A DNA stretch of 64,000 nucleotides, from positions 124,001-188,000 of the forward strand of contig JAFGBM010000010.1 in the NCBI GenBank assembly GCA_016933155.1. The letters are read 5' to 3'. This document shows, piece after piece, positions 1 to 64,000 of this stretch. This stretch comes from Demequinaceae bacterium (GTDB lineage Bacteria; Actinomycetota; Actinomycetes; Actinomycetales; Demequinaceae). Made by a program: the position numbers and the translations under genes. Below the pieces are notes generated by a model that was given only the letters and a program-made list of their open reading frames with translations, did not search any database and was not told the DNA's origin. Positions within the stretch are counted from its first letter, which is position 1. The number at the start of each line of letters is the position of its first letter.

Positions 1-38
1 GTATGCGGTCCACGGCACAGAAAAGGCCTAGAGCCGAC

Positions 39-548
39 ATGACCGTTACCGACGTCAGCGTCCGTTCGGCCCTTCCCGCGGACGTCCTCGCCATCCGCTC
101 CATCGTCGAGTCCTACGCGAGCCGACGCATCCTCCTCGCCCACGACCTCGTCGCCTACTACGAGGCCGTCCACGACTTCGTCGTGGCGGAGGCGATCGAC
201 GGCACGATCGTCGGCTGCGGGGCGCTTCACGTCATGTGGAAGGACCTCGGGGAGATCCGCACTCTCGCGGTGCTGCCCGAGTGGCTCCACACCGGGATCG
301 GCCATGCCATGCTCGAGTCCCTTGTCGAACGGGCCCGGGAGCTCCGGCTTGAGCGGCTCTTCTGCCTGACGTTCGAAGTCGGTTTCTTCGGCCGACACGG
401 GTTCAATCCAATCGAGGGGGACGTCGTCGACCCGGACGTCTTCAAGGAGATGCTCCTGAGCCACGATGACGGCGTGGCCGAGTTCCTCGACCTCGCAAGC
501 GTCAAACCGAACACCCTCGGCAACACCAGGATGCTGCTCGAGCTCTAG
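39..548 (+). CDS. GNAT-family N-acetyltransferase (amino-acid N-acetyltransferase, ArgA-like)
   Basis: A 169-residue single-domain GNAT acetyltransferase expected to move an acetyl group from acetyl-CoA to an amine. The acetyl-CoA binding region is visible as the run EIRTLAVLPEWLHTGIG near residues 78-94, with the loop L-P-E-W-x-H-T-G-I-G in place of the usual R/Q-x-x-G-x-G/A, followed by a helix and the FGRHGF segment typical of stand-alone N-acetylglutamate synthases. That family makes N-acetylglutamate for arginine biosynthesis, so this is the likeliest role, but no arg gene is adjacent. A reading frame open from base 3 would add 12 residues; the ATG at 39 begins the conserved part and is preferred. 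Its stop overlaps the convergent nuclease gene by 4 bases. Confidence 0.75.
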   Translation: MTVTDVSVRSALPADVLAIRSIVESYASRRILLAHDLVAYYEAVHDFVVAEAIDGTIVGCGALHVMWKDLGEIRTLAVLPEWLHTGIGHAMLESLVERARELRLERLFCLTFEVGFFGRHGFNPIEGDVVDPDVFKEMLLSHDDGVAEFLDLASVKPNTLGNTRMLLEL

Positions 549-1063
549 CCCCAGCCCGGGCACAGATCGGGGGAGGCGGAATCTGCGGCGATGTACTCGT
601 CCTCCCGGTCGTGGGGCTGGCCCGTGCGGTAATCGAACACCTCGGCGGCGTACCCGTTCTCGATGAGCCTGAGTCCGACGTCGACCCCGTCGACCTCGAC
701 GTAGCGGAGCAGCCGTCCATAGTCGTCGCGGTCCGTCTCCGCTCCGGGCACGAGCGTCACGGTCCGGCCGTCGACCATCCGCGCAAGTTCCTCCCGCGCC
801 TCCCCGTACCCGCATTCGTCCCTTTCGGGGGTGTCGATGCCGATGAACCGGACGGTCTCCTCGACCCCGCCGTGGGAGGCGACGACGGTGTCGCCATCGA
901 TGACGTGCTCGACGAACCATTCCTCACCGGCGACCCCTTCGGTCGGGCTGGCGTTCGGGCTTTCGGAGATTTCGCCCGACGAGTCGGCCAACCAGAACCA
1001 CCACACGACTATCGCCGCGATCAGGAGAAAGGGAGGAAGAAGGCGCCGGGCGGATGTCGACAT
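545..1063 (-). CDS. Membrane-anchored thermonuclease-family (SNase-like) protein
   Basis: A 172-residue protein with an N-terminal hydrophobic anchor (about residues 9-25, LPPFLLIAAIVVWWFWLA) and a staphylococcal-nuclease-type OB fold outside the membrane. The family landmarks are VIDGDTV near 54, RFIGIDTPE near 72 (with the metal-binding Asp and catalytic Arg region) and DDYGRLLRYV near 112. Such enzymes cleave DNA or RNA to 3'-phosphomononucleotides using Ca2+. The C-terminus is shorter than in the secreted S. aureus enzyme but covers the family core. It lies immediately downstream of mutY on the same strand (15 bases between), so the two may be co-transcribed. Substrate and activity are inferred from the family. 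Confidence 0.8.
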   Translation of the reverse strand: MSTSARRLLPPFLLIAAIVVWWFWLADSSGEISESPNASPTEGVAGEEWFVEHVIDGDTVVASHGGVEETVRFIGIDTPERDECGYGEAREELARMVDGRTVTLVPGAETDRDDYGRLLRYVEVDGVDVGLRLIENGYAAEVFDYRTGQPHDREDEYIAADSASPDLCPGWG

Positions 1064-1078
1064 GGGCCCATCCTTTCA

Positions 1079-1981
1079 TCAGAGTCCGAAGGTCCCTTGC
1101 TCGGCCGAGACGAGCCTCGCGAGGCCGTCGGCGACGAGCGATTCCAAGCAGCGGTCGAGTTGCCCCGGATCGACGTTCTCGAGTGAGGCGTGCTCGGTCA
1201 GATTGATGGGAGCCGAGGCCTCCCGCAGTAGAGCCAAGATCCGTCCCCGCACCTGCCGGTCGCTCCCGTGCCAGGGCTGCCTCGGCGTCGTCCTCACCCC
1301 GAGGCCGGGCCGCCCGGCGTCGAGCCATGCGCACCTGTCCTGGATCGGGCACTCGTCGCAGCGGGGGTTTCGCGACAGGCAGACGAGGGCCCCAAGCTCC
1401 ATGGCTCCGATGTTCCAACGGACGGACTCCTTCGGATCATCCGGCACGAGGGCGAGAGCCCGCACGCGCTCTGCCCTCGTGGTGTGCCCCGGAGGGAGGG
1501 CCTCGCCACCCCACACTCGGGCGATGACGCGTCTGACATTCGTGTCGAGGACGGCCGTCCGGGTGCCGAAGGCGAACGACACCACCGCCGCCGCCGTGTA
1601 GTCCCCGAGACCGGGCAACGCACGCAACACTGACTCCTCGCAGGGGACCTGGCCTTGGTGGTCGCGGACGATCGCGGCCGCACACTCGCGGAGCCTCAGG
1701 GCACGGCGGGGATATCCGAGGCGACCCCAGGCCCGTACCGCCTCCGCCGGTGAGGCCCCGGCAAGGGCTTCCGGAGACGGCCACCTCGCCATCCACTCCC
1801 GCCACAGGGGCAGCACCCGGGCGACCGGGGTCTGCTGGAGCATGACCTCCGAAACGAGTACCCCCCAGGCGTGATCGGCAGCCTCGCGCCAGGGGAGGGT
1901 GCGGCCGTTTCCCTCGAACCATCGGACGACGCGACGGACGGTGTCGGTGTCGCGGTTGGGGACCTCGGAGGCAGGCGGCAT
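1079..1981 (-). CDS. mutY: A/G-specific adenine glycosylase MutY
   Basis: A 300-residue base-excision repair glycosylase that removes adenine mispaired with 8-oxoguanine. The helix-hairpin-helix (LPGLGDYTAAAV) followed by VLDTNVRRVIAR supplies the catalytic Asp, and the [4Fe-4S] cluster ligands are spaced C-x6-C-x2-C-x5-C in CLSRNPRCDECPIQDRC. The early catalytic Glu lies in the SEVMLQQT segment. The protein stops about 70 residues after the cluster without the complete Nudix-like 8-oxoG recognition domain of E. coli MutY, which is common in actinobacterial enzymes. The ORF is open further upstream, but the ATG at 1981 has a -10-like CACAAT exactly 6 bases before it and a GGAGG, so it was chosen. 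It is divergent from the gene at 2042. Confidence 0.9.
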   Translation of the reverse strand: MPPASEVPNRDTDTVRRVVRWFEGNGRTLPWREAADHAWGVLVSEVMLQQTPVARVLPLWREWMARWPSPEALAGASPAEAVRAWGRLGYPRRALRLRECAAAIVRDHQGQVPCEESVLRALPGLGDYTAAAVVSFAFGTRTAVLDTNVRRVIARVWGGEALPPGHTTRAERVRALALVPDDPKESVRWNIGAMELGALVCLSRNPRCDECPIQDRCAWLDAGRPGLGVRTTPRQPWHGSDRQVRGRILALLREASAPINLTEHASLENVDPGQLDRCLESLVADGLARLVSAEQGTFGL

Positions 1982-1987
1982 GCCTCC

Positions 1988-1993
1988 ATTGTG
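1988..1993 (-). promoter_or_regulatory. -10 element of a leaderless mutY promoter
   Basis: CACAAT read on the minus strand lies 6 bases before the mutY ATG, so transcription would begin at or next to the start codon. The intervening GGAGGC could also serve as a ribosome binding site on a longer transcript. Confidence 0.4.
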
Positions 1994-2041
1994 CTGGCCT
2001 TCCGCGCGGGTACGGTGAGGGAGAATCGGCGAGGAGGCTGC

Positions 2042-2644
2042 ATGGAAGCGATTCGTCACCCCATAGGCGACCTGCCGCCAGAGGTCTACTGGCGGCGGCG
2101 GATCATCACCCTCGCCTTCGGGATTCTCGCCATCGTCGTCCTCTACTACCTCGTCAAGTCGGCCTTCGACGGGGGAGGAGACGAGCCCGCCCCGGGCCCG
2201 AGCGTCTCCCCCTCAGTCTCGCCCAGCCCAAGCGAAATCCTTGCTGGAGAATCCCCGTGCGGGGTGGCCGATCTCCTCATCGGCCTCGCCCCGACCTCCC
2301 GGTATTTCTCCGATCCCAGCCTTCCTTCCTTCGACGTCACGGTGACCCACACGGGCCTCGCCGACTGCGTCCTCGATCCCGACACCGCAGGAACGGAGCT
2401 TCTCATCACCTCCGGCTCCGATCGGATCTGGTCCAACCTCGACTGCGCCGAGAGCCTCTTCGACGATCCCTCTGTCCTCCTCTCCCCGAACGAGATGGTG
2501 ACGCTTACGGCCAAGTGGCCGCGGATCAGGTCTGATGAGTCATGCTCGGCGGGGTTGCCGATCCCCGCCCCGGGCACCTACCACGCCCTCCTCACGCTCC
2601 AGGGCGCCAAGAGCGGAGACGCCGTCTTCTCGCTGAGCGACTAG
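2042..2644 (+). CDS. Hypothetical single-pass membrane protein with Ser/Pro linker
   Basis: A 200-residue protein that I do not recognise. It has a short basic cytoplasmic head, one membrane segment at about 20-40 (IITLAFGILAIVVLYYLV), a low-complexity linker with SVSPSVSPSPSE, then a beta-rich outer domain of about 130 residues with three cysteines (PCGVADLL, NLDCAE, ESCSAG) that could form disulfides. The outer domain looks like a small immunoglobulin-like fold (DVTVTHTGLADCVL, MVTLTAKWPR, TYHALLTLQGAK), as in DUF4232/BsuPI-type proteins, but this is only an impression. The start is ATG 2042 behind GAGGAGG. It ends tail-to-tail with radA, the two stop codons overlapping. Confidence 0.7.
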   Translation: MEAIRHPIGDLPPEVYWRRRIITLAFGILAIVVLYYLVKSAFDGGGDEPAPGPSVSPSVSPSPSEILAGESPCGVADLLIGLAPTSRYFSDPSLPSFDVTVTHTGLADCVLDPDTAGTELLITSGSDRIWSNLDCAESLFDDPSVLLSPNEMVTLTAKWPRIRSDESCSAGLPIPAPGTYHALLTLQGAKSGDAVFSLSD

Positions 2645-4026
2645 TCGCCGCCCGGGCGTTGAGCACGGGGAAACGCCACCGCTATCGCCTCCGCGAGCGT
2701 CGACACCTCGTGACATCGAATGGTCGGCTTGTCCTCGAGGAGGCCCTCCGACACGATGGCGTCCGTGAATCCCAGCCGTGCGGCCTCCGCCACCCGCTGA
2801 GCCAGTCCGGCCACCGGTCGGATGGCACCCGAGAGGGCAACCTCGCCCATCGCCACGACCCCCTCGCGATGGGGACGATCCTCCCGGGCGCTCGCAAGGG
2901 CTAGGGCAAGGGCGAGGTCCGCAGCGGGCTCGACTACCCTGGCTCCGCCGATGGTGGAGACATATACGTCTTCGGCGGCAACCGACACCCCGGCCCTGCG
3001 ATGAAGCACGGCCAGGACCATCGCCACCCTGCTCGAGTCGATCCCCGAGGTGGCACGCCTGGGATTGGCGAGGGCCGATGGCGCGACCAGAGCCTGGATC
3101 TCGACGGGAAGGGGACGCTTCCCGACGACGGTGATGGTGGGGCAGGACCCCACAACCCGCGACCCCCCACGGGAGAGGAAGAGCCCCGACGGGTCGGGGA
3201 CCTCGACGATCCCGGAATCCGTCAACGTGAAGCATCCGACCTCGTCGACGGAGCCGAAGCGGTTCTTGACGGCCCGAAGGAGCCTCAATGAGGAGTGTGG
3301 GTCCCCGTCGAATTGGCAGACGACATCCACGAGGTGTTCGACCAGTCGGGGCCCGGCGACCGCCCCGTCCTTGGTCACATGCCCCACCAGGATCGTCGGG
3401 AGGGCCCGCAGTTTGGCCACCTGGGTGAGGGCTGACGCCACCTCGCGAACCTGGCTCACGCCCCCGGGAGTGCCGTCGATCTCGGCGGAGGCGATCGCCT
3501 GGATCGAGTCGATCAAAAGGAGACCCGGGGAGGCCGCGTCCACGTGGGCGAGGATCGTGCCGAGGTCCGTTTCGGCCGCGACGAGGAGCGAGTCCTCTAT
3601 CGCTCCGATTCGCTCGGCCCGGAGCCGAACCTGGCCCGCCGATTCCTCCCCGGTGACGTAGAGGACCGTCCTTCCGGATCGGGCCGATCGCGCGGCGATG
3701 TCGAGGAGCAGGGTCGACTTCCCGACCCCGGGTTCACCGGCAAGAAGCACGACCGCCCCGGCCACCAGCCCTCCGCCGAGGACCCTGTCGCATTCGTCGA
3801 CTCCGGTCACCCATCGGCCGGTGGCCTCCATACCCACATTCGAGATCGGGATCGCGGCTTCCCTGATCGTGGTGGCCACCGTCGCCGGTCCCCCCCGCTT
3901 TGTGCCCGCCTCAACGACCGATCCCCATGCCTGACACTCGCCGCACCGTCCGACCCACTTGGCGGCGGCCCACCCGCACTCGATGCAGTGATACGCGAGT
4001 TTGAGGGTGCGGGTTGCGGTCGCCAT
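2641..4026 (-). CDS. radA: DNA repair protein RadA
   Basis: A 461-residue RecA-like ATPase that promotes branch migration in homologous recombination. The order of domains is canonical: an N-terminal C4 zinc finger (CIECG...CGEC, about residues 12-29), a RecA-type core with Walker A GEPGVGKST near 100 and Walker B LLLIDSIQA near 170, the RadA-specific KNRFGS motif near 250, and a C-terminal Lon-protease-like domain (GGARVVEPAADLALALALAS...GEVALSGAIRPV). The Lon-like domain is not expected to be proteolytic. The longer ORF adds 25 unconserved residues; the ATG at 4026 just before the zinc finger is the natural start. The flanking genes at 2042 and 4120 are unrelated membrane proteins. Confidence 0.95.
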   Translation of the reverse strand: MATATRTLKLAYHCIECGWAAAKWVGRCGECQAWGSVVEAGTKRGGPATVATTIREAAIPISNVGMEATGRWVTGVDECDRVLGGGLVAGAVVLLAGEPGVGKSTLLLDIAARSARSGRTVLYVTGEESAGQVRLRAERIGAIEDSLLVAAETDLGTILAHVDAASPGLLLIDSIQAIASAEIDGTPGGVSQVREVASALTQVAKLRALPTILVGHVTKDGAVAGPRLVEHLVDVVCQFDGDPHSSLRLLRAVKNRFGSVDEVGCFTLTDSGIVEVPDPSGLFLSRGGSRVVGSCPTITVVGKRPLPVEIQALVAPSALANPRRATSGIDSSRVAMVLAVLHRRAGVSVAAEDVYVSTIGGARVVEPAADLALALALASAREDRPHREGVVAMGEVALSGAIRPVAGLAQRVAEAARLGFTDAIVSEGLLEDKPTIRCHEVSTLAEAIAVAFPRAQRPGGD

Positions 4027-4105
4027 GGAAGCACGGTAACGCCAGGAGCCGACAACGGCATCGGCGTCCAGCGGTCCTCGCCACGCAGGAACTCCAAACA
4101 CGGAC

Positions 4106-4111
4106 TAAAGT
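4106..4111 (+). promoter_or_regulatory. Probable -10 element for the gene at 4120
   Basis: TAAAGT lies 8 bases before the GTG start codon at 4120, with no ribosome binding site between them. The spacing fits a leaderless or near-leaderless transcript. Confidence 0.35.
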
Positions 4112-4119
4112 TGTACCCC

Positions 4120-5091
4120 GTGACGACTCCACCCCAAGGCCCGGACCTTCCCCCGACGTCCCCCCAGCCCGTCACCCCGCGCACCCCGGCCACTCCATCC
4201 CCCACCCCGGGCCCGGCAGGCCCACCCAACCGTGTCTCGACCGGGGCCACCAGGGTCCTCCCCTCATCGAACCCACCGGCGGCGACCCCTCGCCCGGGAG
4301 TACCCGCCGCTGGCGGCCCCTCCCCGGTCTCGCCGGGCTTGTTCACTCCGCCCTCCTCCAGCCCTCCACCCGACGACGAGGAGACCGACGGCGACGAGAG
4401 TCGGCCTTTCTTCCGTCTTCCGGGAGTGCTCATCGGACTGGGTATCCTCGCGACGGCCCTTCTCGGCTCCCTTGTCTACTACCTGTTCTTCCGGCCCGAC
4501 CCCGTCATGCTGGCCCCGAAGGTGGTCGTCATCCCGCTTCCGACCCCGACCTTCGAGGTCTTCGTCCCGACGGAGCCCACCGATTTCGTCGCCGGGCTTC
4601 CCCTCTCGACCATGACGTACGGCCTGACGACGCTTGAAGAGATGCCGTCGTCCGCACACGCCGAGTGGCCCGAACGATTCGCCGAAGGGTGGACCCTCAC
4701 CTACGAAGACGGCTCAGGATCCATGGTGACGGTCGCGGCCTATCAGCACTATCACGAGGAAGACGCGATCGCGGCTTTCGAGGAATTGTGGAACCGGGCA
4801 GAGACCGAGGCCCAGGCGGCCCAGCCTCAACCGACGCCGGAGCCCTCTCCTTCGGCGAGTCCCACCTGGCTTGTCGAGCGTCTGCCCATCATCGCTGGAG
4901 ACACCCAGGTCGGAGAGAGTTTCAAGACGATCGCCATGATCACGACGGTCTCCGAAGGAGGCGAGGGCGTCGATCCCGTCGAGGTCACCGAGGAGATTGC
5001 CGCCATCGTTTGGCGAAACACCACTGCAGTCTTCATCATGACCGCCGATCCCTCCGTCATCGACCTCCTCTTCCTCGAGTACGGGGTATAG
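4120..5091 (+). CDS. Hypothetical membrane-anchored protein with Pro-rich cytoplasmic region
   Basis: A 323-residue protein of unknown function. Residues 1-85 are rich in Pro, Thr and Ser (TTPPQGPDLPPTSPQP...), an acidic stretch (PDDEETDGDES) precedes a single membrane helix near 105-127 (VLIGLGILATALLGSLVYYLFF), and the remaining about 195 residues would lie outside the cell. That part contains FAEGWTLTYEDGSGSMVTVAAYQHYHEEDAIAAF, hinting at a compact alpha/beta domain, with a second Pro/Ser linker (PQPTPEPSPSASP). The chosen start is GTG 4120, where the proline-rich sequence begins; the frame stays open upstream across radA only by chance. The tetR gene starts 2 bases after its stop. Confidence 0.65.
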   Translation: MTTPPQGPDLPPTSPQPVTPRTPATPSPTPGPAGPPNRVSTGATRVLPSSNPPAATPRPGVPAAGGPSPVSPGLFTPPSSSPPPDDEETDGDESRPFFRLPGVLIGLGILATALLGSLVYYLFFRPDPVMLAPKVVVIPLPTPTFEVFVPTEPTDFVAGLPLSTMTYGLTTLEEMPSSAHAEWPERFAEGWTLTYEDGSGSMVTVAAYQHYHEEDAIAAFEELWNRAETEAQAAQPQPTPEPSPSASPTWLVERLPIIAGDTQVGESFKTIAMITTVSEGGEGVDPVEVTEEIAAIVWRNTTAVFIMTADPSVIDLLFLEYGV

Positions 5092-5093
5092 AG

Positions 5094-5687
5094 ATGGCGC
5101 CGCGCGCACGGGGACCGCGCGGCGGCGGGGCGGACACGCGCGCGGACATCCTCCGAGCAGCTCTCACCCTCTTCACCGAATCCGGATACGATCGCACCTC
5201 CATACGTGCGATCGCTCACGAGGCGGGCGTCGACCCCTCGCTGCCGCGCCACTATTTCCCCTCCAAGCCCTCCCTCTTCGTCGAGGCCATGGGCCCCTTC
5301 GAAGGAGTCAGCGAACGGATCGCCCTCATCCTGGAAGGCCCCCGCACCGATCTTGGCCATCGGCTCGTCACGATGATCGTCAGACTCTGGGACTCCCCCG
5401 ACCATGGTCCTCGCCTCCGCACTCTGCTGACCAGTGCCGTGGCGTCTCCTGATATTGGGGAGGTCGCCCGGTCCATCCTGTTCGATCGCCTGATCCTTCC
5501 CCTTTCCAGGGGGGTGTCTTCGACCGACGTGGAGGGCAGGGCGACGGCCGTGGCGAGCCAGGTCTTCGGGCTCATCGCAACCAGGTACATCTTCCAGATC
5601 GAGCCGCTGGCCAGCGCCTCGGTCGAGGAGGTCGCGAGTCGCTTCGGGCCCATCGTCCAGCAGCACATCACAGGTACGTCGGCTTGA
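5094..5687 (+). CDS. TetR-family transcriptional regulator
   Basis: A 197-residue TetR-type repressor. The N-terminal DNA-binding domain is clear: DTRADILRAALTLFTESGY (helix 1), TSIRAIAHEAGV (helix 2 and turn), PSLPRHYFPSKPSLF (recognition helix and helix 4). The C-terminal half (about residues 70-197) is a helical ligand-binding domain without close resemblance to a named subfamily. It lies 2 bases after the preceding membrane protein gene and 32 bases before an ABC ATPase/permease pair, so the usual inference is that it controls that exporter in response to an efflux substrate. No clear palindromic operator was seen in the short gap. Confidence 0.85.
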   Translation: MAPRARGPRGGGADTRADILRAALTLFTESGYDRTSIRAIAHEAGVDPSLPRHYFPSKPSLFVEAMGPFEGVSERIALILEGPRTDLGHRLVTMIVRLWDSPDHGPRLRTLLTSAVASPDIGEVARSILFDRLILPLSRGVSSTDVEGRATAVASQVFGLIATRYIFQIEPLASASVEEVASRFGPIVQQHITGTSA

Positions 5688-5719
5688 CACCGGCCCAAGG
5701 AAAGGGGATTATTCCACAC

Positions 5720-6460
5720 ATGGAGAAATTCGACGGGCCCGCGATCTCCGTCGCTGGCCTCCGCGTCATTCGGGGCAAGAACCTCGTCATCCCCGACCTG
5801 TCCCTTGAGGTCCCCCGGGGCGCCCTCGTCGGCCTCCTCGGCCCTTCCGGGAGTGGCAAGAGCACGCTCATGCGCTCCATCGTCGGATCCCAGATCATCG
5901 CTGGCGGAGACATCACCGTGCTCGGACTCCCCGGAGGAACCGCCCCGCTTCGGCACCGGGTCGGGTACGTCACGCAGGCACCCAGCGTATACATGGACCT
6001 GAGCGCCCGTGAGAACCTCCGGTACTTCGCTTCGCTTGTCAACGCTCCCAAGACCGATCCTCAACGGGTGCTCGACACCGTCGGGCTGGCGGACTGCGCC
6101 GACCGACCGGTCACCACCCTCTCCGGGGGCCAGCTCACCCGGGTCTCCCTCGCCGTCGCCCTCGTCGGAAAGCCCGAGGTCCTCATCCTCGATGAGCCGA
6201 CCGTCGGGCTCGACCCGATCCTCCGACGCAACCTCTGGGCGATGTTCCGGCGCCTCGCTAAGGAAGGGGCGACCCTAATGGTCTCGAGCCACGTCATGGA
6301 CGAGGCCACCCGATGCGACCGGCTCCTCATCATGCGGGGCGGAGGGATCCTCTTCGACGGCACGCTTTCCGAACTCCTCAAGCAAACCAAGGCGAAGGAC
6401 GCCGACGACGCCTTCCTCGCCCTTGCCGATGCGGCCGACGCAAGGGAGGCGGCGGCATGA
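5720..6460 (+). CDS. ABC transporter ATP-binding protein (drug/antibiotic efflux type)
   Basis: A 246-residue cytoplasmic ATPase of the DrrA/CcmA-like ABC-2 exporter group. Walker A is GPSGSGKST near 37, the Q-loop is YVTQAPSVY, the signature is LSGGQLTRV near 135, Walker B is VLILDEPTVGLDP near 157 and the switch His is in MVSSHVMDEA. It energises the permease encoded next, with which it overlaps by 4 bases (ATGA), a sign of translational coupling. The start is ATG 5720; the frame also contains a TTG at 5684. The upstream tetR suggests drug- or lipid-responsive control. The substrate cannot be read from the sequence. Confidence 0.9.
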   Translation: MEKFDGPAISVAGLRVIRGKNLVIPDLSLEVPRGALVGLLGPSGSGKSTLMRSIVGSQIIAGGDITVLGLPGGTAPLRHRVGYVTQAPSVYMDLSARENLRYFASLVNAPKTDPQRVLDTVGLADCADRPVTTLSGGQLTRVSLAVALVGKPEVLILDEPTVGLDPILRRNLWAMFRRLAKEGATLMVSSHVMDEATRCDRLLIMRGGGILFDGTLSELLKQTKAKDADDAFLALADAADAREAAA

Positions 6461-7209
6461 GCATCCAACTGACAGGCGCGACCGCCCTCCGCGTCCTTAC
6501 CCAGCTCCGGCGCGACAGAAGGACGATCGCCCTCATCACCTTCGTCCCGCTCATCCTGCTGACCCTCCTGTGGGCGATGTTCCTGGACGTCCCCGTCATG
6601 CCGGGACACGAGGCCCCCTTCAACTCCGTCGGGCCGGGCATCATGGGGCTCTTCCCACTCTTCATCATGTTCCTCATCACCTCCGTCACCACCCTCCGGG
6701 AGCGCCAGGGCGGGACGATGGAGCGGCTCATGGCATCCCCGATCGGCAGGGCCGACGTGGTGTTCGGCTACGCCTGCGCGTTCGGGCTGGTGGCCGTCCT
6801 TCAGGGCACGCTCGTGGTCGTGTACTCGATCTGGGTCCTCGGCCTCAACTTCGCCGGCCCGGTGTGGGCACTTTTGCTCATCATCGTGCTCGACGCGATC
6901 CTCGGCACCGCGCTCGGCCTCGCGGCGTCCTCGCTCGCCCGCACGGAGTTCCAGGCACTTCAGATGTTCCCGGCCGTCATCGTGCCCCAACTCCTCCTCT
7001 CCGGAATCGCCATCGAGCGGGATCAGATGCCGCAGGTGCTCGAGTGGATCTCCGATGCCCTACCCCTTTCCTACGCAATCGATGCCATCCATTACCTCAC
7101 GGAGAACCAAAGCGCCTCGGAAATCTGGAGCCAGGTTGTCATCCTCCTGGCGTTCATCGTCGGAGCGCTGATTCTTGGTGTGGCGACGCTTCGTCGGCGC
7201 ACCGACTAG
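6457..7209 (+). CDS. ABC-2 type transporter permease
   Basis: A 250-residue integral membrane protein forming the channel of the exporter with the ATPase just upstream. Six hydrophobic segments can be read (beginning TIALITFVPLILLTLLWAMF, then LFPLFIMFLITSVTTL, VVFGYACAFGLVAVLQGTLVV, WALLLIIVLDAILGTALGLAAS, FPAVIVPQLLLSG and VVILLAFIVGALILGVATL). The cytoplasmic stretch LRERQGGTMERLMASPIGRADVVFGY is the hallmark of ABC-2 permeases such as DrrB and YhhJ. It begins inside the ATPase stop codon and ends the operon. Substrate unknown. Confidence 0.9.
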   Translation: MSIQLTGATALRVLTQLRRDRRTIALITFVPLILLTLLWAMFLDVPVMPGHEAPFNSVGPGIMGLFPLFIMFLITSVTTLRERQGGTMERLMASPIGRADVVFGYACAFGLVAVLQGTLVVVYSIWVLGLNFAGPVWALLLIIVLDAILGTALGLAASSLARTEFQALQMFPAVIVPQLLLSGIAIERDQMPQVLEWISDALPLSYAIDAIHYLTENQSASEIWSQVVILLAFIVGALILGVATLRRRTD

Positions 7210-7247
7210 TCGAAGGCGCTCGAATTCCCGACACCCCCAGCACACGC

Positions 7248-7253
7248 TAGCCT
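7248..7253 (+). promoter_or_regulatory. -10 element of a leaderless proC promoter
   Basis: TAGCCT lies exactly 6 bases before the proC ATG. No Shine-Dalgarno sequence is present in between, which supports leaderless transcription. Confidence 0.5.
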
Positions 7254-7259
7254 GGCTCC

Positions 7260-8102
7260 ATGACCGAAGAGACCCCGAAGTCCCCCTTCCCCCGAGTCGC
7301 GATCATCGGCGGCGGCGTCATAGGCGGGACCATCATCAGCGCCCTTCGAGCCACGGGATGGCCGGACTCAAGCATCGCCCTCGTCGAGAAGGACCCGGAT
7401 CGGGCGGCAACTCTGAAGAGCATGCACGGCATCGAGGTCGACGCCAAGATCGCCAAGGTGGTGAAGGGGGCCGAAGTCGTCGTCATCGCCGTCAAGCCTC
7501 AGGACGTCGGAGGCATTCTCAAGGACCTTGCGAAGGCCCTCGACCCCGCCGCTCTGGTCCTGACCGTGGCCGCGGCCCTGCCCACCTCGTTCTATGAGGC
7601 ACACCTGCCGTCGGGAACCCCCGTCATCCGGGCCATGCCCAACACCCCGGCGATCGTCGCCCAGGGTGCGACCGCCATCGCCGGCGGGAAGTACGCGAGG
7701 GAAGAAGACTTCGGCACCGTCCAGACACTGCTGAGGGCGACGGGTCTGGTCATCAGGGTTCCCGAAGACGCCCTGGACGCGGTGACAGCGGTTTCCGGCT
7801 CAGGCCCGGCATACTTCTATGCCATGGTCGAGGACCTGACGGAGGCGGGCGTCGCCCAAGGCCTCGACCGCATCCTCGCCACCCAGTTGGCCGCCCAAAC
7901 CTTCGTGGGGGCGGCCCGCCTGCTGGTCGAGAGCGGCGACACCCCACAGAGCCTTCGTAGGAGGGTGTCCTCTCCCGGTGGTACCACGAACGCCGCACTC
8001 GAGGCGATGAGTCATGCTGGACTGCAGGATGTCGTCAGCGCCGGGGTGAAGGCCGCCGTTGCGCGGGCTCACGAAATGGCCGCCGAACTGATCGAGGGCT
8101 GA
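7260..8102 (+). CDS. proC: Pyrroline-5-carboxylate reductase
   Basis: A 280-residue cytoplasmic enzyme that reduces 1-pyrroline-5-carboxylate to proline with NAD(P)H, the last step of proline synthesis. The N-terminal Rossmann fold begins AIIGGGVIGGTII, VVIAVKPQD marks the dinucleotide domain, and the C-terminal dimerisation/substrate domain contains SGSGPAYFYAMVE near 180 and the family signature SPGGTTNAALEAM near 240. Length is normal for the family. It appears to be monocistronic, with its own leaderless-type promoter. Confidence 0.95.
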   Translation: MTEETPKSPFPRVAIIGGGVIGGTIISALRATGWPDSSIALVEKDPDRAATLKSMHGIEVDAKIAKVVKGAEVVVIAVKPQDVGGILKDLAKALDPAALVLTVAAALPTSFYEAHLPSGTPVIRAMPNTPAIVAQGATAIAGGKYAREEDFGTVQTLLRATGLVIRVPEDALDAVTAVSGSGPAYFYAMVEDLTEAGVAQGLDRILATQLAAQTFVGAARLLVESGDTPQSLRRRVSSPGGTTNAALEAMSHAGLQDVVSAGVKAAVARAHEMAAELIEG

Positions 8103-8180
8103 CTCGACCACCGTGCGGAGTTCGCCACACTGCACCTCCCCCTTCGTCTGGGACTAAAAACGTAAGGCATCATTGAAGGT

Positions 8181-10883
8181 ATGCACCGTCGTCGAGCAGT
8201 CGTAGCCGCCTCTGTGCTGACCGTCCTCGCCTGCGCCTGGGGCACATTCGCCTTCGTCTCGGCTCAGCATGAGAATGAGAACCCCTCGGAAGTGCCCCCG
8301 GGGGTGCCGGACAACGTCGAAGTTGCCGTTCCACTCCAAGAAGTCTCGAATGCGGGTCTTCGAGAAGCCGGGGCGCTTGATCCCCTCTCATCCGAAATCG
8401 AGTTGGCGGATCCCGCCACCCTGGACTATCCCCTGGTAGCCCTTACGGATCCCCTGGATCTTGACCCGTCGATCCCCTATGTCATCGGGGTGACCTGGGA
8501 AGGGTCGGGGTCGATCGCCATCGATGCCCGCTGCATGACCGATGGGCAATGGCAGCCCTGGGAGCGCGTAGACCGGGACGGCGGCGAACCGGGGGAGGGT
8601 GATCTTGAGGTCCTGGGCACGGAACCCTACATCGCCGTGAACTCCACCGCCGTGCAGTTCCGCGCCTCGTCCGACACGGATGTCCCGCCCGCGCTGACGG
8701 TCAGGGTCTTCTCCTCCGAATTGGTCCCCGCCTCCGAGACGACACCCGGTGCTGCAACATCGCCGAGCACTGCCTATGACGCGGCGTCCGTTGTCTCGGC
8801 GGTCACTCCGGTGGACAATCCCCAGCCGGTCATCCACCTACGGGACGAATGGTCGCCTCGTGACCCAAGCGGGGAGTTTGACATCGGTACCGTCCAGGGC
8901 GCCGTCGTTCACCACACCGCAGGGACCAACAGTTACTCCACCGCCGACGTTCCGGCGATCCTCAGAGGAATCCAGAACTACCACATGGACGCCCGGGGAT
9001 GGTTCGACATCGGCTACAACTTCCTCGTCGACAAGTACGGCCGGATATGGGAGGGACGCGCGGGAGGCATCGAGAACACCATCTGGGGCGTGCATTCGCA
9101 CTCATACAATGGCGTCGCCACCGGCGTATCCCTCATGGGCAACTATGACCTCGTCCAACCACCCGTTATCGCGGTGAACGCCCTCGCTGATCTCATTGCC
9201 TGGAAACTCACGCTCCACGGGGTGTCGGTCAGCGGCAATGTATACAGCTACGTCAGCGGATATCTCCCAGCCCTGACGACCCACCGGAACATCCCTGAGG
9301 CCTCTACTTCGTGTCCGGGACAGTACCTCTATACGAAGATCCCGTATCTCCGCACAGCGGTTGCAGCCAGGCAGAACCTTCCCTCTCTTGAGTTGAATGT
9401 CGACGCCACGGGAGACGGCCTGGGCGACGTCGCCCGGCTTGAGGATGGTGTCGTCTCGGTATATACCCCGGGAACCATCTGGGCCGTCGAGGATGCCACG
9501 CACCTGCCTGAACTCGACCTCTCCTTCGACGCCCTGACCGAAGGACCCGCGCTCGATGACGGGGCCGGTACGGACGTCATCGCCCAGGAGACGACGACGG
9601 GACGCCTATACCGCCTCCCCTCCGGGACTCATGCCCAACAGATCTCGACGGTGCCGCTTTCCGGGGATCCGGGATCAACCGTGGTCCTCCTCCCAGGTGA
9701 CGTGACGGGAGACGGACATCGGGACCTCGTTACCGTGGACATGACCACCGGAAACCTTCAGATCCGAGCCGGCGATGGCTCGGGCGGAGTGGCGGCCCCG
9801 GTCGCCGTCTCGAGCGGGTGGGGCGTCGTGGCCACGGTGACCGCACCGGGGGACGTCACCGGTGACGGAAACCCCGACCTCGTCGCGATCCTCGCTGGCG
9901 GAAGCCTCCGGGTCGCGCACGGCAATGGCACCGGTGGATTCACCCTCGGAGGAGCCCTCTCGGGCGACTGGAGCGACTTCCGGCACCTCGTCGGAATAGC
10001 CGATCTCACCGGAGACGGCATTCGGGACCTCCTAGCCTGGAGTTTCACGACGGGGGAGACCCGCACCGTCATGGGCGGTGCCACCGGCCCGACCGGGGCG
10101 TTCCTGACCTGGGCCGATCCCCAGCCGACTCGGCCACTGGCATTTGGCTCCGTAGATTGGGCTTCCGAACCTGGCTCGTCGCTCGTGGCCCTCAATCCCC
10201 GGTCCGAGTACTGGGCCTACAGCGGGCTCCCCTACGCGAAGGCGACCCTGTGGCCGACCGGCTTGACCCTGAACGCCCCCACTGCCGTCTCGACCACGAT
10301 CGTCGGCGACGTCGACGGGAACGGCCTGGCCGATGTCATCACGGTTGACTCCAGCGGTCGCCTCTGGCTTCACCTGTCCGAAGGGACGGAGTTCGGCGAT
10401 CCGATCGAGATCCAGAACCCGGACGACGAGTTCACCAACTGGGCTGGCTACTCGAGCGTCACCGGGGCGGGTGATGTCAACTTCGACGGATGGCCCGATC
10501 TCGTGGCCGTCGAGGCGGACGGCGATGTCGTCGTGTTCCCATGGTCGACCACCGACCCCTCGGAACTCCAGTTCTACCGCGTGGTCGCCCGCGGATACAT
10601 CGGGTACGAGGTCTTCGGGACCGGATCCTGGGGCCCGAACCGCGTCTCCGACCTCATGGCTATCGGCCCGACCGGGGATGTCGTCCTGCTCAGGGGCAGC
10701 GGCCTGACGGGGGCTACGCTGATCGGAACCATCAGCACCGGCTGGGACGCCTCCACCGAGTTCTGGGCGCTGGGGATCAGCGAGGAGGGCGAAGCCGCCG
10801 GGGTCGTGGTGTACACCCCAGCAAGCGGAACCTTCGAGTACTTCACTTGGAGCACCACCGGGGAGTGGACTCTCGACTCGTAG
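8181..10883 (+). CDS. Secreted N-acetylmuramoyl-L-alanine amidase (PGRP/Amidase_2) with FG-GAP repeats
   Basis: A 900-residue exported protein. A signal peptide (RRRAVVAASVLTVLACAWGTFAFVSAQ) is followed by a beta-rich region and, at about residues 220-400, a zinc amidase domain of the peptidoglycan-recognition/Amidase_2 family: VVHHTAG near 241 (His ligand), the GWFDIGYNFLVDKYGRIWEGR core, and THRN...SCPGQ giving the second His and Cys. Amidases of this type cut the bond between muramic acid and the stem peptide. The rest carries about six FG-GAP/VCBS-like repeats of the form GDVTGDGxxDLVxV, a Ca2+-binding beta-propeller usually used for adhesion. ATG 8181 follows GAAGG. A second, much larger FG-GAP protein is encoded at 56 kb. 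Confidence 0.9.
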   Translation: MHRRRAVVAASVLTVLACAWGTFAFVSAQHENENPSEVPPGVPDNVEVAVPLQEVSNAGLREAGALDPLSSEIELADPATLDYPLVALTDPLDLDPSIPYVIGVTWEGSGSIAIDARCMTDGQWQPWERVDRDGGEPGEGDLEVLGTEPYIAVNSTAVQFRASSDTDVPPALTVRVFSSELVPASETTPGAATSPSTAYDAASVVSAVTPVDNPQPVIHLRDEWSPRDPSGEFDIGTVQGAVVHHTAGTNSYSTADVPAILRGIQNYHMDARGWFDIGYNFLVDKYGRIWEGRAGGIENTIWGVHSHSYNGVATGVSLMGNYDLVQPPVIAVNALADLIAWKLTLHGVSVSGNVYSYVSGYLPALTTHRNIPEASTSCPGQYLYTKIPYLRTAVAARQNLPSLELNVDATGDGLGDVARLEDGVVSVYTPGTIWAVEDATHLPELDLSFDALTEGPALDDGAGTDVIAQETTTGRLYRLPSGTHAQQISTVPLSGDPGSTVVLLPGDVTGDGHRDLVTVDMTTGNLQIRAGDGSGGVAAPVAVSSGWGVVATVTAPGDVTGDGNPDLVAILAGGSLRVAHGNGTGGFTLGGALSGDWSDFRHLVGIADLTGDGIRDLLAWSFTTGETRTVMGGATGPTGAFLTWADPQPTRPLAFGSVDWASEPGSSLVALNPRSEYWAYSGLPYAKATLWPTGLTLNAPTAVSTTIVGDVDGNGLADVITVDSSGRLWLHLSEGTEFGDPIEIQNPDDEFTNWAGYSSVTGAGDVNFDGWPDLVAVEADGDVVVFPWSTTDPSELQFYRVVARGYIGYEVFGTGSWGPNRVSDLMAIGPTGDVVLLRGSGLTGATLIGTISTGWDASTEFWALGISEEGEAAGVVVYTPASGTFEYFTWSTTGEWTLDS

Positions 10884-10890
10884 CGGCCGG

Positions 10891-10896
10891 TAGGCT
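10891..10896 (+). promoter_or_regulatory. -10 element of a leaderless promoter for the GH94 gene
   Basis: TAGGCT lies exactly 6 bases before the ATG at 10903 and 7 bases after the stop of the amidase gene, so the phosphorylase can be transcribed separately. Confidence 0.45.
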
Positions 10897-10902
10897 TTCG
10901 GC

Positions 10903-13314
10903 ATGAAATACGGCCACTTTGACGACGACAACCGCGAGTACGTCATCACGCGACCAGACACCCCCCGATCGTGGTCGAACTACCTTGGATCGCGCCTCTA
11001 CGGCGGCATCATCACCCAGAACGCCGGCGGGTACTCGTTCTACAAGTCCGGCGGCCTCGGCCGCATCCTCCGCTTCCGCTTCAACGGCATCCCCGAAGAT
11101 CAGCCCGGCCGCTACATCTACCTTCGGGACGACGCCGACGGCGACTTCTGGAGCGCCTCCTGGCAACCCGTCGGCAAGCCCCTGGACGAGTACAAGGCAA
11201 CCGTCCGGCACGGGCTGGGGTACTCCATCTTCGAGTCTGAGTACCGGGGCATCCGGACCGAGACCACCTACCTCGTCCCCGACGGCCAGGCCTTCGAGTA
11301 CTGGTCGATCAAGGTCACGAATACCACGGATGAGCCCCGGACCATCAGCGCCTTCAGTTACGCCGAGCTCGCGAACGAGTGGAACTACAAGCAGGACCTC
11401 GAGAACCTCCAGTACTCGCAGTATGTGGTCCTGGCCCACTACAAGGACGGGGTCATCCACCGGCGGAACTCCACCCGTACGGCGTTCAGGGAGAACTGGT
11501 TCGGCCTCGTCGGCGCGGACGTCGCCTCGTTCGACACCGATCGCGACGCCTTCCTCGGGCCATACCGCACCCAGTCCCGGCCGCTGGCTGTCGAGCGGGG
11601 TGAGTGCTCCGGCACCCAGACCGTCGGCGACAACTCGTGCGCCTCCCTCCACGCCAAAATTGAGCTCGCCCCCGGCGAGACCAAGCACCTCATCTTCATG
11701 CTCGGCATGGGGTCGCCCGACAAGGTCTGGAACGACGGCGAGGCCGACCTCCGGCCGGGCCGCGAGATCATGAAGAAGTTCGGGACTCTGGAACGGGTCG
11801 ACGCCGAGCTGGCCAAGATCCGGGCCGAGTGGCACGACACCCTGGCCCCCTTCCAGGTGTCGACTCCCGATCCCGAACTCAACTCGATGATCAACGTCTG
11901 GCACGCCTATCAGACCCACATGACCTTCAACTGGTCCCGCGGGGTCAGCCTCATCGAGGCGGGCGACCGCGACGGGCTCGGCTACCGGGACACCGTCCAG
12001 GACATGCTCGCCGTCACCCACGCCATCCAGGAGCCCGTCCGCGAGCGCCTCTCCATGATCCTCACGGGCCAGACGGAGGAGGGCGGCGCCATGCCGCTCG
12101 TCAAGCCGCTCACCCACAACCCGGGCCACGAGGCGACGCCGCTGCTCGAGAAGTACCGATCGGACGACCCCCTGTGGCTCCCCATCACGGTGGCGAACTT
12201 CGTCTACGAGACCGGCGACGTCTCCTACCTCGACGAGGTCCTCCCCTACGCCGACCACGGCGAGGCGACGGTGTTCGAGCACCTGACCCAGGCGTGTCGG
12301 TTCAGCCTCAAGCACCTCGGCGCGAACGGGCTCGTCCAGGGGCTGCAGGCCGACTGGAACGACTGCCTCCAGTTCGGGACGACGGGCGAGTCGATGTTCT
12401 CCACCTTCCTCCTGGCGAACGGGCTTCGCGTGGTGGCCGAACTCGCCGAGCAGATCGGGCGCGACAAGGATGCCGAGTGGGCCCGCACGGCCCTCGAGCG
12501 GCTCGGGCCCGTGTTGGAGGACGCCTGGGACGGCGACTGGTACATCCGCGGGATCTCCGCGACGGGGGCCAAGCTCGGGTCCGACGCGCTCGACGAGGGG
12601 AAGATCTACCTCGAGCCCAACGTGTGGTCAGCGATCTCCAGGACTGTCCCGGAGGACCACGCGATCCGGGCGATGGACTCCGTATATGAGCGCCTCTTCA
12701 GCGAGCACGGAGCGGCCCTGTGCGCCCCCGCCCACACCAAGGAGGTCCCGGGCGTCGGCCTCAGCCTCCTGGTGTTCCCCGTCGGCCACAAGGAGAACGG
12801 CGGGATCTTCTGCCACGCCATGTCCTGGACCGTCGTCGCCGAGGGCGTCTTGGGTCGCGGTGACCGCGCCTACGAGTACTACCGGAGCTACCTCCCCGCC
12901 CGCTACAACGATCAGGCCGAGATCCACCAGGTCGAGCCCTACGTCTACTGCCAGTTCACCCACGGGCCGGAGTCCCCGCGCTTCGGCCAGGCCCGCAACC
13001 CGTGGCTGACCGGCACGGCCTCCTGGTCCTACATCGGCGTGACCCAGCACATCCTGGGGATCCGGCCCGAACTCGATGGGCTCCGCATCGACCCCTGCCT
13101 GCCGGGCTCCTGGGACGGCTTCGAGGTCACCCGGACGTTCCGGGGGAAGAAGCTGACGATCAAGGTTGCCAACCCCGGCAAGGTGTCGACGGGCGTGAAG
13201 TCGGTGACGATCGACGGCAAGGCAGTGGACCTCAGCGGGGATGATCGCCGCGGGGCCCTCGTCCCGGTCGAAGCCCTGACCGACGGCGCCATCCTCGACG
13301 TCGTCATGGGGTAG
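10903..13314 (+). CDS. GH94-family disaccharide phosphorylase (cellobiose/chitobiose phosphorylase-like)
   Basis: An 803-residue cytoplasmic glycoside phosphorylase, matching the family length of about 800. The N-terminus (MKYGHFDDDNREYVITRPDT) and the blocks NYLGS...NAGGYSFY, FRFNGIP and GLGYRDTVQD are characteristic of GH94. The ADWNDC motif at 483-488 contains the general-acid Asp, and HKENGGIFCH and NPWLTGTASW line the phosphate/sugar site. GH94 enzymes split beta-linked disaccharides such as cellobiose or N,N'-diacetylchitobiose with phosphate, giving a sugar 1-phosphate and saving ATP. The sequence resembles both substrate groups, so the specificity is open. No sugar transporter or phosphomutase gene is adjacent. 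Confidence 0.9.
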   Translation: MKYGHFDDDNREYVITRPDTPRSWSNYLGSRLYGGIITQNAGGYSFYKSGGLGRILRFRFNGIPEDQPGRYIYLRDDADGDFWSASWQPVGKPLDEYKATVRHGLGYSIFESEYRGIRTETTYLVPDGQAFEYWSIKVTNTTDEPRTISAFSYAELANEWNYKQDLENLQYSQYVVLAHYKDGVIHRRNSTRTAFRENWFGLVGADVASFDTDRDAFLGPYRTQSRPLAVERGECSGTQTVGDNSCASLHAKIELAPGETKHLIFMLGMGSPDKVWNDGEADLRPGREIMKKFGTLERVDAELAKIRAEWHDTLAPFQVSTPDPELNSMINVWHAYQTHMTFNWSRGVSLIEAGDRDGLGYRDTVQDMLAVTHAIQEPVRERLSMILTGQTEEGGAMPLVKPLTHNPGHEATPLLEKYRSDDPLWLPITVANFVYETGDVSYLDEVLPYADHGEATVFEHLTQACRFSLKHLGANGLVQGLQADWNDCLQFGTTGESMFSTFLLANGLRVVAELAEQIGRDKDAEWARTALERLGPVLEDAWDGDWYIRGISATGAKLGSDALDEGKIYLEPNVWSAISRTVPEDHAIRAMDSVYERLFSEHGAALCAPAHTKEVPGVGLSLLVFPVGHKENGGIFCHAMSWTVVAEGVLGRGDRAYEYYRSYLPARYNDQAEIHQVEPYVYCQFTHGPESPRFGQARNPWLTGTASWSYIGVTQHILGIRPELDGLRIDPCLPGSWDGFEVTRTFRGKKLTIKVANPGKVSTGVKSVTIDGKAVDLSGDDRRGALVPVEALTDGAILDVVMG

Positions 13315-13390
13315 CGATAATCGTCAGCTAGTCGCCCTTTCGTTTGACTTCTAGATTCCCGCGCCAATGACAAGGCATCGCGTCAAGCAC

Positions 13391-13490
13391 AGTCAAAAGT
13401 GTTTCGTTGAGTTTGTTGCGCAGAACGATGACACTTTCGATCGGTTGTTGTGTATCTTTAAGTGAGGACATCCGATGACACTTTCGATGG
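13391..13490 (+). promoter_or_regulatory. Fic-gene promoter with direct-repeat operator-like sites
   Basis: Two copies of CGATGACACTTTCGAT start at 13426 and 13473, identical over 16 bases with starts 47 apart. A TATCTT (13453-13458) between them could be a -10 element, with ATGACA inside the first copy as a loose -35. A degenerate inverted copy (CAAAAGTGTTTCG) lies at 13394-13406. The second copy ends just before the AGGGAAAG ribosome binding region of the Fic gene. The layout suggests repressor binding on both sides of the promoter; this is inference. Confidence 0.5.
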
Positions 13491-13499
13491 GAGGGAAAG

Positions 13500-14537
13500 A
13501 TGGGGGCACGGGGACGGCCCAAGCGGCGAATCTACTTCGAGCGTTTTGTGTCTGCGTTGAACGACATTGCTCGTTGCGGCGGCTTACCCCTTCCGGAAGA
13601 AGCCAGGGACGTCTGGAAAGGTCTGTGGCATCGCGAGGTTCACCACTCCACCGCCATCGAAGGGAACACCCTCGTTCTCAAGGAAGTTGCCGCATTACTT
13701 GACACGGGACGCACCGTCGGAGCCAAGCAGCACAAGGAGTACCTCGAGGTCCTCGGGTACAGCAAGGCTGCGGCATGGGTCTATGAGAACGCCCGCACTC
13801 GCCGTGATCCACAGGAGCACGAACTCCTCACCATCACCGAGGTCCGTGAGACCCACGGACGCGCCATGGCCGACGTCTGGGCCATCTACCCCCACGAGGA
13901 CGCGCTGCCCGGGGAAGGACCCGGCAGTTTCCGGCTTCACGACATCCACGCCTTCGGCGGCGGTATGGTCCCGCCCAGCTTTCCCCTGGTTCCCAGCGAG
14001 GTTGACCTATGGGTCAAGGAGGTGGGGTCCTTCGGAGAGCGGATTCTTGAACGCATGGTCGCATCGGCGGACATCCCGCTCGAACTCGCCCGGATCCATC
14101 GGAGGTTCGAGTTCATCCATCCGTTCCTCGACGGAAACGGCCGCACCGGCCGCCTTCTCCTCAACCTGATCCTCGTACGCCTCGGTTGGCCGCCCGCGAT
14201 CATCTTCAAGAGCGAGCGAGAACGATACCTCGCCGCGCTCGATCGCTCCGACAAGGGTGACGACGGTCGCCTCGCCGAACTCATCGCCCGCGCCGTCATC
14301 CGATCGACTCACCAGCTGCTGCCCGATATCGCCGGACCGATCAAACTCCTCCCCCTCTCGACTCTCGCCAGTTCCGAGTTGTCCCTAGCCGCCCTTAAGC
14401 AGGCTGCCGCACGCGGTCGCCTTGAGAGCTACATCGACTCCGATGGGATTCTGCGATCGAGCAAGAAGGCCGTCGACGCCTACAAGGCAGAGCGCTACAA
14501 GCGGGACTATCCCAACCCGAAGAACCGGTCGAAGTAG
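13500..14537 (+). CDS. Fic-domain protein (class II, probable AMPylator) with C-terminal HTH-like tail
   Basis: A 345-residue Fic protein. The catalytic signature HPFLDGNGRTGR begins at His207 and matches HPFx(D/E)GNGRxxR completely, so transfer of AMP (or another nucleotide part) to a hydroxyl side chain is expected. An inhibitory helix motif STAIEGN at 50-56 near the N-terminus fits (S/T)xxxE(G/N), placing it in the self-inhibited class II. The C-terminal region (LSLAALKQAAARGRLESYIDSDGILRSSKKAV in pieces, about 298-330) looks like a small DNA-binding fold. The start ATG 13500 has GGAGGGAAAG upstream. A small reverse ORF overlaps its 3' end, and a methyltransferase-like gene follows. Target unknown. 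Confidence 0.9.
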   Translation: MGARGRPKRRIYFERFVSALNDIARCGGLPLPEEARDVWKGLWHREVHHSTAIEGNTLVLKEVAALLDTGRTVGAKQHKEYLEVLGYSKAAAWVYENARTRRDPQEHELLTITEVRETHGRAMADVWAIYPHEDALPGEGPGSFRLHDIHAFGGGMVPPSFPLVPSEVDLWVKEVGSFGERILERMVASADIPLELARIHRRFEFIHPFLDGNGRTGRLLLNLILVRLGWPPAIIFKSERERYLAALDRSDKGDDGRLAELIARAVIRSTHQLLPDIAGPIKLLPLSTLASSELSLAALKQAAARGRLESYIDSDGILRSSKKAVDAYKAERYKRDYPNPKNRSK

Positions 14538-14767
14538 TCGGCCAACTTGGCGAGCATAGCCTGCTTTTTCGCCGCACGGTCGCCGGTCGGAGAGAAGCGG
14601 GACACCGGCGGCAGAACGGCGGTAATCGCCATTCCCGTTGCGGACACCAGCCCGTCGCGGAACGCCCGATCGACGAATGCATACGTCGCGGTCGAGCGAC
14701 TCCTCATCTCTTGACCGGCAAGAGTGAATAGACATCCACCTCTGACTTCCAATGCGATTAGCGTCAT
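14507..14767 (-). CDS. Doubtful small protein convergent with fic
   Basis: A possible 86-residue protein on the minus strand whose last 31 bases overlap the end of fic. It begins MTLIALEVRGGCLF and ends in an amphipathic, Lys-rich helix (DRAAKKQAMLAKLADYF). It fills most of the 290-base gap between fic and the next gene, and its composition is protein-like rather than obviously antisense. Against it, its start overlaps a candidate plus-strand promoter and there is no strong ribosome binding site. It might be a Fic partner, a free-standing gene or a chance ORF. Confidence 0.35.
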   Translation of the reverse strand: MTLIALEVRGGCLFTLAGQEMRSRSTATYAFVDRAFRDGLVSATGMAITAVLPPVSRFSPTGDRAAKKQAMLAKLADYFDRFFGLG

Positions 14768-14770
14768 AAT
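14743..14770 (+). promoter_or_regulatory. Candidate promoter for the methyltransferase-like gene
   Basis: TGACTT (14743-14748) and CATAAT (14765-14770) are separated by 16 bases. Transcription would begin about 50 bases before the ATG at 14827, which has its own GGAGAGAGGCGG ribosome binding site. The gap from fic is otherwise relatively AT-rich. Confidence 0.4.
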
Positions 14771-14826
14771 GGACGTGTCGTGTGCTGATGCAGGTTTCTC
14801 GACTTCTCGACGGAGAGAGGCGGAAG

Positions 14827-16632
14827 ATGGTGGAGATTGTGGCTACGGGCCTCGGGAGTGAGGACCCATCTTCCGAAAGACGATCCGTGTCGTCTGGCGT
14901 TCTCGGCACCCATGCGACACTTCTGGGCAGTATCCTTCGCTCGGCAGGCGCCTTGCCGGCTACCCCAGGCGACACACCGGAAACCGGATCGAAGGCCGCG
15001 CCCGAATCCGCCCTCCGCCTGCTCGTGACCCGGGCGCTCCTGACCAACGAGTGGGCCGACTCCGTAGACGCCCGGCTCAGCGAGGCCTGCTCGGTCCTCG
15101 ACCTTCCGGCGGCTTATGCTCGCGTGCTGCAGGAGGCCAACATCGAGTCTTGGTTCACTGCCGTCTGGGCCACCTGGGGCCCGGAGTTCGCCGCCACCCT
15201 CGTACCTCAGCTCCTGGATCCACGCATCGCCTCCAATGGAACGTCCCGGTCGCAGTTCCCCTTCATTCCTCCCGACGTCATCGAGATGATGACGGACTGG
15301 TTGATGGAGGTCGAGTTCGACGGTCCCCCGAGGATCGTCGATCCGTGCGCGGGAACGGGGGCCCTGGTCGCGAGCCTCCTTCCCAAACTGCTCGCGGAGA
15401 AGCGGTATCCGATCGAAAGCATCCTCTCGGGACTCAGGCTGATCGATGCGGACCCCGCCCTCCTGGACATCGCCTGTGTGATTGTCGCGCAGGCGCTCGA
15501 ACGCTTCACGTCGAGGTCGGCTCCGGAGATCCTCCACGAGGTTCGGGAGTCGGCGGTCGCCACCGACGCCCATAGATGGTTCGCGTCAGTGGAGGACCGA
15601 TTCGACCTCGTGGTCGGTGCGCCGCCATTCGATCAGCGCGGCGGGCTCGGCGACGCCGAATGGAACCAGAAGAACGAAGAGGTGTCCGCACTCTACCTCC
15701 GGATCCTTGCAGGCGCGGTCGCCGATGGGGGCGCCGGGACGATGGTGGCATCCGCCTCCATCTTGACCTCGCCTTCGGGAGACGCGGCAGAGATCCGCGA
15801 TCGCCTGCTCGATCGCTTCAAGACCACTGAGTTCCTCAACTACAACGGCGCCCTTCAGTCGCTGCTCGGAAACCCCGACGGAATCAGCCACTCCGTTGTT
15901 CGCGTCCTCACGTCCGGCACGGGAGAGATCACCACGACACCGATGATGCGATGGAAGCCTGAACGGAGAAGCGTGGCCCTCACCGACCCACCGCGCACCA
16001 CCCTGCACGGAATGCTGATCCTCCGGAAGCATGCCTTCGTGCCACGTATCGGAAGCGCAGTCGAGCGCCGCCTGGTCGACGCGGTCATCGCGCACGAACT
16101 CAACACCCGAAGTCGCATGGAGGTGGAGCTCTCCCACGGGGATCACCGCGGCGAAGACGATTACTTCAGCGTCGGATTGTCCGCCTACGACCGCTTCTCC
16201 ATTTCCCTCAGGGAGCCACGCATCCACTCCGGTGGGGAGCCGTCGGCGAGCGCCCGGTTCGGAGTTCGGCCGAACCCTCCCGAACTCGCGGACCCGGCGC
16301 TCGCGGCCATGTTGAGTCGCATGGCGTTCTGGTGGTGGACGGTGACGGGCGACGGCCGAAACGTCAGGAATGAGCACATCACCCTGCCCCTGTCTTGGCT
16401 TCGACTGATGAGCTCCGACGAACTCGCCCTCGGCGCCTCCGTCGCGGACGCCTGGCGCAAGTATGCGCTGGCGGCGATGAACTCTCCCGCCGGAGCCGTG
16501 GGGACGAGCCCTGAGGCAATCCATTTCCGTGATCTTTCCCTGGCCTTCGAGCAGGTCATCTTGTCTTGCGTCGGCACGACCGAGTCCGATGCGCGAGAGT
16601 TCCTTGCCACCAGAAGCTTCGCGGACGTCTGA
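14827..16632 (+). CDS. N-6 adenine methyltransferase-like protein with altered motif IV
   Basis: A 601-residue protein with a class I SAM-dependent methyltransferase core of the HsdM/N6_Mtase type. Motif I (AdoMet binding) is DPCAGTGAL starting at residue 172, preceded by a FPFIPPDVIEMMTDWL segment like the TPxxVxxLM entry of type I/IIG methylases. Motif IV, normally (N/D/S)PP(Y/F/W), reads G-A-P-P-F with Ala265 where the catalytic polar residue should be. The family's C-terminal half is present but unrecognised. No specificity or restriction subunit is nearby, so it may bind rather than methylate DNA. The frame is open from GTG 14782; ATG 14827 was chosen for its ribosome binding site. It follows fic. 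Confidence 0.7.
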   Translation: MVEIVATGLGSEDPSSERRSVSSGVLGTHATLLGSILRSAGALPATPGDTPETGSKAAPESALRLLVTRALLTNEWADSVDARLSEACSVLDLPAAYARVLQEANIESWFTAVWATWGPEFAATLVPQLLDPRIASNGTSRSQFPFIPPDVIEMMTDWLMEVEFDGPPRIVDPCAGTGALVASLLPKLLAEKRYPIESILSGLRLIDADPALLDIACVIVAQALERFTSRSAPEILHEVRESAVATDAHRWFASVEDRFDLVVGAPPFDQRGGLGDAEWNQKNEEVSALYLRILAGAVADGGAGTMVASASILTSPSGDAAEIRDRLLDRFKTTEFLNYNGALQSLLGNPDGISHSVVRVLTSGTGEITTTPMMRWKPERRSVALTDPPRTTLHGMLILRKHAFVPRIGSAVERRLVDAVIAHELNTRSRMEVELSHGDHRGEDDYFSVGLSAYDRFSISLREPRIHSGGEPSASARFGVRPNPPELADPALAAMLSRMAFWWWTVTGDGRNVRNEHITLPLSWLRLMSSDELALGASVADAWRKYALAAMNSPAGAVGTSPEAIHFRDLSLAFEQVILSCVGTTESDAREFLATRSFADV

Positions 16633-16728
16633 CTACGCGCAGGCCCTTCTGCTTGAAGAACGCTTTGCCCCTGCCTTCGAAGAGATCTGCACCCCCCGTA
16701 GCCAGCCGGCGGGAACATGCATCCTGAC

Positions 16729-16734
16729 TAATCT
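16729..16734 (+). promoter_or_regulatory. -10 element of a leaderless promoter
   Basis: TAATCT lies exactly 6 bases before the ATG at 16741. The GGAG in the spacer could alternatively act as a ribosome binding site. Confidence 0.45.
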
Positions 16735-16740
16735 GGAGCC

Positions 16741-17367
16741 ATGAGCGCCCTCGACCGTCTGGCTTCAGCCCTCGGTCGACGCGACGAGGTCCCCAACGTC
16801 GAACTCGCCGAAGCGCTCGCCGCCTCCCGCGACGAGGAAGGAGTCCAGGAATTGGTCGACGCCCTCGCGTCCGGCCCCGCCCCTGTTTCCGCCGATGCCA
16901 TCAAAGTGCTCTACGAGCTTGGTACGCGCGATCCGTCGTTGATCGCGCCCTATGCTGCCGAGTTCGCCGCCCTCCTGTCTGGAAGGAACAACCGCCTCAT
17001 CTGGGGCGCCACCACCGCCCTCCATGAGGCATCGAAGGCCTCACCCCAGGCCGTCGCCCCCCACCTTCGCGTCCTCATGGACGCCGTCGCCCACGGCTCC
17101 GTCATCACCGCCGACCGGGGGATCGGTGCGATCGCGAACGCCGCGATGGGTGATGAGGCCGCCATCGACTTCGTGCTCGACCACCTCCAGACGTGCGGGG
17201 CCAAGTACGTGCCCCTCCGGGCTGAGCACGCCCTCCCTGCTGTCACAACCGCCAACGCTCCGAGGTTCCTCAAGGCGCTCCAAGCCCGGCTCGCCGAGCA
17301 GTCGGCCGGGGGTCGCGCGCGCCTCAAGCGGCTTATCCGTACGATCGAGTCCAAGGCTGTCGAGTAG
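16741..17367 (+). CDS. HEAT-like helical repeat protein
   Basis: A 208-residue, all-helical cytoplasmic protein without membrane segments. It consists of about five helix-pair units with regularly spaced Ala/Leu (VQELVDALASGPAPVSADAIKVLYELG, LIAPYAAEFAALLSGRNNRLIWGATTALHEAS, AVAPHLRVLMDAVAHGSVITADRGIGAIANAA in turn), as in HEAT/Armadillo proteins. Such folds act as binding scaffolds; no catalytic residues are evident. It resembles small conserved proteins annotated as HEAT-repeat domain proteins in many bacteria. It has a promoter of its own and is probably not tied to the methyltransferase-like gene upstream. Function unknown. Confidence 0.7.
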   Translation: MSALDRLASALGRRDEVPNVELAEALAASRDEEGVQELVDALASGPAPVSADAIKVLYELGTRDPSLIAPYAAEFAALLSGRNNRLIWGATTALHEASKASPQAVAPHLRVLMDAVAHGSVITADRGIGAIANAAMGDEAAIDFVLDHLQTCGAKYVPLRAEHALPAVTTANAPRFLKALQARLAEQSAGGRARLKRLIRTIESKAVE

Positions 17368-17412
17368 GAAACCCATCATCATGCTTCGTCGCATACGAAA
17401 GGGATCCCCGTC

Positions 17413-17675
17413 ATGACACCGTCGGCCCCCACTTCGGTACCGCGACCCGAGTCCGATGTCGTCTCGGGCACGTGGCGCGCCACCACTGGTCCTGGTTCGC
17501 CACCATCGTCATCGGCGTCGGCCAGGTCGTGTGGATCGGCCTCGAACTTGCATATCTTCCGGACCCGTCCTCGCTCCAGGCCGTCTTCGGACCCGTCGGG
17601 CTCGCCCTGACGTTGCTCCCACTGACGCCCTCGGCGCGCGAATACCTCCGCAAGGACTCACCCGCGGGGTACTGA
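17413..17675 (+). pseudogene. Decayed, internally deleted copy of the membrane gene at 27820
   Basis: Translation from 17472 (GTG) gives RHHWSWFATIVIGVGQVV and on to SAREYLRKD, which aligns closely and without gaps with the C-terminal about 62 residues of the 157-residue membrane protein at 27820-28293 (RHHWSWAATLAIGVGQVV...). A possible N-terminal remnant (MTPSAPTSVPRPES) lies at 17413 in a different frame. The middle, including the first two membrane segments, is missing. The simplest reading is a duplicate that suffered a deletion and frameshift. A short functional protein from 17472 cannot be excluded. Confidence 0.6.
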
Positions 17676-17683
17676 CTCGAAGA

Positions 17684-18634
17684 CTAGACGGCGGCGAGGA
17701 TGTCGACGACGAAAACCAACGTCGCGCCACCGGGAATGGAGCCCTGGCCAGCGTCCCCATACGCGAGTTCCGGCGGGATCACCAACAGCACCTGGCTGCC
17801 GACGGGCTGGCCCGCCAACCCCTGAACCCAGCCGTCGATGAGGCTGTCCTGCGCGAGTGCGAAGGTGGCGGGATAGCCGGCCTGCCACGACGAATCGAAG
17901 AGCGCGCCATCCCACAGCCATCCGGAATAGTGGACCGTGAGCGACTGCCCCTCGACGACTGCCGGCCCATCGCCGGTGATCAGGCGCTGCACCACGAGCC
18001 CCGTCGGCATCTCGATGCCGGTGAAGTCGACGCTGGGGGTGCCGTTCTCGGCGAGCGTCACCGTCGGAAGACCGGAAACGGGGGCGACGGCCTCGCCCGT
18101 CGCACGGTCGAGGACGGGCACCGCGCTATGCACCGTCAGGGCCAAGAGGATGGTGGAATAGACCCCATCCACGGGCTCGGTGGAATAGTCGAACGTCGCG
18201 AAGATGATCTGGGCCCCAACGTGGCTGCCCTGGAGAACCTGCCACAAGACGGGTTCCAGGGAGGCCTCATCGAGCACGACCGATTCCGGGGTCTCATTGT
18301 CATACGTCGAGTACTCCTCCGATCCATCGGAGCCTCTGAAGGCGACATAGTCAAGCGCCAGGACCTGGCCCTGCTCAAGCGCGGCTCCGTCCCCGTCCGC
18401 GATAAGGCGGGCGGCCGGTTCGCTCACCACGAAGGGGGAATCGAAAGTGAGGACGGGGAGCCCGAAAGCGTCCTCGCCCCAAGCGACATCCGCGATCGCG
18501 GCGTCGTTGTCGACGGGCGACCCGCCCGGGTCGGCCGACGGCGAGGCGGCGTCGGAGCAGCCGACGAGGCCGATGGCCAGGGCAGAGATGAAGGCGAGAC
18601 CAAGCAGGCGGGACTTCGACCGAGTCGTCGACAT
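17684..18634 (-). CDS. FKBP-type peptidyl-prolyl isomerase lipoprotein
   Basis: A 316-residue exported lipoprotein. The signal sequence RLLGLAFISALAIGLVGC ends in a lipobox (L-V-G-C), so it should be lipid-anchored on the outer face of the membrane. The C-terminal about 110 residues are a well-preserved FKBP domain (LTVHYSGWLWDGALFDSSW, DGWVQGLAGQPVGSQVLLVI, IPPELAYGDAG, IPGGATLVFVVDILA) that catalyses proline cis-trans isomerisation in folding secreted proteins. The N-terminal half contains a second, more diverged FKBP-like module (GQVLALDYVAFRG...VGAQIIFATF), as in other actinobacterial double-FKBP lipoproteins. The ORF is longer; the ATG at 18634 precedes the signal peptide. It is divergent from the hydrolase gene. 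Confidence 0.9.
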   Translation of the reverse strand: MSTTRSKSRLLGLAFISALAIGLVGCSDAASPSADPGGSPVDNDAAIADVAWGEDAFGLPVLTFDSPFVVSEPAARLIADGDGAALEQGQVLALDYVAFRGSDGSEEYSTYDNETPESVVLDEASLEPVLWQVLQGSHVGAQIIFATFDYSTEPVDGVYSTILLALTVHSAVPVLDRATGEAVAPVSGLPTVTLAENGTPSVDFTGIEMPTGLVVQRLITGDGPAVVEGQSLTVHYSGWLWDGALFDSSWQAGYPATFALAQDSLIDGWVQGLAGQPVGSQVLLVIPPELAYGDAGQGSIPGGATLVFVVDILAAV

Positions 18635-18731
18635 CGGGGCTCCTTGCGATAGGGCTGGGCCCTCAGTCTGCCATATCCCCGACGCGGGCCCTATGCCGCG
18701 CTCGTCGAATCGCGACCACGATAACCTACCC

Positions 18732-19619
18732 ATGGAAGGGACCGCCCTCATGCCAGGAAACGACGCCACCGAGCCCGCCGCGATCTCGAGTTCGATCAGG
18801 TCCAAGGACGGGACCCCGATCGGGTACGACCGATCGGGACAGGGCCCCCCCGTCCTCCTCGTCGATGGGCTTGTCTACAGCCGTCACTTCGGCATCATGC
18901 GGCCCCTCGCGTCCGAGATTGCGAGACGAGGCTTCACGGTCTACGCCTATGACCGTCGGGGTCGGGGGGAGAGCGGGAGCACCGAGCCATGCGACATGAC
19001 CCGCGAGATCGAGGATCTCATGATCATCGCCAGGCTTGCCGATGGGCCCGTCCACCTGTTTGGCATGTCGACGGGGGCGGCCCTGGCCCTGGAGGCTGTT
19101 CGTTTGGATCTCAAGGTGCGGTCCCTCGCCCTCTTCGACACGCCCTTCCTCGTCGACGACAGCCGCCCTCCGATCTCGAAGGAGTTCCGGGTTCGCCTCG
19201 ACGAGCTCCTCGCCGAGGGGCGTCTCGAGGACGCCCTGACGCACTTCCTGTCGGATCACCTGCTGACCCCGCGACTCCTCCTGACCTCCATGCGCCGCTC
19301 CAAGACGTGGCCACAGTCCGTCGCGGCGGCCGGTGTTCTCTCTCGGGAGGTGGACCTGTTCGCCGACTACTTCGAGGGCAAGCCCCTCCCAAAGGCCCGG
19401 TGGGCGAGGATCAAGACTCCGACCCTTGTCATGGCGGGCACCAGGAGCGCCCCTTGGCTGAAGACAACCGTCGGTGCGCTCGCCGAAGCCCTACCCAAGG
19501 CGAGCGCCAGACTGCTTCGGGGCCACGGCCACATGATCAAGCCTGCGCCCCTCGGCGAGGCGCTGGCCGGTTTCTTCTCGGAAGTCGACGAGGCGCGTAA
19601 ACGCGCCCTGCGCCTCTAG
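18732..19619 (+). CDS. Alpha/beta-hydrolase family protein
   Basis: A 295-residue cytoplasmic alpha/beta-hydrolase. The nucleophile elbow is GMSTG with Ser113, the lid/oxyanion strand is PPVLLVDGLVYSRHFG (unusual: VDG instead of the typical HG), and the catalytic His is in the C-terminal GHGHM. The YDRRGRGES block near 70 is typical of the family. Relatives are often annotated as esterases, haloperoxidase-like or lactone hydrolases; the substrate is not predictable. The ATG at 18732 was selected, and an in-frame ATG at 18750 is possible. TAACCT 4 bases before the start may be a -10 element. It is monocistronic. Confidence 0.8.
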   Translation: MEGTALMPGNDATEPAAISSSIRSKDGTPIGYDRSGQGPPVLLVDGLVYSRHFGIMRPLASEIARRGFTVYAYDRRGRGESGSTEPCDMTREIEDLMIIARLADGPVHLFGMSTGAALALEAVRLDLKVRSLALFDTPFLVDDSRPPISKEFRVRLDELLAEGRLEDALTHFLSDHLLTPRLLLTSMRRSKTWPQSVAAAGVLSREVDLFADYFEGKPLPKARWARIKTPTLVMAGTRSAPWLKTTVGALAEALPKASARLLRGHGHMIKPAPLGEALAGFFSEVDEARKRALRL

Positions 19620-19683
19620 GCCCGCGCACCCTATCTGTTACCCCGCGTCGCGGCAATCCTCCGCCCCGTCGTGTATAGACCAC

Positions 19684-19737
19684 TTGACATGATGTCTGAT
19701 GTTCTTTACATTGGGTGATGTCAACGATTCTTGACAT
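19684..19737 (+). promoter_or_regulatory. Promoter with two inverted-repeat operators for the membrane-protein/XRE operon
   Basis: A near-consensus sigma-70 promoter, TTGACA (19684-19689), 17 bases, TACATT (19707-19712). The palindrome GACATGATGTC (19686-19696) overlaps the -35. A second inverted repeat, ATGTCAA-N6-TTGACAT (19718-19737, perfect 7-base arms), lies just after the predicted transcription start. Both share the half-site TTGACAT or GACAT, so one regulator probably binds both. The natural candidate is the XRE-type protein encoded at the end of this operon. Confidence 0.65.
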
Positions 19738-19747
19738 TGGAGCTGCG

Positions 19748-20167
19748 ATGACGTTTGAAGAAAAGAACCTCTGGGCCTACGGCGTGGCCTCGCTCGTGGT
19801 GCCCGTGGCCTATTTCGGGTGGCTCGTTGCGCAGGCCCAGGACACGCCTGCGGCCGAGATCGGGTATTTGCCCGCCCTGCTGTGGGCGATCGGACTGGGA
19901 ATCGCGCTCAACATCCTCGGCGGCATCGTAGCCGGACTCTCCAATCCGGCCGAGGTCGGAAAGAAAGACCAGCGCGATAGGGACGTCACCCGCCGAGGCG
20001 ATGCCATCAGTTTCTACGTGTTCTCCATTGCGGCCGCGGGACCCCTCGTCCTCGCCATGGCCGACGCCGACACGTTCTGGATCGCCAACACGCTCTACGC
20101 CGCCTACGCGCTCACCGCCGTCGTCGGCGTTGCCGTCAAGATCGTCTCCTACCGGAAGGGGCTGTAG
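19748..20167 (+). CDS. Small four-helix membrane protein (DUF2178-like), first of three paralogues
   Basis: A 139-residue integral membrane protein with about four hydrophobic segments: AYGVASLVVPVAYFGWLVA, YLPALLWAIGLGIALNILGGIVA, FYVFSIAAAGPLVLAMA and TLYAAYALTAVVGVAV. Between the second and third pairs is the charged loop KKDQRDRDVTRRGD, and it ends KIVSYRKGL; the same RD-x-RD-K/R-E/D-I/V-x-x-x-G loop and YR-x-G end recur in the next two genes. The set resembles the DUF2178 family, whose function is unknown. The start could also be GTG 19715 or ATG 19718, which would place the operator inside the gene; ATG 19748 with TTGGAG upstream is favoured. It is 2 bases from the next gene. Confidence 0.7.
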   Translation: MTFEEKNLWAYGVASLVVPVAYFGWLVAQAQDTPAAEIGYLPALLWAIGLGIALNILGGIVAGLSNPAEVGKKDQRDRDVTRRGDAISFYVFSIAAAGPLVLAMADADTFWIANTLYAAYALTAVVGVAVKIVSYRKGL

Positions 20168-20169
20168 CC

Positions 20170-20658
20170 ATGAGCAAAGGGGCGTCCGCCGGCAAGAAGA
20201 ACTCCCAGGACTGCGAGGAATGGGAGGCGATGTCAAGGGACGAGGTCTACAACTGGATCTTCGCCGTCGTCTCCGTCATTGGGCTGATCACCTACCTCGC
20301 GATCCTCATCCCCCGCATAATCGGCACCCCGGCAAGCGAGGTTTCCTACGTTGCCCCTCTGCTTTGGGTCTTCGGCACCGGGATGGTCGTCGGGTTCGGA
20401 GTCGCGCTGGCCGTGCGCCTGGCCTCGCCCAAGGAGACGAAGGTTCGCGACGAACGGGACAAGGAGATCGAGCTGATCGGCCAATACGTCGGCTCGGCGT
20501 TCGTCACGATGGGAGCCATCGCCGCCCTCGTGCTCTCGATCCTCGAGGTCGACCACTTCTGGGTCTCCAACAGCCTCTTCGTCGGCTTCCTTCTTGCGGC
20601 CGTCCTGAGCACCTTCGCCAAGGCCGCCGCCTACCGCGGCGAGTACCCCGAGATCTAG
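20170..20658 (+). CDS. Small four-helix membrane protein (DUF2178-like), second paralogue
   Basis: A 162-residue membrane protein with a longer charged N-terminus (MSKGASAGKKNSQDCEEWEA) and four hydrophobic segments. The cytoplasmic loop TKVRDERDKEIELIGQYVG is the best match in the trio to the shared family loop, and FWVSNSLFVGF corresponds to FWIANTLYAAY in the first protein. It begins 2 bases after the previous stop, consistent with coupled translation of one mRNA. It is probably co-regulated with, and perhaps interacts with, its two neighbours. Function unknown. Confidence 0.75.
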   Translation: MSKGASAGKKNSQDCEEWEAMSRDEVYNWIFAVVSVIGLITYLAILIPRIIGTPASEVSYVAPLLWVFGTGMVVGFGVALAVRLASPKETKVRDERDKEIELIGQYVGSAFVTMGAIAALVLSILEVDHFWVSNSLFVGFLLAAVLSTFAKAAAYRGEYPEI

Positions 20659-20668
20659 GGAGATCAAC

Positions 20669-21124
20669 ATGACCGTCGAAGAACGCTCCGTGTGGGCCAT
20701 GCTCGTCGTGATCCCGACCGCGATGACCGTCTACTTCTCTGTGGTTCTTTCCCGCGCTGCCTCCATGCCGATCGAAGAGGTCTCGTGGGTCGTCCCCCTC
20801 CTCTGGACGATCGGAGCGACGATCCTCGGCATCATCGCCGGGGTCATCGTCATCACCATCGGCATGGCCATCCGGGCAGAGATCACCGGAGAAGGCAAGG
20901 AAGACATCGAGGACGATCGGAGCGACGTGCGCGACAAGGAGATCGAGAGGTACGGGGAGGCTCGCGCGCAGCACTTCACTTCGATCGGAGCAACAGCGGC
21001 CATCGTCCTCGCGATGTGCGGGGCCCACCAGTTCTGGATCGCCAGCGCGCTTCTGCTCGCCGGCGCCCTCGGGGGTTTCTATGGCGGGATCATCAGGATC
21101 CTGGCCTACCGGAGGGGTTTCTAG
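20669..21124 (+). CDS. Small four-helix membrane protein (DUF2178-like), third paralogue
   Basis: A 151-residue membrane protein with the same plan as the two upstream: MTVEERSVWAMLVVIPTA first helix, VVPLLWTIGATILGIIAG second, charged loop SDVRDKEIERYGEARAQ, then AATAIVLAM-type and ASALLLAGALGGFYGG helices with FWIASALLL, and the final RILAYRRGF. A GGGAGATCAAC ribosome binding site precedes ATG 20669. It is followed after 3 bases by the XRE regulator. The three genes are best explained by tandem duplication and divergence. Confidence 0.75.
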   Translation: MTVEERSVWAMLVVIPTAMTVYFSVVLSRAASMPIEEVSWVVPLLWTIGATILGIIAGVIVITIGMAIRAEITGEGKEDIEDDRSDVRDKEIERYGEARAQHFTSIGATAAIVLAMCGAHQFWIASALLLAGALGGFYGGIIRILAYRRGF

Positions 21125-21127
21125 GCC

Positions 21128-21352
21128 ATGGGCAAGCCGACGCGCGTCACGAACTCGATCCGCCAGTTGCGGTTCGCCCACGGGGAGATGACCCAGGCGG
21201 ATCTCGCGGAGCAGATCGGCGTGACCCGTCAAACCATCATCGCCATCGAGCAGGGGCGGTACTCGCCTTCCCTCGAGATGGCCTTCCAGATCGCACGGAT
21301 CTTCGGGGTCTCTCTCGACGACGTGTTCCAGTTCCCGGAGGTCGACTCCTAG
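21128..21352 (+). CDS. XRE-family (Cro/CI-type) transcriptional regulator
   Basis: A 74-residue protein that is almost only a helix-turn-helix: NSIRQLRFAHGEMTQADLAEQIGVTRQTIIAIEQGRYSP in sequence order, with helix 2 TQADLAEQIGV and recognition helix TRQTIIAIEQG. It closely matches the small YozG/HipB-like regulators that often follow DUF2178-type membrane genes. Ending the operon 3 bases after the third membrane gene, it is likely an autoregulator acting at the palindromes near 19690 and 19728. No sensor domain is present, so a signal would have to come through the membrane proteins or by abundance; that is speculation. Confidence 0.9.
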   Translation: MGKPTRVTNSIRQLRFAHGEMTQADLAEQIGVTRQTIIAIEQGRYSPSLEMAFQIARIFGVSLDDVFQFPEVDS

Positions 21353-21460
21353 CCGCCGTTCCCTCCGCCAATCCGCCAGATCCTGGGCCGTGTCAGCCCA
21401 AGACCAGTGATTTGCTCACCCAAATTGCACAGACACCACTAGCACCATAGGAGAAAACGC

Positions 21461-22159
21461 ATGGATTCCCTGAAGAAGACGGCCCGCACGACCGGGCTCT
21501 GGTACCTCGGACTTGCCGTCACCGGCATGCTCGGATTCCTACTCGTCCGCGGCCGTCTGCTCGTCGACGGGGACGCGGCAGCGACGGCGACGAACCTCGT
21601 GGACAACGAGACGCTCGCCCGCTTCGGTATCGCCATGATGTTCGGCGTCGTCGTGACCCAAGCGCTCGCCGCCTTGTGGTTCTACCGCCTCTATCGCGGG
21701 GTCGATGCCTTCGTCGCGGTCTCCCTCACGGCGTTCGGTTTCGTCAACGCCATCGCCATCCTGGTTGGCTCGGTGTTCTCCGCCGCGGCGCTCGATACCG
21801 CCCTTGACGCCTCGACCGCGCCCGCGGGCGATCAGGCGTCGACCGCCCTGCTCCTCGTCGAACTCGAGGGTCACGCGTGGGGCGTCGGCGCCCTGTTCTT
21901 CGGGCTCTGGCTCATCCCCATGGGCGTGCTTGCAATCCGATCGGGCTTCATGCCCCGACCGCTCGGCTGGTTCCTCGTCGCCGGCGGTTTCGGCTACATG
22001 GCAAGTGCCTTTGTCGCCTATCTCGCCCCCGACGCACCCGGAGCCATCGAGTCCATCCTCGTCTTCCCGGCGTCGGTCGGTGAGATGTGGACCATCGGAT
22101 ACCTCCTCACCATCGGAATCCGCCAATCCCACCCCGTGTCCGAAAAGGCCTCGCGATGA
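21461..22159 (+). CDS. DUF4386-like integral membrane protein
   Basis: A 232-residue protein with six hydrophobic segments starting TTGLWYLGLAVTGMLGFLLV and ending near MWTIGYLLTIGI. The motifs LVDNETLARFGIAMMFGVVVTQ and HAWGVGALFFGLWLIPMGVLAIRSGFMPRPLGWFLVAGG are characteristic of the DUF4386 family, small multi-spanning proteins of unknown function. A clear AGGAGAAAA ribosome binding site precedes ATG 21461. Its stop overlaps the start of the oxidoreductase gene (ATGA), so the two form an operon. Confidence 0.85.
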   Translation: MDSLKKTARTTGLWYLGLAVTGMLGFLLVRGRLLVDGDAAATATNLVDNETLARFGIAMMFGVVVTQALAALWFYRLYRGVDAFVAVSLTAFGFVNAIAILVGSVFSAAALDTALDASTAPAGDQASTALLLVELEGHAWGVGALFFGLWLIPMGVLAIRSGFMPRPLGWFLVAGGFGYMASAFVAYLAPDAPGAIESILVFPASVGEMWTIGYLLTIGIRQSHPVSEKASR

Positions 22160-23127
22160 AGGCTTGGGTCTACACACGATACGGCTCGCCTGACACCTTG
22201 GAGCTCCGGGAGGTGCCCGTGCCCGTCCCGGGTCCCAAGGAGGTCCTCGTCAAGGTCCAAGCAACGTCCCTGAACTCCGCAGACCTCAGGCTCCTCAGGG
22301 CCGATCCGGCGCTCATCCGGCTCTTCTTCGGTCTCCGGCGTCCAAGAGGCACGCGCATCCCCGGCATGGACGTCGCCGGGGTAGTCGAAGCCGTCGGCTC
22401 CAGGGTCACCGGCTTCGCCGTCGGGGACGCCGTCTATGGAGAGTCCGGCGGAAAGTGCCTCGCCGATTTCGCGGCCGTCAAGGCCTCCCGGCTCACCTAC
22501 CGCCCCGACACGCTCGATCCCATCGAGGCCGCCGCGACCCCCCTCGCCGCATTGACCGCCCTTGAGGCTGTCGTCTGCGTCGGCAGGGTCGAATCCGGTG
22601 GCCGCGTCCTAGTCACCGGGGCCTCCGGCGGCGTGGGCAGTTTCGCCGTGCAGATCGCCAAAGCCCACGGCGCTCACGTGACCGGGGTGTGCTCGGGCGC
22701 GAAGGGCGACTTCGTCCTCTCCCTCGGCGCCGATCGAATCATCGACTACGACGCCGAGGGCTTCGCCGACGGTCCTGAACTGTACGACCTCATCGTCCAC
22801 GCCGGCGGGGCATACCCCCTCAAGACCTTCAGACGGGCACTCACCCCTCGGGGGACGCTCGCCCTCGTCGGCGGGGACGGAGGGAAATTCGTCGGTCCCG
22901 TCGGCCTCCTGATTCGCTCCCTCCTGGTCTCTCCCTTCGTCCGGCAACGCCTTCGGACGGTCAGCGACCCCACCGACCCCAAGGGACTGGACACCCTCGC
23001 GCCCTTCTTCGCCAACGGGACGGTCAGACCCGCCATCGACAGAATCTTCCCCCTCGCGGATGCAGCCGACGCCTTCAGGTATCTGGAAGCCCGCAAGGTC
23101 CGCGGCAAGGTCGTCATCTCCATGTGA
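22156..23127 (+). CDS. NAD(P)-dependent MDR-family alcohol dehydrogenase/quinone reductase
   Basis: A 323-residue medium-chain dehydrogenase/reductase. It opens MKAWVYTRYGSPDTLELRE, has the substrate-domain block IPGMDVAGVVEAVGSRVTGFAVGD and the nucleotide-binding motif VLVTGASGGVGSFAVQIAKAHGA split across residues 152-174. The structural-zinc cysteines of classical alcohol dehydrogenases are absent, which points to the zinc-free quinone oxidoreductase branch. The reaction is reduction of a quinone or enone with NADPH by family analogy. It is translationally coupled to the DUF4386-like gene, with which it probably acts. Confidence 0.85.
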   Translation: MKAWVYTRYGSPDTLELREVPVPVPGPKEVLVKVQATSLNSADLRLLRADPALIRLFFGLRRPRGTRIPGMDVAGVVEAVGSRVTGFAVGDAVYGESGGKCLADFAAVKASRLTYRPDTLDPIEAAATPLAALTALEAVVCVGRVESGGRVLVTGASGGVGSFAVQIAKAHGAHVTGVCSGAKGDFVLSLGADRIIDYDAEGFADGPELYDLIVHAGGAYPLKTFRRALTPRGTLALVGGDGGKFVGPVGLLIRSLLVSPFVRQRLRTVSDPTDPKGLDTLAPFFANGTVRPAIDRIFPLADAADAFRYLEARKVRGKVVISM

Positions 23128-23166
23128 ACACCAGACCCCATCGACTTCGGGGATAGCCCCGGAAAC

Positions 23167-23183
23167 CCGCGGAAGGTCCGCGG
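23167..23183 (+). terminator. Weak hairpin between the oxidoreductase and the MMPL gene
   Basis: CCGCGG-AAGGT-CCGCGG forms a 6-base-pair GC stem without a following T-run. It may terminate the upstream operon or attenuate the transporter gene; the evidence is thin. Confidence 0.3.
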
Positions 23184-23250
23184 TCACACCACCATCGCCG
23201 TGCCGGCGTCGAGCCGTGGTGAAGCCTTGCCGAAAACAGGAGAGATCACC

Positions 23251-25428
23251 ATGAAAGTTGGAATCACCGGGCGCATCGCCCGAGCATCCGCGCGCCGGCC
23301 GCGGGTCACGATCGGCGTGTGGGCTGCGGTCCTCATCGTCGCGTTGTACTTCGCCGGTTCGGTCGACCAACACGTCACCATGGAAGTACAGAATCTCGTC
23401 ATCACGGAATCCGATGCCGGGACCGACCTCGACGAGGCATATCGACCAGCGGCCGACGGCTCCGAACTCTTCCAGGAGACCGTCATCATCACGTCCGAGA
23501 CCGTCCGCTTCGGAGACCCCGAGTTCACCGGCACGATCAATCGGGTCGTCGATGCGCTCGAGGGCATCGACGGCATCAGGGGCTTCACCGTCCCAGGCCT
23601 TGGTGATCCCTTCGCCGTCTCGGATTCGGGCCACTCGGTTCTCGTCCCGATCGAAACCGTCGCCGATACGTCCGTAGTCCGGAACGCCGTCGACGCCATT
23701 GGCGAGATCGAGGCCGACGGGATGACCATCCTGGTTTCCGGGGAGGAGTCCTCCTTCCTGGCGTTCAACGACCTTGCCAATGAGCAACTGGCCCGGGGAG
23801 AATCGGCAGGCGTCATCGCGGCGCTCGTCATCCTTGTCGTCGTGTTCGGGGCGCTGGTGGCCGCGGGGATCCCTCTTGGTGTCGCGATCGTTTCGATCGT
23901 TATCGCGTTGGCGACCGCATCCGTCATCGGGCGGGTATATGAACTGTCGGACGGCGTGCTGACGATGGCGTCAATGTTCGGCCTTGCTCTCGGAATCGAC
24001 TACTCGCTCGTCTCCGTCCAGCGATTCCGCGAGGAACTCGCCAAAGGCCATTCCGTCATGGACGCGGTGACCATCGCGGGCGCGACGGCCAACCGGGCGG
24101 TTCTGCTCTCGGGCGCGACCGTCGTCATTTCCCTCGGGGGGCTCCTGCTCATCCCGTCGAACATGACGATGGGCGTGGCCCTCGGAGCGATGTTCGTCGC
24201 CATCGCCTCCGTGTCGGCGGCGTTGACGCTCCTGCCTGCGGTCCTCCGCCTGCTCGGGCACCGGGTGAACAAGGGCCGCGTTCCGACGACTCATCCCGGG
24301 AAGGAGCCCCTCGGATGGCAGAGGATCGCCCGCGTCGTGGTCTCGAAGCCGGCGATCTCGGCGGGTGTCGGCCTCGCCATCCTCGCCATCCTTGCCGCAC
24401 CCCTTGCGTCGATTCGTCTCGCGAACCCCGGTCCCGAGTCGTATCCCGAAGACTTCGTCACCCGTCAGGCCAATGAGATCTTGGTCGACGAGTTCGGCTG
24501 GGGCCAATCCTCCACGGTGATCGCGATCGACGGCGCCCTAGACGCTCGGACCGAGATCGACGCGTTGGCCCTGGCCATCGAGGCCGATCCCGCCTTCGCG
24601 GAAACCTCTGTCGACTATCGGGGGGATGTGGCGTTCATTGACACGCACGACTTCTACAGCGCTGGCGACCGGCGGGCTGAAGAGGCGATCGATCGCTTGC
24701 GCACTGATCTCGTGCCGGGTGCGCTTTCCGGCACCGATGCGGTCGCGTATGTCACCGGGGAGCAGGCGGCGACGATGGACCTGATCGATCTCTACACGTC
24801 CCGTGCGTGGGCGGTCGTAGCGGTCGTCTTGGGGGCGAGCTTCCTCATGCTTCTCCTCATGTTCCGGTCCATCGTCATCCCCCTCAAGGCGATCGCCCTC
24901 AACTTGCTGGGAACGGCCGCGGCATTCGGCGCACTCGTGGCGGCGTACCAGTACGGGTGGGGATCGACGCTTCTGGGATTCCCCGAGGTCGACGGAATCT
25001 CTCCGTATATGCCCCTGATGATCTTCGCGCTTCTCTTCGGGCTGTCCATGGACTACCACGTGTTCCTCTTGAGCCGGATCAAGGAAAGGCACGACGCCGG
25101 GGAGGACAATACGACGGCGATCATCCACGGCCTCGGTCGGACCGGATCGCTCATCACGGGTGCCGCGGCGATCATGGTCGCGGTGTTCTCGGGATTCGCC
25201 GCCGCGAGCGTTCCGGAGCTGTCCCAGTGGGGCTTCGGGCTCGCGGCGGCTGTCCTCATCGACGCGACGATCATCCGGATCCTGCTAGTGCCGTCGTTCA
25301 TGGCCTGGCTTGGGAGCGCCAACTGGTACCTGCCCTCGTGGCTCCAGTGGCTGCCCACCCTGCCCTTCGAGGCGCCCTCACCAGCCCTCGAGGTACCCGA
25401 GGAGGAGTACGAGCCGGCACTCGTGTGA
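23251..25428 (+). CDS. MMPL-family (RND) transporter
   Basis: A 725-residue transporter with the MmpL/HAE2 plan: one N-terminal helix (TIGVWAAVLIVALYFAG), a first outer domain, five helices (from GVIAALVILVVVFGALVAAG), a mid-protein junction with another single helix (AISAGVGLAILAILAAPLA), a second outer domain, and five more helices (AWAVVAVVLGASFLMLLLMF onward). The proton-relay region GLALGIDYSLVSVQRFREEL and its repeat LLFGLSMDYHVFLLSRIKE in the second half are diagnostic. Such pumps export lipids or drugs using the proton gradient. ATG 23251 has an AGGAGAG site 6 bases upstream. The substrate is unknown. Confidence 0.9.
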   Translation: MKVGITGRIARASARRPRVTIGVWAAVLIVALYFAGSVDQHVTMEVQNLVITESDAGTDLDEAYRPAADGSELFQETVIITSETVRFGDPEFTGTINRVVDALEGIDGIRGFTVPGLGDPFAVSDSGHSVLVPIETVADTSVVRNAVDAIGEIEADGMTILVSGEESSFLAFNDLANEQLARGESAGVIAALVILVVVFGALVAAGIPLGVAIVSIVIALATASVIGRVYELSDGVLTMASMFGLALGIDYSLVSVQRFREELAKGHSVMDAVTIAGATANRAVLLSGATVVISLGGLLLIPSNMTMGVALGAMFVAIASVSAALTLLPAVLRLLGHRVNKGRVPTTHPGKEPLGWQRIARVVVSKPAISAGVGLAILAILAAPLASIRLANPGPESYPEDFVTRQANEILVDEFGWGQSSTVIAIDGALDARTEIDALALAIEADPAFAETSVDYRGDVAFIDTHDFYSAGDRRAEEAIDRLRTDLVPGALSGTDAVAYVTGEQAATMDLIDLYTSRAWAVVAVVLGASFLMLLLMFRSIVIPLKAIALNLLGTAAAFGALVAAYQYGWGSTLLGFPEVDGISPYMPLMIFALLFGLSMDYHVFLLSRIKERHDAGEDNTTAIIHGLGRTGSLITGAAAIMVAVFSGFAAASVPELSQWGFGLAAAVLIDATIIRILLVPSFMAWLGSANWYLPSWLQWLPTLPFEAPSPALEVPEEEYEPALV

Positions 25429-25443
25429 CCTCTCGGCAAGGAG

Positions 25444-25471
25444 GCGGCGCCCGGGGAAACCCGGGCGCCGC
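25444..25471 (+). terminator. Strong GC hairpin terminator after the MMPL gene
   Basis: Twelve-base-pair stem, GGCGCCCGGG-GAAA-CCCGGGCGCC extended by GC pairs at both outer ends, with a stable GNRA-type GAAA loop. There is no U-tract, as is common for terminators in high-GC actinobacteria. Confidence 0.75.
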
Positions 25472-25483
25472 TTCGCCGTTCTG

Positions 25484-25489
25484 TACCTT
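25484..25489 (+). promoter_or_regulatory. -10 element of a leaderless promoter for the leader peptide/MFS unit
   Basis: TACCTT lies exactly 6 bases before the leader-peptide ATG at 25496, so the leader ORF would sit at the 5' end of the mRNA and be read first. Confidence 0.45.
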
Positions 25490-25495
25490 GGTCAT

Positions 25496-25540
25496 ATGCC
25501 CGGATTCACTCCACCGACCCGTCCTCCGGCGCTTCCGTGA
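25496..25540 (+). CDS. Putative proline-rich leader peptide (14 residues) coupled to the MFS gene
   Basis: The reading frame encodes MPGFTPPTRPPALP, with Pro at 6 of 14 positions and two Pro-Pro pairs. It begins 6 bases after a -10-like TACCTT and its TGA stop overlaps the GTG start of the transporter (GTGA). Two Pro-Pro pairs can slow ribosomes that lack EF-P rescue. This arrangement suggests a translated leader controlling the downstream gene, but no biological evidence is available here. Confidence 0.4.
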   Translation: MPGFTPPTRPPALP

Positions 25541-26808
25541 ACGCCACCTTCGCGTCCCTTCGCTTCTTCAACTACCGGCTGTGGTTCGCCGGGGCCTTGA
25601 TCTCGAACGTCGGCACCTGGATGCAGCGCATCGCCCAGGACTGGCTCGTTCTCACGGTTCTGTCCGAGGATTCCGGGGTGGCCGTCGGGGTGGTCACGGG
25701 CCTTCAGTTCGCGCCCTTTCTCTTCCTGTCCCCCTGGGCGGGTGTCCTAGCCGACCGTATCGACCACCGGAAGCTGCTCACAGGCACCCAGGCCGGATTG
25801 GCTGTGCTCGCGTTCGGGCTCGGTGGCCTCGTGTTATTCGGCCAGGCCCAGCTCTGGCACGTATATGTGTTCGCCTTCCTGCTCGGGTGCGTCTCAGCCA
25901 TCGACGGGCCGGTCCGCCAGACCTTCGTCTCCGACCTGGTGCCCGCCTCCTATCTCCCCAACGCCGTCGGGCTCAACTCCTCGTCCTTCAACGCGGCCCG
26001 CCTCATCGGCCCCGGTGCCGCGGGCCTCTTGATCGCCGCGGTCGGAACGGGCTGGGTCTTTCTCCTCAACGGCGTCACCTTCGTAGCAACGATTGCCGCG
26101 CTCGCGTTCATGAGGGGGGGCGAGTTCATCCCCAAGGCCCAGGTGGCGCGTCGGGCCGGCCAGATCCGGGAAGGATTTCGGTACGTCCGGGGGCGGGGGG
26201 ACATCATCCTCATCTTCGTGGTGGCCGGGGTCGTCTCCATGTTCGGCCTGAACTTCCAGCTGACGAGCGCCCTCATGGCCAGAACGGAATTCGGAATGGG
26301 TCCGGGAGAGTACGGGCTCCTGGGTTCGATCGTTGCTATCGGGTCGCTCGCGGGGGCCTTGATCGGAGCGCGCCGAAAACGCCCCCGGGTGAGGCTCGTC
26401 CTCGGTGCGGCCTTCGCCTTCGGCATCGCCGAAGCCGTCTTGGCCCTGATGCCCACTTACGCGACCTTCGCGATCGCCTGCATACCCGTCGGCCTGACCG
26501 CGCTGACCATGATGACGGCCGCGAACGCCACCATTCAGACCACCACCCCATCGGCCATGCGGGGACGCGTCATGGCGCTCTACATGATGATCTTCCTCGG
26601 CGTGGGGCCGATCGGATCGCCCATCGTCGGATGGGTCGGAGAGGTGTACGGGGCCCGGTGGTCGATCGGTATTGGGGCGATCGCCTCGATCCTGGTCGCC
26701 GCCGGGGCGACCGTCTGGGTCATCCGACGCTGGAACGTCCAGGTGACCTACAGCCTTCGGCGCCCCTTCTTCGAGGTCACTTACCCCGAGGTGGGAACCG
26801 AGCGCTAA
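25537..26808 (+). CDS. MFS transporter (EntS/MFS_3-like exporter)
   Basis: A 423-residue, twelve-helix major facilitator of the type related to enterobactin exporter EntS. It starts with the family's characteristic SLRFFNYRLWFAGALISNVGTWMQRIAQDWLVLTVL (in parts), has DRIDHRKLL as the motif-A loop between helices 2 and 3, and GPVRQTFVSDLV in helix 4-5. The start is GTG 25537, overlapping the stop of the proline-rich leader ORF, so translation is probably coupled. It ends 4 bases inside the convergent methyltransferase gene. The exported substrate is unknown. Confidence 0.85.
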   Translation: MNATFASLRFFNYRLWFAGALISNVGTWMQRIAQDWLVLTVLSEDSGVAVGVVTGLQFAPFLFLSPWAGVLADRIDHRKLLTGTQAGLAVLAFGLGGLVLFGQAQLWHVYVFAFLLGCVSAIDGPVRQTFVSDLVPASYLPNAVGLNSSSFNAARLIGPGAAGLLIAAVGTGWVFLLNGVTFVATIAALAFMRGGEFIPKAQVARRAGQIREGFRYVRGRGDIILIFVVAGVVSMFGLNFQLTSALMARTEFGMGPGEYGLLGSIVAIGSLAGALIGARRKRPRVRLVLGAAFAFGIAEAVLALMPTYATFAIACIPVGLTALTMMTAANATIQTTTPSAMRGRVMALYMMIFLGVGPIGSPIVGWVGEVYGARWSIGIGAIASILVAAGATVWVIRRWNVQVTYSLRRPFFEVTYPEVGTER

Positions 26809-27644
26809 GACCTCGGATCCCGACGAGCCACGACCGCGTACTCCCAGGCAGACGACGGTTCGTACGCCCCTCCCGCGACGTCGCCGAGCACCTCCTCAAG
26901 CCGAAGCCCGGCCCGGTTCATCTCCGCCTCGACCTCACCCGGAGTGAGGAACTGGTTCCAGTTGAAGAAGACCCGGGTCCGGTCCTCCTCTTCGATCGTG
27001 TAGCGCTCGAGGACGAGACGGTCCTCCTGGTACAGGAACACCTCTTGAGTGCCCGTGTAGGGGTGAGGGGAGAAGAAGCCCTCCTGGAGGTTCTCCTCGA
27101 CCTGGACGTACTCCTCGCGATCGCCGAATACGCTCGCCGCCTGCACGTCGAAGAGGATCGCCCCATCCGGACGAAGCGAAGCCGCGACCTTCGAGAGCAG
27201 GGAGTGGCGCTGGGCAGGGCCCAGGGCGCAGTAGTCGCGATAGATCAGGAGGGCGAGGTCGACGTCCGAGGGCAGCTCGAGGTCGAGGTAGCTTCCCTCT
27301 ACGTAGTCAATGTCAAGACCTTCGCGACGTGCTTCGTCGCGCGCGTACTGAAGCGACCTTAGGGAGACATCGACACCCATCACCTTGGCCCCGAGCCTCG
27401 CGAGGCGCGAGGCGTAGAGCCCGGGCCCGCATCCGAGGTCGAGGACCCGAGCGCCCTTCCCGATCGCGAACCGGTCGGCGATCCACTCGACCGAACGGTC
27501 GATGAAGTCGTGAGGACGGGACGAGAAGTAGGTGGTCGAGTCGAGGTGATTCTTGAGCATTTGCTCGGAGATGTGAGGGTCGTTCCAGAAATCTGGGGTG
27601 GTGTAGACGGAGAACGGCTCGGGCCGTTCGGGTTGTTGAGACAT
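26805..27644 (-). CDS. SAM-dependent methyltransferase (class I)
   Basis: A 279-residue cytoplasmic methyltransferase. Motif I VLDLGCGPGLYASRLARLGAKV (read as VLDLGCGPG plus the following helix) near residues 68-88 binds SAM and MGVDVSLRSLQYA gives the acidic residue after strand 2. The C-terminal half, with YTIEEEDRTRVFFNWNQFLTPGEVEAEM, resembles methyltransferases annotated as small-molecule or cyclopropane-type domains, but the substrate is unclear. ATG 27644, with TTGGAG upstream, was preferred over the longer ORF. It is convergent with the MFS gene. Confidence 0.85.
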   Translation of the reverse strand: MSQQPERPEPFSVYTTPDFWNDPHISEQMLKNHLDSTTYFSSRPHDFIDRSVEWIADRFAIGKGARVLDLGCGPGLYASRLARLGAKVMGVDVSLRSLQYARDEARREGLDIDYVEGSYLDLELPSDVDLALLIYRDYCALGPAQRHSLLSKVAASLRPDGAILFDVQAASVFGDREEYVQVEENLQEGFFSPHPYTGTQEVFLYQEDRLVLERYTIEEEDRTRVFFNWNQFLTPGEVEAEMNRAGLRLEEVLGDVAGGAYEPSSAWEYAVVARRDPRS

Positions 27645-27819
27645 GTGAACTCCAAAGTTGGCGTGTTGTGGTGAGAGAAGTTTGAGCGCGCCGGGGCGCG
27701 ACGACAAGCGTCGGCAAGGGTCAGCGCTAGGAGTTCACCCGAGGACTATACATAGCTTCCTTGAATTCCCGTTGCCTCTCGATAGGGTGAGAAGGCCTGA
27801 TTGTCGAAGGGATCCCGAA

Positions 27820-28293
27820 GTGGTCACACGCGCTACGACTCCCGCCCCACCGCGGCCTCGAGCCGTTACCGCGACGGTTTCTCTTCTGATGTTCCTTGGG
27901 GTCAGCGCGGCCGCAGGCGGTGTGGCGATGCTCATTCCGGCCATGGCCTTTCCGTCCGAGTGGCTCGAAGACGTTCCTCTCATCGACTCCTGGACCCTCC
28001 CCGCAATCGTCCTTGGTGTGGGCTTCGGCCTGGGTTCCATTGTCACCGGGATCGGGATGCTTCGACAGTGGGTATGGCCCTGGGCCACGGGTTTTGAACG
28101 AGCGACCCGGCATCACTGGTCCTGGGCTGCGACCCTTGCCATCGGGGTGGGGCAGGTAGTCTGGATCTCGCTGGAACTGGTTTACCTGACCGACAAGACC
28201 TTCCTCCAGGCCATCTACGGGGCGGTTGGCCTGTCCCTCGCAACCCTGCCCCTCCTGCCCTCGGTGCGTCGCTACCTCGAGTTCGTGCCCTGA
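27820..28293 (+). CDS. Four-helix membrane protein of unknown function
   Basis: A 157-residue protein with four hydrophobic segments: TVSLLMFLGVSAAAGGVAMLI, SWTLPAIVLGVGFGLGSIV, HHWSWAATLAIGVGQVVWISL and FLQAIYGAVGLSLATLPLL. I do not recognise a named family. A damaged relative of its second half is present at 17413-17675, so the gene was once duplicated in this genome. The start is GTG 27820 behind GAAGGGAT; upstream codons in frame are not protein-like. Its 3' end overlaps the convergent HAD gene by 22 bases. Confidence 0.75.
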   Translation: MVTRATTPAPPRPRAVTATVSLLMFLGVSAAAGGVAMLIPAMAFPSEWLEDVPLIDSWTLPAIVLGVGFGLGSIVTGIGMLRQWVWPWATGFERATRHHWSWAATLAIGVGQVVWISLELVYLTDKTFLQAIYGAVGLSLATLPLLPSVRRYLEFVP

Positions 28294-28934
28294 TCGATGA
28301 GGCCGGGTAGCTCGGCCATGTCGGAAAAGATCGTCGTGCCGGGGCCCTCGAGCCACTCGCGCTTCGCGAGCCCGCCGACATAGCCCAACGACCGCATACC
28401 TGCCGTGCGTGCCGCCTCGATCCCATGTCGGGCGTCCTCGACGACGATGCAGCGCTCAGGTTCCACCCCCATCGCCGCGGCGGCGTGGAGGAAGAGGTCG
28501 GGGGCGGGCTTGCCCCGCGTGACGTCCTGCTGGGAGAAGAGACACCCGGCGAACCTTTCGTACAATCCCGTTGCCCCGAGCGTCATCCGCATCTTGTCGT
28601 GGCTGCCCCCCGACGCGACGCACGTCGGCACCTCGATGCGGTCGAGTGCTTCCTCAATCCCGGGGACCGGCCTGAGGTCTCGCAGCACCGCCTCGCGAAA
28701 ATGCGGATCGAACGTCGCGTCCCAGTCGAACCCCTCGGGAAGCATCCCCCGGGTTCGCATGTCCGCGACCATGAAGCTCGCCGCGCAGCCGACGTATCGC
28801 TCCGTGACCTCCTCCTCGGACACGTCGTGGCCGAGGCTCGCAAGGAGTTCGGAGCAGATCCGCACCGCGAGGGGTTCGGAGTCGACGAGGACACCGTCGC
28901 AATCGAAGATCACAAGTCCCACCGGATCAGGCAT
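28272..28934 (-). CDS. HAD-superfamily hydrolase (beta-phosphoglucomutase/phosphatase-like)
   Basis: A 220-residue HAD protein with a helical cap (about residues 17-90). Motif I is VIFDCDGVLVDSE with both catalytic Asp residues, motif II is CVASGGS, motif III includes RGKPAPDLFL, and motif IV is CIVVEDARHGIEAA. These are the signatures of the subfamily containing beta-phosphoglucomutase and sugar-phosphate phosphatases such as YqaB. A sugar-related role would agree with the aldose 1-epimerase gene that starts divergently 55 bases away, but the substrate is not defined. Confidence 0.9.
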   Translation of the reverse strand: MPDPVGLVIFDCDGVLVDSEPLAVRICSELLASLGHDVSEEEVTERYVGCAASFMVADMRTRGMLPEGFDWDATFDPHFREAVLRDLRPVPGIEEALDRIEVPTCVASGGSHDKMRMTLGATGLYERFAGCLFSQQDVTRGKPAPDLFLHAAAAMGVEPERCIVVEDARHGIEAARTAGMRSLGYVGGLAKREWLEGPGTTIFSDMAELPGLIDQGTNSR

Positions 28935-28977
28935 GAGACGAGCCTATCGAGGATGCATCAACCGCGCCCCGGCACGG

Positions 28978-28983
28978 CACAAT
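28978..28983 (+). promoter_or_regulatory. -10 element of a leaderless promoter for the epimerase gene
   Basis: CACAAT lies exactly 6 bases before the ATG at 28990, the same sequence and spacing as at mutY. Confidence 0.45.
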
Positions 28984-28989
28984 GGGCTC

Positions 28990-29913
28990 ATGATCGAACC
29001 CCTCACCATCGTGAACGGCCACTGGAGGGTCGGCCTTCTCCCCGACAATGGCGGCTGCGTCGCCTTCGGCCAAGCCCGGGTCGGCGACGCCTGGGTGGAC
29101 ATCCTTCGCCCCACCCCTGCGGACCGCCTCGGCGAGCGCTGGGATACCGCGTCGTTCCCCCTGATCCCCTGGTCCAACCGCATCCGCCGCGGGACCCTGC
29201 TCTGGGAGGGCATGGCCTACCGGCTCCGTCGGTGGGGAACGGAGGACTTCGCCATGCATGGGACGGCCGTCGAGTTTCCCTGGGCTGTCGTCGAGAAGGG
29301 AACCGACCACGCGACCCTCCGTTTCGATTCCCGGGCCTACCACGGGGTCAACTTCCCCTGGGGCTTCGTCGCCCGGACGGAATTCGTCCTGGACGGCCCG
29401 CGTTTCACCTGGGCGATCGAGATCGAGAACGTCGACGAGGAACCCTTCCCCGCGGGGTTCGGCCACCACCCGTACTTCGTTCGTCGTCTCGCCTCCGAAG
29501 ACGGCACCCCCGTCGGCGAGGAGGCGCTTCTGCAGGTGAACTGCGAGCGTGCCTACCTCCTCGACAACGGCATGGCGGGCGGCCCCGCTGGTCCCGTCCC
29601 CTCTGTCGAGGATTTCCGCGCCCTGCGTCCCCTCGGCACAGATTTCGTCGATACCTGCCAGACCGCGCGATCCTCACCCATCGCCGCGACCATCGAATAC
29701 CCCGGAGCAGCGGCCCTCGACTTGGAGGCCGACGACCTCCTCTCCCACCTCGTGGTTTACCTTCCCGTCGGAGAAACCTTCTTCGCGGTCGAACCGGTCA
29801 CCAACGCCAACGACGCCTTCACCCTCCACGCCCTCGGCGTACCGGGTACCGGGGTCCTGACCATCGACCCGGGCAAGGCCGTCTCCGCGGAGTTCTCCTT
29901 GGTCCTGCGCTAG
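28990..29913 (+). CDS. Aldose 1-epimerase family protein
   Basis: A 307-residue beta-sandwich enzyme of the aldose 1-epimerase (mutarotase) family. The substrate pocket is marked by FPLIPWSNRIRRG near 57, the His in FAMHGTAVEFPW near 88, the GFGHHPYF block near 157 that carries the catalytic-acid His, and a C-terminal FFAVEPVTNANDAF with the Glu base. It should interconvert alpha and beta anomers of a hexose. Some relatives act on hexose 6-phosphates. It is divergent from the HAD phosphatase gene, and both may belong to the same sugar metabolism. Confidence 0.9.
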   Translation: MIEPLTIVNGHWRVGLLPDNGGCVAFGQARVGDAWVDILRPTPADRLGERWDTASFPLIPWSNRIRRGTLLWEGMAYRLRRWGTEDFAMHGTAVEFPWAVVEKGTDHATLRFDSRAYHGVNFPWGFVARTEFVLDGPRFTWAIEIENVDEEPFPAGFGHHPYFVRRLASEDGTPVGEEALLQVNCERAYLLDNGMAGGPAGPVPSVEDFRALRPLGTDFVDTCQTARSSPIAATIEYPGAAALDLEADDLLSHLVVYLPVGETFFAVEPVTNANDAFTLHALGVPGTGVLTIDPGKAVSAEFSLVLR

Positions 29914-29928
29914 GGGCCTGACCCAGCA

Positions 29929-29941
29929 GCCCCGGAGGGGC
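29929..29941. terminator. Short bidirectional hairpin between convergent genes
   Basis: GCCCC-GGA-GGGGC, five base pairs, lies between the convergent epimerase and DivIVA-domain genes. It is short, so the call is weak. Confidence 0.35.
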
Positions 29942-29945
29942 GCTT

Positions 29946-30305
29946 TCACTCCACCCAGGACGGGGGAGGCATGTCGATCTCCGGGTGCTGGACGAGTCCC
30001 TGGTCCAGGACTTCTAGGGTCTTGGCGATCAGTTCGAGGAAATCGTCGACCTCGCCGCAATCGAAACTGTTGACCTTCTTCGTCAACTGGAACTCGTGCT
30101 GACGGATGTCGAAGGCCGTCACTCTGGGGGCGAGGCCGGCCATCGCGGCCGCCACCGAGTCGAGGAAGTCGTCGACCTCATCGGGGTCATAGCCCGTCCC
30201 GATCCTCCGGAGGGCGAAGGACCTGTCCAAGACGTCGTAAGGGGTGAGGAGGGGTTGGAGATACCGGCCGTGGGGGGCTCGTCGACCTCGACCTAGGATC
30301 GCCAT
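29946..30305 (-). CDS. Short protein made of two DivIVA-type repeats
   Basis: A 119-residue cytoplasmic protein containing two copies of the DivIVA N-terminal motif: TPYDVLDRSFALRRIGTG-YDPDEVDDFLDSV (about 22-53) and TAFDIRQHEFQLTKKVNS-FDCGEVDDFLELI (about 64-95). In DivIVA/Wag31 this motif binds curved or negative membranes and is followed by a long coiled coil; here the coiled coil is missing and the motif is duplicated. It may therefore be a partner or regulator of polar growth rather than DivIVA itself. ATG 30305 follows GAGGTGG. It is next to tRNA-Gly and to septum-formation-like genes. Confidence 0.8.
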   Translation of the reverse strand: MAILGRGRRAPHGRYLQPLLTPYDVLDRSFALRRIGTGYDPDEVDDFLDSVAAAMAGLAPRVTAFDIRQHEFQLTKKVNSFDCGEVDDFLELIAKTLEVLDQGLVQHPEIDMPPPSWVE

Positions 30306-30370
30306 CACCACCTCTTCCGTCGGTTCTACTATGCTTGTCAGGCGCAAAGGTTCCGTCAAGGAGCCTACGT

Positions 30371-30441
30371 GCGGGTGTAGTTCAATGGTAGAACTTCAGC
30401 TTCCCAAGCTGATGGCGCGGGTTCGATTCCCGTCACCCGCT
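30371..30441 (+). tRNA. tRNA-Gly (anticodon CCC)
   Basis: A 71-base cloverleaf. The acceptor stem GCGGGTG (30371-30377) pairs with CACCCGC (30434-30440), the discriminator base is U, the D-loop reads AGTTCAATGGTAGAACT in sequence, the anticodon arm TCAGC-TTCCCAA-GCTGA gives anticodon CCC (reads GGG), and the T arm contains GGTTCGATTCC. The 3' CCA is not encoded. Confidence 0.95.
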
Positions 30442-30445
30442 CTGG

Positions 30446-31870
30446 TCATTCCTCCGCAACGGCCGAATCCCTGAGGGATCCCGTCGTACTCCCTCCCGTG
30501 GTCAGGATGCAGACCATCTCGTCCGCCCCGACTTCAAAGGTCTCCCCCGTCGGATACAGCACGGAGTAGTACAGGTCGGAGTCGAGGTAGGGGATCCCGA
30601 CATAGGACGTGAAGGCCGCCCCCTCGCAGAGTTCGTGCGTGTGAAGCCGGAACGCCGCATCGTCGGGCGTCTCCTCCCCCTCGATGCCTGCGATCGCGTA
30701 CACCTCTCCCGCGTGGGACTCTGAACAGGCAACAACGGTGGGAGCCATCAAGGGACTGGGCTCACCGGTCGTACTGATGATCGACGTGTCGTCGAGCAGG
30801 CAATCGCCGATCGAGAGGCCGAACCAGTACTCGGAGGATGTCAGGCTGGTGTCCAGGGCCCCGACGTCCTCCGGATCGAAGGGGGCCGCCCCGGCTGGCG
30901 CGCACGATCCGTCCTGTGCACCCTCGGCGGCGGAGTATGAATACTCTGACCCGCCTGAGGTCGTCAGGACGATGCAATAGTCGTCGGCGCCCGGGTAGAA
31001 ATCGATTGTGGGATCCTCGACGGTCGCCCCCAGAATCGTGACGCCGATGGAGTAGGCCCCGGAATCGTAGATCACGAAAGGATCGTCTCCCGCCGCATAC
31101 TGGGCTTCGACCTCCTCCGCAATGGCGGCAACATCGGCCCGGGCGGACGAGGCCTCGCCCCCGAGAATGAATAGGAACACAGCCGCCGCTCCCCCCACCG
31201 CGAGTGCAAGGAAGATGAAGGCGATAGCAATGCCCCGCCCGATCCGTCGGCTAGATCCTCCGGAGTCGTCGTCCCGCAACGGCGCCTGAGGCCCGATGTT
31301 GGGTTCGGGCAACGACGAGGGAGGCAGCCCGGATCGCCCCGAGGGTGGAGCGGATGGTGACCCGAGACCGGTCGGAAGCGGGCCGGGTTCGGGCGGAGCC
31401 GTCGGCATCGGCATCGGGACTGGGCTCCGAGCCGGGGCCGGAGCGGGCTCGGGCGGAGGCGTCGGCATCGGCACCGGGGCAGGCTCGGGCGCAGGCGTCG
31501 GCATCGGCATCGGGACTGGGCTCCGAGCCGGGGCCGGAGCGGGCTCTGGCGCAGGCGTCGGCATCGGAAGCGGGGCAGGCTCGGGCGCAGGCGTCGGCAT
31601 CGGAAGCGGGGCAGGCTCGGGCGCAGGCGTCGGCATCGGAAGCGGGGTGGGGACCGGGGCGGGCTCGGGCGGAGTCACCGGCATCGGGACTGGGCTCGGA
31701 GCCGGAGCAGGGGTGGGCGCAGGCGTCGGCATCGGGGCCGGACTCGGAGCCGGGGCAGGCTCGGGCGGTATGGCCTGATCCGGGTTCACCGGCGCGAAGA
31801 TCGGACGCGTCGGCGATTGCTGGGGAGGCACGGGGTTCTCCCGAGGGTCTTGAGGTGGTGGATAGGTCAC
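30446..31870 (-). CDS. Membrane protein with Pro-rich repeats, module A and a septum-formation-like domain
   Basis: A 474-residue protein. Residues 30-170 are an imperfect repeat of Pro/Ala/Met/Glu/Thr units (for example PMPTPAPEPAPL), cytoplasmic by topology. A membrane helix (IAIAFIFLALAVGGAAAVFLFIL) follows near 213-235. The outer part has two modules: module A (DVAAIAEEVEAQYAAGDDPF ... DDYCIVLTTSGG) and a C-terminal septum-formation-like domain (LSIGDCLLDD ... VVACSESHAGEVYAIAGI). Module A matches the lipoprotein at 32674 and the C-terminal module matches the lipoprotein at 31923. The start is GTG 31870, 5 bases after AAGGAGG. Its function is unknown; a cell-envelope role is inferred. Confidence 0.75.
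   Translation of the reverse strand: MTYPPPQDPRENPVPPQQSPTRPIFAPVNPDQAIPPEPAPAPSPAPMPTPAPTPAPAPSPVPMPVTPPEPAPVPTPLPMPTPAPEPAPLPMPTPAPEPAPLPMPTPAPEPAPAPARSPVPMPMPTPAPEPAPVPMPTPPPEPAPAPARSPVPMPMPTAPPEPGPLPTGLGSPSAPPSGRSGLPPSSLPEPNIGPQAPLRDDDSGGSSRRIGRGIAIAFIFLALAVGGAAAVFLFILGGEASSARADVAAIAEEVEAQYAAGDDPFVIYDSGAYSIGVTILGATVEDPTIDFYPGADDYCIVLTTSGGSEYSYSAAEGAQDGSCAPAGAAPFDPEDVGALDTSLTSSEYWFGLSIGDCLLDDTSIISTTGEPSPLMAPTVVACSESHAGEVYAIAGIEGEETPDDAAFRLHTHELCEGAAFTSYVGIPYLDSDLYYSVLYPTGETFEVGADEMVCILTTGGSTTGSLRDSAVAEE
31429..31790. repeat. Tandem coding repeats of the Pro-rich region
   Basis: A run of imperfect units of about 36-42 bases built on GGCGTCGGCATCGGNANCGG, including three nearly identical 42-base copies between about 31548 and 31650. 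It encodes the Pro/Ala/Glu tract of the gene above. Such tracts vary in copy number by slippage. Confidence 0.8.
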
Positions 31871-31922
31871 CTTGGCCTCCTTGTCATGCCTGGAATGCTA
31901 CCGGGACATCGCCTCCGATGCC

Positions 31923-32507
31923 CTATCTCCGGGACCCTTGAACGGAGCCGACGTTCTCATAGTCGGCTTCTACGGCGTAGCATCTCCAGCCCTTGTAGCC
32001 ATCATCCCAACCGGATTCGGTTGGGTACTCAAAGTGGTAATACAAGACCGAAGACCAGTAGTCGATCCCGACGTAGGGTTCGAATCCCTCTTCGCACGAA
32101 GCTGCAATAACGTCGACAAGGTCGTCGGGGTAGTCGATCCGCGTGAACTCGCCCGTGACGTAGACCTCGCCATAGTGAGGTTCCTCGCAGGGAACCACCT
32201 GAGCAATCCCGGTGAATTCCTCGTTCTCGTCATAGGGATAGAGGAAGCACTGCCCGACGGCGAGGTCGGCGAAGTCGATCGCGATCGCGTTGGGGCTGAA
32301 CCGAGTGAGACCCTCATGTGGATCGACCGGATCGGGCGGAATCGTCGGTTCGATGGGATCGGGCTCGATGGCCGCGAGTTCGCTCTGCACGCTGGCGATG
32401 AGGTCTCCCCACCCCGGTGTGTCGTGGACCGGGACCGGACCCGAGCACCCCGACAATGCGGCGAAGCAGACGAATCCGGCCGTGGCACGTCGTGCCAACC
32501 TGGTCAT
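31923..32507 (-). CDS. Septum-formation-like lipoprotein
   Basis: A 194-residue exported lipoprotein. The signal peptide ends FAALSGCSG with the lipobox Cys near residue 21. After a Pro/Asp-rich spacer (PDPIEPTIPPDPVDPHE) comes a domain of about 120 residues: DLAVGQCFLYPYDENEEF, QVVPCEEPHYGEVYVTGEF and ASCEEGFEPYVGIDY ... GWRCYAVE. The G-x-C and P-C-x-x-P/S-H-x-x-E-V pattern is that of actinobacterial septum-formation-like proteins. It parallels the C-terminal half of the 474-residue protein next door (52 bases away). ATG 32507, following GGAAAGGCGGA, was chosen over the longer ORF. Confidence 0.75.
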   Translation of the reverse strand: MTRLARRATAGFVCFAALSGCSGPVPVHDTPGWGDLIASVQSELAAIEPDPIEPTIPPDPVDPHEGLTRFSPNAIAIDFADLAVGQCFLYPYDENEEFTGIAQVVPCEEPHYGEVYVTGEFTRIDYPDDLVDVIAASCEEGFEPYVGIDYWSSVLYYHFEYPTESGWDDGYKGWRCYAVEADYENVGSVQGSRR

Positions 32508-32619
32508 GATTCCGCCTTCCCTTTCGCCCATCGTGCCACGATCGCGTGTCGCTGCGCCAGATTGCCCGACGCCGCTCCTAACGTGGAGTCGTCCTCGGGT
32601 TACACCCCGGCGACGACCA

Positions 32620-32648
32620 GGCCCCTCGGAGTAAGCGTCCGAGGGGCC
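32620..32648. terminator. Hairpin, copy 1 of a repeated 30-base element
   Basis: Arms GGCCCCTCGGA (32620-32630) and TCCGAGGGGCC (32638-32648) around loop GTAAGCG. It lies downstream of the lipoprotein gene at 32674 and could terminate it. The identical 30 bases recur at 33093-33122. Confidence 0.65.
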
Positions 32649-32673
32649 ATCGCCTTTCCTAAGCTCCGGCGAT

Positions 32674-33021
32674 CTAGCAGCCTGCCTTGTCCTGCAACTC
32701 CCAGTTGGAGCCATCCGAAACCGCAGCCGCCCCACCGTTGTAGAGGATCGTCACACACCAATCATCTGGACCATTGCCCTCAAATTCCAGATCCGGGTTC
32801 TTGGCTCTTGCCTCGATAGCCAGACCATCGACGTAGTACTTGCCGCCGGAATAGGTAACGACGGGATCAGTGGAGTTGTCGACGTAGTAGAGCGCTATCT
32901 CCCTCCAGAGATCCGCTACATCCAAGGCCACATCCGTCCGGTTGTCGGACTCTCCCGAACTACACGCCGTCAACGTCACGGCGGCAAATACCGCGAGTGC
33001 CATCCCTTTGATCATTCTCAT
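32674..33021 (-). CDS. Small lipoprotein carrying module A
   Basis: A 115-residue lipoprotein: signal peptide MIKGMALAVFAAVTLTAC with lipobox L-T-A-C at about 17-20, then a domain of about 90 residues (DVADLWREIALYYVDNSTDP ... PDDWCVTILYNGGAAAVSDG) ending in Cys. It aligns by eye with module A of the 474-residue protein at 30446: both have an amphipathic helix, a variable beta region, then DD(W/Y)C(V/I)xxL and a final Cys-containing tail. Function unknown. ATG 33021 follows GGAGAGAGGGCT. Together with the two preceding genes it forms a cluster on one strand. Confidence 0.75.
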   Translation of the reverse strand: MRMIKGMALAVFAAVTLTACSSGESDNRTDVALDVADLWREIALYYVDNSTDPVVTYSGGKYYVDGLAIEARAKNPDLEFEGNGPDDWCVTILYNGGAAAVSDGSNWELQDKAGC

Positions 33022-33650
33022 AGCCCTCTCTCCTCCGTATCAGATCGGGTCATACGTACTCCCGAATCGGCAATCCCCGCCAGAAAAGGCGAAGGCCCCT
33101 CGGAGTAAGCGTCCGAGGGGCCCTGCCATGGTCTCGAGTCCTCGAAACCCGTCGGTTGCCCGACAGGACCGAATACCGCTATTGACGATGCGGCGCCGTG
33201 CCTCGCGGCACGACCTCTCGACCTACCATCCGGGCCCGTCAGCCCCTGTGCCGTCACCCACAGTTCTCGGTGCTGCCCCGAAGGGCTCGACCTCGACGTG
33301 GACCGCCGTTGTCCAGATGGCCCAGGATCTCGATCATCCGCTCCGCCGGTTGCCCGGCTTCACCGCAATGAACCTCGATCCCGATGCCCCTATGTCTAGT
33401 CCGTCGGCCATGCGCGACGCAAGCGGTTCCGGGGATCATTTTTCATCCACCTCTTCTTCACAGCGTTGTCCACCGATGTTCCCGTTGCGGCTCCGATTCT
33501 CAACAGCCATGTGGACAAAACTCGTGGACAAGCGTTTACCTTTCCCCTCCTCGACGGACCCGTGTGATCGATGACCGTCCCTTCGGGGCAGTAGACTGAG
33601 GCGCCTCTGTGCCGCCGATGACGGCGTTCTCTGACCCCTCCAAGGAAGAC
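33022..33650. other. 629-base non-coding stretch with hairpin and DnaA-box-like sites
   Basis: No convincing gene is present; short ORFs here lack conserved features or ribosome binding sites. It contains the second copy of the 30-base hairpin (33094-33122), three DnaA-box-like sequences at 33466-33474, 33510-33518 and 33523-33531 in a locally AT-richer stretch (33430-33545), and a -10-like TAGACT at 33592 for the exporter gene. Confidence 0.6.
33094..33122. repeat. Hairpin, copy 2 of the repeated 30-base element
   Basis: Same arms and loop as the copy at 32620 (GGCCCCTCGGA / GTAAGCG / TCCGAGGGGCC). It lies 72 bases upstream of the start of the 32674 gene, so the pair brackets that gene. Confidence 0.65.
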
Positions 33651-35387
33651 ATGACTCACTCCTTCGTGCCCCCGACCAGGCGACAGGTCAACCTCATCGT
33701 CCTCGCCCTGCTCGTCGGGATGTTCTTGGCCTCCCTCGACCAGATGGTCGTCGCCACCGCGATCCGGACCATCGGGGACGACCTCAACGGCCTCACCGTT
33801 CAGGCCTGGGTGACGACTGCCTACATGGTGGCGGCCACGCTGGCCACCCCGCTCTACGGCAAGCTCTCGGACATCTTCGGGCGGAAGCCCTTCTACGTGA
33901 CGGCGCTGGGGCTCTTCGTCCTGGGCTCGACCCTCTGTTCGTTCGCCGAGTCGATGTACGAGTTGGCGGCCTATCGCGCCATCCAGGGTGCCGGAGCCGG
34001 TGGCCTCATGGCTCTCGCCATCATGATCCTCGGAGACATCCTCGCTCCCCGCGAGCGGACACGTTACCAGGCCGCGTTCTTCGCCGTCTGGGGGGTCTCC
34101 TCCGTCCTTGGCCCCGTCCTCGGAGGCTTCTTCGCCGGCGCGGACCAGATCCTCGGAATCGCTGGCTGGCGTTGGATCTTCCTCCTCAACGTTCCCCTGG
34201 GAGCCGCGGCGCTGGTCCTCATCGTCCGGGTCCTTCACGTGCCCCACTTCGGGCATGCGACCGGCAGGATCGACTGGTCCGGCGTTTCGGCGCTGGTCGT
34301 GGCGATCGTTCCTCTGCTCGTCGTCCTCGAGCGGGGAAACGACTGGGGCTGGAGGTCATCCAGTTCTCTCATGCTCTTCGCGATCTCCCTGGTCGGATGG
34401 GTGGCCTTCGTGGCCATCGAACGCTCGGAAGGGGACGACGCTCTGCTTCCCCTGAGGATGTTCCGGGTTCGGACGGTCGCGATTGCCAACATCGTGAACT
34501 TCATCATGGGATTCGCCATGTTCGGCGGGCTGGCCGGCCTTCCGCTCTACCTCCAGATCTCCCGGGGCATGTCACCCACTCGGGCGGGGCTCGCCATGAT
34601 CCCCTTCACCGTCGGCATCCTGCTGGCTTCGGTTGTCGCGACGAGGATCATCCACATCACTCTTCGATACAAGTGGCTTCCCGTCGTCGGGGCTTTCCTC
34701 CTCATCGTCGGAACCCTCCTACTGTCGCTCCTCAGCTACGACTCGCCGTTCTCGGACATAGCGGTGTATGGGATCGTCTTCGGTTCAGGCCTCGGCTGCA
34801 TCATGCAGCCCCTGTTGCTCGCCGTGCAGAACGCCCTCCCCGCGAAGGACAACGGGGCCGGGACGGCCTCCGTGATGTTCTCCCGGCAGATCGGGGGTTC
34901 ACTCGGGGCCGCCGTCTTCCTGTCCATCCTCTTTGGAACGGTTGCGGACCGGATCAAGGGCGCCTTCCTTCGGGCCTCCGAGACCCCGGCCTTCCAGTCG
35001 GCGGCTTCCGACCCGGCGGTCGTCTCGAGCGGGAAGAATGGCGTCGTGCTCCAGGCCCTCGCCACGGGGGACCTCGCCCAGGCGGAGGCCGCGGGAGTCT
35101 CCCTCGACGACACGTCGTTCCTCCAGGACCTGCACCCCGAGATCGCCGCCCCCTTCCGCATCGGTTTCTCCGATGCGATCAACGGGGTCATGCTCATCGC
35201 CGCGGCCATCATCGTCGTCTCCTTCGTCATCTCGTTCTTCCTGCCCTCGCTTCGTCTCAGCGAGAAGTCCGGGCTGGAGAACCTCCTGGACGAGAAGGCT
35301 GCGGCCGCCGATGCCGAACGGCTGGCGCAGGCGGATGCTGGCGAAGCCGAACCGACTCGCGTACCCACCTCACCACCGGCAGGTTAG
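33651..35387 (+). CDS. MFS multidrug exporter (DHA2/EmrB type, 14 helices)
   Basis: A 578-residue exporter of the 14-helix drug:H+ antiporter family. The first helix (LIVLALLVGMFLASLDQMVVATAIRTI) holds the LDxT/MVVxxALP-type motif, motif A is GKLSDIFGRKPFY, and motif C lies in VWGVSSVLGPVLGGFFAG. Helices continue to VSFVISFFLPSL, followed by a charged C-terminal tail rich in Ala/Glu (EKAAAADAERLAQADAGE). ATG 33651 was chosen for its AAGGAAG site, but GTG 33609 and ATG 33618 are in frame. It is convergent with the E2 gene, overlapping by 4 bases. Confidence 0.9.
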   Translation: MTHSFVPPTRRQVNLIVLALLVGMFLASLDQMVVATAIRTIGDDLNGLTVQAWVTTAYMVAATLATPLYGKLSDIFGRKPFYVTALGLFVLGSTLCSFAESMYELAAYRAIQGAGAGGLMALAIMILGDILAPRERTRYQAAFFAVWGVSSVLGPVLGGFFAGADQILGIAGWRWIFLLNVPLGAAALVLIVRVLHVPHFGHATGRIDWSGVSALVVAIVPLLVVLERGNDWGWRSSSSLMLFAISLVGWVAFVAIERSEGDDALLPLRMFRVRTVAIANIVNFIMGFAMFGGLAGLPLYLQISRGMSPTRAGLAMIPFTVGILLASVVATRIIHITLRYKWLPVVGAFLLIVGTLLLSLLSYDSPFSDIAVYGIVFGSGLGCIMQPLLLAVQNALPAKDNGAGTASVMFSRQIGGSLGAAVFLSILFGTVADRIKGAFLRASETPAFQSAASDPAVVSSGKNGVVLQALATGDLAQAEAAGVSLDDTSFLQDLHPEIAAPFRIGFSDAINGVMLIAAAIIVVSFVISFFLPSLRLSEKSGLENLLDEKAAAADAERLAQADAGEAEPTRVPTSPPAG

Positions 35388-36775
35388 CCCCAGACGAGGG
35401 CCTTGCTGGGATCCCCCAACACGGCCGCAACATCGGCGAGGACCCGAGATCCGAGTTCGCCGTCGACGAGCCGGTGGTCGAAGGACAACGCCAACTGGGT
35501 CACCCACCTAACGGCAACCACACCCTCGTGCACCCACGGTTGCTGACGGATGGCCCCAAAGGCCAGGATCGCCGCCTCGCCGGGATTGAGGATCGGGGTT
35601 CCCGTGTCGATACCGAAGACCCCGACGTTGGTGATGGTGATGGTCCCGTCCTGGGTGGCGCTCGGCGGGGTCGTCCCGTTCCGGGCATCGGTCGTCAGCT
35701 GCATGACCTCCTGGGCCAGGGTGTGGAGGTCGTACCGGTGGGCGTCCTTGATGTTCGGGACGATGAGTCCCCGCGGGGTCGTCGCCGCGATCCCGAGGTT
35801 GACGTAGTGCTTGTAGACGATCTCCTGCCGCTCGTCGTCCCACGTGGCGTTGATCTCGGGGTGCCGTCGGACGGCGAAGAGGAGGGCCTTGGCGACGATC
35901 AGAAGCGGGGTGACCTTGACGTCGGCGAACTCCCTGTCCTGCTTGAGCCTCGCGACCAGGTCCATCGTCGCCGAGACGTCGAGGGTGTGGAAGACGGTCA
36001 CATGGGGTGCGGTGAAGGCCGAGCGCACCATCGCCTCTGCGGTGCGCTTCCGGACCGACTTGACCGGAACCCTCGTGAGGCGTCCATCCGCGCTGACGAC
36101 CCCCGACTCCAGCCAGGGCATATCGTCGCCCGCGTAGGTGGCCAGGGTCCTGGGCTCCGTCTCCTTCGCGTGCTGGATGACATCCTCCCTGGTGACGATC
36201 CCCCCGGGTCCCGACGGGCTCACGGTCGAGAGGTCAATCCCAAGTTCCCTGGCCAGCCGACGGACGGGGGGCTTGGCGAAGACGGGATGGCTAATCTCCG
36301 CATCCGACTCCTCTCCGAAAGAGGAGAAGACCTCGACGCGACGGGGTCGCCTGACGGCCTCGGTCGCGCTCACCCCGTACCCGACGAGCACGCTTCCGCT
36401 CGCCCCGTCGGAGACAGGCTCGTCGACGGTCGGCTCCGGCTCGTCGAGTCTCGGCATCGAAAAGGACGGTTCCGGCTCCGGCGGTGCAGATTCCGGCATC
36501 GCGACGATGGGCTCCGGCACCGGTCCGTTGGGGTCGATATCGAAGACGACGATGGCGGAGCCGACGTTCACCGTGTCCCCCTCGTGCACGAGCAACTCGG
36601 TGACGAGCCCGTCGACCGGACAAGGGATCTCGACGAGGGACTTCGCCGTCTCGATCTCGACCAACGGCTGATTGACCTCGACGGTGTCGCCGATCCGGAC
36701 GAGCCAGGTCACGACGTCGGCCTCGGTTAGGCCCTCCCCCGCATCCGGGAGGTTGAACGTCTCGAAGATGGGCAT
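35384..36775 (-). CDS. bkdC: Dihydrolipoamide acyltransferase (E2) of a 2-oxoacid dehydrogenase complex
   Basis: A 463-residue E2 subunit. The N-terminal lipoyl domain carries the lipoylated Lys in EIETAKSLVEIPCPVDG, a flexible acidic linker (PEPEPSFSMPRLDEPEP) follows, then an E3-binding domain (AKPPVRRLARELGIDLSTV, SGPGGIVTREDV), and the catalytic acyltransferase core with the active-site block SFDHRLVDGELG near the C-terminus. It passes acyl groups from E1 to CoA. With the E1-alpha and E1-beta genes upstream it matches the branched-chain 2-oxoacid (Val/Leu/Ile) dehydrogenase. No E3 (lipoamide dehydrogenase) gene is in the window. Confidence 0.9.
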   Translation of the reverse strand: MPIFETFNLPDAGEGLTEADVVTWLVRIGDTVEVNQPLVEIETAKSLVEIPCPVDGLVTELLVHEGDTVNVGSAIVVFDIDPNGPVPEPIVAMPESAPPEPEPSFSMPRLDEPEPTVDEPVSDGASGSVLVGYGVSATEAVRRPRRVEVFSSFGEESDAEISHPVFAKPPVRRLARELGIDLSTVSPSGPGGIVTREDVIQHAKETEPRTLATYAGDDMPWLESGVVSADGRLTRVPVKSVRKRTAEAMVRSAFTAPHVTVFHTLDVSATMDLVARLKQDREFADVKVTPLLIVAKALLFAVRRHPEINATWDDERQEIVYKHYVNLGIAATTPRGLIVPNIKDAHRYDLHTLAQEVMQLTTDARNGTTPPSATQDGTITITNVGVFGIDTGTPILNPGEAAILAFGAIRQQPWVHEGVVAVRWVTQLALSFDHRLVDGELGSRVLADVAAVLGDPSKALVWG

Positions 36776-36784
36776 CGCACTCTC

Positions 36785-37777
36785 CTAGTGGGCTAGGACC
36801 CGGTCGACGGCATCGAGGAGCCGATCGACGCTGGGAAGGTAGTCGTGCTCGAACTTCGATCCAGGGTAGGGCATGAAGAACCCTCCCACCCTGAGGACGG
36901 GCGCCTCAAGATGGAAAAAGGCCTCCTCGGTCACCCGGGCGGCGATTTCTGCGCCCACCCCGAAGGCCGAAGGGGCTTCGTGGACGATGACGCACCGTCC
37001 CGTCTTCTTCACTGATCGGACGACCGTCTGGTGGTCGAGGGGGCTGAGCGACCGAAGGTCGATGACCTCGACGCTCGACCCCTCCTCCTCGGAAACCTGG
37101 GCAACTTGAAGAGCGAGCCTGACCGTCGGCCCGTAGGCGACGATGGTCGCGTCGTCGCCCTGCCGCACGATACGGGCGCGGCTCATGCCGGTCGTCGCCT
37201 TCGCCTCGTCGAACGGGGCATCGAGGTCGACGTCGGCCTTGTCCCAGTAGCGGGCCTTCGGCTCGAAGAAGATGACGGGGTCGGGGCAGGCGATCGCCTG
37301 CTGGATCATCGTGAACCCGTCCTCCGGGGTTGCGGGCGCTGCCACCCGGAGGCCCGGGGTGTGGGTGAAGTAGCCTTCGGGACTCTCGGAGTGGTGCTCG
37401 ATGGCCCCGATGTTCCCGGCGAACGGCACCCTGATCGTCACCGGGAGGGTGATGTTCCCTTGGGCCCGATAGTGCATCTTGGCCAGTTGAGTGGTGATCT
37501 GGCTGAAGGCCGGGAAGATGAAACCGTCGAACTGGATCTCGCAGACGGGTCGATAGCCCCGCATCGCCATGCCGATCGCCGTTCCGACGATCCCCGACTC
37601 GGCCAGCGGGGTGTCCCGGACCCGATCCCCTCCGAAATCCTTGTGCAGCCCATCGGTGACCCGGAAGACCCCCCCAAGCACCCCGATGTCCTCTCCCATG
37701 AGCACCACCTTGGGGTCCCGCTCCATCGCCTTCCTGAGGCCCGCGTTGATCGCGGCCGCCATCGTCAGGGTCGTCAT
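36785..37777 (-). CDS. bkdB: 2-Oxoacid dehydrogenase E1 component, beta subunit
   Basis: A 330-residue E1-beta subunit. It has the typical opening TLTMAAAINAGLRKAMERD, VVLMGEDIGVLGGVFRVTDGL, the TPP pyrimidine-contacting region PLAESGIVGTAIGMAMRG near 58 with the Glu that activates the cofactor, and EIQFDGFIFPAF. The C-terminal transketolase domain includes VIDLRSLSPLDHQTVVRSV and IVHEAPSAFGVGAEIAA. It forms a heterotetramer with E1-alpha and decarboxylates branched-chain 2-oxoacids. Its start overlaps the E1-alpha stop by 4 bases, implying coupled translation. Confidence 0.9.
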   Translation of the reverse strand: MTTLTMAAAINAGLRKAMERDPKVVLMGEDIGVLGGVFRVTDGLHKDFGGDRVRDTPLAESGIVGTAIGMAMRGYRPVCEIQFDGFIFPAFSQITTQLAKMHYRAQGNITLPVTIRVPFAGNIGAIEHHSESPEGYFTHTPGLRVAAPATPEDGFTMIQQAIACPDPVIFFEPKARYWDKADVDLDAPFDEAKATTGMSRARIVRQGDDATIVAYGPTVRLALQVAQVSEEEGSSVEVIDLRSLSPLDHQTVVRSVKKTGRCVIVHEAPSAFGVGAEIAARVTEEAFFHLEAPVLRVGGFFMPYPGSKFEHDYLPSVDRLLDAVDRVLAH

Positions 37778-38919
37778 CGGTGGGATCCCTCCGCATCGAC
37801 GAAGGACTCCTCATACCGCTCGTACCAGGCCCGTTCGGAGTCCACCGTCGCGTGGGGCTCCGCGTAGACGTGATCGAACATGTCGCGGGCGGGGGCCCTT
37901 ACGGATTCCTTGAGGCGTATTCGGGCCCTGGTGGCGAGTTCCTTGCCCTCCGCGCGGACCTCCTCCTGGAAGGCTTGAGGCAGTTCCCCGGCGCGTTCAA
38001 GGTAAGCCGTCAGCCTCGCGATCGGATCGCGTTCCCTCCAGTAGTCCTCCTCGTCCCTGGTGCGATACCTGGTCGGGTCGTCCGAGGTCGTGTGCGCCGC
38101 CATCCGATAGGTCAGGGCCTCGATGAACGTGGGGCCTCCCCCAGATCGCGCGCGCTCGAGGGCCTGCCTGGTGACCGCGTACGACGCGAGGACGTCGTTC
38201 CCGTCGACCCTGACCCCGGGGATCCCCACCCCCGATGCCCTTTGGGCCAGGGCGACCTTGGACTGACGGGTCGTCGGCTCGGAGATCGCGTACTGATTGT
38301 TCTGGCAGAAGAACACGATGGGGGCGTTGTTGACGGCCGCGAAGACGAGCGCCTCGTTCGTGTCGCCCTCGGATGTGGCCCCGTCCCCGAAGTAGCAGAT
38401 GACGGCGGCGTCGTGATCGGGCCGCCCCGAGCCGACGAGCCCGTCCCAGTCCATGGCCATGGCGTACCCGGTCGCGTGCAGGGTGTGCGCGCCGATGACG
38501 AGCGTGTACAGGTGGAAGTTGTGCTCGTTCGGGACCCAGCTCGAGTGCTCAAGGCCCCTGAAAGTCCTGAGGATGTCCGCGAGGTCGACCCCTCGAAGGT
38601 AGGCGACCCCGTGCTCGCGGTAGGAGGGGAAGACCCAGTCCCGGTCGGTCAGGGCATGCCCGGAGCCGATCTGGGCGGCCTCCTGGCCGAGTGCCGCCAC
38701 CCACAGCCCGAGTTCCCCCTGGCGCTGCAGCGACGTCGCCTCCGTGTCGAATGCCCGAACGATGACCATTTCACGCCACATGGCCCGGAGCGCGGCGAAG
38801 TCGAGATCCTGGGCGAAGGGTGAGTATTCGGGATGCTCGAGGCGGTCTCCCGTGTGCGTCAACAGGCGTACGACGCCGTTGTCCGACAGCGGCCCGTGGG
38901 CGTCCACATCCACCTCCAC
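37774..38919 (-). CDS. bkdA: 2-Oxoacid dehydrogenase E1 component, alpha subunit
   Basis: A 381-residue E1-alpha subunit. The TPP-diphosphate/Mg2+ motif runs from YFGDGATSEGDTNEALVFA to the Asn-Asn in CQNNQYAISEPT, and phosphorylation-loop-like TYRMAAHTTSDDPTRYR follows; this last block, and the ALGQEAAQIGSG segment, favour the branched-chain over the pyruvate subgroup. It is the first gene of a three-gene operon (E1-alpha, E1-beta, E2). The start is uncertain: GTG 38919 opens the frame, but the GTG at 38907 has a better-spaced GGAGGT. A 16-base palindrome overlies the predicted promoter. Confidence 0.9.
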   Translation of the reverse strand: MEVDVDAHGPLSDNGVVRLLTHTGDRLEHPEYSPFAQDLDFAALRAMWREMVIVRAFDTEATSLQRQGELGLWVAALGQEAAQIGSGHALTDRDWVFPSYREHGVAYLRGVDLADILRTFRGLEHSSWVPNEHNFHLYTLVIGAHTLHATGYAMAMDWDGLVGSGRPDHDAAVICYFGDGATSEGDTNEALVFAAVNNAPIVFFCQNNQYAISEPTTRQSKVALAQRASGVGIPGVRVDGNDVLASYAVTRQALERARSGGGPTFIEALTYRMAAHTTSDDPTRYRTRDEEDYWRERDPIARLTAYLERAGELPQAFQEEVRAEGKELATRARIRLKESVRAPARDMFDHVYAEPHATVDSERAWYERYEESFVDAEGSHR

Positions 38920-38948
38920 TGCCGCACCCGCGGCCTAGCTCCGCTCAA

Positions 38949-38986
38949 CCTACGCTAGCGTAGGCTACGGGTGCGTAAGTTCGCAA
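38949..38986 (-). promoter_or_regulatory. bkd operon promoter with a perfect palindromic operator
   Basis: The 16-base palindrome CCTACGCTAGCGTAGG (38949-38964) contains, on the minus strand, TACGCT (38962-38957) as a -10, with TTGCGA (38986-38981) as -35 and an 18-base spacer. A repressor bound here would block RNA polymerase. The regulator gene is not adjacent. Confidence 0.6.
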
Positions 38987-39013
38987 CCCTGACACCCCGG
39001 GCATTCTCCCCCG

Positions 39014-40090
39014 CTAGAAACGGTGCGGGTACGCCTCGAGGGCGGCGATCAGGCGATCGTTCTCCTCCGGCGAGCCGGCGTTGATCCGGACCCCCTCTCC
39101 CCCGAAGGGGCGGACGAGTATAGGAGGGGCGGCGGCCCCGAGGTGCGAGGCGAGCGCCGACGCCTCGTCCCTCGCCTCAAGCCAGAAGAAGTTGCCTTGG
39201 GCCTCGGGAGGGTTCCACCCTTGGGTCCTCAAGGCCGTCAGGATCCTCTCCCGCTCGGCGACGATGGCGTCGACGCGCTCGAACAACTCCCCCTCGGCCT
39301 CGAGGGAGGCGAGGGCGGCCACCTGGGCGATTCCCGAGAGGGAGAAGGGGGTGACGCAGGGCCGAATCGCGGAAACCACCTCGGGGTCCCCCAGGGCGAA
39401 ACCCACCCTGAGCCCGGCAAGCCCGTATGCCTTGGAGAACGTCCGGGCGACCAGGAGGTTGGAGTGCCGGGTGAGGGCGTTCCGTCCGTCGACGGCCAGG
39501 GGATCCCGCACGAACTCGACGTAGGCTTCATCGAGGATGACCAGTACCGTCGGGGGAACGCCCTGCATGAACGCCTCGAACTCCTCCTCCCGGATCGCCG
39601 GGCCCGTCGGATTGTTGGGGGAGCAGAGGAGGACGACCTTGGTTCGCTCGGTCATGGCCCCAACCATGGCCGCGAGGTCGTGGCGCCCGCCATCGGCGAG
39701 GGGAACCTCGACCGTCTCCGCCCCGGTCAGCCGGGTGAGGATCGGATACGCCTCGAAGGACCGCCAGGCGTAGATCACCTGGTCTGAGGGCTCGGTGAAG
39801 GCCTGAAGGGCGTGGCCGAGGACCGAGACCGAGCCCGCCCCCGTCACGACCGCCCCCTCGGGAAGCCCGTATCGAGCCGCGAGGGCCTCGGTGAGAGCCC
39901 GGCTGAACATGTCGGGGTAACGGTTGACCGAGGCGGCAGCGCCGGCGATGGCTTCCCGGACGGAGGCCAGGGGCGGATACGGATTCTCGTTCGAGGAGAG
40001 CTTGATCGGTTGGGGCCCCCCGCCGCCCCGCGCACCCGGGACATAACTCGGAAGGGCGGCGACGGCGTCTCGGGGAACTGGGAGGGTCAT
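39014..40090 (-). CDS. Histidinol-phosphate aminotransferase-like (HisC/aromatic) PLP enzyme
   Basis: A 358-residue class I/II fold aminotransferase. It has the HisC-type N-terminus KLSSNENPYPP, the substrate/cofactor block VVLLCSPNNPTGP, the DEAYVEF segment and the PLP-binding Lys in ARTFSKAYGLAGLRVGFALG; the C-terminal FGGEGVRINAGSPEENDRLI binds the substrate phosphate or carboxylate. HisC transfers an amino group to imidazole-acetol phosphate; closely related proteins (Pat) act on phenylalanine/aromatic oxoacids. No his gene is near, so Pat-type activity is just as possible. ATG 40090 was selected; further upstream codons are unconserved. Confidence 0.85.
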   Translation of the reverse strand: MTLPVPRDAVAALPSYVPGARGGGGPQPIKLSSNENPYPPLASVREAIAGAAASVNRYPDMFSRALTEALAARYGLPEGAVVTGAGSVSVLGHALQAFTEPSDQVIYAWRSFEAYPILTRLTGAETVEVPLADGGRHDLAAMVGAMTERTKVVLLCSPNNPTGPAIREEEFEAFMQGVPPTVLVILDEAYVEFVRDPLAVDGRNALTRHSNLLVARTFSKAYGLAGLRVGFALGDPEVVSAIRPCVTPFSLSGIAQVAALASLEAEGELFERVDAIVAERERILTALRTQGWNPPEAQGNFFWLEARDEASALASHLGAAAPPILVRPFGGEGVRINAGSPEENDRLIAALEAYPHRF

Positions 40091-40127
40091 GGGGCTAGCA
40101 TGCCATCGTCGTGGAAGAATGGCGCCC

Positions 40128-40520
40128 ATGAGATTCCTATGGCGACTTGCGGTCACGGCCTTCGCAATCTGGGTCACGACCGAGCTCGCGCTTGACGTTG
40201 TCGTCTACGGCGGAAACGGCTCCTGGTGGGGACGTGTCCTGACCTTCCTCGGGGTTGCCCTCCTCCTCGTCCTCGTCAACGCCCTCGTGAAACCGTTCGT
40301 CAAGATCGTGACGATTCCCGTCCGGATCCTGACTCTTGGCCTCTTCTCCCTCGTCATCAACTGGGCCATGCTCGTCCTCGCCTCGTGGCTGTCCACGAAG
40401 TTCGACTTCGCGACCCTCGACGTCGGAGGGTTCTGGAAGACGCTCCTTGCCGCCCTCGTCATCTCGGTGATCACGGCCATCCTCGGGGGCTCGGGCAAGA
40501 AGAAGGGGCCCCTGCCCTAA
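40128..40520 (+). CDS. Phage-holin-like four-helix membrane protein (PF04020 type)
   Basis: A 130-residue integral membrane protein of the holin-4-like family seen in most actinobacteria (YvlD-like). It has four hydrophobic segments: RLAVTAFAIWVTTELAL, VLTFLGVALLLVLVNALV, LGLFSLVINWAMLVLASWL and LLAALVISVITAILGG, with the family block NALVKPFVKIVTIPVRILTLGL in the second-to-third loop and a Lys-rich C-terminus (GSGKKKGP). The biological role is not established. It is read divergently from the aminotransferase and convergently with the hydrolase gene, overlapping it by 4 bases. Confidence 0.85.
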   Translation: MRFLWRLAVTAFAIWVTTELALDVVVYGGNGSWWGRVLTFLGVALLLVLVNALVKPFVKIVTIPVRILTLGLFSLVINWAMLVLASWLSTKFDFATLDVGGFWKTLLAALVISVITAILGGSGKKKGPLP

Positions 40521-42055
40521 GCGAATGCGCTCGGAACCGGCAGGGCCGGCGTGGCGTCAGGGCCTTCGGCTCCGCGGGTCACCTCGAACACCGTGCGGGT
40601 TGAGGTGCATCCCTCGTCGTCCCAGAAGGCCTCGGTGTCCCGGAGCCATCGCCGGATCGAGGGATCGCTTGAGGTGTCCACGAATTCGGCCGTCCGGATG
40701 TAGGTCGGGAGTTCATGTCGCTTGACGATGTCCCCATCGGCCCGCCTGTCCATTTCGCTGTCCGATCGCGCGAGGTCTCGACGCACGGTCGTCCACTCCG
40801 GCCGGTCCGGGTTCGGGGTCCCGTCCAGCGCCGGAACCGTGTCGCTGGGGTGCTCGAGGCTCATGACCTTGACTCCGGGATGGGGATCCGTCGCTCCGAC
40901 GGGGGCGGCGGCGGTCAGGACGGCGGTGACCGAGTACCTTCCGGCGAAAGACGGATTCGACACCATCTGCATGGCCGCGATCCCCCCCTGGCTGTGCCCC
41001 ACCATCAGCACCTCCTCGTCTGGGGGGATGCCCGCCTCCTTCATCGCCTGCTCGACCGCGAAGGTCAGTTGAGAAGACCCGACGGCCATCAGGAGGAGGT
41101 TCGACGTGAAGTCGAGGACGTTGCTCCCCCCGTCGGGAACCCAGTCTTGGGTGCCGGGGATCTCCACGATCCAGGCGCGAGTGCCGTCCGGGTGGTCGAT
41201 GCGATCGATCGCGATGCGCCCGGCACCGTCGATCCCGTTCACCGAAAGCCCCTCCAGCCGTCTGAAGAGGTCGGCCACGCCGGTCGGAGCGTCGACCAGC
41301 CTCGACGCAACCGGGAACACGAAGACCCCTCTGATCTCGCCGAGGAGCTCGTCCAACGCGAGGGACACCAGAGCCAGGTTCAGCGACAGCGCCGTGACCA
41401 GGTCGCGGGGGAGGCCGACGGCGTCGAGGACGGGGCCCGGGAGAGCGGTGAGGGTCCGATACCCCCCGTCTGCCATCCCGAGCGCGGCCTGGAGGTCGTC
41501 GCCGTAGGCGAGCGGGGTCAGGTCGGGGGTCCAGTCGGGATTGACGGTGTCCGCCACCCAGGCCTCGCCGGTCGCGATCCAGTGGACGGGAAGCCACCCG
41601 GGCGTCACCTCCTCGATCTTGTGCGCCACGGTTCCCGCTCCCGCGCCCACCACCTTGCATGGCACCCAGATCAGCGCCGACGTCACGGCGACCCCCTTGT
41701 CCCACAGCCGTCCGGCCTTGGTCCATATCGACTCCGAGGCCCTCTCCGCGTCCTCAAGCAACGTGATCGTCATCTCCAGGTTGGCGGCGATGCCTTCGAT
41801 CTCCGCGGCCAGACCCGTCGCCCCCCCGGGACCCTGATCGACCCATTCCAGCCGTTCTGCGGCGCGCTCCCGAACGGGCAGGGATTCCGGGGCCACCGCG
41901 ATCCTGGAAACGCACCATCCGGCCGCTCGAATCGCCCTCCCCATCGCAAACAGGCGTATGGCCGCGTCTGCCAGCATGTGGGTCGCCCTGTCAAGATCCT
42001 CAAGCCTGGCGTGGGTCCCCCCCACCCCTCCGATGACGACGATCCTCTCGCTCAT
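40517..42055 (-). CDS. Helical N-terminal domain fused to an alpha/beta-hydrolase-like domain
   Basis: A 512-residue protein. The N-terminal about 115 residues are helical and Ala/Glu-rich (MLADAAIRLFAMGRAIRAAG, LAAEIEGIAANLEMTITLLED) without a signal peptide; they resemble WXG100-superfamily helices in outline. A central hydrophobic region leads to a C-terminal alpha/beta-hydrolase with nucleophile Ser355 in GHSQGG, MVGHSQGGIAAMQMV as the elbow and IVEIPGTQDW as the oxyanion strand; His near HEL may complete the triad. Lipase-like activity is inferred. The gene is coupled to the small gene upstream by a 4-base overlap. It could be a secreted effector, but no secretion genes are nearby. Confidence 0.65.
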   Translation of the reverse strand: MSERIVVIGGVGGTHARLEDLDRATHMLADAAIRLFAMGRAIRAAGWCVSRIAVAPESLPVRERAAERLEWVDQGPGGATGLAAEIEGIAANLEMTITLLEDAERASESIWTKAGRLWDKGVAVTSALIWVPCKVVGAGAGTVAHKIEEVTPGWLPVHWIATGEAWVADTVNPDWTPDLTPLAYGDDLQAALGMADGGYRTLTALPGPVLDAVGLPRDLVTALSLNLALVSLALDELLGEIRGVFVFPVASRLVDAPTGVADLFRRLEGLSVNGIDGAGRIAIDRIDHPDGTRAWIVEIPGTQDWVPDGGSNVLDFTSNLLLMAVGSSQLTFAVEQAMKEAGIPPDEEVLMVGHSQGGIAAMQMVSNPSFAGRYSVTAVLTAAAPVGATDPHPGVKVMSLEHPSDTVPALDGTPNPDRPEWTTVRRDLARSDSEMDRRADGDIVKRHELPTYIRTAEFVDTSSDPSIRRWLRDTEAFWDDEGCTSTRTVFEVTRGAEGPDATPALPVPSAFA

Positions 42056-42294
42056 CGGGACAGCGCACGAATCGCAGTGTCGGCCGAATCGAGCCTCGTC
42101 CCGACCGTGTGCATCAGCCTTCTAACATGATCGAGGCGGGTGAGGAATAGGGCCGCGGCGTCCGAGACCCACTCCAGGTCTTCCGCACTCCTCAACATCC
42201 CCTCGATCCACTGGACGTCCTCCGCCGAACGACTGAGGACCGAGAGGACGAAGGGGGGGACCTCGACCGTCACGACATCGCCTGAGTGCTCCAT
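42052..42294 (-). CDS. Small helical protein coupled to the hydrolase gene
   Basis: An 80-residue protein predicted to form helices (VPPFVLSVLSRSAEDVQWIEGMLRSAEDLEWVSDAAALFLTRL in sequence), Leu/Ala-rich and acidic. Size and helical hairpin outline resemble WXG100 proteins, with W at 29 and W at 42, but no W-x-G motif is present. Its stop overlaps the hydrolase start (ATGA), so they are translated together, like an effector and its partner. ATG 42294; no strong ribosome binding site. Function unknown. Confidence 0.6.
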   Translation of the reverse strand: MEHSGDVVTVEVPPFVLSVLSRSAEDVQWIEGMLRSAEDLEWVSDAAALFLTRLDHVRRLMHTVGTRLDSADTAIRALSR

Positions 42295-42427
42295 GGGGCG
42301 ACGCTATAGGCCGCCCGCCCCACGGACTCTCCGGCGTGTGCCGGCGGTGGAGAAACCGGCTTCGACGTGGCGCCGGGGACATCCGCGGCACCCGGGTCAG
42401 CAGGACCCGTCGGGGCCTTCCCCGTGG

Positions 42428-42433
42428 AACAAT
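42428..42433 (+). promoter_or_regulatory. -10 element of a leaderless purB promoter
   Basis: AACAAT lies exactly 6 bases before the GTG start of purB, with no Shine-Dalgarno sequence. Confidence 0.4.
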
Positions 42434-42439
42434 GGTCCC

Positions 42440-43873
42440 GTGACCCGGTCGTGGAGGAGCCTCGCGGATATCGACCCGGCCATACCCCTCGGCCCCCTCG
42501 ACGGACGGTACCGTTCCGTCGTCCTCCCCCTCGTCGACCACCTGAGCGAGGCGGCCCTCAATCGAGCCCGTCTTCTTGTCGAGGTCGAGTGGCTCGTCCA
42601 CCTAGCCGGCTCCAAGCAGATCCCCGGGGTGTCGCCGCTGTCCGATGACGAGTGCACCTACCTTCGCCGTCTTCCCGAGGCCTTCGGCGAGGCCGAGATC
42701 GCCGATCTCGCCGAAACCGAGCGGGTCACCGTGCACGACGTCAAAGCCGTCGAATACCTCCTCAAGAAGAGGCTCGCCGACGCGGCCGACACCGTCCCCG
42801 GATCGTCCCTTCCCGCCCTCACCGAACTGGTCCACTTCGCCTGCACCTCCGAGGACATCAACAACCTCGCCTACGCCCTCTCGATTCTCGGTGCGGTCAC
42901 GGAGGTGTGGCTGCCGGCCGCGCGCACCCTCGTCGAGGAACTCGCGGGCCTCGCCCGCGAGCACGCCGACCTGGCCATGCTTTCCCACACCCACGGCCAA
43001 CCCGCGACCCCCACCACCCTGGGGAAGGAGATCGCGGTCCTGACCTCACGGTTGTCTCGGCAGCTTCACCGGATCGACGGTCAGGAGTACCTGGGGAAGA
43101 TCAACGGCGCCACCGGAACCTTCGCCGCCCACGCGGTGGCCGTCCCGAAGGCGGACTGGGTGGGAATCTCGCGGACCTTCGTCGAGGGCCTCGGTCTGAC
43201 CTGGAACCCCCTCACCACCCAGATCGAGCCCCACGACTGGCAGGCCGAACTCTATGCGGACATCGCCCGCTTCAACCGCATCCTCCACAACCTCGCCACC
43301 GACGTCTGGACCTACATCTCGCTCGGATACTTCGCCCAGGTCCGCGGCCAGGGCACGGTGGGCTCCTCGACGATGCCCCACAAGGTCAACCCCATCCGCT
43401 TCGAGAACGCCGAGGCCAACCTCGAGATCTCGAGCGCCCTCCTCGATTCGCTCGCCGCGACCCTCCTCACGAGCCGGCTCCAGCGGGACCTCACCGATTC
43501 CTCCACCCAACGCAACATCGGCGTCGCCCTCGGCCACTCGCTCCTGGCCATCAAGAACGTCCGCCTCGGCCTCGCCGGGCTCGACGTGGACCCCGCCGCC
43601 CTCGCCCGCGATCTCGACGGAAACTGGGAGGTCCTGGGCGAGGCCATCCAAACGGCGATGCGGGCGGCGTCCCTCGACGGTGTCCCTGGCATGGACAACC
43701 CCTACGAACGCCTCAAGGAGCTCACTCGGGGACGCAAGGTCGACGCGGAAGCTCTTCGCGAGTTCGTCCTCTCCCTCGGTCTGCCGGACGACGTCTCCCA
43801 ACGCCTCGCCGGCCTGACCCCCTCCGCCTACACCGGACTCGCCAGCCAACTCGTCTCCTTCCTTCTGGACTGA
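42440..43873 (+). CDS. purB: Adenylosuccinate lyase
   Basis: A 477-residue enzyme of the fumarase/aspartase superfamily that releases fumarate from SAICAR and from adenylosuccinate in purine synthesis. It has the three conserved regions: HTHGQPATPTTLGKEI near 180, a second with NGATGTFAAH, and the signature GSSTMPHKVNPIRFENAE near 310 with the catalytic Ser loop. The fold is closest to the E. coli-type PurB (LGPLDGRY at the start). The GTG at 42440 is chosen because conserved sequence begins immediately afterwards and a -10 element precedes it. The stop overlaps the next start (ATGA-like TGATG). Confidence 0.95.
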   Translation: MTRSWRSLADIDPAIPLGPLDGRYRSVVLPLVDHLSEAALNRARLLVEVEWLVHLAGSKQIPGVSPLSDDECTYLRRLPEAFGEAEIADLAETERVTVHDVKAVEYLLKKRLADAADTVPGSSLPALTELVHFACTSEDINNLAYALSILGAVTEVWLPAARTLVEELAGLAREHADLAMLSHTHGQPATPTTLGKEIAVLTSRLSRQLHRIDGQEYLGKINGATGTFAAHAVAVPKADWVGISRTFVEGLGLTWNPLTTQIEPHDWQAELYADIARFNRILHNLATDVWTYISLGYFAQVRGQGTVGSSTMPHKVNPIRFENAEANLEISSALLDSLAATLLTSRLQRDLTDSSTQRNIGVALGHSLLAIKNVRLGLAGLDVDPAALARDLDGNWEVLGEAIQTAMRAASLDGVPGMDNPYERLKELTRGRKVDAEALREFVLSLGLPDDVSQRLAGLTPSAYTGLASQLVSFLLD

Positions 43874-44649
43874 TGATCGAACCGACCACCAAACGGCTTC
43901 GCGTCGAGGTGCTGATCGTCCTCGGGCTGAGTCTGGGCCAGTCCGGGATCTTCGCCTCGTGGAAGCTCGTCGAGCGATACCTGTCCCCGAAACCCATCGG
44001 ATCGCAAACGGCCACCCTCCGCCCATCGGCCTCCACCGTCGACGTCATGGACCTCGTCTACCAGCTTCTCCGGATCGGCTTCTCCCTCGTCCCCGTGGCC
44101 CTCGCCTTCTTCCTCCTCTCTTCCGGTCTGTCACGCGCAAGGGACCGCCTCGGCCTCGTGTGGGGTCGGGCATCCGCCTCCGTTCCCCGCGACCTTCTCA
44201 AGGGGGCGGGCTTGGCCGCCCTCATCGGTATCCCCGGGCTGGGCCTGTACGTCGTCGGAAGGGCCCTCGGCCAGAACGTCAAGATCGACACCAGCGGGCT
44301 TCCCGAGGAGTGGTGGGCCGCCCTCGTCCTCATCCTCGCGGCCCTCGCGGCCGCCCTCCTCGAGGAGACGGTCGCGGTCGGATACCTCCTCGCCCGCCTC
44401 GGCGAGATGCGGTGGCGGGTCCCGGCCGCGATCACGGCATCGGCCCTCCTCCGGGGGTCCTATCACCTCTATCAGGGGTGGCCGATGGCCCTGGGGAACG
44501 TCGTCATGGGGATCGTCTTCGCCCTGGCGTACCTCCGGTGGAAACGCCTCGGCCCCCTCATCGCCGCCCACGCCTTCCTCGATCTCGTCTCCTTCGTCGG
44601 GCCCGAAATCGTCCCTGCGGAGTGGCTCGAGGCCCTGCACCTCGCGTAA
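43873..44649 (+). CDS. CPBP-type (CAAX/Abi) membrane protein with altered motif 1
   Basis: A 258-residue integral membrane protein with about seven hydrophobic segments, of the CPBP intramembrane metalloprotease family. Motif 1, normally EExxxR, is Glu164-Glu165-T-V-A-Val169, so the Arg is missing; motif 2 (FxxxH) appears as LLRGSYH with His198 and motif 3 as His233-x3-Asp237. The acidic pair and both His are kept, so metal binding is possible but activity is uncertain. Family members process CAAX or bacteriocin-related peptides or only act in self-immunity. The gene is coupled to purB (TGATG overlap), and a flippase-like gene follows after 29 bases. Confidence 0.8.
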   Translation: MIEPTTKRLRVEVLIVLGLSLGQSGIFASWKLVERYLSPKPIGSQTATLRPSASTVDVMDLVYQLLRIGFSLVPVALAFFLLSSGLSRARDRLGLVWGRASASVPRDLLKGAGLAALIGIPGLGLYVVGRALGQNVKIDTSGLPEEWWAALVLILAALAAALLEETVAVGYLLARLGEMRWRVPAAITASALLRGSYHLYQGWPMALGNVVMGIVFALAYLRWKRLGPLIAAHAFLDLVSFVGPEIVPAEWLEALHLA

Positions 44650-44665
44650 AGGGGTCCTAGCCTCC

Positions 44666-44671
44666 TAGACT
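44666..44671 (+). promoter_or_regulatory. -10 element before the flippase-like gene
   Basis: TAGACT lies 7 bases before ATG 44679, consistent with a leaderless start for this gene even though it is close to the end of the previous one. Confidence 0.4.
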
Positions 44672-44678
44672 CGGGGCC

Positions 44679-47156
44679 ATGGCCCGCTCCGCCCCCGCCA
44701 CCGAGGCAGACTCGAGCGAGGGCGTGCCATCCGTTCATATCGTCGACACCCCGACCGAGCGAGCCCATTTCGCCAGCGACCTCATCAAGCTCGCCTTGAC
44801 GGCCCTCGGCATCGCCACCATCCTCCTCATCGGCGCCTACGCCTCCGGAACGTCCGCCGGGATCACCCAGGACATCCAGGGGTTCTACTCGGTCCTGCGC
44901 CGGGTCCTCGTCGCCCCCGTCAACATCCTCGAGGGGGCCGTCACCCTCATCGTCCCGGTCGTCATCATCCTGGCGCTCGCGACCCGGAGGGAACCTCGGC
45001 GCATCCTCGAAGCCCTCGGCGCCCTGGGCCTCGGGATCGTCGCGGCGCTTCTCTCCGCCGAGGGCGTCCGCCACTGGGGAGCCCCCGAACTCGTCGACAG
45101 CCTGAGCATCACCGCCAACGGCCTGACCGATGTCGTCATGCCCGCCTACCTGGCGGGGGTCGCGGCCATGCTGACGGCGGCGGGGCGCCGACGGGTCTTC
45201 CGGCCCATCTCCGTCTCGTGGAACGTCCTTTGGGCCGCCGTCGCCCTCGTGGCGATCAGCGGATTCGCGACCTTCTCGGGCGTCCTCACGACGATCTTCA
45301 TCGGCCGGGCGGCGGGCCTCGCCGTTCGATACATCTTGGGCTCCCCGACCGACCGGGCCTATGGCGACCACCTCGTCGACGGCATCCGGCGGGCGGGATT
45401 CGAACCCCAGCGGATCATCCGGGTCGAGGCTCAGTCCGAGTTCTCCGGCGTGAAGATCGACCCGGCCTGCCTGGCCCTCGCCCGGACCCGTCAGGGACGG
45501 GTCTACGAGATGACGTCGGTCGAGGGCCATCATCTCTTCGTCGTGGCCCTCGATGGGGATCAGATCGCTGCGGGCAGCCTGGCGAAGATGTGGCGCGCGA
45601 TTCGGGTACGGGGGATCGACACGAGGCCGACCCTCGACCTTCGGCATGTCGCCGAATCCACGGCCCTCGTCTCCCACGCGGCCCGCACCGCCGGGGTGAG
45701 GACGGCGCGGGTGTTGGGGATGGCGCAGTCCCGGGACACGATGATCCTCGTCTACCAACGACCGGCGGGTTGCCGGGCGTTCGCCGACCTCTCCCCCGAA
45801 GAGACGACCGACGCGGTCATCGACGCGATCTGGTCTGAGGTGCTCAAGGCCCATCACGCCGGGATCACCCACCGTGCCCTGACCTCCGACAGCGTGTTGG
45901 TCTGCGCCGAGGACGGCGACGAGGTGCCCGTGGCGTGGCTCTCCAGTTGGGAGATGGGCGAGGTCGCCTCCGGAGGTCTGTCGAAGTCGATCGACTCGGT
46001 TCAGTTGGTGGCGATGATCGCCGCGAAGGTCGGGGCGACGCGCGCCGTCGAATCCGCCTTCCGCGCCCTTCCCGAGTTCGAAGTCGCGGCCCTCGCCCCC
46101 TTCCTTCAGGGGGTCCTGCTCCCCCGATCCACCCGGATCGAGACCGGGGCGCGGGGCTCCGTCCTGAAGGACGTCCGCTCGATCATCCTCGAACGGCTCC
46201 CTGACGCCCCTTCCGACACCCATCCCATCATCCGTTTCGGGCTCCGGAAGGTGCTCACCCTCTGGATCGGGATCTTCGTCGCCTACATCGTCCTGACATC
46301 CTTCAACTTCCCCGAGGTCACGGCGTCCATTTCCCGGGCCTCCCCTTGGTGGGTCGTCACGGTCTTCGCCCTCATGCTTCTGACGTTCGTCGGGGCGGCG
46401 CTGACCCTCATCGCCTTCTCCCCCATCAAGCTGCCCTTCAACCGGGTCCTCCTGGCCCAGGTGGCCGCCGCCTATCACGCCCTCTACATTCCCGCGGGTG
46501 TGGGCCCCGCCGTCATCAACCAGTCCCTCCTCGTCAAGCGCAAAGTGCCCCGTCCCCTGGCCGTGGCCACGGTCGCGCTCGTCCAGGTGTCGGGAATCGT
46601 CGTGACGGTGGCCGGGCTGCTGACCCTTGGCCTCATCACAGGAAACAAGGGTGCCCTCGAAAGGCTCCCCGGCAAACCCGCCCTCATCGCGGTGGGAATC
46701 CTGGCCCTCGTCGTCCTGCTGGCCCTCACCTTCCCCGGTATCAGGCGATGGGCGGCCTCGAAGATGCTTCCGACGCTCCGGCAGACCTGGCCGCGGCTGG
46801 TCGAGGTCCTTTCCCAGCCGTGGCGGCTTCTCCTGGGTATCGCCGGCAACCTGATCCTGACGGGTGGCTTGGTCGCGGCGTTCTACGCCTCCCTCCGGGC
46901 CTTCGACCAGCAGCCGGCCATCATCGACATCACCATCCTCTTCCTCCTCGGGAACGCGGCGGGAGCGCTTGTCCCAACCCCCGGTGGGCTGGGGGCCATC
47001 GAGTTCACTCTCGCGACCACTCTCAAGACCACGGCCGGCGTACCCCTTGCCATCGCCGGTTCGGCCGTCATCCTGTTCCGCGGGATCACCTATTGGGCCC
47101 GCATCCCGCTCGGGATCGCGGCGGACCGGTACCTCCGGAAGAAGGGCGAAATCTGA
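44679..47156 (+). CDS. Lysylphosphatidylglycerol synthase/YbhN-type flippase with internal kinase-like domain
   Basis: An 825-residue protein with three parts. Residues 1-225 form about six membrane helices (LIKLALTALGIATILLIG onward). Residues 230-500 form a soluble kinase-like lobe pair with IRVEAQSEFSG, HLFVVALDGDQ, and ITHRALTSDSVL, where His398-Arg399-Ala400 replaces the catalytic HRD. Residues 515-825 are the PF03706-type eight-helix domain (LTLWIGIFVAYIVLTSF, PAGVGPAVINQSLLVKRKV, PTPGGLGAIEFTLATTL) known from MprF flippases. Such actinobacterial fusions are expected to move a lipid across the membrane; the kinase-like part looks catalytically dead. The start is ATG 44679. Confidence 0.8.
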   Translation: MARSAPATEADSSEGVPSVHIVDTPTERAHFASDLIKLALTALGIATILLIGAYASGTSAGITQDIQGFYSVLRRVLVAPVNILEGAVTLIVPVVIILALATRREPRRILEALGALGLGIVAALLSAEGVRHWGAPELVDSLSITANGLTDVVMPAYLAGVAAMLTAAGRRRVFRPISVSWNVLWAAVALVAISGFATFSGVLTTIFIGRAAGLAVRYILGSPTDRAYGDHLVDGIRRAGFEPQRIIRVEAQSEFSGVKIDPACLALARTRQGRVYEMTSVEGHHLFVVALDGDQIAAGSLAKMWRAIRVRGIDTRPTLDLRHVAESTALVSHAARTAGVRTARVLGMAQSRDTMILVYQRPAGCRAFADLSPEETTDAVIDAIWSEVLKAHHAGITHRALTSDSVLVCAEDGDEVPVAWLSSWEMGEVASGGLSKSIDSVQLVAMIAAKVGATRAVESAFRALPEFEVAALAPFLQGVLLPRSTRIETGARGSVLKDVRSIILERLPDAPSDTHPIIRFGLRKVLTLWIGIFVAYIVLTSFNFPEVTASISRASPWWVVTVFALMLLTFVGAALTLIAFSPIKLPFNRVLLAQVAAAYHALYIPAGVGPAVINQSLLVKRKVPRPLAVATVALVQVSGIVVTVAGLLTLGLITGNKGALERLPGKPALIAVGILALVVLLALTFPGIRRWAASKMLPTLRQTWPRLVEVLSQPWRLLLGIAGNLILTGGLVAAFYASLRAFDQQPAIIDITILFLLGNAAGALVPTPGGLGAIEFTLATTLKTTAGVPLAIAGSAVILFRGITYWARIPLGIAADRYLRKKGEI

Positions 47157-47210
47157 CGGACTCGTCTAAGTCTCCTTGAGGAAGGGATTAGTAGGCCCGT
47201 GGATATAGAC

Positions 47211-47260
47211 CTGACCATATTCCGCATTCAGTGCTAGGCTGTTAGTTGCTCAACGAACTA
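47211..47260 (+). promoter_or_regulatory. MarR-gene promoter with an inverted-repeat operator
   Basis: CTGACC (47211-47216) and TAGGCT (47235-47240) with 18 bases between form a plausible promoter. TAGTT-N8-AACTA (47243-47260) immediately follows the -10 and matches the TAGTTG-type half-sites bound by MarR proteins, suggesting autoregulation. Confidence 0.5.
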
Positions 47261-47304
47261 TTGACCGTCCGTCCGACCAAAGCTGGTTACACGAGGGAGG
47301 TCCC

Positions 47305-47868
47305 ATGGCCGCAGTTCGTCCCAGGACCGAGGGCCGTGCCTCGAATGACGATCATGGGGCATCCCTCTTCCGCATCCTCGGCCGCACCTCGCGGGCAATG
47401 CGCCTCCACCTCGAGGACACCATCAGCGATGTACCCGGTGGAATAAGCGCGTGGTCGGTACTCCGATACCTTCATCGAACCGGGCCCACCACCCAAGCCG
47501 GCATCGCCAAGGGCATCTGCCTCGCAGACTCGACCTTGACCCGCCGGCTCGACTCCATGGAGAACGATGGACTCGTGATCCGCACAGTGGACCCTGAAGA
47601 CAAACGTCGGACCATCGTTGCGTTGAGCGAACAGGGCGAGGCCCTGCATGATGTCCAGCGTGAACGGGCAGACGCCGTGACTGCGGGCTTCGTCAAGGGG
47701 ATTGCCCACTCCGATCTCGAGGCCCTCGCTCGAGTCATCGATGGCATTCACGCCAATCTTCTGGCCGATGGTGCGGATCCGACCATTCACGGTCGTGGTC
47801 GCAGGGGCCGTTTGAGGGGCAACGGACGCCTCAATCAGGGTCGCGAAGGCTCACGCGACGACACATAG
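47305..47868 (+). CDS. MarR-family transcriptional regulator
   Basis: A 187-residue winged-helix regulator. The DNA-binding core is SAWSVLRYLHRTGPTTQAGIAKGICLADSTLTRRLDSMENDGLVIRTVDPEDKRRTIVALSEQG in order, with helix 3-4 around TQAGIAKG and TLTRRLDSME and the wing D-P-E-D-K-R-R. The Arg/Gly-rich C-terminus (GRGRRGRLRGNGRLNQGREG) is unusual and could contact nucleic acid. GAGGGAGGT precedes ATG 47305. It probably controls itself through the operator above and the two small membrane genes downstream. Confidence 0.9.
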   Translation: MAAVRPRTEGRASNDDHGASLFRILGRTSRAMRLHLEDTISDVPGGISAWSVLRYLHRTGPTTQAGIAKGICLADSTLTRRLDSMENDGLVIRTVDPEDKRRTIVALSEQGEALHDVQRERADAVTAGFVKGIAHSDLEALARVIDGIHANLLADGADPTIHGRGRRGRLRGNGRLNQGREGSRDDT

Positions 47869-47971
47869 CTTGGCGCCCGACAAGGGTGCCTTGGCCTCAC
47901 GCGACCGGAGCGGTTGGTCACGATGGGGTTTGGCAGGGCTACATCTGTAGCACCAATCAAAGGAATGTTCT

Positions 47972-48307
47972 ATGAGTAGGAATACTTCACTTGGAGTCAT
48001 CGGTGGGGCGCTGATCGTTCTTGCGGTCTTCCTCACCGGGACCGGATTCGATTTCGACGCCAACGCGCTCGACAACACCACGCTGCTCGTCCTCTTCTTG
48101 GCCGGGCTCTTCGTCGCCCTGTTGTGTGTGCTGGGCAAGCCTGCGCTTGCCGCATACCCAGCTGGGGCTGCAGCCACCATCGGGTTGATCTGGGTCATCG
48201 ATCTGGTCAAGTCCGACGCCGATTTCACGGTCCGGTTGGTCGTACTGATCATCGGCGTCCTCCTGGCCCTGATGGCGACGATCTCCAACCGGCGGGTTCG
48301 CGACTAG
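47972..48307 (+). CDS. Small membrane protein, first of two tandem paralogues
   Basis: A 111-residue, four-helix membrane protein: LGVIGGALIVLAVFLTGTG, LLVLFLAGLFVALLCVLG, AYPAGAAATIGLIWVIDLV and LVVLIIGVLLALMATI, ending NRRVRD. It aligns with the next gene at LTGTGFDF / LTGTGLDF, AAATIGLIW / AAATIGLIW and VIGV(L/I)LALxAT. The loop GFDFDANALDN is acidic. It follows the MarR gene on the same strand. No family is recognised and the role is unknown; it could be part of a MarR-controlled stress response. Confidence 0.75.
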   Translation: MSRNTSLGVIGGALIVLAVFLTGTGFDFDANALDNTTLLVLFLAGLFVALLCVLGKPALAAYPAGAAATIGLIWVIDLVKSDADFTVRLVVLIIGVLLALMATISNRRVRD

Positions 48308-48428
48308 CGGACCCCTCACGGCTGACGCGCGTCGACGCGCGAAAGCCATCGAATGCTCGCAAAGAGTCGCACCCACAGATGCGGCCCGCGAACGTCAATA
48401 CACGTGCATACACGCAAAGGAGCACAGC

Positions 48429-48767
48429 ATGAGCAAGAAAAGCAACACCCGAACACTCGGCATCATCGGTGGCATCCTGATCGCCATCGCAGCACTTCTC
48501 ACCGGGACCGGACTCGACTTCTCCACCGACGGCCTCGGGCATCCCGAGACCCTGGTCCTGTTCGCCGCCGGCCTCGGAGTCATCTTCTTCCTCTTGGCGG
48601 GGAAGATGCCCTGGGCCATCTACAGCACGATCGCCGCGGCCACCATCGGCCTGATCTGGATACTCGCCGTGATCATGGACGGCGCAGATATCAGCGTGAA
48701 GTTGGTCATGTTGGTGATCGGCGTCATCCTCGCACTCCTGGCCACGACCTGGAATCGCAGGGGCTAG
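48429..48767 (+). CDS. Small membrane protein, second tandem paralogue
   Basis: A 112-residue membrane protein with the same plan as its upstream neighbour: TLGIIGGILIAIAALLTGTG, LVLFAAGLGVIFFLLAG, YSTIAAATIGLIWILAVIM and LVMLVIGVILALLATTWN, ending NRRG. The 121-base gap between the two genes may hold a separate promoter. Start ATG 48429 follows AGGAGCAC. Similar organisation and sequence show that the pair arose by duplication. Function unknown. Confidence 0.75.
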   Translation: MSKKSNTRTLGIIGGILIAIAALLTGTGLDFSTDGLGHPETLVLFAAGLGVIFFLLAGKMPWAIYSTIAAATIGLIWILAVIMDGADISVKLVMLVIGVILALLATTWNRRG

Positions 48768-48818
48768 TCGGAAAGCCGGTTGTCGCTCGCTGAGGCGACG
48801 CGACAGAAGTCAAGGAAC

Positions 48819-48852
48819 ACGGCGGGCCTCGTCCTCGGACGGGGCCCGCCGT
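48819..48852. terminator. Bidirectional terminator between convergent genes
   Basis: Outer arms ACGGCGGGCC (48819-48828) and GGCCCGCCGT (48843-48852), with an inner CGTCC/GGACG pairing across the 14-base loop, giving about 15 base pairs. It separates the plus-strand membrane gene from the minus-strand lipoprotein gene. Confidence 0.75.
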
Positions 48853-48853
48853 C

Positions 48854-49882
48854 CTAGTTACCGTCCCGCCAGCGCTGGTAGAAGAGGTTGAGCATCGGGA
48901 CGAATTCCCCGGTGGCCTTGAAGTTGCCTTCGGACGTGGGGTGGCTGTCGTAGTCGACGGCGTAAGCGGAGGTGTTCTGGCCTTGGTTCGTGACGTACTG
49001 GACCTGCCCGTCGAGGAAGCGGTGGTGGTTGCCGTCCGCCGAGCCGAGGTCGTTCTTGTAGGGGTTCCCGCCATTCGAGGTCAAGACGTTGTAGAAGTCG
49101 AAGACGGCGACGTTCGAGTGGGGATAGCCGTCCAGCCAGTCTTCGACGAGCCACGTGTTGAGTGCCCGGGCATTCATGGCGGCGCCGGGGTCCGTGTCGT
49201 CGGTGATCTGGGGGGGAGCCGTGATGACGACGAAGAGCTTGTCCTGGTGATCGGCGAAGTAGTCGAGCAGGTCCAAGTACAGCGCCTTCGCATTGCCGAC
49301 GGTCAGGTTGTCGAGGCCGGCACCGTCGAGGGGGTTGCGTCCCGCGGTGGGCGGATCGCCAGGGCTACCGTCGATGTAGGAGTTGGGGAAGCAGGACTTG
49401 AACATGACGATCTCGTTCTCCCCGCCCGGGTCGTCGTCGAGGCGGGAGTACCAGGAGTACTGATCGGACTCGGAGTAGACGGCGTCCATGATGGTGTCGC
49501 TCGACGGCCCGAGGAACCAGTTCCACCAGTGGCCGATGTCGGTGTTGTCGCCGATGGCGCTTCCGAGTTCGGAGTCCTCCGGACCCCAGCCGTAGTTCGT
49601 GTCGCCGACGTAGTAGTTGTTGGCCGCGAGCGCCAGGCCGAGCCCTCCGGTCTCGTCGGCGAGCCAGTTCTCGCCGGTGGAGTGGTGGATGAAGAGGAGC
49701 TTGACCGTGTCCTCTGGTGCGGGGACCTCATTGTCGAAGGAGGGGGCCGGGCCCGGTGTGGCCCAGGGCGTCTCGTCGGGCCAGGGGCTCCAGGAGGACC
49801 CGTCGGGGGTGGGTGAGGGCGACGAGGGGCCGCACCCTGCCAGGATCAGTGCCGCTGCGGCGATCACGAAGACTCGTTTCAT
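48854..49882 (-). CDS. SGNH/GDSL-like hydrolase lipoprotein
   Basis: A 342-residue exported lipoprotein. The signal peptide RVFVIAAAALILAGCG gives a lipobox L-A-G-C at about 13-16, and a Pro/Ser/Trp-rich spacer follows. The body has a block I-like Ser in LLFIHHSTGENWL, a CFPNSYI segment, VVITAPPQ, and near the end YDSHPTSEGN, whose Asp-x-His is like block V of SGNH hydrolases. Those enzymes cleave esters, often acetyl groups on polysaccharides. The match is partial, so the family call is moderate. ATG 49882 follows GGAGGAGGT. Confidence 0.65.
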   Translation of the reverse strand: MKRVFVIAAAALILAGCGPSSPSPTPDGSSWSPWPDETPWATPGPAPSFDNEVPAPEDTVKLLFIHHSTGENWLADETGGLGLALAANNYYVGDTNYGWGPEDSELGSAIGDNTDIGHWWNWFLGPSSDTIMDAVYSESDQYSWYSRLDDDPGGENEIVMFKSCFPNSYIDGSPGDPPTAGRNPLDGAGLDNLTVGNAKALYLDLLDYFADHQDKLFVVITAPPQITDDTDPGAAMNARALNTWLVEDWLDGYPHSNVAVFDFYNVLTSNGGNPYKNDLGSADGNHHRFLDGQVQYVTNQGQNTSAYAVDYDSHPTSEGNFKATGEFVPMLNLFYQRWRDGN

Positions 49883-50038
49883 GGGGACCTCCTCCAGTCC
49901 TCAGCATATCCATGGACGGCCCATCGGGGGCGGACATTCCCTCTACAACAAGGTCCACCGCGAGTAGGGTGAAGGGGTCGGCAACCTACCGCGGGTTCTC
50001 GAATCGGCGGGGAGCACAAACGACGTCGGGGGTCGAGA

Positions 50039-52744
50039 ATGCCCAACCCAGATCGCCCACTCCAGAAGAGTCCACGACGCCCGAAGAGCGCCGAAGCCCC
50101 TTTCGTCCACGACGATGTCGAGTGCCGCGTGTTCCGGGCACTCGCGGACAGGGCGTTCTTCGCGAAGGTCTTCGCGGACTCCCAGGGCATCATCCAGTAC
50201 GTCAACCCGCATTTTGCCGAGATGCTCGGCTACCGTCCCGAGGAACTGGTGGGCCAGCACATCTCCATCGCCCACACGCCCGAGCAGATGAAGGACTCCC
50301 AGCGCATCATCGAATCCTCGATCGAAAGAGGGCACTCCGAGCCGGAAGAGAACTGGTATGTCCGCCGCGACGGCACGGAGTTCCCGCTCCTCGTCGGGTG
50401 TGTGACCGTCAGGTCGCCTGTGGACGGGGAGCCCTTCACCGCCATGTCCGGCGTGGACATCTCCCCGATCCTTCAGGCGCGTAAGGACTACCAGACCCTC
50501 TTCGACGAGATGCTCGACGGCTTCGCCCACCACGAGATCATCTGCGACGACTCCGGCGCACCGATCGACTACCGATACCTTTCCGTCAATTCCGCCTGGG
50601 AGGACATGGTCGGCCTGAAGGCGGACGACGTCATCGGCAAGACGGTTCTGGAGGTTCTTCCCGGAGTTGAGAAGGCGTGGATCGATACCTTCGGAGCGGT
50701 GGCCATCACCGGCGAACCGAATCGATTCAAGAACTACTCCGCCCCCCTCGACAAGCACTTCGAGGTGACGGCCTACTGCCCCGCACCGGGAGAATTCGCC
50801 TGCCTATTCACGGACATCACCGAGCGCGTGAAGGCCGAGCAGGCCTACCGGACCCTCTTCAATGAGATGCTTGATGCCTTCTCCCACTTCGAGGTGATCT
50901 TCGACGACTCCGGGAAGGCGGTGGACTACCGGTACCTTGCGGTGAATCCCGCATGGGAGAGGGCCCGGGAGCAGCGCGCCGAGGACGTCGTCGGAAAGAC
51001 CCTGACGGAGGTTTCCCCCGACTACGATCCGGCATGGATCGAGATGGCCGGAAGGGTCGCCACGACCGGTGAACCCATTCGCACCAACATCCATTACGAA
51101 GGCCTGGACAAGTACTTCGAGGCGACGGTGTTCCGTCCGGCACCGGGTGAGTGCGCGGTCATCCTTCTAGACATCACCGACCGCAAGGTTTACGAGGATG
51201 CCCTTCGCAAGGGAGAACACGACCTCCAGAGGACGCAACGACTGGCGAACGTGGGCAGTTGGACCTGGGATTTCGCGACAGGCAAGGTCACATGGACCGA
51301 GGTGCTCTTCGAGGTCTTCGGCCTGGAGCCCGCACCCACCGCTCCGACGTTTTCGGAGCAGGAGGACCTCGTCACGCCGTCGACATACAAAGCCCTCCGC
51401 GAGGCGGTCGCCGGAACCAAGGAGACCGGTATTCCCTACGAGGTCGAGTTGGAGATCCCGAGAGAGGACGGCACGTCCCGTTGGTTGTGGGCCCGAGGGG
51501 AACCGGTCACGGACGCAACGGGACAGATCACGGGCCTCTGGGGCGCCGCCCAAGACATCACGGAGCGGAAGATGCAGGAGGCCGACAAACTGCGGCTCGA
51601 GGCTCAATTGTCCAGGGCCCAGAGGCTGGAATCGGTGGGCCGATTCGCCGGAAGCGTGGCGCATGACTTCAACAACATGCTGACGGTCATCCTGGGCCAC
51701 GTCGAACGGGACCTCCCAAGAATTCAGCATGATAACCCGGTCTATGCCGACCTCATGGAGATCGGCCAAGTCGCCGAGCGATCCGCCGCCTTGACCCGGC
51801 AACTGCTGGCCTTCGCCAGCAGTCAACCCGCGTCTCCCCGCGTCATCGACCTCAACAAGACGATTGAAGCGATCCTCGTCATGATGAGACGCCTCATCGG
51901 GGAGGAGATCAACCTGACCTGGAACCCAGGGAAGGATCTCTCGCCGGTGAGAATCGATCCCACCCAGGTCGATCAGATCCTGGCCAATCTCTGTGTCAAC
52001 GCGCGGGACGCGATCGATGATGTGGGAGACATCACCATCGAGACCAAGAACGTCCACTTCAATGCGGAGTTTTGCGCCTGGCACCCGGACTGCCGCGAGG
52101 GCGACTACGTCGAACTCTCCGTGACCGACAACGGTTCGGGCATGGATCTCGAAACCCAGGCCCGTCTCTTCGAACCGTTCTTCACCACCAAGGACCAGGG
52201 GCAGGGCACCGGGCTCGGGCTCTCCACCCTCTACGGCATCGTCCAACAGAACAACGGCTTCGTCACCGTGACCAGCGAGCCTGGGGTGGGCACGACCTTT
52301 CGGATCAACCTCCCCCGACAGGCGGCGGGGTCGGAGTCCTCTCCCGAACCGACCGCTGAGGTCACCGATGAGCCCGGCACGGAGACGGTCCTGCTGGTGG
52401 AGGATGAGCCCGCGATCCTCAAGATGGTTTCGATCATGCTGGGGGGCAGGGGCTATACGGTCCTGACGGCGGCGACGCCGAGTGAGGCGATCCGTCTGGC
52501 CCAGAATCATTCCGGATCGATCGACCTGCTGTTGACCTACGTCATCATGCCCGAAATGAATGGCGCCGTGCTGGCGGAACGGATTCGATCGCTACAGCCC
52601 GATCTCAAGTGCCTGTTCATGTCCGGGTACACGGCCAACGTCCTTGCGCCTTATGGGGTTCTCGACGACGGGGCCCACTTCATCGCGAAGCCCTTCCACC
52701 TGAAGGACTTGGCGGCGAAGGTTCGCGAGGTCCTCGACTCCTGA
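50039..52744 (+). CDS. Hybrid PAS histidine kinase with receiver lacking the phosphoacceptor Asp
   Basis: A 901-residue soluble sensor kinase. Four PAS-type domains come first: residues 37-148 (YVNPHFAEMLGYRPEEL), two nearly duplicate ones (DYRYLSVNSAWEDM, then DYRYLAVNPAWERA), and a fourth near 385-500. The transmitter has His542 in VAHDFNNML, N-box NLCVNARDAID, G1 VTDNGSGMD and G2 GTGLGLSTLYG. A C-terminal receiver begins VLLVEDEP, but LLLTYVIMP has Tyr834 where the phosphorylated Asp is expected; Lys in KPFH is kept. Without membrane helices it probably senses a cytoplasmic or small-molecule signal. No partner regulator gene is adjacent. Confidence 0.9.
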   Translation: MPNPDRPLQKSPRRPKSAEAPFVHDDVECRVFRALADRAFFAKVFADSQGIIQYVNPHFAEMLGYRPEELVGQHISIAHTPEQMKDSQRIIESSIERGHSEPEENWYVRRDGTEFPLLVGCVTVRSPVDGEPFTAMSGVDISPILQARKDYQTLFDEMLDGFAHHEIICDDSGAPIDYRYLSVNSAWEDMVGLKADDVIGKTVLEVLPGVEKAWIDTFGAVAITGEPNRFKNYSAPLDKHFEVTAYCPAPGEFACLFTDITERVKAEQAYRTLFNEMLDAFSHFEVIFDDSGKAVDYRYLAVNPAWERAREQRAEDVVGKTLTEVSPDYDPAWIEMAGRVATTGEPIRTNIHYEGLDKYFEATVFRPAPGECAVILLDITDRKVYEDALRKGEHDLQRTQRLANVGSWTWDFATGKVTWTEVLFEVFGLEPAPTAPTFSEQEDLVTPSTYKALREAVAGTKETGIPYEVELEIPREDGTSRWLWARGEPVTDATGQITGLWGAAQDITERKMQEADKLRLEAQLSRAQRLESVGRFAGSVAHDFNNMLTVILGHVERDLPRIQHDNPVYADLMEIGQVAERSAALTRQLLAFASSQPASPRVIDLNKTIEAILVMMRRLIGEEINLTWNPGKDLSPVRIDPTQVDQILANLCVNARDAIDDVGDITIETKNVHFNAEFCAWHPDCREGDYVELSVTDNGSGMDLETQARLFEPFFTTKDQGQGTGLGLSTLYGIVQQNNGFVTVTSEPGVGTTFRINLPRQAAGSESSPEPTAEVTDEPGTETVLLVEDEPAILKMVSIMLGGRGYTVLTAATPSEAIRLAQNHSGSIDLLLTYVIMPEMNGAVLAERIRSLQPDLKCLFMSGYTANVLAPYGVLDDGAHFIAKPFHLKDLAAKVREVLDS

Positions 52745-52825
52745 TCCCCGCGGGTCGGGCTTGACGAGACCCACCGTTGCTGGAGAAGTGATAGGAGTGT
52801 CGGTGGACGTCCGTACGATGCGGGG

Positions 52826-53383
52826 ATGGGTCAACGACCGCTGCTCACGCCTGGCTTATCCGGTGCCGAGTTGCTCCGCTGGTACTGGCTCAAAGACGAA
52901 TTGGTCGGTCTGGCTCGGCAACTTGGCCTCAGCACGACGGGCGGAAAGGCCGAACTCACGAGCCGGCTGGCCGCCGCCCTCGATGGCGAGCCGGTGGTAT
53001 CGCCCACGCAACGTCGGACGTCATCGCCATCGCCTCAGCTCTCCGGGCCCCTCGGCCCGGACCCGGTGATCCCCCCGGAACAGCGCTGCAGTCAGGAACT
53101 TCGGGCCTTCTTCACCCGACACATCGGTCGGACGTTCCGGTTCGACGCCGCGATGCGTGACTTCATCGCCACCGGCGCAGGGCGGACACTCGCCGACGCC
53201 CTGGAGCACTGGCATGCCACACGGTCGTCGCCCCCGCCCCCGATCGGGCCGCAGTTCGAATTCAACCGCTTCCTGCGCGACTGGCACACCGCCAATCCCG
53301 GGGGCGGTCGGGCTGAGGCGATCGCCGCATGGCGTACCCACCGATCTCTTCCGATCAATGCCCGCGGCGAAGCCCCGGAGTGA
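52826..53383 (+). CDS. SAP-domain protein (DUF6434-like)
   Basis: A 185-residue cytoplasmic protein. The N-terminal SAP-like helix-extended-loop-helix ([31 protein letters not shown]) is a DNA-binding module, followed by a polar Pro/Ser linker and a second domain: [42 protein letters not shown], found in proteins annotated DUF6434. This architecture, SAP plus that domain, recurs in bacteria, but no function is known. The start is ATG 52826. It precedes the phosphoketolase gene by 109 bases. Confidence 0.75.
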
Positions 53384-53492
53384 CGACACTCTCCGACCCC
53401 GTGACCCTCGCCCAAGGCAGGAGTCTGCAAAACTGGGGTTGGCTCCGTACGCTGGGAACTTGAAGAGACATCCACTCCTGCGGAGGTCAATC

Positions 53493-55949
53493 GTGACGGC
53501 AACACCCTGGGTCAAACGAGCGGGCAAGGCCGCCGACGCGGAGGATCTCGCGGCCATCGATCGGTGGTGGCGGGCCAGCAACTACCTCAGCGTCGGCCAG
53601 ATCTACCTGCTCGACAATCCGCTGCTGCGTCAGCCGTTGACGCGTGACCACGTCAAGCCGCGACTGGTGGGCCACTGGGGCACCACGCCGGGCCTGAACT
53701 TCCTGTATGCGCATCTCAACCGGATGATCCGTGAGCGCCGTCAGCCCACGATGTACATCATCGGCCCAGGCCACGGCGGCCCCGCCCTCGTCGCTGGAAG
53801 CTTCCTCGACGGCACGTACCCGGCGACGTACCCGGACATCTCCAACGACGAGGCCGGCATCCGGCGCCTGTTCAAGCAGTTCTCGTTCCCCGGAGGAATC
53901 CCCTCCCACGTGGCCCCGGAAACCCCCGGCTCGATTCACGAGGGAGGGGAGCTCGGTTACGCGCTGAGCCACGCCTACGGGGCGGCGTTCGACAATCCGG
54001 ACCTGCTGGTCGCGGCGGTGGTCGGCGACGGGGAGGCCGAGACCGGCCCGCTCGCCACCAGCTGGCACTCGAACAAGTTCATCAATCCCCTGACCGACGG
54101 CGTCGTGCTGCCGATCCTGCACCTCAACGGCTACAAGATCGCCAACCCCACGGTGCTGGAGCGCATCAGCGACGAGGAACTCGACTCGCTCATGCGCGGC
54201 TACGGCCACAAGCCGCACGTGTTCGTCGCCGGCTTCGACGACGAGAGTCACACAGAGATCCACGGCCGGTTCGCCGCCTTGCTCGACGACGTCATGGACG
54301 AGATCGCGGCGATCAAGGCGGAGGCCGCATCAAACCCGCTCATGGACCGGCCGATGTGGCCCATGATCGTGATGCGCACCCCCAAGGGATGGACGTGCCC
54401 CGCGGAGATCGACGGCCTTCAGACCGAGGGCTCGTGGCGGGCGCACCAGGTGCCGCTCGCGAGCGCGCGCGACACGGAAGCCCACCTCAAGGTGCTGGAG
54501 GGTTGGCTCCGGTCGTACCGCCCCGAGGAACTGTTCGACGACGCCGGGGCCCCGCTCGCGTCGGTGACGAGCCTGGCTCCCGAGGGAGTCTTGCGCATGA
54601 GCGCCGCGCCGCAGGCCAACGGCGGCCTCCTGCTCGAGGACCTGCGCCTTCCCGACTTCCGTGACTTCGCGGTCGACGTTCCCGTCCCGGGCTCGGCCGT
54701 GGTCGAGGCGACCAGGGTGCTCGGTTCGTGGCTCGCGGCCGTGATGCGGGCGAACCCCGACAGTTTCCGCATCTTCGCCCCCGATGAGCTCGCCTCGAAC
54801 CGTCTCCAGGCCGTGCTGGACGTCACGGACAAGGTGTGGCAGGCACGCCGCGAGGACGACGGCACGCACACCGGTCCCGAGGGCCGCGTCATCGAGATGC
54901 TGTCCGAGCATCAGTGCCAAGGATGGCTCGAGGGCTACCTGCTGACCGGTCGGCACGGCTTATTCACGTCGTACGAGGCCTTCATCCACATCATCGACTC
55001 GATGTTCAACCAGCATGCCAAGTGGCTGAAGGTGACGCAGGAGTTGCCGTGGCGTCGACCGATCGCGTCGCTCAACTACCTGCTCTCGAGCCACGTCTGG
55101 CGTCAGGACCACAATGGCTTCTCGCATCAGGACCCCGGCTTCATCGACCATGTGGTCAACAAGAAGGCCGAGGTGGTTCGGGTGTATTTACCGCCGGACG
55201 CCAACACCCTTCTGAGCACGTTCGACCACAACCTGCGGAGCCGCGACTACGTCAACGTGGTGGTGGCGGGCAAGCAGCCGCAGGCGTCGTGGCTGACGAT
55301 GGACCAGGCCGTCGACCATTGCACGCGTGGCCTCGGCATCTGGGAGTTTGCCTCGAATGTTCCGTTGGGGGAGGAGCCCGATGTGGTCTTGGCGGCCGCC
55401 GGCGACGTGCCGACGCTTGAGGTCCTGGCCGCCATCGACATCATCCGCACGGAGCTTCCGGACGTGAAGGTCCGGATGGTCAACGTGGTGGATCTCATGA
55501 AGCTGCAGCCGGAGGAGGAGCATCCGCACGGGATGTCGGACCGTGAATTCGATCAACTCTTCACGACGGACAGGCCGATCATCTTCAACTATCACGGCTA
55601 CCCGTGGCTCATCCACCGCCTCACCTACCGCCGTAGGGGGCACGCCAACCTGCATGTGCGCGGGTTCAAGGAGGAGGGGACGACCACCACGCCGTTCGAC
55701 ATGGCGATGATGAATGACATCGACCGGTTCCACCTGGTCATGGACGTCATCGATCGGGTGCCGGGTCTGGGCGCTCGTGCGGCGTCGCTGCGCCAGCGCC
55801 TGTTCGACAAGCGCCTAGAGGCCCGACGCTACACGCGCGAGTACGGCGCCGACCTGCCCGAGGTCGAGGGCTGGGTGTGGCCCGACGCTCGCGGCCTAGT
55901 GACGGACGACGTCGACGCCGTCGCGGCCACCGGCGGAGACAACGTGTAA
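53493..55949 (+). CDS. xfp: Phosphoketolase (xylulose-5-phosphate/fructose-6-phosphate)
   Basis: An 818-residue TPP enzyme, the usual phosphoketolase length. It splits xylulose 5-phosphate or fructose 6-phosphate with phosphate into acetyl phosphate and glyceraldehyde 3-phosphate or erythrose 4-phosphate. Family landmarks include the [12 protein letters not shown] start, [18 protein letters not shown], the [13 protein letters not shown] region, the TPP motif [36 protein letters not shown] and the [19 protein letters not shown] end. GTG 53493 is preceded by GGAGGT. No acetate kinase or phosphotransacetylase gene lies in the window to use the acetyl phosphate. Confidence 0.95.
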
Positions 55950-56095
55950 AAAGCGGGTTGACTGGGGAGGGTGGTGTCCTCAGCACGGGTGCTCCTCGGT
56001 ACGCCGTACCCCAACTCAGTCCCCGTGGGGCAGGTCAAACTGTCACTACAACCTGCATCACGCCCGGTCACCCTTCCGCTGACTTTGACGTCAAA

Positions 56096-59000
56096 TCACT
56101 CCGATGCAACGAAGCGCGCTCCCATGGCTTCCGCGGAATATCCACTTGAGACGCTCCACCATGTCACAGGGCTCAGGAAGGTGGATCCTGCGCCCGTTGA
56201 GAACCAAATATCAAGGTGCGCACCGTCTCCGTCGTCGTAGAGCGCGGCAATGTCGTGGCGGCCATCGTTATCGAAGTCACCAGCGATCATGCGGTTGTCT
56301 ACGTTCTCAAGGGTGTAGCCACCCTCACTGGCCCACCACCCGCTGGAGTCGGTGGGGGTGTAGTAGAACGACGAGCCGCGGGAGAGCCACACGTGGATTC
56401 GAGCTTCCCCTCCGTAGTCGTAAAACGTGGCGATATCATCTTGACCATCGGCATTGAAGTCACCTGCGACCATTCGATCAGCCACTTCGCCAAGGTCATA
56501 CCCGCTCGACGTATTCCACCAACCACCTACGCCCTTGAATTGGAACGACGTACCTTCGTCGGAAAGCCACACGTGGATTCGTGAAGCACCGTCTGCGAAT
56601 CCTTCGTAATCTCCGTAGTCATAGAACGTGGCGATGTCGTCGAAACCGTCGGCATTGAAATCCCCAGCGACCATGCGGTTGGCCACGTACTCAATGTCGT
56701 ACCCGCTCGACACGGCCCACCAACCACCTACGCCCGTGAACTGGAACGATGAATCGGTTGTTGATGCAAGCCACACATGGATCTGCGCACCCGACCCTGA
56801 GTCATAGAGTGTGGCGATTTCATCCCTACCATCATTGTTGAAGTCACCCGCGACCATACGGCCATCCACATTCGAAAGGTCATAGTCAGGATCACTCCAC
56901 CAACTACCGTCCCCGGAAGAGATTCCCGATCCCGTCGATAGCCCCACATCAATATGGGTAAAAGACCCATCCGAATACAGGGTCGCCACATCCGTCTTGC
57001 GATCACCATCAAAGTCACCGGTAACCGTGCGCCCGTCAACGGATTCGGAGGAGTACCCGTTCTCCACGTACCACCAGCCATCCGCGCGCTGATACTCGAG
57101 ACCAGGAGGTGTGGCGGACCATCTGTCAATACGTACACCGTCTCCGTCGTCGTAGAAAACGGCGAAGTCATCAGATCCATCAGCATCGAAATCACCGGCG
57201 ACCATACGGTCATCGACGTTCTCCAGAGCGTAGTCAGGCTCGCTGGCCCACCAACCGTCGGAGCCTGCGTAGTCGAACCTCGAATGACGCGATAGCCACA
57301 CGTGGGCTCGCACAGGATTGGTTTCGTCGTCGTAGAGCGTGGCGATGTCGTCGAAACCGTCGGCATTGAAATCACCCGTGACTACGCGGTCGGCCATGTA
57401 CTGAAGGTCGTAGTCGCCCTCACTGGCCCACCAACCATCCACGCCCGTGAATTGAAACGACGTACCGGTTGTCGATGCAAGCCACACGTGGATCCGCGAA
57501 TCACCGTCTTCGTAGCCTGGGTAGTCTCCGTAGTCATAGAACGTGGCAATATCATCCCGACCATCATTGTTGAAGTCACCCGCGACCATACGGTTGGCTA
57601 CTTTCTCAACGTCGTACCCGCTCGTAACACCCCACCAACTACCTTTGTAGTCGAACGACAAGCCGTCGGAACTCCACACGTGGATCTGAGCACCCGATCC
57701 GTAGTCGTAGAACGTGGCAATGTCATCGACACCATCAGCATTGAAGTCACCCGCGACCATACGTCCATCCACGGCATCAAGGGCATACCCGTTGTCTTCA
57801 TTCCACCAACTACCAGGCTCATCAAAATAACCACTCTGGAAGGTGAACCCCTCCCCTGTTGACAACCAAACGTCGACATATGCGCCGACATCGCTGTAGC
57901 GATAGAACGCGGCAATATCGTCCTTTTGATCACCATTGAAATCACCAGCGACCACACGGTCAGCCACGTTCTCAACGATGTAACCAGGATCGCTCCACCA
58001 ACTACCAACTCCAGGAGAGAACCCAGACCCTGACGAGAGTCCCACATCAATGTGCGCACCGGACCCATCCGAATACAAGATCGCTACATCCGCATCCCCA
58101 TCACCATCAAAGTCCCCCTCAACAGTGCGACCCTCCACTCGTTCCTCGAAAGACGCTGGCTCCGGAGTACTGATGAAATCATCCGACAGAGTCACAACCG
58201 CATCCGCAGCATCGAACTCGACACCAGTCCCGTTGTGATACCAGCCGTTGATGTGAGCTCCGTTTCCGTCGGCGTAGAACGTTGCGAAGTCGTGGGTTCC
58301 GTCGTTGTTGAAGTCGCCAGCGACCATACGGTTATCTACGTTCTCAAGGGCGTAATTGTCACTGGCCCACCAACCTTCGGAACCTTGGTAGGCGAACGAC
58401 GATCCTGTTGTCGACGCCTGCCAGACGTGTATCCGAGCACCCGCCCCGTAGTCGTAGAACGTGGCGATGTCGTCCCGGCCGTCTTCGTTGAAGTCACCCG
58501 CGACCATGCGGTCAGCCACTTGATTGAGGTCGTACCCGCTCGAGGCATACCACCAACTGGTGAGGCTGGGGAACGATGAACCATTTGAGAGCCACACGTG
58601 GATCCGTGCACTGCTTCCGTACTTGTAGAACGTGGCAATGTCATCCCGACCATCAGAATTGAAGTCACCTGCGACCATACGATCGGCTACGGAGCCACCA
58701 GGATACCCGCTTGAAACAGTCCACCAACTGTTGTCGTAGACGAACGACGAACCATTGGAACTCCACACGTGGATGAATACACCCGCATCTCCGTACTCAT
58801 AAAACGTGGCAATATCATCCAAATTTTCTGGGTCACCATCGAAGTTGCCGGCGACCATACGGCCATCCACGGAATCGAGATTGTACGTGGGTGCCAGAGT
58901 CCCCCAAACCGGATTCTCGTTCTCACCATCCTGAAGGGTGAACCCCGTGCCATCCGCATTCGACAACCAAACATCGAAATGCGAGCCGTTTACACCATCG

Positions 59001-60106
59001 CTGTAGATCACAGCGATGTCGTCCTTCTCATCGCTGTTGAATCTGCCAGCGACTATCCGATCAGCCACGTTCCCGAGGTCGTAACCATCCTTGCTCCACC
59101 ACGTATCGCCCTCGAAGAGGAACCCCGTCTCCGTCGAGAGCCCCACATCAATGTGCGCGCCGAACCCATCCGAATACAGGATCGCCACATCCGCATAGCC
59201 ATTTCCATCGAAGTCACCCTCAACAGTGCGGTCCCCCACTCGTTCCACAAAGGGCGCAGGCTCTGGATTGACAACGTAATCGTCTACAAGGACCACCTGC
59301 CCAACCCCAGAATCGAACGAGAAATCAGCTTCGCGTGACAACCAGGTGTCCGCAAAGGCTTCATTGCCGGAGACACTCAGTCCAAGGAGATCGGCCCGCC
59401 CGTCGCCATTTACATCATGATCAGGATTGGCATGGATGATGTCCGCAGCCTGCGCATTCGTGGAGTGTGCCGGATCATCTCTGTATGGCTCGTAACTTGG
59501 CTGCCACCAGGATGTGCTCTTCGTACCGCCCGCATCGCTGAAGGAGAAATGTATATGCCTCTCATGGAGGCAATCAGTTCCAGGCGCATAGTGCTGAACA
59601 CACCAACTCTCGTCATACTCGTTCAACTGCTCTGTACCCGCCGTCCAAATTTCGTCATTCCAGATGATCTGGTACACACCAAGACGCCGCAGTCGTTCAT
59701 GAGTCGCACCTGTTGGACCGGTGTCCAACAACCAGTCGAAGATCTCTGCAACCATTGCACTGTCTTCGGCGGATGAGGCGACGGCTGGCCAGTCCAGGGC
59801 AAGCCCTCTCGGGTGGTAGCTGCTTGGTGTGGAGTCTCCCTCGCAGGACCTCCACTTGCTGTTTGCCTCACCTCCATAGGAAGACTGCAAGATGTCTTCG
59901 AAAGCATCAATACCTGGCTGAGCGGCGGTCCTACATACACTCGCCGCAGCGGTCGGATACGCATCGACGATGGGGACCCCCACGGCAAGAGCGTGGGGCG
60001 CCGCCACAACGCGGAGAACTAGGGCACCGACGAGTGCAAAGAGAGCTGCAAATGCTCCCGCCTGGGTGGATGACCTCCGGCGCCGCACTAATGCGTTCCT
60101 GGACAT
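56096..60106 (-). CDS. Large secreted peptidase-like protein with 17 FG-GAP repeats
   Basis: A 1336-residue exported protein. The signal peptide has Arg-rich VRRRRSSTQ then GAFAALFALVGALVLRVVAAPHALA. Residues 45-200 form a domain with SSYHPRGLALDW and ERHIHFSF; the His...Asp...His spacing resembles D,D-peptidase/ARB-07466-type zinc folds, with peptidoglycan the likely substrate. The rest contains 17 tandem FG-GAP/VCBS units of about 65 residues, each like RMVAGDFNADGxDDIATFY, forming a calcium-binding propeller-type adhesin. Base composition is clearly more AT-rich than in neighbouring genes, suggesting acquisition or relaxed selection. ATG 60106 follows AAGGAGAG. It is convergent with xfp. 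Confidence 0.85.
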   Translation of the reverse strand: MSRNALVRRRRSSTQAGAFAALFALVGALVLRVVAAPHALAVGVPIVDAYPTAAASVCRTAAQPGIDAFEDILQSSYGGEANSKWRSCEGDSTPSSYHPRGLALDWPAVASSAEDSAMVAEIFDWLLDTGPTGATHERLRRLGVYQIIWNDEIWTAGTEQLNEYDESWCVQHYAPGTDCLHERHIHFSFSDAGGTKSTSWWQPSYEPYRDDPAHSTNAQAADIIHANPDHDVNGDGRADLLGLSVSGNEAFADTWLSREADFSFDSGVGQVVLVDDYVVNPEPAPFVERVGDRTVEGDFDGNGYADVAILYSDGFGAHIDVGLSTETGFLFEGDTWWSKDGYDLGNVADRIVAGRFNSDEKDDIAVIYSDGVNGSHFDVWLSNADGTGFTLQDGENENPVWGTLAPTYNLDSVDGRMVAGNFDGDPENLDDIATFYEYGDAGVFIHVWSSNGSSFVYDNSWWTVSSGYPGGSVADRMVAGDFNSDGRDDIATFYKYGSSARIHVWLSNGSSFPSLTSWWYASSGYDLNQVADRMVAGDFNEDGRDDIATFYDYGAGARIHVWQASTTGSSFAYQGSEGWWASDNYALENVDNRMVAGDFNNDGTHDFATFYADGNGAHINGWYHNGTGVEFDAADAVVTLSDDFISTPEPASFEERVEGRTVEGDFDGDGDADVAILYSDGSGAHIDVGLSSGSGFSPGVGSWWSDPGYIVENVADRVVAGDFNGDQKDDIAAFYRYSDVGAYVDVWLSTGEGFTFQSGYFDEPGSWWNEDNGYALDAVDGRMVAGDFNADGVDDIATFYDYGSGAQIHVWSSDGLSFDYKGSWWGVTSGYDVEKVANRMVAGDFNNDGRDDIATFYDYGDYPGYEDGDSRIHVWLASTTGTSFQFTGVDGWWASEGDYDLQYMADRVVTGDFNADGFDDIATLYDDETNPVRAHVWLSRHSRFDYAGSDGWWASEPDYALENVDDRMVAGDFDADGSDDFAVFYDDGDGVRIDRWSATPPGLEYQRADGWWYVENGYSSESVDGRTVTGDFDGDRKTDVATLYSDGSFTHIDVGLSTGSGISSGDGSWWSDPDYDLSNVDGRMVAGDFNNDGRDEIATLYDSGSGAQIHVWLASTTDSSFQFTGVGGWWAVSSGYDIEYVANRMVAGDFNADGFDDIATFYDYGDYEGFADGASRIHVWLSDEGTSFQFKGVGGWWNTSSGYDLGEVADRMVAGDFNADGQDDIATFYDYGGEARIHVWLSRGSSFYYTPTDSSGWWASEGGYTLENVDNRMIAGDFDNDGRHDIAALYDDGDGAHLDIWFSTGAGSTFLSPVTWWSVSSGYSAEAMGARFVASE

Positions 60107-60423
60107 GCGCTCTCCTTCACCTTGAAGCATGATGCCCGAACGCTAGCAGCCGATAGGCAAAGTCTGCATGCCGAACGGAAAAATCGCCAGCAATACTCCG
60201 GACAGTCCCGGCCAAACTCCCAGTCCGGGGCCGGAAATCCCTGCCACGAGCCTGCATGGCTTTGCCAGGCTCGACCGCCCTCGCCCGTGCTGTTCCCCCG
60301 ACTGACCTGCCCCCATGTTTGTTACCTGGGTAACCTGCCCGATTTTCCCAGGACCACCGTTCTGGACTCAGAGTGATCAACTACATTGAGAATCGGCCAA
60401 CTTCGATGAGAACCTATAAACCC
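60107..60423. other. 317-base non-coding region between dnaB and the FG-GAP gene
   Basis: No gene is seen. It includes the palindrome GTTACCTGGGTAAC (60321-60334, 6-base arms) and locally AT-rich DNA near 60360-60420. It presumably holds the promoter of the secreted-protein gene and the end of the dnaB transcript. I could not confirm a known riboswitch here. Confidence 0.5.
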
Positions 60424-61776
60424 CTACAGATCCGGGGCCATGTCGGTGAAGTGGGCGTAGTCCTTCTTGAAGGCCACGGCGAGGGTGTCGGTCGGGCCGT
60501 TGCGGTGCTTGGCGATGATGAAGTCGGCCTCACCGGGTCGGGCGTCGCGGTCGTAGGCGTCCTCGCGGTGGAGGAGGATCACCAGGTCGGCGTCCTGCTC
60601 GATCGAGCCGGACTCGCGCATGTCCGACAGCATGGGGCGCTTGTCGCCCCGCTGCTCCGGGCTCCGGTTGAGCTGCGAGATGGCGATGACCGGGACGTCG
60701 AGCTCCTTAGCGAGTAGTTTCAACGCCCGGGAGAACTCCGACACCTCCTGCTGGCGTGACTCGACCTTCTTCCCCGACGACATCAACTGAAGGTAGTCGA
60801 CGACCACGAGCCCCAGGTTCTCCCGCTGGGAGAGCCGCCGGCACTTCGCCCGGATCTCCATGAGTGACATGTTCGGCGAATCGTCGATGAACAGGGGTGC
60901 CTTGGAGACCCTGGCTGCCGTCCGGGCCAGCCGCTCCCAGTCGTTCGGCCCCATCGGGCCCTTCATCAGCCGGGTGAGCTTCACTCCGGACTCCGCCGAC
61001 AGCAGTCGCTTGGTGATCTCCTCCCGGCTCATCTCGAGGGAAAAGACCACGGACGTGATCCCCGTCCCGATCGCCGCCGCCCGACAGATGTCCAATCCCA
61101 GCGTCGACTTCCCCATCGAGGGTCGCGCCGCGATGACGATCATGTGCCCCTTCTGGAGGCCCCCCGTCATCTCGTCCAGGTCCCGGAACCCCGTCGGCAC
61201 GCCGAGTAGCTTCCCGTCGTGACTGGACGCGGCCTCGACCTCCCCCAAGGTCCTCTCCATGACGTCGCCGATGGGGAGGTAGTCCTCCGCGTTCTTCCGC
61301 TCCGTGACCGCGAAAACCTCGGCCTGCGCCGAATCGACGATGTCGTCGACGTCGCCATCGGCGGAATACCCCATGTTCGCGATCCGGGTGCCGGCCTCCA
61401 CCAACCGTCGAAGGATCGCCTGCTCCCGCACCAAGCGGGCATAGAACCCCGCCGAAGCCGCGGACGGCACGGCGGCGATGAGGGTGTGAAGGTATTCAGC
61501 CCCCCCGACCCGACCGAGGGCACCCTGCGCCTGAAGTTCGGCCGCGACGGTGATGGCGTCGACCGGGTTGCCCGACCGGAAGAGCTCGCCCGCCGCCTCA
61601 TAGATCAACTCGTGGGCGGGTTTGTAGAAGTCGTGGCCCCGGAGCACCTCGACGACATCCACCATGGCGTCCTTGGACAGCATGATCGCGCCCAGGACGC
61701 TCTGCTCGGCCTCGAGGTTCTGCGGGGGTCGTCGATCGAAGCCGCTCACCACGGCCGTGAACTCCTCGACGGTCAC
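60424..61776 (-). CDS. dnaB: Replicative DNA helicase DnaB
   Basis: A 450-residue hexameric helicase. The N-terminal primase-interaction domain (EAEQSVLGAIMLSKDAMVDV ... DFYKPAHELIYEA) is followed by a linker and a RecA-like motor: Walker A ARPSMGKSTLGL near 215, FSLEMSREEI, LGLVVVDYLQLM (Walker B), SRALKLLAKELDVPVIAISQLNR, and the Arg finger region ADLVILLHREDAYD. No intein is present. The start is GTG 61776, with GGAGGAGA 6 bases upstream. It follows rplI in the conserved actinobacterial order but is separated from it by 401 bases. Confidence 0.95.
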   Translation of the reverse strand: MTVEEFTAVVSGFDRRPPQNLEAEQSVLGAIMLSKDAMVDVVEVLRGHDFYKPAHELIYEAAGELFRSGNPVDAITVAAELQAQGALGRVGGAEYLHTLIAAVPSAASAGFYARLVREQAILRRLVEAGTRIANMGYSADGDVDDIVDSAQAEVFAVTERKNAEDYLPIGDVMERTLGEVEAASSHDGKLLGVPTGFRDLDEMTGGLQKGHMIVIAARPSMGKSTLGLDICRAAAIGTGITSVVFSLEMSREEITKRLLSAESGVKLTRLMKGPMGPNDWERLARTAARVSKAPLFIDDSPNMSLMEIRAKCRRLSQRENLGLVVVDYLQLMSSGKKVESRQQEVSEFSRALKLLAKELDVPVIAISQLNRSPEQRGDKRPMLSDMRESGSIEQDADLVILLHREDAYDRDARPGEADFIIAKHRNGPTDTLAVAFKKDYAHFTDMAPDL

Positions 61777-62177
61777 CGTCTCTCCTCCAATATTCCAGGC
61801 GCAAGCCACGCCACTCCTACCGCTCCCTGCCAGGATCCCTCCACCGTCCGACATGCCAACGGCCCGGCATTCGACGACGATGTCTGACAGGCGACGCTAG
61901 CCCGGTCGAGGGTCGAGCGCAAACACCCACCCGGGAGACGGTGTGGATGGTTGGGCCAGTTCCGTGGACCGCCTGTGGGTAACCCCCCAAGGCTTCGCCC
62001 CAGCCTGTGGATACAGGTGTGAATCTCGGGGTTGCCACCCCCCCGATCAGCCATATACCAGGGAAAACACCGCCGACACCCCTGGGGACAGCCCCTGGGG
62101 AAATACCCCCGGCGTGTCGCCCCGGCGTGTCGCAGATCACACCCGATCTCCGGGGTCGGATCCCGCGAATCCCCCGC
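61777..62177. other. 401-base dnaB-rplI intergenic region with evenly spaced DnaA-box-like sites
   Basis: TGTGGATGG (61942), TGTGGGTAA (61974) and TGTGGATAC (62006) lie in the same orientation with starts exactly 32 bases apart, with a weaker CGTGGACCG at 63-71 of that stretch (61963). The nearest matches to the consensus TTATNCACA on the other strand have one mismatch. Several GC-rich repeats (CCCCTGGGGA) follow at 62080-62105. No gene is evident. Confidence 0.55.
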
Positions 62178-62624
62178 CTATTCGGCCGAAATCACCGTCA
62201 CGGTCACGGTCGCACTGACCCCGTCGTGCAGGCCGACCTCGACCTCATGGTCACCCAGGTCCTTGATGGGGCGGGCCAGGTGGATGCGACGCTTGTCCAC
62301 AACGGCCCGGTCCCCGATCGCCTTGGCGATGTCGGCCGTCGTCACGGCGCCGAAGAGACGCCCCGATTCCCCGGCCTTTGCGACGACGATGACGGGGGCC
62401 GACTGGAGCGCATCCCGGGCGGCCTGAGCCTCCTCGACGCTCTCGAGCGCCTTGGCGCGTCGGGCCTTCCTCATCGCCTCGATCTGCTTCTCCGCGCCGC
62501 CGGACCACGCCGTCGCCAGCTTCCGCGGCATGAGGAAGTTCCGGGCGTACCCGTCCTTCACCTCGACCACGTCGCCCGCGACGCCCAGCCCGGACACCTC
62601 ATGCGTCAGGATCACCTTTGCCAT
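62178..62624 (-). CDS. rplI: 50S ribosomal protein L9
   Basis: A 148-residue ribosomal protein, full length for L9. The N-terminal domain VILTHEVSGLGVAGDVVEVKDGYARNFLMPRKLA, in parts, binds 23S rRNA and is the family signature; the central long helix and C-terminal domain (RLFGAVTTADIAKAI) follow. The ATG at 62624 begins 8 bases after rpsR ends, in the operon rpsF-ssb-rpsR-rplI. Confidence 0.95.
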   Translation of the reverse strand: MAKVILTHEVSGLGVAGDVVEVKDGYARNFLMPRKLATAWSGGAEKQIEAMRKARRAKALESVEEAQAARDALQSAPVIVVAKAGESGRLFGAVTTADIAKAIGDRAVVDKRRIHLARPIKDLGDHEVEVGLHDGVSATVTVTVISAE

Positions 62625-62632
62625 GATTCCCC

Positions 62633-62899
62633 CTACCGGCCGGAACCGGCGTAGGGGAGCAGGGCCATCTCCCGCGCGACCTTGACGGCGCGGGCGATCT
62701 GACGCTGCTCCTGGACGGTCACACCCGTGACCCGGCGGGAACGGATCTTCCCCCGGTCCGAGATGAACTTCCGGAGCAGCGCGGTGTCCTTGTAGTCGAT
62801 GACGACGTTCTTGGCCCCCAGAAGCGGGTTGATCTTCTTCCGCGGCTTGCGGGCGTCCTTCTTGTCGTTCCTGTCTCTGTCTCTGTCTCTATCTCCCAC
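62633..62899 (-). CDS. rpsR: 30S ribosomal protein S18 (cysteine-free form)
   Basis: An 88-residue S18. The core [22 protein letters not shown] and [29 protein letters not shown] is canonical. The N-terminus is unusual: the first ten residues [10 protein letters not shown] come from a hexameric DNA repeat, and the segment where many S18 proteins carry zinc-binding CxxC is NPLLGAK without Cys. It therefore belongs to the zinc-independent type. The start is GTG 62899 behind AGGAGAGAGATC. S18 pairs with S6 in the small subunit. Confidence 0.95.
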
Positions 62900-62929
62900 G
62901 ATCTCTCTCCTCTTACTCAGACGTATGTG

Positions 62930-63382
62930 TTAGAACGGCGGTTCGTCGCTCATGGGGGCCGTGGCCCACGGGTCGTTGTCCGATCCGCCCGCGGGGGCGC
63001 CGCCCCCACCGCCGGACCGCGAAGTCTTCGTAACCTTGGCCGTGGCATACCGGAGCGAGGGCCCGATCTCGTCGACCTGGATCTCGTTGACCGTCCGCTT
63101 CTCTCCGTTGGACTCCCACGAGCGCGCCACGAGCCGCCCGACGACGACGACCCGCATGCCCTTCGTCAGCGACTCGGCCACGTTCTCCGCCGCCTCGCGC
63201 CAGAGCGAGCAACGGAGGAACAGGGCCTCCCCGTCCTTCCATTCGTTCGTGTTGCGGTCGAAGGATCGCGGGGTCGAGGCGACGGTGAAGTTCACGACCG
63301 CCGCCCCGGACTGGATGAACTTGAGTTCCGGATCGCCGGTGAGGTTCCCGACGATGGTGATCTGGGTGTCCCCTGCCATCAT
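62930..63382 (-). CDS. ssb: Single-stranded DNA-binding protein
   Basis: A 150-residue SSB with one OB fold ([29 protein letters not shown] ... [24 protein letters not shown], in parts), a Gly/Ala linker ([11 protein letters not shown]) and the acidic tip MSDEPPF used to dock partner proteins. It coats single-stranded DNA in replication and repair. Two adjacent ATG codons begin the ORF; the second (63379) has the better spacing to AGGAGG. It lies between rpsF and rpsR, as in most actinobacteria. Confidence 0.95.
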
Positions 63383-63388
63383 TCCCTC

Positions 63389-63685
63389 CTAGTCGGCGTC
63401 GAGCCGAAGAAGCTTGGTTCTGAGGATGGACTCGTTGAGGCCGAGCTGCCGGTCGAGTTCCTTGGCCGTGGTGGTTTCCGCGGTGAAGTTGACGACGGCG
63501 TAGATCCCGTCGGTGCGCTTCTTGATCGGATAGGCGAGGCGACGGCGGCCCCAGATGTCGACCTTATCGACGGTGCCCTTCTCGTTCTTGACCACGGCGA
63601 GGTATTGATCGAGCGACGGGCCGACCGTCTTCTCGTCAACCTCCGGGTCGAGGATGATCATCATTTCGTACGGACGCAACTGCAA
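63389..63685 (-). CDS. rpsF: 30S ribosomal protein S6
   Basis: A 98-residue S6 of ordinary length, with [42 protein letters not shown] and the C-terminal helix [21 protein letters not shown]. It heterodimerises with S18 on 16S rRNA. The start is probably TTG 63685 or the TTG two codons later, 3-10 bases after AGGAGGT. It is the first gene of the ribosomal/ssb operon; a hairpin in its leader is a candidate for feedback control. Confidence 0.95.
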
Positions 63686-63708
63686 CCCACCTCCTCTGGA
63701 CTATGGCG

Positions 63709-63727
63709 GCCGCGGTCTTTCCGCGGC
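63709..63727 (-). promoter_or_regulatory. Leader hairpin upstream of rpsF
   Basis: GCCGCGG (63709-63715) and CCGCGGC (63721-63727) flank a 5-base loop, about 24 bases before the S6 start codon. S6-S18 complexes can bind an mRNA leader stem carrying a conserved CCG, so this may be a feedback site; it might equally be a terminator of the upstream gene. Confidence 0.35.
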
Positions 63728-63818
63728 AGGAGGGTCATATGTACTGGTGGCGCCCCATCGTGAGGCACGCGCACAAGGGTACAGCCCCGCGCCCCTCCTG
63801 GAAAACCCTTGCCGCCGT

Positions 63819-64000
63819 TTACGGGCTGGCGACCGGGGTGACGACGGGCGACGGGGTGACGACGGGCGACGGGCTGGGGCTCGGGCTCGGGCTCGGGCTG
63901 GGGCTCGGGCTCGGGCTGGGGCTCGGGCTCGGGCTGGGCGACGGGCTGGGGATGATCGCCTCGCCGATGTAGCTCCTCGAGGGGAACTGCTCGACCGGGA
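63819..64000 (-). CDS. 3' end of a penicillin-binding protein/transglycosylase-like gene
   Basis: Only the last about 60 codons are inside the window. The reading frame ends ...VEQFPSRSYIGEAIIPSP followed by a long Ser-Pro tract (SPSPSPSP...), VVTPSPVVTPVASP and TAA at 63819. A folded end with a Ser-Pro tail is typical of bifunctional PBP/transglycosylases, which in actinobacteria are commonly encoded just upstream of rpsF. The repeat is encoded by a (GCTCGG)n-type DNA tract. The product name rests mainly on gene order and is therefore tentative. Confidence 0.6.
   Translation of the reverse strand, partial: PVEQFPSRSYIGEAIIPSPSPSPSPSPSPSPSPSPSPSPSPSPSPVVTPSPVVTPVASP
63876..63950. repeat. GC-rich hexanucleotide microsatellite encoding Ser-Pro repeats
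   Basis: A run of GGGCTC/GGGGCTC-like units, encoding the Ser-Pro tail of the partial gene on the minus strand. Such tracts are prone to slippage and sequencing or assembly error. Confidence 0.7.

Follow-up and report, generated by a model that had tools for sequence, protein, structure and literature searches.

We found that the gap between rplI and dnaB in the genome of a Demequinaceae bacterium holds an array of DnaA-box-like sites, which are oriented alike on the dnaB-sense strand, follow a helical lattice, are conserved across the class, lie upstream of a putative promoter and sit away from the GC-skew minimum; we consider it probable that DnaA controls dnaB through this array. The window, that is, the whole stretch of 64,000 nucleotides analyzed (G000:C12:124001-188000), comes from a genome of 1.885 Mb in 15 contigs, and the nearest named relatives of its DnaB are from Demequina and Demequinaceae. 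Profile matches give the minus-strand gene order rpsF-ssb-rpsR-rplI-gap-dnaB, with dnaB, the replicative helicase gene, at 60424-61776 (TIGR00665, 1.1e-160) and rplI, encoding ribosomal protein L9, at 62178-62624 (TIGR00158, 1.5e-35); these matches bear out an earlier note on this DNA, which had placed three box-like sites between the two genes. The start of dnaB is likely the GTG at 61776-61774, which has an AGGAG-type ribosome site before it, as judged from the point near which similarity among relatives begins and from reading of the sequence, while the ATG at 61854 that opens the longest dnaB ORF is probably spurious. With the GTG as start, the rplI-dnaB gap would be about 400 bp. A structured RNA reading of the gap was dropped, since the Rfam search returned a single sub-threshold match attributable to chance. 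On the far side of dnaB lies a 1344-aa ORF (56096-60130), where the GC content is lower (0.56), with many repeats that we read as FG-GAP/VCBS-like and with XAC2610 as its sole family match; a low-complexity run at 63870-63960 encodes, on the minus strand, a tail of Pro-Glu-Pro-Gln repeats in the gene that lies past rpsF.

We scored boxes against TTRTCCACA on the minus (dnaB-sense) strand and called those matching at least 8 of 9 positions near-consensus. The plus-strand words TGTGGATGG, TGTGGGTAA and TGTGGATAC that the earlier note had reported in one orientation at 61942, 61974 and 62006 are there exactly as described, and read on the minus strand as the boxes CCATCCACA (61942-61950; 7/9), TTACCCACA (61974-61982; 8/9) and GTATCCACA (62006-62014; 8/9). 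These three sites are part of a longer minus-strand array with weaker partner boxes. Weak box CGGTCCACG (61963-61971; 6/9) occupies the position of a TCATCCACG box conserved in relatives; its spacing is 11 bp to the box at 61974, which leaves a 2-bp gap, and 21 bp to the one at 61942. Weak box AGATTCACA (62018-62026; 6/9) lies 12 bp from GTATCCACA (3-bp gap). The array spacings are 12, 32, 11 and 21 bp, one of the two 32-bp intervals being 11+21 with CGGTCCACG between, and the sites include two close same-direction pairs with gaps of 2-3 bp (62006/62018 and 61963/61974), each with one weak (6/9) member. An outlying minus-strand box, CTGTCCCCA (62083-62091; 7/9), falls at a conserved TTnTCCmCAG position. 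The close-pair pattern is rare, with three matches in the genome: the dnaB gap, the gap between dnaA and dnaN, and a third pair, ATCCACACAGTTATCCACA, at G000:C15:20704-20722 (L003), some 11 kb past the second of these.

We considered that the resemblance to DnaA boxes might have arisen by chance in this GC-rich gap, with the 32-32 spacing a coincidence. The boxes of the window are weak, the main three matching 7-8 of 9 positions and none being perfect; the window holds 0 perfect boxes of the form TTWTNCACA, one-mismatch versions of TGTGGATAC show no enrichment over the window as a whole (4 against an expected 6.4), and the 32-bp interval is not conserved. Nevertheless, just 0.1% of 5000 dinucleotide shuffles of 61855-62177 had two or more same-strand boxes scoring 8/9 or better, and from these counts we conclude that the cluster exceeds chance; three 7/9 boxes at exactly 32-32 were found in none of the 5000, in a spacing test set after the data had been seen. 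Together with the scrambled-word controls, the class-wide conservation and the phasing described below, the shuffles refute a chance origin at the family level, and we regard it as very improbable. By box count, the interval 33150-33850 is denser than the dnaB locus (4 versus 3 per 400-bp window in 184 kb scanned), and one of the 3 near-consensus boxes counted at the dnaB locus sits inside rplI. A perfect TTGTCCACA occurs on the plus strand within the rplI coding sequence (62293-62301). The densest near-consensus box place in the 184 kb scanned, at 33309-33531, comprises four words (TTGTCCAGA, TTGTCCACC, TTGTCCACA and TTGTCCACG), with a 13-bp distance between two of them. The words immediately precede a 592-aa ORF at 33609 that we read as membrane transporter-like.

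The array is conserved. We compared the dnaB upstream regions of all 37 Demequinaceae genomes at hand, along with other loci, after removing exact duplicate regions. Of 40 distinct Demequinaceae regions, 39 have at least two near-consensus boxes before dnaB (mean 4.08 per 500 bp over the 40, compared to 0.10 in shuffles), as do 75 of 80 other actinomycete loci (mean 3.64 per 500 bp, n=80, compared to 0.12), fewer being found in 5/80; dnaB itself and the sequence downstream give a background of 0.056 per 500 bp. A class-wide set of 58 regions from 28 families, chosen from 118 genomes at 1-5 per family with an N-terminal match required (families f24, f38 and f48 were left out for want of a usable listed N-terminal match or because the match lay at a contig edge), had at least two boxes in 49 regions and fewer in 9. 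These 58 regions contain 135 dnaB-sense boxes, whereas scrambled consensus words gave a mean of 1.2 and a maximum of 8. Outside the class, by comparison, at least two boxes were found in 4 of 20 regions from other classes of the phylum, these 20 being drawn from a set of 80 genomes. From the class-wide and outside counts, the array is mainly a trait of one class. Conservation in relatives had been proposed earlier as a check on the boxes, and by all three counts (39/40, 75/80 and 49/58) they are kept.

What is conserved is the helical phase of the boxes. The earlier note had read the 32-bp spacing, about three turns, as placing the boxes on one face of the helix, a phasing typical of DnaA regulatory clusters or origins. 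The spacing is exact in the window, but 32 bp is not itself conserved, as relatives mostly show 12, 23, 11, 21-22 and 65, and we rejected the literal interval as a conserved feature. In Demequinaceae, spacings between neighbors pile up at 11-12, 21-23, 32-34, 43-45, 54-56, 65 and 77-78 bp, 11 and 12 being the commonest short spacings in relatives, and the best period is 10.8 bp (R 0.84, 152 spacings). The 80 other loci also have a period of 10.8 (R 0.71-0.80), and random placements reached R of at most 0.28 to 0.39 for these two sets; in the 58 class-wide regions the period is 10.8-10.9 with R 0.78-0.79, homology among related regions inflating R in the larger sets. With one region per family, R for 7/9 boxes is 0.78 at 10.9 bp, compared to a maximum of 0.53 in 500 nulls, while for 8/9 boxes R, at 0.78, equals the 99% point of the nulls (0.78), a borderline result from about 28 spacings. 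The idea of a regulatory cluster phased on one face is supported by this 10.8-10.9 bp period and by the class-wide conservation.

Alignment of 33 Demequinaceae regions revealed a common order of elements: GACACGCC-spacer-GACACGCC, TTnTCCmCAG, CCTGGTA, a box pair AtcCACAnnnTtGTCCACA and 2-4 further boxes, followed at the promoter-side end by TTTG, about 17 bp, TAnnnT, and then GCGTGTCAGAC. On this alignment rests the dnaB promoter that we name on the minus strand of the window: a putative -35 element TTGCGC (61917-61922) in a conserved TTTGnG block, a 17-bp spacer, a putative -10 element TAGCGT (61894-61899) at the conserved TAnnnT, and a conserved GCGTGTCAGAC-type block, CTGTCAGACA (61881-61890), at what would be the transcription start. 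A scan for sigma-70 consensus promoters and terminators reported none and missed the putative -10 TAGCGT as well.

The putative -35 element is left free by the DnaA-box array, which lies upstream of it. This placement, together with the box pairs and with precedents in Mycobacterium tuberculosis and Caulobacter, makes activation the most likely sign of the DnaA effect on dnaB, although we are less sure of the sign than of the control array itself. In M. tuberculosis, IDAP-seq with purified DnaA identified five DnaA regions in the whole genome, one of them upstream of dnaB, and in M. smegmatis ChIP-seq of tagged DnaA in cells likewise identified five, one upstream of dnaB (PMC7738170); these mycobacterial results also favor the regulatory cluster proposed in the earlier note. 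Moreover, the M. tuberculosis DnaA I282T mutant combines weaker binding upstream of dnaB with under-expression of dnaB (PMC7738170), and dnaB is part of the Caulobacter DnaA regulon (PMC8203912, citing Hottes 2005). In E. coli, DnaA binds by preference to paired boxes separated by 2 or 3 bp, and a mutation in either box of the pair disrupts binding (PMC11317965). Conceivably the array instead acts as a brake and represses dnaB, since DnaA is known both as an activator and as a repressor (PMC8203912) and box positions alone leave the sign undecided. We judge this unlikely, given that the boxes stand clear of the -35 element and that it is lower dnaB expression that accompanies weaker DnaA binding in the mutant.

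A cluster of DnaA boxes might also mark a replication origin, a possibility that the earlier note had raised while observing that dnaA and dnaN are outside the window. Both genes are indeed elsewhere, on contig C15, with dnaA from 7975 and dnaN behind it. For the skew profile we appended C15, from its start, to the end of C12, because several relatives have dnaA-dnaB distances of 30-50 kb; if the contigs join as this synteny suggests, the array is about 35 kb from dnaA-dnaN. The cumulative GC-skew minimum falls in the 4-kb bin of dnaA-dnaN, and the skew declines through the dnaB locus, where it is negative on average (in two sampled Demequina genomes the skew was too weak to use). The suggestion of an origin in the dnaB gap was not borne out: of the marks of an origin, the array has the box cluster and lacks the skew minimum, and we rejected it as the main origin because the minimum lies at dnaA-dnaN. 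The earlier note would have abandoned its proposal had the minimum lain elsewhere and the boxes been unconserved; the minimum does lie elsewhere, but the boxes are conserved.

That the region is an origin, or a second origin, is suggested by what it has in common with the dnaA-dnaN gap, namely a box array, close pairs and a CCTGGTA element. Boxes also occur in the dnaA-dnaN gap itself, among them TTACCCACA, the word of the box at 61974, and a TTCACA pair at 12 bp. The CCTGGTAT element upstream of dnaB (62055-62062, or to 62063, minus strand) is conserved and recurs as ATACCAGG in the dnaA-dnaN gap, the latter word being common to both gaps (L001 2021-2030); we found CWGGTA in 29 of the 37 dnaB regions and TACCWG in 12 of the 30 from dnaA-dnaN, where the coding sequence of dnaB gives a background of 0.03 per 420 bp. 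Against an origin, in addition to the skew, several dnaA-dnaN gap sequences have a CCTATGACnACTACTCAC-like block that is unseen in the dnaB alignment, and the dnaB region has no AT-rich advantage, its AT content being similar to that of dnaA-dnaN regions. Triplet runs of 3 were found in 4/30 dnaA-dnaN and 0/37 dnaB regions, a crude count that separates the two weakly. We consider any origin function here highly improbable.

A different role is that of an oriC-proximal site for DnaA titration or inactivation, similar to datA, for which the position at dnaB would be secondary. Like sites of the datA/DARS type, the array is a non-coding box cluster outside oriC; it would be about 35 kb from dnaA-dnaN on the synteny-based join, and near-oriC clusters are cited as repressing untimely initiation in Bacillus subtilis and Streptomyces coelicolor (PMC4585315). 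Demequinaceae also have a mean of 4.11 near-consensus boxes in 37 dnaB regions, compared to 1.43 in the first 420 bp of 30 dnaA-dnaN gaps. In the genome of the window, however, the numbers are equal, with 2 in the dnaB region and 2 in the dnaA-dnaN gap. Furthermore, in many actinomycete loci the array is directly upstream of dnaB with no rplI adjacent in the stretch fetched, which points to dnaB, and the M. tuberculosis mutant ties binding at the site to dnaB expression (PMC7738170). Titration as the main function is possible but, we think, rather doubtful; it is compatible with control of dnaB as a second role of the array.

Farther upstream, the minus strand carries a direct repeat, GACACGCC-N5-GACACGCC (62111-62131), which is the sole match in the genome and a candidate site for a second regulator, with a GACAC core of the WhiA type. 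Of 37 Demequinaceae, 36 carry GACACGCC-N5-8-GACACGCC upstream of dnaB and the remaining one has a one-base variant; pairs are also found upstream of dnaB in L015 and L076, and in G043 about 500 bp before the dnaB match. We examined 27 loci with extra pairs, of which 9 precede folC and 2 precede pyrG. The folC pairs have the form GACACGCC-N7-GACACGCC and lie about 120 bp upstream of the gene in nine Demequinaceae genomes (L196, L199, L289, L291, L292, L295, L297, L301 and L302), hinting at a small regulon with dnaB. Single pairs were also seen between divergent dnaE and hrpA in G024 (L294 1101-1120) and before a guanine-deaminase-like gene (L285).

The GACACGCC pair is perhaps a WhiA site. GACAC is the WhiA core, and the largest S. 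venezuelae WhiA peak is at pyrG (PMC3781837); the window genome has whiA as well as the GACAC core in the putative dnaB promoter region. GACAC alone is weak evidence, since S. venezuelae has some 15,000 copies of it (PMC4850268), and the word dnaB is absent from the S. venezuelae WhiA/WhiB regulon texts (PMC3781837, PMC4850268). Of 22 pyrG loci read in Demequinaceae, only 1 has the pair, to which G029 adds another, and so we regard WhiA as only a candidate; WhiA as certain owner of GACACGCC was not upheld, the pyrG target being confined to one Demequina clade.

Taken as a DnaA control array, the boxes suggest a mechanism in which the rplI-dnaB gap would serve as the dnaB promoter region. In this bacterium DnaA would bind the same-direction boxes, nucleating at the close pairs with 2-3 bp gaps, and assemble on a single face of the helix, immediately before the -35 element of dnaB. 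The resulting oligomer would activate dnaB, such that helicase supply follows DnaA activity, and the array may additionally titrate DnaA. A second regulator in Demequinaceae is suggested by the GACACGCC pairs, which lie roughly 100 bp farther from the gene.

DnaA binding at dnaB is already known in mycobacteria; what is new here is the class-wide phasing of the array and the family-specific GACACGCC partner motif, neither of which we found reported in the open-licence literature searched. The sequence record suggests that the mycobacterial DnaA-dnaB wiring is kept across the whole class, on a strict helical lattice even though individual spacings vary. If helical phasing governs control, insertions of half a turn should break it and those of a full turn should not. 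More speculatively, the class may possess a DnaA-to-helicase switch that reads active DnaA and sets the supply of helicase, with a second Demequinaceae factor on GACACGCC pairs, WhiA or another protein, tying dnaB to genes of folate, nucleotide and polymerase function (folC, pyrG and dnaE in some members), and with more near-consensus boxes in the Demequinaceae array than in the dnaA-dnaN gap; we offer this only tentatively. The array offers a route to how cells match helicase supply to initiation, which is little studied outside model species.

Among known systems, the M. tuberculosis Rv0057-dnaB site and its M. smegmatis counterpart resemble the array in having a DnaA region directly upstream of dnaB (PMC7738170), although they were established by experiment and the array is known from sequence. 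DnaA binding and a change in transcription, shown in mycobacteria only, are predicted here; the array does have a box cluster beyond chance, close same-direction pairs and conservation at the orthologous gene, as would a DnaA-controlled promoter. The GACACGCC pairs set the array apart from the mycobacterial dnaB site, being mainly a Demequinaceae trait in our data. Their GACAC core is shared with the S. venezuelae WhiA/WhiB regulon (PMC3781837, PMC4850268), and whiA is in the window genome too, whereas the pyrG target is common to one Demequina clade only. The S. coelicolor and B. subtilis clusters are, like the array, outside oriC yet near it (PMC4585315). In Caulobacter, dnaB is likewise under DnaA control, but in a distant phylum (PMC8203912, PMC7738170; citing Hottes 2005). 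Finally, the double boxes of E. coli (PMC11317965) share the close same-direction pairs, 11-12 bp from start to start, whereas the pairs here are chained into a longer lattice, an array of at most about 6-8 boxes.
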